11,842 nucleotides of DNA, from contig CAJXHQ010000043.1 in assembly GCA_913054485.1 (NCBI GenBank), positions 1 to 11,842 of the forward strand. The letters are read 5' to 3'. Below the pieces are notes generated by a model. It was not told the DNA's origin and did not search any database. It saw only the letters and a list, made by a program, of their open reading frames with translations. Position 1 is the first letter of the stretch; every line of letters starts with the position of its first letter. The position numbers and the translations under genes are program-made. Positions 1-11,842 of the stretch are shown one piece after another. Source of the DNA: an uncultured Paracoccaceae bacterium (GTDB taxonomy: Bacteria > Pseudomonadota > Alphaproteobacteria > Rhodobacterales > Rhodobacteraceae).

Positions 1-21
1 AGGGCTTCAGGAGACAGGAAA

Positions 22-38
22 GGGGTAAGAACAACCCC
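22..38 (-). terminator. weak hairpin downstream of the XRE gene
   Basis: A 5-bp stem (22-26 GGGGT with 34-38 ACCCC, 7-base loop) lies about 33 bases past the stop of the leftward XRE gene. Read leftward it is followed by only three T residues. It may be a weak terminator, but a 5-bp stem can arise by chance. Nothing else was seen in positions 1-70. Confidence 0.2.
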
Positions 39-70
39 GTGCTCATGATCTGGTGACTATCCGGTGGACT

Positions 71-358
71 TCAACCGCCCTGCACCTCAGCGAGCCGCTC
101 AGCGATTCCGGCGTGGCCTTCTGCGCTGACGAACACTCCGCCATCCCGGAAGACCGCACCGGCGGCTTCCAAAGTCGCCTTCAGCGTTGCCGATGTGGAG
201 GCCGCGCCAGCCGGGTGGCGGTCGGTCGATGCTTCGAACTTGGATATGGTGGCGCGGTGCAGAGGCGCAGCGGCATGGCCCGCTGATAGCTCGGAAAGCT
301 GTTTGACGTTCAGAGCCAGGGCACCGCGGGCCGCCCGGCATTGACTTGGTGTAATCAT
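71..358 (-). CDS. small XRE-type helix-turn-helix transcriptional regulator
   Basis: The predicted protein has 95 residues. It matches the short alphaproteobacterial XRE regulators that open with MITPSQCRAARGAL, carry one HTH, and end with TLKATLEAAGAVFRDGG. Such proteins bind operator DNA as dimers; the target here is unknown. Two ATGs are adjacent (361 and 358). I prefer 358 because GAGG at 367-364 lies 5 bases from it and only 2 from the other. The HTH is unusual: between helix 2 (QLSELS) and the recognition helix (HRATISKFEAS) there are about 8 residues where the family normally has about 2. There is another small insertion after the recognition helix. It is the last gene of the leftward block, 71 bases after the coiled-coil gene, so it is probably co-transcribed. 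Family assignment is fairly sure; function is not. Confidence 0.7.
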   Translation of the reverse strand: MITPSQCRAARGALALNVKQLSELSAGHAAAPLHRATISKFEASTDRHPAGAASTSATLKATLEAAGAVFRDGGVFVSAEGHAGIAERLAEVQGG

Positions 359-429
359 CATTGCCTCGTATCGCTGTGTTCAAGCTGAGGGATACCAGCG
401 CCAGGGGCGGCAATACAAGGCCTGCGAGA

Positions 430-1191
430 CTACCTAACCCCCTCCATCATCAGCCTGCCGTCTGGACAGGTCGCCATCCTGTGCAGAGCGGCATGATGCG
501 CGGCAAAGTCCTCTGCCATCTCCCGCATGCGCTCCTCATATGCCGCCACCCTAGCCGCTGACTCGATCATCTCGCGGACTTCCAGTGCGGCACGGTCTGC
601 TGCGGCCTCGATGGCGGCCTCCAGCGCGGCCGCAGCTTCCTCTGGGGTCTCATCGGGATCGATATGCGGGACGCCCAGCGCTTCGGAGTCCTCAGCCTCA
701 AAGGCAGGGCGGAGATCCAGGTGAACACCGAACGGCGACACGGCGATAAGCTCAAAGTCGCGGGCGGCCTCGCCGAGGAGCTTCTGCACCGGCTCAAACG
801 CGGCCCGCTCCAGATCCTCCATAGCCTTGCCGGGCGCTGCAATCTTCGCCGAGGATTCCTTTTCGACCTGACGCAGAAACTTGCGCGCCAGGACGGCTTT
901 CGACTTGGCTTCCTTTAGGGCCGCGCGGAACGGCTTCACTGCGGCACGGGCGGCCAGCCAATCCCCCTTGCTGACTTTCTTGGCGTCGAAGGCTGCCTTT
1001 GCGACATCAGCCGCGGCCTTGGCTGAGTCCCGCCTCTCCAGCGCTTCCGCCTCCCGTGCTTGCGCATCCTCGACGCGCTGGCGTGCGGCATCCAGGCGGT
1101 CGTCACCGGATTCACCTTCATCAGCAGCGAAGGCCTCCGCCAGCAGTTCGGGGGCGTCAATGTGATCAGGCAGCCGGACAGTCGCCAGCAC
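430..1191 (-). CDS. coiled-coil protein of unknown function (uncertain start)
   Basis: I do not recognise a family. The 253-residue product is rich in Ala, Glu, Lys and Arg. About residues 30-135 have heptad-like charged/Ala spacing expected of a long coiled coil. A short mixed segment (FELIAVSPFGVHLDLRPAF) follows, then a second helical acidic stretch to the C-terminus. No signal peptide or membrane segment is visible. The start is doubtful: GTG at 1191 has a purine run (GAGAAG) directly abutting it, with no spacing for a ribosome site. The frame is open a further 12 codons upstream to the TAA that ends the preceding ORF. Those codons read STTHSDAQRREK, which looks like a natural protein N-terminus, but the only possible starts there are non-standard (ACG). 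So this is either the next operon gene, started weakly or by reinitiation, or a C-terminal part of the preceding ORF cut off by one stop codon. Confidence 0.6.
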   Translation of the reverse strand: MLATVRLPDHIDAPELLAEAFAADEGESGDDRLDAARQRVEDAQAREAEALERRDSAKAAADVAKAAFDAKKVSKGDWLAARAAVKPFRAALKEAKSKAVLARKFLRQVEKESSAKIAAPGKAMEDLERAAFEPVQKLLGEAARDFELIAVSPFGVHLDLRPAFEAEDSEALGVPHIDPDETPEEAAAALEAAIEAAADRAALEVREMIESAARVAAYEERMREMAEDFAAHHAALHRMATCPDGRLMMEGVR

Positions 1192-1227
1192 CTTCTCGCG
1201 GCGCTGGGCATCGCTGTGCGTGGTGGA

Positions 1228-2436
1228 TTACCGGATTAGCGCGACCGGGTTCTCGCCCAGCGCACCAGCGAAGAATTCATGATCATGGATCGCGGCCTCT
1301 AGGAGATCAGATGCTTCACATGTTAAGATTCGGGCGTTTTTGAAGGTCGTTTCATAAATGCGCCACGAAACCCCAAAAGGGGCGTTCGATGCTATAAGAA
1401 TAGAATCCTTATAGAGCCTAACGCCCCTTTTCGAACTCGTGACGCATTTAGCAACCCCTTCTTCAAAAACGCCCGGAACCGGTTTTGCCCCATCGAACGC
1501 CTGAAGGACTTCAATCCGGTGACGCCTTGCGGAGGGCTCAGAGGACCAGATGTCAGGCATGGCGCGGAAGGCTTGACGGCCGGAGTGGATCACCACGCCA
1601 TGACGGTCCCAACCGGACGCCAGAGCATTGCTGGCGATGTCCAGCTGAGTCATGCGGCCCTGGCTCTCAGGCTCGGCACCGGCGGCGATGGCGGTCGCCT
1701 GACCAATGTCACGGGACTCACCTTCATGAGTGCCCAGCGCGGACATGACTGCCTCTGCGCGGGCCTGTGCTTCTGCAGCGGCCTTGCCCTTTGCCATGGT
1801 CCTCACGTTGACGCCGTTCGCCCGGATGGTGACCTCGTGCCAGCCCTCCGGGTGCAGCTCCAGACCGCCGGGGATGGTTGCCATGCCCTCACCCCCGAAA
1901 CCTGAGTCAACTGCGCTCAGGACGTCGCCCAGCGCCGGGGAGGTCCCGCGCAGATCCTTGAGGCGGCGGCCACATGCGGCCCCGGTCATCTCTTCACCGG
2001 GCTGCACCAGCAGTGCCGGATTCCTGACCTCGACTCCGCCGTATTCGATGACGCCGCCCGGATTGCCCCAGAGCTGCATCAGGCGCAGCCCTGCAGCCTG
2101 CATGACCAGTCCGCGGCCGTTACCCTCCAGCGGCCACACGCCGACCGCCAGACAGGCTCCCAGCGGCCCGCCGGTGACGTTCCATTCCGACTTGGTGTAG
2201 ACGTCGTCAATCGCGCGGTCAGTCGGCACGGCGGACGCTCGGTCATTGAGGGTCGGGTCATCGGCTCCGCGGTTCACACCACGGGCGCGGCCATCGGGGC
2301 CGCCCTGCGACACCTCATCCTCACAGATCTCACGTCGCACGGATTCCACATAGGGGTCGGGGTGCTTATCGACATCCATGTTGACGACACGGCCGCTCTT
2401 CAGGATCAGCTCGACCTCAGCCTTCGGGTAAGACAC
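1228..2436 (-). CDS. C-terminal part of the element's superfamily 2-type helicase, in a shifted frame
   Basis: This 402-residue ORF starts (as drawn) at GTG 2436, inside the end of the preceding helicase ORF; the frame is open to 2508. Its first 85 residues match what I know as the end of the helicase core in phage/plasmid primase-helicase pairs: a DKHPDPYVESVRREICEDE segment (residues 23-41) followed by motif VI, Q44...GRARGVNR (49-56) with the arginine-finger candidates. That places it as the missing C-terminus of the 2417-4711 product. Residues 90-402 are a less recognisable tail; MPDIWSSEPSARRH and YKDSILIASN vaguely resemble the tails of related helicases. Residues about 321-369 are encoded by a 145-bp inverted repeat of much lower GC. 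As a separate protein it lacks Walker A and B and could not be an ATPase alone. Separate translation from GTG 2436 (GAGAG about 8 bases upstream) is possible, but a frameshifted single gene of about 1160 codons fits better. Confidence 0.65.
   Translation of the reverse strand: MSYPKAEVELILKSGRVVNMDVDKHPDPYVESVRREICEDEVSQGGPDGRARGVNRGADDPTLNDRASAVPTDRAIDDVYTKSEWNVTGGPLGACLAVGVWPLEGNGRGLVMQAAGLRLMQLWGNPGGVIEYGGVEVRNPALLVQPGEEMTGAACGRRLKDLRGTSPALGDVLSAVDSGFGGEGMATIPGGLELHPEGWHEVTIRANGVNVRTMAKGKAAAEAQARAEAVMSALGTHEGESRDIGQATAIAAGAEPESQGRMTQLDIASNALASGWDRHGVVIHSGRQAFRAMPDIWSSEPSARRHRIEVLQAFDGAKPVPGVFEEGVAKCVTSSKRGVRLYKDSILIASNAPFGVSWRIYETTFKNARILTCEASDLLEAAIHDHEFFAGALGENPVALIR
1331..1475. repeat. 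145-bp imperfect palindrome inside the helicase C-terminal frame
   Basis: Paired arms seen by hand: 1331-1345 with 1461-1475 (15 bp, perfect); 1355-1368 with 1437-1450 (13 of 14 pairs, one C/A mismatch); 1375-1386 with 1420-1431 (12 bp, perfect, AAAAGGGGCGTT); 1392-1398 with 1408-1414 (7 bp, CTATAAG); terminal loop 1399-1407. Internal loops between arms are of nearly equal size on both sides, so the whole is one long nested hairpin. G+C over 1321-1440 is 54/120 (45%), against 77/120 (64%) for 1501-1620. The leftward reading frame crosses it without a stop. No target-site duplication is obvious at the ends. Possible identities are an ORF-borne palindromic element, a MITE-like insertion, or a hairpin replication site. 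Confidence 0.85.
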
Positions 2437-4711
2437 ATGCTTGTCTCTCGGCGCGCTGCAGGGGGTGATTGAACAGCGCCTCCGCCAGCCGCTCAGCGTC
2501 GCGCACATATGGCGTTGTCCGACCGACGCCGGAGTGAACGCGGGCCTCTTTGAAGCGGTTGCTGCCCCGGTTGCCGTTCCAGTGCCCGATCAGCATGTGG
2601 TGGATGATCGCCGGGAAGACTTGACGCAGGAATTCGCCCGAGGCCATGGGGGCGGTCAGCGCTCCACCCTTCGCCACGTTCATTCCGGCCTCTGTGATCA
2701 CACCCGCTGCACCGGCAGCCGCTGCTGTCCGCACCCCGGCGCGCATGCTGTTCCTAACCTGGACCTTGAAGTCTTCCACGCCCAGCGCTGGGCGCCCGTC
2801 GCGGAGCCGCGGTGCCAGGATGCCGTGCGACATCCCCGAGTCGACCAACTGGACCCGGCGCACGCCTTCGCCATCCTGAACAATCGGGCTTCCCACGTCT
2901 CCGACATGGCCCTTGCCCCAGAGGCATTCCAGCTTGGCGATGTCCGCGGTCGCGTCGGTAAGGACGGTCGGAACCTGCGAATAGACCTGCGCCAGATTGG
3001 GCAGGTATGCGAGATTCAGATAATACCGGCCCTCTTCGCCAGCCGCGCTTGCCCGATGCACCTCGATGCCGGGCAGTGGGTCGATCAGGCGATTTTGGTC
3101 GCCGGGCTCCCCGGAGTCGAGCCCCAAGTCGTTGCCCGCAGCGGCCGCCGCAGCGTCCGCAGGAGCGAACGATTGCGCATCCCACGCGCCCTTCATGGCG
3201 GTCACAAGCACGTTGCAGATGTTGATGAGGGTTTGCACCTGCCCGTTGATCTCGCCGATGAGTCCGCTGCGCGCGACGATCTCCGCGGCGTCCATCGTGG
3301 ACATGTTGCCGAGATCCACCTTGAAGGCCCAGAGCACAGAGCGGGCCGCGATCAGTTCGGGCAGGGTCACACCAGTTCTCGACACGCCCGTGAGGGAGAT
3401 GCGCCCCGGCATGGTCGGCATGAGTGCCGCAGCATCGCCTGCCGCCTCCAGGGCCGGGCGCAGACTTTCGAAGGTTTCAGCGATGGCTGCCACCACGCGG
3501 GAGGCCACGGCTGGGGCGGCTGCCTCCTCCGCTTCCTTCTTCGCGGCCTTGGCGTCTTTCTCGCTCTTGCCCTCCGCTAGGGCAGCCTCCTTCGCCTCAT
3601 CGCCGATGTCCTTGATGTTGCCCAGCGCCGGAAGGTATCCGCCACCCTCGACTCCGTTGAGCGCGACATCCTCATATGCCCGAGCGACGGCCCGGCAGCG
3701 GGCTTCGACCGAGCCGTGCTGTAGGGAAAGATCCCAGATGTTCCGCACGTCATCCAGGCAGGACGTGAGGATCGAGCGGCCGTAGTCCTTCCGGCCCTTA
3801 CTGTCCCGCACCAGCGTAGCCGGCTGAAGCTCATCGACCCAAATGTGTGAGAAATCCGAGGCGGCAGGCTCATCAGGGGACCGCATGTCGTCCGCGATCC
3901 AGGTGTGGACCGGTTCATCATCCTTGCCGTCGAAATCCTCCCTCATGTGCTCGGGCAGGTAGACCTTCAGCATGGGCTGCCAGTCGCCGGCACGTTTGAT
4001 GGCGGCAGGTAGCCGGGTGAAGGCCTGACCGCCCGCCACGAATACCACCTGAGCCGCCGCCAGTTTCTGCCGCGCCGCGCCTTTGCCCGATTGCTGGCGG
4101 TAATAACACCAGTTCGCGCGAGGGTTCGATGCATGGGGGCAATGGGGGCACATGTCCGCGCCCTCCCCGCACAGCGACTCCAGACGGCCGCCAGCACCTT
4201 GAACCGCCAGCAGGTCGGCAAGGCGGCGGCAGGCCGGGATCTCGGCGCTGTCCACTGCGATGTCATCGTCTTCGGCGTCGGGGCTTGCGACCGGGTCCGG
4301 CTGCTGCGGCCCGATGTAGCGCGCCGATGCAATGCCCAGCGCGTCCAGCTCTTTCATGTGCTCTTTGGCGATGCCGTGCGATTGCGTGATGATCAGGATT
4401 CGGAAATTCGGATCTTCTTTCGCCCGGCGTGCGATCTGGTGAATCATGGTGCGGGACTTGCCCACGCCCATGTCAGCGCGCAGCACCAGCAGGTGCCCCG
4501 GTTTGGCCTTCCGGTGAACGGACTCACTGTCGATCAGAAAATCGGAGACCGCCTGCGCGACCTCATCGCGAGCACCTTCGACGTCCGGCAAGGTGTTCCA
4601 GTTTGCAGAGGCCGCAAGCCGCTTGCTCCTGCCTTCGCGGACCTCCTCGCCCGAGATCGACGCGTAGCCGACATCCGACAGAAAATCGAAGGGATCAGTT
4701 GTGACCGCCAT
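2417..4711 (-). CDS. superfamily 2-type helicase, N-terminal and central part (partner of the primase)
   Basis: The predicted product has 764 residues. ATP-dependent helicase motifs are in order: Walker A/motif I near residues 79-86 (ADMGVGKS), motif Ia near 105-115 (ILIITQSHG), a DExx-type Walker B near 289-296 (IWVDELQ), a TDATAD segment near 585-590, and HWNGNRGSNRFKEA near 710-723, which in relatives precedes motif VI. Four cysteines near 181, 188, 191 and 202 (C-x6-C-x2-C-x10-C) could hold zinc or an Fe-S cluster. A Lys/Glu/Ala-rich coiled stretch lies near 373-400. Motif VI is absent; it lies in the next ORF, one frame over, so the reading frame seems broken around 2433-2480. The start is ATG 4711, sharing its A with the primase stop (TGATG), with G-rich sequence just upstream; GTG 4714 is the alternative. 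Coupling to the primase supports a joint role in element replication. Confidence 0.75.
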   Translation of the reverse strand: MAVTTDPFDFLSDVGYASISGEEVREGRSKRLAASANWNTLPDVEGARDEVAQAVSDFLIDSESVHRKAKPGHLLVLRADMGVGKSRTMIHQIARRAKEDPNFRILIITQSHGIAKEHMKELDALGIASARYIGPQQPDPVASPDAEDDDIAVDSAEIPACRRLADLLAVQGAGGRLESLCGEGADMCPHCPHASNPRANWCYYRQQSGKGAARQKLAAAQVVFVAGGQAFTRLPAAIKRAGDWQPMLKVYLPEHMREDFDGKDDEPVHTWIADDMRSPDEPAASDFSHIWVDELQPATLVRDSKGRKDYGRSILTSCLDDVRNIWDLSLQHGSVEARCRAVARAYEDVALNGVEGGGYLPALGNIKDIGDEAKEAALAEGKSEKDAKAAKKEAEEAAAPAVASRVVAAIAETFESLRPALEAAGDAAALMPTMPGRISLTGVSRTGVTLPELIAARSVLWAFKVDLGNMSTMDAAEIVARSGLIGEINGQVQTLINICNVLVTAMKGAWDAQSFAPADAAAAAAGNDLGLDSGEPGDQNRLIDPLPGIEVHRASAAGEEGRYYLNLAYLPNLAQVYSQVPTVLTDATADIAKLECLWGKGHVGDVGSPIVQDGEGVRRVQLVDSGMSHGILAPRLRDGRPALGVEDFKVQVRNSMRAGVRTAAAAGAAGVITEAGMNVAKGGALTAPMASGEFLRQVFPAIIHHMLIGHWNGNRGSNRFKEARVHSGVGRTTPYVRDAERLAEALFNHPLQRAERQACVLPEG

Positions 4712-6156
4712 CACGCCACCCCCGCCGCAGGCCCAAACAGCCGGACGCCACAGGCCCCGGCCTTCCGCCAGAGGTCATCCAGATACCCGGCGAACCACGC
4801 CTCGGCTTCGTTCGTCGCATAGACAGCCGCGGCGCTGAATGCCGAGCTGGGCTTCATGCCGCCAAGGTTCTGATCCTTAATCATCGCCACGACGCAGACC
4901 GACTTACCTGCCTCTTGGAAGCGAGCCAGGAGCCGCAGCCCGTCCGCCAGATCCACCGCGAAGACGACGCTCTCGCCGTGCGACAAGACAACGACTCCGC
5001 CGTCCGCTGGACCCATGGGCCAGACCTCGCCGCCGGACAGGGGCAAGCGCACGATGCCGCCCACGGTGTTCCGGGCGACCACCACCGGGCCGAGCCGGGA
5101 GTCCTCATAGAACCGCAGTGCAGGTCCGGCGTTGCCGAAGCCTTGCCCCCGCATCCACGCCTCGCCGGGCGTGCCCTCGACGTCCTGAGCGGTCTTCCAG
5201 ATTTCCTCGGCGCGCATCCGGGTATACTCCGGCCCGGCACCGCCTTCATAGCCACCCTGCCGGGCAAGCCACAGGATCTTGCCGCCGGTGATCTCCTCCA
5301 CGTCGAAGGAGTCCCATTTGCCGAGCATCTCATCGGGATTGTAGGAGTCCGCGGTGCTCGACCAGCTATCCCAGAGGTGAAAGCCGTCATCATCCAATGC
5401 AGCCTTCAGGGCCATGCCGACCGCGATCCAGGTCTCGTATTCCTTTGGCTCAATGAAGGTCAGCATATCGGTGAAGTGTTCGGCGCTTTCGGAGAGTTGG
5501 CCCTTGATGCCCCGGCGCGCGAGGACCTCCTCAGTGGTCGGTTTCTTCAGCGCTTCGAGCAGGCCATCAGGTGCCGCGTCGATGTCGTCAAGGCTGCCCA
5601 GCGCGACAGAGTAGCGACCGCCAGACTTGTGCAGCGAGCCCGGAGCCACCACCCAGCCGGTCGATTTGAAGTCGATGCCGGGATATTCCTTCAGCGCGGA
5701 CTTCAGGCGCAGGCCTTTCGGCGCGGTGAAATAGAGGTGCCGCGAGCCGCCACCAGATCCTGTTTCGACGATATATCCCGCTCCAGCGACCTCAGGGAAA
5801 TCCGCGACCAGTTTCTCAAAGCCGATCAGGCCGCCATTCCGGGCGTCGATGTCCACGACCAGCGTGTCGGTTCCATCCAGTAGCACACCGAAGCTCTGAT
5901 CGAAGTGCCCGCCGTCCAGCTGAACCTGAAGCAGCGCGTCATGCGTCTGGTAGTCTGGGCGCGCGTCCTTGCGGTCCATCGGGTGCTTGCCCAACTGACC
6001 GCACGCTTCGCCTTTGTAGCAGGTGCAAGCGCCTTCGGGGGTCATCCGGTGCAGCCGAATCAGGTTGAATCCGGCCTCGACGTGATCCCGCGCGGCGTTG
6101 CGCATGCTGTCGTTCGCTGGCTTGGTGTCTGTGATATTCAGCATATTCTCTGTCAT
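4711..6156 (-). CDS. bifunctional DNA primase/polymerase (Prim-Pol) with PriCT-2 and a degenerate TOPRIM-like C-terminus
   Basis: The predicted protein has 481 residues. Residues about 20-200 form an archaeo-eukaryotic Prim-Pol domain: a Cys motif with GKHP (C44, C46, C52, then 56-59), the metal-binding pair D102/D104 in VVDID, catalytic H140 in GGGSRHLYF, and D162 in GIDFKSTGWVVAPGSLH. Residues about 225-300 match PriCT-2 (YETWIAVGMAL ... LWDSWSS ... KWDSF). Residues about 330-481 resemble a TOPRIM module (LRFYEDS, GGIVRLPLS, GPADGGVVVLSHGES), but the usual acidic residues seem replaced. Such proteins synthesise primers and extend them during element replication, beside a helicase, here the next gene. 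The frame is open to 6216, but MALQCRLQ... upstream does not look coding. I chose ATG 6156; ATG 6144, with an AGAGA stretch ahead, is a rival. Neither ribosome site is strong. Confidence 0.85.
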   Translation of the reverse strand: MTENMLNITDTKPANDSMRNAARDHVEAGFNLIRLHRMTPEGACTCYKGEACGQLGKHPMDRKDARPDYQTHDALLQVQLDGGHFDQSFGVLLDGTDTLVVDIDARNGGLIGFEKLVADFPEVAGAGYIVETGSGGGSRHLYFTAPKGLRLKSALKEYPGIDFKSTGWVVAPGSLHKSGGRYSVALGSLDDIDAAPDGLLEALKKPTTEEVLARRGIKGQLSESAEHFTDMLTFIEPKEYETWIAVGMALKAALDDDGFHLWDSWSSTADSYNPDEMLGKWDSFDVEEITGGKILWLARQGGYEGGAGPEYTRMRAEEIWKTAQDVEGTPGEAWMRGQGFGNAGPALRFYEDSRLGPVVVARNTVGGIVRLPLSGGEVWPMGPADGGVVVLSHGESVVFAVDLADGLRLLARFQEAGKSVCVVAMIKDQNLGGMKPSSAFSAAAVYATNEAEAWFAGYLDDLWRKAGACGVRLFGPAAGVA

Positions 6157-6270
6157 TTCGTGCTTTTTGGCGAAATGAGCGAGAAAAATAGGTTGCAGCC
6201 TGCACTGGAGCGCCATATCTTGGCGTTGTTCATGTGTGGTGTAGACTGTCGTCTTTACTCACTCACCTAG

Positions 6271-6299
6271 AAGGCCGGAGCGCTGGCGCGCCCGGCCTT
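6271..6299. terminator. GC-rich hairpin between the HTH gene and the primase gene
   Basis: An 8-bp stem AAGGCCGG (6271-6278) pairs with CCGGCCTT (6292-6299), with a GCGC/GCGC inner pairing possible. The T-rich tail (TTTACTTTTT) is on the rightward side, where no annotated rightward gene ends. Read leftward, the way the neighbouring genes run, the tail is poor in T. It may attenuate leftward transcription into the primase gene, or terminate antisense transcription. Confidence 0.4.
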
Positions 6300-6306
6300 T
6301 ACTTTT

Positions 6307-6795
6307 TCAGGCCAGTTCCTCTTCCTTGATTTCTTCTGCCGCTTCGACTTCGGCCGTCGCTGCTTCCGCTACCTTCAATCCATCGGCTTCCGCCAGGAGG
6401 ACGGCAACGCGATCTTCACGCGGTGTTTTGCTGATCCGGTCGATCAGGGCCAGCGCACGCGCCTCGCGCTCAGATTGCGCCTCCGCTTCCCCTTCCGCGC
6501 CCTCATGAGCAAGGTGACCGGCGTCGATTGCCTGCACTGCCGAGATGCCGAACCGCATGGAAGATTGACCGCCGCCCACTACCTCGGCGATCTGTGCCAC
6601 GCGTTCCCAGAACCGGCGATCCCAGACCTTTTTTGCGCCTAGTCGTCCAATGGCTTCCGGCACCACGCCGGTCTGCTGGATGCGATGAAACCCGGCGTAT
6701 GTGAGGCCGATGATCTCACAAACCGAATCAATCGTCACGAGACCACAAGCCTCGGCGGCGCGCTCTGTTGCGGCCATGTATTTCGGGCAAGTCAC
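6307..6795 (-). CDS. small winged-HTH DNA-binding protein (MerR/AlpA/Nu1-like)
   Basis: The 162-residue product has a MerR-superfamily-like HTH at about residues 19-70: TIDSVCEIIGLTYAGFHRIQQTG, then the wing GRLGAKKVWDRRFWERVAQIA. Sequences of this shape occur in AlpA-type phage activators, excisionases and the small terminase Nu1. The C-terminal half is helical and strongly acidic, ending KEEELA. The start is GTG 6795, supported by GGAG at 6807-6804 with 8-base spacing. It heads the leftward replication block and has its own promoter-like sequence. By position it is most likely a regulator of primase/helicase expression (compare AlpA in P4-like satellites). A small terminase role is an alternative, but it faces away from the portal gene. 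The DNA-binding fold is likely; the exact role is inference. Confidence 0.65.
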   Translation of the reverse strand: MTCPKYMAATERAAEACGLVTIDSVCEIIGLTYAGFHRIQQTGVVPEAIGRLGAKKVWDRRFWERVAQIAEVVGGGQSSMRFGISAVQAIDAGHLAHEGAEGEAEAQSEREARALALIDRISKTPREDRVAVLLAEADGLKVAEAATAEVEAAEEIKEEELA

Positions 6796-6815
6796 GAATC
6801 TGACTCCATTTTTTT

Positions 6816-6842
6816 AAACTAGCATTGTCGTCTGGGGGTCAA
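6816..6842 (-). promoter_or_regulatory. probable sigma-70-type promoter of the HTH gene and leftward block
   Basis: Read leftward: TTGACC (6842-6837), 15-base spacer, TAGTTT (6821-6816) with an upstream TG making an extended -10. It lies 20 bases before the GTG start at 6795. The 8-mer AGACGACA (6833-6826) sits in the spacer; the same 8-mer occurs ahead of the primase gene, so it may be an operator. The spacer is short, so strength is uncertain. Confidence 0.45.
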
Positions 6843-6961
6843 CATAGGTGAGGCGCCCTCCCGCGTTAAGGCCTCCAGCGAGAGTAAGTTCAAAAAAGTC
6901 AATGATTTTCTTTGGGGGCGTCTTGCACGGCGACAAGCAGCGCTTAGGTGCAGATACGAAA

Positions 6962-6992
6962 AGAGCGCCAATGGGCGGCAACCCGGCGCTCT
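6962..6992. other. hairpin in the divergent intergenic region
   Basis: An 8-bp stem (6962-6969 AGAGCGCC with 6985-6992 GGCGCTCT, 15-base loop in which GGG/CCC can also pair) lies within the 282-bp gap 6796-7077 and is followed rightward by CTTCTTCAACTT. It could be a leader-RNA structure of the rightward operon, an early terminator or attenuator, or a protein-binding dyad. The rest of the gap shows an imperfect AT-rich dyad around 6891-6914 but no convincing rightward promoter. Confidence 0.3.
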
Positions 6993-7077
6993 CTTCTTCA
7001 ACTTAACCCGCCGCTTTTGGCGACACCGACAGAGGACCAAATGGTGTTGCTAGTGGCTCTTGCAAGAGGCTTACGCC

Positions 7078-7737
7078 ATGAATACCGACCGCTGCAACAG
7101 CAAACCCGCAGACCTCATCGAAAAAGATGAGCGCGCTTTCCTTTCCGATCCCGCTTGCCCCCTGGTTGCAACCCACGACGTCCAGACGATGATCGAAGAG
7201 CACATCGCCGACGCCGCGGACCACCCGTGCCACATCGAGGCATTGGACCTCGCAATCGGTCACCTGATGCACGCCAATGACTGGCGCAAGCTGCAAGAGC
7301 GCAAGGCGCTGGGCGTCCTCAAATTCTCGCCGCTAGCTGCTAGCGCCTGCGTCGAACCGCTGCACAGCACCGGGCTGAAAACGCCCGTCTGGGCGAAGGG
7401 CCATGTGCTGGCCCTTTACCGCGCCGCCCGGTTTTGGCTGATGGGGGCTGAATTCGCCGCCCTGCACTGCACCGGCACCGAGCGCGGGGAGCGCCTCTAT
7501 GCCGCCCGTCGGCGCTGGAACGCCGATGTCGAACGCATCCAAAGCGCTAGCGCTGACGCTGGCATGCAGATCCTGCTTACGGCCGTGTCCGCCGAGAACC
7601 GGCGCCGAACCGAGGCATGGAAGCGAAGCCTCGCAAGCCACCACGCCGCCAACCGCCCCGCCGCCCAGCGCACAGCTGACTCCGATACCGGCGGCTGGCC
7701 ACGGTTCTCCGACGCAGCGTGCGGGGTGTCGGCATGA
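7078..7737 (+). CDS. hypothetical protein, first gene of the rightward (structural-side) operon
   Basis: I do not recognise a family. The 219-residue product opens MNTDRCNSKPADLIEKDERAF, is mixed alpha-helical, and has a His/Asp-rich region (HIADAADHPCHIEALDLAIGH) near residues 42-62. The region near 130-190 is basic and helical (AARRRWNADVERIQ, ENRRRTEAWKRSL). The last 35 residues are low-complexity and probably disordered. No membrane segment or signal peptide is seen. The start is ATG 7078, with AAGAGG (7064-7069) 8 bases ahead; the TTG at 7060 in the same frame has no such site. Its stop overlaps the next start (ATGA), so the two are likely translationally coupled. Position before the portal gene suggests a phage-related role, which is inference. 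Confidence 0.65.
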   Translation: MNTDRCNSKPADLIEKDERAFLSDPACPLVATHDVQTMIEEHIADAADHPCHIEALDLAIGHLMHANDWRKLQERKALGVLKFSPLAASACVEPLHSTGLKTPVWAKGHVLALYRAARFWLMGAEFAALHCTGTERGERLYAARRRWNADVERIQSASADAGMQILLTAVSAENRRRTEAWKRSLASHHAANRPAAQRTADSDTGGWPRFSDAACGVSA

Positions 7738-8099
7738 GCGCCAGCCGCGCGCCCGCACCCGTTTCCACCATGGAATCCCCCGGCGCAATCAAGCCGGGGA
7801 TGACTCTCGCCGAGGCGATGCGCGTCCGTGGGATTGTCTGGGGCGGCATGAACACCTCCGCAGGCATCAAAACCCTGCTGATCGACGGCGGCCTGCAGGC
7901 GGACGGAACAATGCGCGTGATCTGGGCGGAGCCCCTGCCCTCTACCGTCTGGGGCGACATGCTGGACGCCAAGTATACAGACCTGCTGGACCCGCTTTCT
8001 GCCGCCGCGCAGGCCTGCCCGCTCACGCCCGACGCCCTGGATGAGCTTTGCCTCCTTGTCGAAGACGGCGCGTCTGCCGACTTCGAGGTCGGCTTCTGA
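7734..8099 (+). CDS. hypothetical protein upstream of the portal gene
   Basis: I do not recognise a family. The predicted protein has 121 residues. Ala/Pro-rich residues 1-20 are followed by a compact, probably folded region: GMTLAEAMRVRGIVWGGMN, then a hydrophobic strand pattern (IKTLLIDGGLQ, MRVIWAEPLPS), then an acidic helical end (DALDELCLLVEDG). The start ATG 7734 overlaps the upstream stop as ATGA, with GGGG about 8 bases ahead; the GTG at 7719 in the same frame is less likely. It sits 62 bases before the portal start. Small genes in this place in lambda-like phages can be head-completion or packaging accessory proteins, but nothing in the sequence shows that. Confidence 0.6.
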   Translation: MSASRAPAPVSTMESPGAIKPGMTLAEAMRVRGIVWGGMNTSAGIKTLLIDGGLQADGTMRVIWAEPLPSTVWGDMLDAKYTDLLDPLSAAAQACPLTPDALDELCLLVEDGASADFEVGF

Positions 8100-8101
8100 T
8101 C

Positions 8102-8135
8102 ACCTGAACCCAGCAACCTGAACCGCAACCTGAAC
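8102..8135 (+). repeat. three short direct repeats ACCTGAAC(C) ahead of the portal gene
   Basis: ACCTGAACC occurs at 8102-8110 and 8116-8124, and ACCTGAAC at 8128-8135, within the 62-base gap before the portal start. Spacing is 14 and 12 bases, so it is not a strict tandem repeat. No good ribosome site is present before ATG 8162; the nearest is GGAA about 11 bases away. The repeat could be slippage-derived filler or a binding site. Confidence 0.6.
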
Positions 8136-8161
8136 ACCCCAGCACCGGAACCTAAGCCCCC

Positions 8162-10018
8162 ATGTTTGAACGACTCAAATCCGCCATCTCTGGCGCCCCC
8201 GCATCCATCCCCGAGACCATCCCCGAAGCTGCCGCGGAGATCATCGACTCGCCCAGCCTACATGATCGCTTGAATCCCTCTGCATATCACCAGCACGCCC
8301 TGCCCGAGCAACAGGCGGGCTATCAGGCTGGCGATAATCACGGCGGCGACGCTGGTGCAGCTGCCGATCTCGGCTGCTGGGGTGGCCCTCCGCAGTCGGT
8401 TGATCTGGACGTCGCCCAGGCGGGCGAGACCGCCACCGGGCGCGTGATCGACCTTCAGAACAATTCCTCCAATGAAGCCGGCGCGATGCAGCAGCACGTC
8501 GCGGCCATCGTCGGGCCGCACGGCCTGAAGCTGAGCGCCCGCCCCGACTGGCGCGCAATCCCCGGCGGCACCGAAGACTGGGCGCGCGAATTCGCAGCTA
8601 CGCTTGAGTCTGAGTGGCGCGGCTACACCTCCAGCGACGCGAACAGCGTTGATATTCGCCGGATTTTGAACTGGCCGGCGCTCAGTGCGACGCTGACGCA
8701 ATCGGCGATGCAGCACGGCGAGATCCTGGCGTCGTTCGAGCCGCGGCGCAGCCCGCTGCCAGGAGAGATGCAGACGGCGTTCCGCATCATCGACCCGTCG
8801 CGCCTGTCCGATCCCAAGGATAACCCGACCGCCATGCGCGACCGCGACATCCGTCAGGGCGTGGAGTACAACAGCCAGGGCGAGCCGATTGCATACTGGA
8901 TTGCCAGCCGGCATCCCCGTGACCTCGCTCCCAGCACCGGGCGCAGCGCCCAGCGCAGCAAGCTGAAGTGGACCCGATACCCCAAGTGGGGCCGCAACGG
9001 CCGCATGCGGATCTTCCACGCCCTGGACCCCACGAGGGCGGAACAAAGTCGCGGCATCAGCCCGCTGGTTGCCAGCCTTCGCGCTGCCCGAATGCTGAAG
9101 CGCACAGAGGATGCGACCCTGCAGGCTGCGGTTCTTCAGTCGGTGATGGCTGTCGTGGTCCGCAGCAACGCCTCATGGTCCGATGTCGCGACGGCGCTGG
9201 GTGCCCAAAGCACAGACCCGCAAAGCGACGGTGTGAGCAATTTCCTCTCCGCCATGCAGAAGTTTCAAGCTGCGCGTGGATCTTTTTACGCGGCGAACCA
9301 ACCGAAGGTGAGCGGACACAACGCCAAAGTCGTGCATATGCTCCCTGATGAAGATTTAGAGATGAAAGCCGCTGCGGCCGGCAATGTCGAGATCGCCGGC
9401 TTCCTCAAAGAGATGCGCGCAGGTGTCGCCAGCAACCACGGCCTTGGCTTGGCAGAATACAGCGGCGATTTCAGTAAGGTTTCGTTCTCCGCAGCCAAGG
9501 TGTCCGGTGCCCTCTCTGCCCGCATTCAGGCGGGCCGCAGGGAACGCCTAATCACTCCCACCTGCCGCTGGATGTTCGGCGCGTTTGTCGAGGAGCTGCT
9601 GATCCGGCGCCTGGATCTTCTGCCGCGCGAGGCCACGTTCTACGGCCCGGAGCGGAACGCGATCCTGCGCAGTGTCTGGACAGGCCCGCCGGTCATCGAA
9701 CCTGATCCATCCAAGGCAGCCAAAGCCGCGGACCAGCGCCTCAGCAGCGGCTATTCCAGCCTTGAGCGTGAGGCAGCGCTCATCGGCGAGGACTATGAGG
9801 AGCTGATTTATCAGCAGGCCCGCGAACTGAGACTCAAGGAAGAGCTCGGCCTCTTCGAACTTGAGGCCAAGCAATCCGCAGCCCGCACCAGCCAGACGGC
9901 ACTAGATGCCGGTGATCTCGATGACGACGACGACGGCGAGCTCGGTAACAGCGACGACGACAACGGCAGTGGCGACAACGGCGCCCAGCGCAGCACGAAG
10001 GAAGGCAATGATGCTTGA
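8162..10018 (+). CDS. phage portal protein, lambda family
   Basis: The product has 618 residues. It matches lambda gpB-type portals (Phage_portal_2), which form the dodecameric ring at the capsid vertex through which DNA is packaged and to which the tail binds. Visible landmarks: IVGPHGLKLSARPD at 116-129, DPSRLSDP at 211-218, GVEYNSQGEPIAYWI at 233-247, FHALDPTRAEQSRGISPL at 285-302 (the typical R..Q.RG.S segment), YSGDFSKVSFSAAK at 433-446, and DPSKAAKAA at 515-523. The C-terminus is extended and ends in an Asp-rich tail (about 584-604), making the protein somewhat longer than I expect for the family. ATG 8162 is the first start in the frame; its ribosome site is weak. No terminase is found upstream and no protease or capsid gene downstream, so it stands alone among virion genes here. 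It overlaps the next gene by 11 bases. Confidence 0.88.
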   Translation: MFERLKSAISGAPASIPETIPEAAAEIIDSPSLHDRLNPSAYHQHALPEQQAGYQAGDNHGGDAGAAADLGCWGGPPQSVDLDVAQAGETATGRVIDLQNNSSNEAGAMQQHVAAIVGPHGLKLSARPDWRAIPGGTEDWAREFAATLESEWRGYTSSDANSVDIRRILNWPALSATLTQSAMQHGEILASFEPRRSPLPGEMQTAFRIIDPSRLSDPKDNPTAMRDRDIRQGVEYNSQGEPIAYWIASRHPRDLAPSTGRSAQRSKLKWTRYPKWGRNGRMRIFHALDPTRAEQSRGISPLVASLRAARMLKRTEDATLQAAVLQSVMAVVVRSNASWSDVATALGAQSTDPQSDGVSNFLSAMQKFQAARGSFYAANQPKVSGHNAKVVHMLPDEDLEMKAAAAGNVEIAGFLKEMRAGVASNHGLGLAEYSGDFSKVSFSAAKVSGALSARIQAGRRERLITPTCRWMFGAFVEELLIRRLDLLPREATFYGPERNAILRSVWTGPPVIEPDPSKAAKAADQRLSSGYSSLEREAALIGEDYEELIYQQARELRLKEELGLFELEAKQSAARTSQTALDAGDLDDDDDGELGNSDDDNGSGDNGAQRSTKEGNDA

Positions 10019-10232
10019 TCAGAACCTGACCCCCGCCCAAATCGCAGCCCTCGCCGATTTAGCTGACGACGCCGCCGGCGTGGCTGAACAGCCCCTGCCT
10101 GAGTGGATGACCGCAGACCTGCCGGAGGGCGACTTCGAACCCATCGCCACCCGCGTTGAACTGGAGCGGCACCTCCTCGCAGAGGCGGTTATCGTCGCAA
10201 CGGACAACCGCAGCCCCTGCCCGACCGTTTAG
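10008..10232 (+). CDS. small hypothetical protein after the portal, probably truncated by a TAG
   Basis: The predicted protein has 74 residues (MMLDQNLTPAQIAALADLAD...) and is acidic and helical. It starts at ATG 10008, or at the adjacent ATG 10011, inside the end of the portal gene, with AAGGAAGG just upstream. I do not recognise it. By position it could correspond to a small head-completion or joining protein, but that is a guess. The ORF ends at TAG 10230-10232. The same frame then continues 19 codons (AFLGEDLPPVTLPASAVLP) to a TGA at 10290-10292, which overlaps the ATG of the next small ORF as ATGA. That tight overlap suggests the gene originally ended there and that the TAG is a nonsense mutation, for example from CAG. 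Confidence 0.55.
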   Translation: MMLDQNLTPAQIAALADLADDAAGVAEQPLPEWMTADLPEGDFEPIATRVELERHLLAEAVIVATDNRSPCPTV

Positions 10233-10288
10233 GCGTTTCTTGGCGAAGACCTGCCGCCGGTGACCCTGCCTGCATCGGCGGTGCTGCC

Positions 10289-10366
10289 ATGACCGCCCGC
10301 ATGTCCCGGCTCCGGTTTGCAGCAGGTCGGCTGGCCTTACTCGCTTGGGGCCTCGGGTTCCGCTGA
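10289..10366 (+). CDS. tiny ORF (25 codons) at the end of the rightward operon
   Basis: The encoded peptide begins MTARMSRLRF and ends LALLAWGLGFR: basic at the N-terminus, hydrophobic at the C-terminus. Its ATG overlaps, as ATGA, the TGA that closes the extended frame of the upstream gene. Such coupling is the main support for it being real. No strong ribosome site is visible. The hydrophobic stretch is too short to be confident of membrane insertion, and no family is recognised. It ends 8 bases before the hairpin that closes this block. Confidence 0.35.
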   Translation: MTARMSRLRFAAGRLALLAWGLGFR

Positions 10367-10368
10367 CA

Positions 10369-10397
10369 CAAAAAGGGCGGCTCTCAGGGGCCGCCCT
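10369..10397 (-). terminator. strong intrinsic terminator of the leftward 65-aa gene
   Basis: Read leftward, stem AGGGCGGC (10397-10390) pairs with GCCGCCCT (10381-10374) around an 8-base loop and is followed at once by TTTTTGTG. This is a classic factor-independent terminator about 25 bases past the stop of the 10422-10619 gene. In the rightward direction the stem is preceded by an A tract but lacks a clear T run, so it may only partly stop rightward transcripts. Confidence 0.8.
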
Positions 10398-10421
10398 ATC
10401 TGATTCTGGTGTTCCGGGTGT

Positions 10422-10619
10422 TCAGGCCGCCAGCGCGGCCATCTCATCCGCGTATCGCTGGCGTTCAATCTGCAGCTCGTCGCGACGGGCTTCAAGTTCA
10501 GCGAGTTCCAGATCCACATCCGCGATGAGGCCGGCTAGATCCTCCTGGCTTCTCGGCTGCGCGCTGATGCAGGTCTTCGGGTCGGAGTAGTCTTTGACGG
10601 TGCTGGTGGTGGTGGTCAT
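10422..10619 (-). CDS. small coiled-coil hypothetical protein (65 aa)
   Basis: The product has a Thr-rich polar N-terminus (MTTTTSTVKDYSDPKTC) and a single amphipathic helix from about residue 24 to the end (EDLAGLIADVDLELAELEARRDELQ..., written here in part) with heptad spacing of Leu/Ile. It is probably an oligomerising coiled coil. The start ATG 10619 is well supported by AAGGA (10632-10628) 8 bases upstream, and a strong terminator follows the stop. It is therefore probably a self-contained transcription unit facing the structural genes. The family is not recognised. Small leftward genes beside an integrase are often regulatory or accessory, but no DNA-binding motif is visible here. Confidence 0.65.
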   Translation of the reverse strand: MTTTTSTVKDYSDPKTCISAQPRSQEDLAGLIADVDLELAELEARRDELQIERQRYADEMAALAA

Positions 10620-11048
10620 CGTGGTGATCCTTGGTTGATTGCGATGCCCAACAGCTAGCGCGAGCCAAAATGATTCGCAAGTCTTTGTTTTTAAATGATA
10701 AACTTACCAAATTGGCAAGTCGGAGCGGCAAGATCCGGCAATGCAGACCGGTTGCCGACCGGGTGCCTTACTGGGGCGATGGTAAGCGCACTGATGGTCG
10801 CAAACGATACGATAGAGTCAACGCCTTGGCGTAAGCTTATCGCATCACCCGGATGATGATTCGCATCTTTTGACGCCCAGCGCGTTACAGCATTGCGGTC
10901 TGCGCTGCAATACCCTAAATTCACTATTTCTGTGTCTTTAAAAGGGCTGTTTGTGTCTATGGTTTTTCGCAAAGCCCCTTGTTTTAATGCGTCTTTGACC
11001 TTAGTTTATAGGACAGACAATCTAGTTATCACAAAGGAACTCGACACT
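10620..11048. other. 429-bp AT-richer intergenic region upstream of the integrase
   Basis: No convincing gene is seen. It should hold the divergent promoters of the 65-aa gene and the integrase. It may also hold the recombination site or arm-type sites that tyrosine recombinases bind near their own gene. Seen directly: the 10-mer ATGATTCGCA twice in the same orientation (10670-10679 and 10856-10865), a near-palindrome ACGCCTTGGCGT (10821-10832) followed by TAAGCTTA, and CGGCAA facing TTGCCG around 10736-10757. A leftward 93-codon ORF with a TTG start crosses it but lacks good start signals. No tRNA was recognised. Confidence 0.5.
10995..11023 (+). promoter_or_regulatory. possible integrase promoter
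   Basis: TTGACC (10995-11000) matches a -35 box well; 17 bases on lies CAATCT (11018-11023), a poor -10 (AATCTA with an 18-base gap is equal). It lies about 25 bases before the integrase ATG. The ribosome site AAAGGA (11033-11038) precedes ATG 11049 by 10 bases. Confidence 0.35.
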
Positions 11049-11842
11049 ATGGCAACCGCACCTCGCAACGCTGACTTGGAAAAGCTCGCCGCTGGAGATT
11101 GGAGCCTCGGCGCCGGCCTCTTCCTCCGCGTCTCGCGGGACGGCATAAAGCGGGGGTGGCTGTATCGCGCCCGCCCCTACTCTGGCGCTGCGCCGAAGAT
11201 GTTCAAGATTGGCTCCCTACCGCCGATGTCCGAAGGCGACGCCATGAACCGCGTCAAGGCGATAAAGGCGGCCGTTGCCGAGGGTGCCGAGCTGGAGAAA
11301 TTCATCCGCCTGACCGATGGCATTGCGGACCTGAACAAGTTGACCGTCAAGGGCGCGGCCGAGCGCGTCCATGCCCGCATGTCTGAGGCCGAAGGCGGCA
11401 AGCGCACAACAGAAGCCCACCTCGCCCGCTGGATGCGCTCCATGGAACTGCACCTGCTGCCGCAGATTGGCGCGCTTCCGATTGCCGACGTCACTGCTCC
11501 GATGCTGGCAGAGGCGATCGGTAAGATCTGGCGCGAGAACAACGTCACCGCCCGCCGGATCATCGGGCAGTATGGCGCGTGCTTCGACTATGCGCAGGCG
11601 GCTGGCTCCATCCCCATGGAGCGCCGGAACATCGCCGAACTGGTGGAGCAGCTCCTCCCGAAGGTGGAGGCGAAGGTCAGACATTTTGACGCTCTGGCAC
11701 CCGAATCCGTGGGCGAATTTTACGCGGCCGTGCGCGATCTGGGCGACTCCGCCACCACCCTCGCCTTCCGCTTCCTGATCCTGACCGGCGTCCGGTCCGG
11801 TGAAGCCCGTGGTGCCCGCTGGTCGGAGATCGACATGCACGG
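11049..11842 (+). CDS. tyrosine recombinase / phage integrase (P4 type), 3' end outside the window
   Basis: 264 full codons are present and the frame is still open at the window edge, so the gene is partial by position, not by mutation. The N-terminal ~80 residues resemble the DUF4102-type arm-binding domain of P4-like integrases (LGAGLFLRVSRDG, GWLYRARPYSG, KMFKIGSLPPMSEGDA). Residues about 95-200 fit the SAM-like core-binding domain (RTTEAHLARWMRSMELHLLPQIG). The catalytic domain begins near 215 and includes FLILTGVRSGEARGARWSEID, with R249 as the first catalytic Arg. The HxxR and Tyr motifs must lie beyond the window. The enzyme would integrate and excise the element by site-specific recombination, often at a tRNA gene. 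The start ATG has AAAGGA 10 bases ahead and a TTGACC -35-like box. It is separated from the other genes and so is independently transcribed. Confidence 0.88.
   Translation, partial: MATAPRNADLEKLAAGDWSLGAGLFLRVSRDGIKRGWLYRARPYSGAAPKMFKIGSLPPMSEGDAMNRVKAIKAAVAEGAELEKFIRLTDGIADLNKLTVKGAAERVHARMSEAEGGKRTTEAHLARWMRSMELHLLPQIGALPIADVTAPMLAEAIGKIWRENNVTARRIIGQYGACFDYAQAAGSIPMERRNIAELVEQLLPKVEAKVRHFDALAPESVGEFYAAVRDLGDSATTLAFRFLILTGVRSGEARGARWSEIDMH

Follow-up and report, generated by a model that had tools for sequence, protein, structure and literature searches.

A nested palindrome of 145 bp, confirmed here as real and beyond chance, lies inside a leftward open reading frame on a contig that is probably a decaying prophage, and the frame runs through it without a stop. 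The window, that is, the whole stretch of DNA analysed (11,842 nt), is the complete contig C43 of a 692-contig assembly (3.8 Mb at 75% estimated completeness). As the best explanation we tentatively propose, at a probability of roughly 45%, that a foreign palindrome resembling MITEs or the Rickettsia palindromic elements (RPEs) was inserted in frame within the tail of a replication gene belonging to the prophage.

Geometry, stability and genomic background of the palindrome

The first-pass annotation of the window described four arm pairs of 15, 14, 12 and 7 bp with one mismatch that fold into one hairpin, and re-measurement reproduced them exactly (Table 1). Between the two complete arms of the palindrome, 53 of 73 aligned columns are identical, and the mismatches are not scattered but gather in internal loops (p 0.014), with no clear bias by codon position (14/48, 9/49 and 16/48). 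The G+C content is 48.3%, against 63.4% for the window and 66% for positions 1476–2800, which bears out the contrast that had been taken to suggest an origin elsewhere, although not the figure of 45% given for it. The other stretches of the window with equally low G+C (6098–6281, 6763–6925 and 10565–11109) are found between the main open reading frames (ORFs) or at their borders, so the low G+C of the palindrome need not mean that it is foreign.

Table 1 Coordinates of the palindrome, its arms and the neighbouring reading frames in the window
Feature	Coordinates	Strand	Remarks
Nested palindrome, whole element bounded by the outer 15-bp arms	1331–1475	.	145 bp; one hairpin
Outer left arm, 15 bp	1331–1345	+	15/15 pairs with 1461–1475
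Outer right arm	1461–1475	+	Partner of 1331–1345
Second left arm, 14 bp	1355–1368	+	13/14 pairs with 1437–1450
Second right arm	1437–1450	+	Partner of 1355–1368
Core left arm, 12 bp	1375–1386	+	12/12 pairs with 1420–1431
Core right arm	1420–1431	+	Partner of 1375–1386
Tip left arm, 7 bp	1392–1398	+	7/7 pairs with 1408–1414
Tip right arm	1408–1414	+	Partner of 1392–1398
ORF, 253 aa	430–1191	−	Same frame as 1228–2508; one in-frame stop (1228–1230) between
ORF, 426 aa, reads through the palindrome (residues 345–393)	1228–2508	−	Residues ~15–112 resemble helicase C-termini
ORF, 765 aa, upstream helicase piece with Walker A-like motif	2417–4714	−	Frame differs from that of 1228–2508
Primase: Prim-Pol (PF09250) and PriCT_2 (PF08707)	4711–6216	−	Domain matches

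Folding of both strands showed that the hairpin is far more stable than its composition would give. As RNA, the minus strand of 1321–1485 reached −84.4 kcal/mol (shuffle mean −43.9, z −10.8) and the plus strand of 1331–1475 reached −67.7 (z −11.7); with DNA parameters, the plus and minus strands of 1331–1475 reached −42.0 (z −9.5) and −47.6 (z −10.8), and in each of the four cases 0 of 200 shuffles were as stable. The comparison of fold energy with shuffled sequence, proposed earlier as a check, thus came out at a z of about −11. Synonymous recodings of the peptide encoded by the palindrome did not fold as well in any of 1,000 trials in each of three schemes (z −5.0, −7.6 and −5.7), indicating that the hairpin is not forced by the peptide sequence.

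To place the palindrome in its genomic background, we scanned 869,760 bases (0.87 Mb) of the same genome, taken from the window and from parts of 60 further contigs. Among gapped inverted repeats spanning at most 200 nt the palindrome ranked first, at 83.3 bits over 145 nt, and the runners-up scored 69.8 bits over 48 nt and then 48.2 bits. The second-best repeat is a 48-nt hairpin on contig C47 (L235:10237–10284), whose size suggests a terminator. Only this gapped scan separates the palindrome clearly. In the ungapped scan it leads narrowly, at 43/72 against 42 for the runner-up, and in GC-corrected fold energy of 160-nt windows (plus strand, 50-nt steps; 580 of 17,227 windows refined and structures inspected for 4 of the top 15) it comes first only narrowly, at z −5.4 against −5.3 for L213:374–533 on contig C24. 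The latter region contains several strong adjacent hairpins, perhaps an array of repeats or terminators in tandem. The number of unbranched pairs, 56 on the plus and 65 on the minus strand, is no outlier against the 56–60 found in at least 25 background windows; long unbranched folds are common in this genome, where many GC-rich windows reach 56–60 pairs. The palindrome had no match in Rfam at the gathering score, and a known RNA family was rejected: the four matches, at E 0.0006 to 4.9, were to microRNA models and fell well short of the cut-offs of these models, as any long hairpin would be expected to do.

The reading frame and its prophage context

The leftward frame of the ORF at 1228–2508 remains open through the palindrome for about 48 codons, as first described, and joins it in frame to the host ORF as in RPEs; the residues concerned are 345–393 rather than 321–369. 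The other two minus-strand frames contain one and five stops over the palindrome, and over 1231–1476 the frame of the host ORF is the sole stop-free one of the three. Codon-position G+C is flat within the palindrome (0.47/0.49/0.49), whereas in the same frame the preceding stretch (0.70/0.53/0.76), the 99 nt that follow (0.70/0.39/0.55) and the ORF at 433–1191 (0.78/0.47/0.72) have coding-like values. By its coordinates the symmetry centre, 1403, falls mid-codon, so that the two strands share an open register and their peptides look alike; the ORF at 1228–2508 consequently matches its own opposite strand.

This ORF had been read as the C-terminal frame of a helicase, which holds for residues ~15–112; the remainder has no detectable relative, and the upstream ORF at 2417–4714, which carries a motif that we take to be Walker A-like, is in a different frame. 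The two helicase pieces overlap at 2417–2508, and the one in-frame stop at 1228–1230 divides two ORFs of coding-like composition. The replication gene region (430–4714) therefore looks broken, and for this reason we consider the window probably to be a decaying prophage; the frame change and the stop at 1228–1230 may be sequencing errors. Rightward in the window, the region 8162–11840 contains a lambda-type portal gene and then short ORFs, and an integrase begins at 10893 and is cut by the contig end, with its central domain above the Pfam cut-off and its arm-binding domain just below. The low-G+C stretch 10565–11109 lies between the portal gene and the integrase. No tRNA was found in the window.

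Eleven helicase relatives were compared; in nine the open frame runs without interruption for 1,005–1,246 codons, and in the other two it has 339 and 699. A counterpart of the palindrome-bearing tail was not detectable in any of the 11 (residues 111–426 against their helicase frames, best E 0.42), and hence an empty site was seen in no relative. Residues 342–396, where the palindrome peptide lies, gave 26.9 bits against another frame of L183 (E 0.003 against that locus alone), a match on the strand opposite to the L183 helicase and one of many comparisons, which we took as chance. Neither the tail ORF nor the ORF at 430–1191 had relatives in viral contigs or in phage or plasmid records. No homologue found covers residues 345–393, and none was therefore seen that carries the same residues without a palindrome. 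An AlphaFold2 model of the ORF at 1228–2508 was uninformative (mean pLDDT 37.9).

Search for further copies

A mobile element would be expected to occur elsewhere, and the first-pass annotation had proposed a genome search for other copies; none emerged. The DNA search of the palindrome's own genome (75% complete) returned the window copy only, and searches of two genus and 394 family genomes each matched a single genome, its own. A covariance model in which both strands of the palindrome were aligned likewise found only itself in its own genome and matched that genome alone among 390 genomes of the order and 289 of the class; the genus, family, order and class samples overlap, and filtering was stricter in the order and class searches, so that weak matches can be lost there. 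No match at E 0.01 was present in phage and plasmid records. Matches at E about 5 (9 and 1 records, respectively; threshold E 10) covered 13–24% of the query and were taken as chance, as was the best short match in the own genome, 18 bp on contig C41 within a 550-residue open frame. Within the sampled data, the own genome being 75% complete, the mobile-element hypothesis thus fails its main test, the finding of other copies.

Pattern searches gave the same picture. The terminal-arm pattern occurred in 0 viral contigs and at six loci in genome contigs, none of which aligns with the palindrome outside the arms (L131 has the best local score, 30). Two of the six, L131 and L133, are long hairpins, and the covariance model scored them at E about 1e-5 and 7e-5, with L165, also unlike the palindrome, at 1e-4; because the model rewards any long hairpin, we do not call the scores of L131 and L133 homology. 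L131 is a member of a separate repeat family, the core of which is unrelated. Core patterns matched nine loci in viral contigs, none alike beyond the pattern, and two loci there, neither with a hairpin fold like that of the palindrome; the 14-bp pattern, which matched at least 120 stretches, was too loose to use. The 15-bp terminal arm, at no more than one mismatch, has one further site in the own genome (C140, one mismatch) and none in the genus mate, and is no commoner than its backward-read control, with two sites in the own genome and one in the genus mate.

The two long hairpins have features of their own. L131:1378–1519 and its copies L171, L172, L174, L176, L177 and L178 in genome G646 form a nested-hairpin family, of which seven copies were compared in stretches of 132–167 nt; there are also other, partial matches. 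The copies share a conserved ~59-nt tip (66–93% pairwise) but are less alike in the 30-nt outer arms (37–70%), and each compared copy has 24 or more pairs that bridge the tip. The tip contains an ACT bulge and then GA/GA, a motif that we take to recall a kink-turn, and the four loci of the family scanned against Rfam gave no match. L133:1095–1256, from a Lachnospiraceae MAG, is a very long hairpin with 30-bp perfect outer arms that lies mostly between listed ORFs; a putative 129-aa ORF extends 36 bp into it.

Origin of the palindrome and comparison with known systems

Under the insertion reading, an element of ~145–155 bp with 15-bp terminal arms would have arrived by insertion in the tail of the prophage replication gene, presumably moved via those arms by a transposase supplied elsewhere. 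Landing in a stop-free frame would let translation pass through and add about 48 residues, and the added peptide may have been tolerated in a poorly conserved tail or in a gene no longer used. In favour of insertion are the unusual stability of the hairpin and its first rank in the gapped scan, the lower G+C, the flat codon-position G+C between coding-like flanks, the one stop-free frame, the clustered mismatches and the small mobile palindromes described in the literature; the lack of a second copy in the searches, the other low-G+C stretches and the frequency of long unbranched folds in this genome speak against it. Signs of insertion at the borders are mixed: the terminal inverted repeats match in 15/15 bp, as in MITEs, but no direct repeat of at least 4 nt was found at the palindrome borders tested, the ends are not TA, and a search of the own and genus-mate genomes with the ends pattern found no partner insertion sequence with the same ends.

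Somewhat unlikely, in our judgement, is an origin as a former intergenic hairpin (a processing site, terminator-like structure or attenuator) in a spacer that separated the replication gene from the ORF at 430–1191, the frame being open by chance or because a stop was lost. The remaining stretches of low G+C in the window are positioned between or beside the main ORFs, all 11 helicase relatives have 104–181 residues after the conserved match, and the host frame stayed open over the palindrome alone in 430 of 5,000 dinucleotide shuffles, all consistent with such a history. However, the whole of 1231–1476 remained open in only 127 of 5,000 shuffles, and on either side the frame stays open and the composition remains coding-like. 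Nor does the hairpin itself look like an intrinsic terminator, which has a short G+C-rich stem and then a T run: the single weak site returned by the terminator scan, at the right border (stem 1492–1474, minus strand; 0.4 expected), is not the hairpin itself.

We consider it unlikely that the palindrome is a native phage structure under selection, either an mRNA hairpin (an RNase III site or an element of translational regulation) or a signal for single-stranded DNA replication or packaging. The location in a replication operon and the clustered mismatches, which resemble stems and loops, would suit such a role, as would the strand difference: over the same 165 nt, the fold of the sense (minus) strand is more stable than that of the plus strand (−84.4 versus −70.8), which could mean an RNA role, but six G-U pairs against two are too few to decide it. 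Against selection for a native structure, the covariance-model searches found the window alone and no relative with the hairpin, and the surrounding gene looks broken. The suggestion in the first-pass annotation that the hairpin serves the adjacent primase or helicase in replication finds no support beyond proximity to the primase: in the excerpted text of PMC4434180, the single-strand initiation (ssi) site of RSF1010 is a 40-nt, primase-bound sequence with a 21-nt hairpin region at nt 7–27, and the 145-nt nested palindrome resembles it in lying near a primase gene but differs in both size and shape.

A local inverted duplication within the gene, caused by template switching in replication and followed by divergence, seems improbable. 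An event in place would fit the absence both of further copies and of a target-site duplication, and an 11-bp flank at 1491–1501 is complementary to 1381–1391 within the left arm. However, the mismatches are clustered instead of scattered, and the atypical, flat composition of the palindrome makes its arms unlike the neighbouring coding sequence. That the palindrome is plain coding sequence, symmetrical by chance, or an artefact of assembly would suit a single copy on one contig of a fragmented assembly but is very improbable, as the shuffles and synonymous recodings refute chance symmetry and the arms agree in only 53 of the 73 columns, whereas artefactual inverted chimeras are normally near-perfect copies.

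A more far-reaching reading would be a long shot: a phage-borne coding palindrome outside Rickettsia and Wolbachia that is or was doubly constrained, both by hairpin formation in the sense transcript and by its peptide, for example a self-spreading in-frame element that phages carry between hosts and whose family is unsampled. If a clear in-frame palindrome were established for a prophage gene in a larger genome, phages would seem able to carry elements of this kind; being a single copy in a broken-looking gene, the present case is a lead and not a demonstration.

Several known classes of palindrome can be set beside this one. An integron attC site, considered for the GTTAGGC heptamer, was rejected by eye, because the order of the boxes is reversed with respect to that of attC sites. 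The L131 family of genome G646 shares a nested hairpin of ~150 nt and terminal 11-bp arms, the latter because the search pattern demanded them; its core is unrelated, it is multi-copy, and L131 itself lies between listed ORFs. REP (GTAG/CGTC) repeats, described in the excerpt of PMC3733652 as repeated palindromes of 20–40 bp, are ruled out by the 145 bp and the single copy. Among 10 of 18 literature matches on intragenic palindromic repeats and MITEs, none mentions Rhodobacterales, which is a weak statement on what is in print. Bacterial MITEs (Correia/NEMIS, ERIC, RUP and YPAL) are similar in size, relative A+T richness, terminal inverted repeats and stable hairpin, and the palindrome differs from them in its lack of a target-site duplication of at least 4 nt, of TA ends, of repeats and of a partner insertion sequence in the data searched.

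The closest comparison is with RPEs and their Wolbachia counterpart. Mobile palindromes of ~100–200 bp, some of them fused in frame with genes, have been described, and in-frame palindromic insertions, best known from Rickettsia and Wolbachia, are cited as a route by which selfish DNA gives rise to new protein segments; RPEs occur in many copies, partly as in-frame insertions (PMC10969869, PMC3767692 and PMC2229807, as excerpted), and measure 100–150 bp (PMC3767692 and PMC2229807). The palindrome is unlike them in that a genome holds many RPE copies and several species share them, whereas here a single copy is present and no family was found, and in that its host gene is part of a seemingly decaying prophage. 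Membership of a repeat family thus lacks support and, with no repeat in the own genome (75% complete) or its relatives, we do not file the palindrome as an RPE, although it appears to work like one. The likeness to RPEs drawn in the first-pass annotation therefore stands for size, symmetry, low G+C and in-frame position and falls short in that no second copy turned up anywhere searched. What the palindrome shares with RPEs and their Wolbachia counterpart is a length within the range of ~100–150 bp, a long stem-loop with terminal arms, and an open frame inside a gene whose frame it leaves unbroken.
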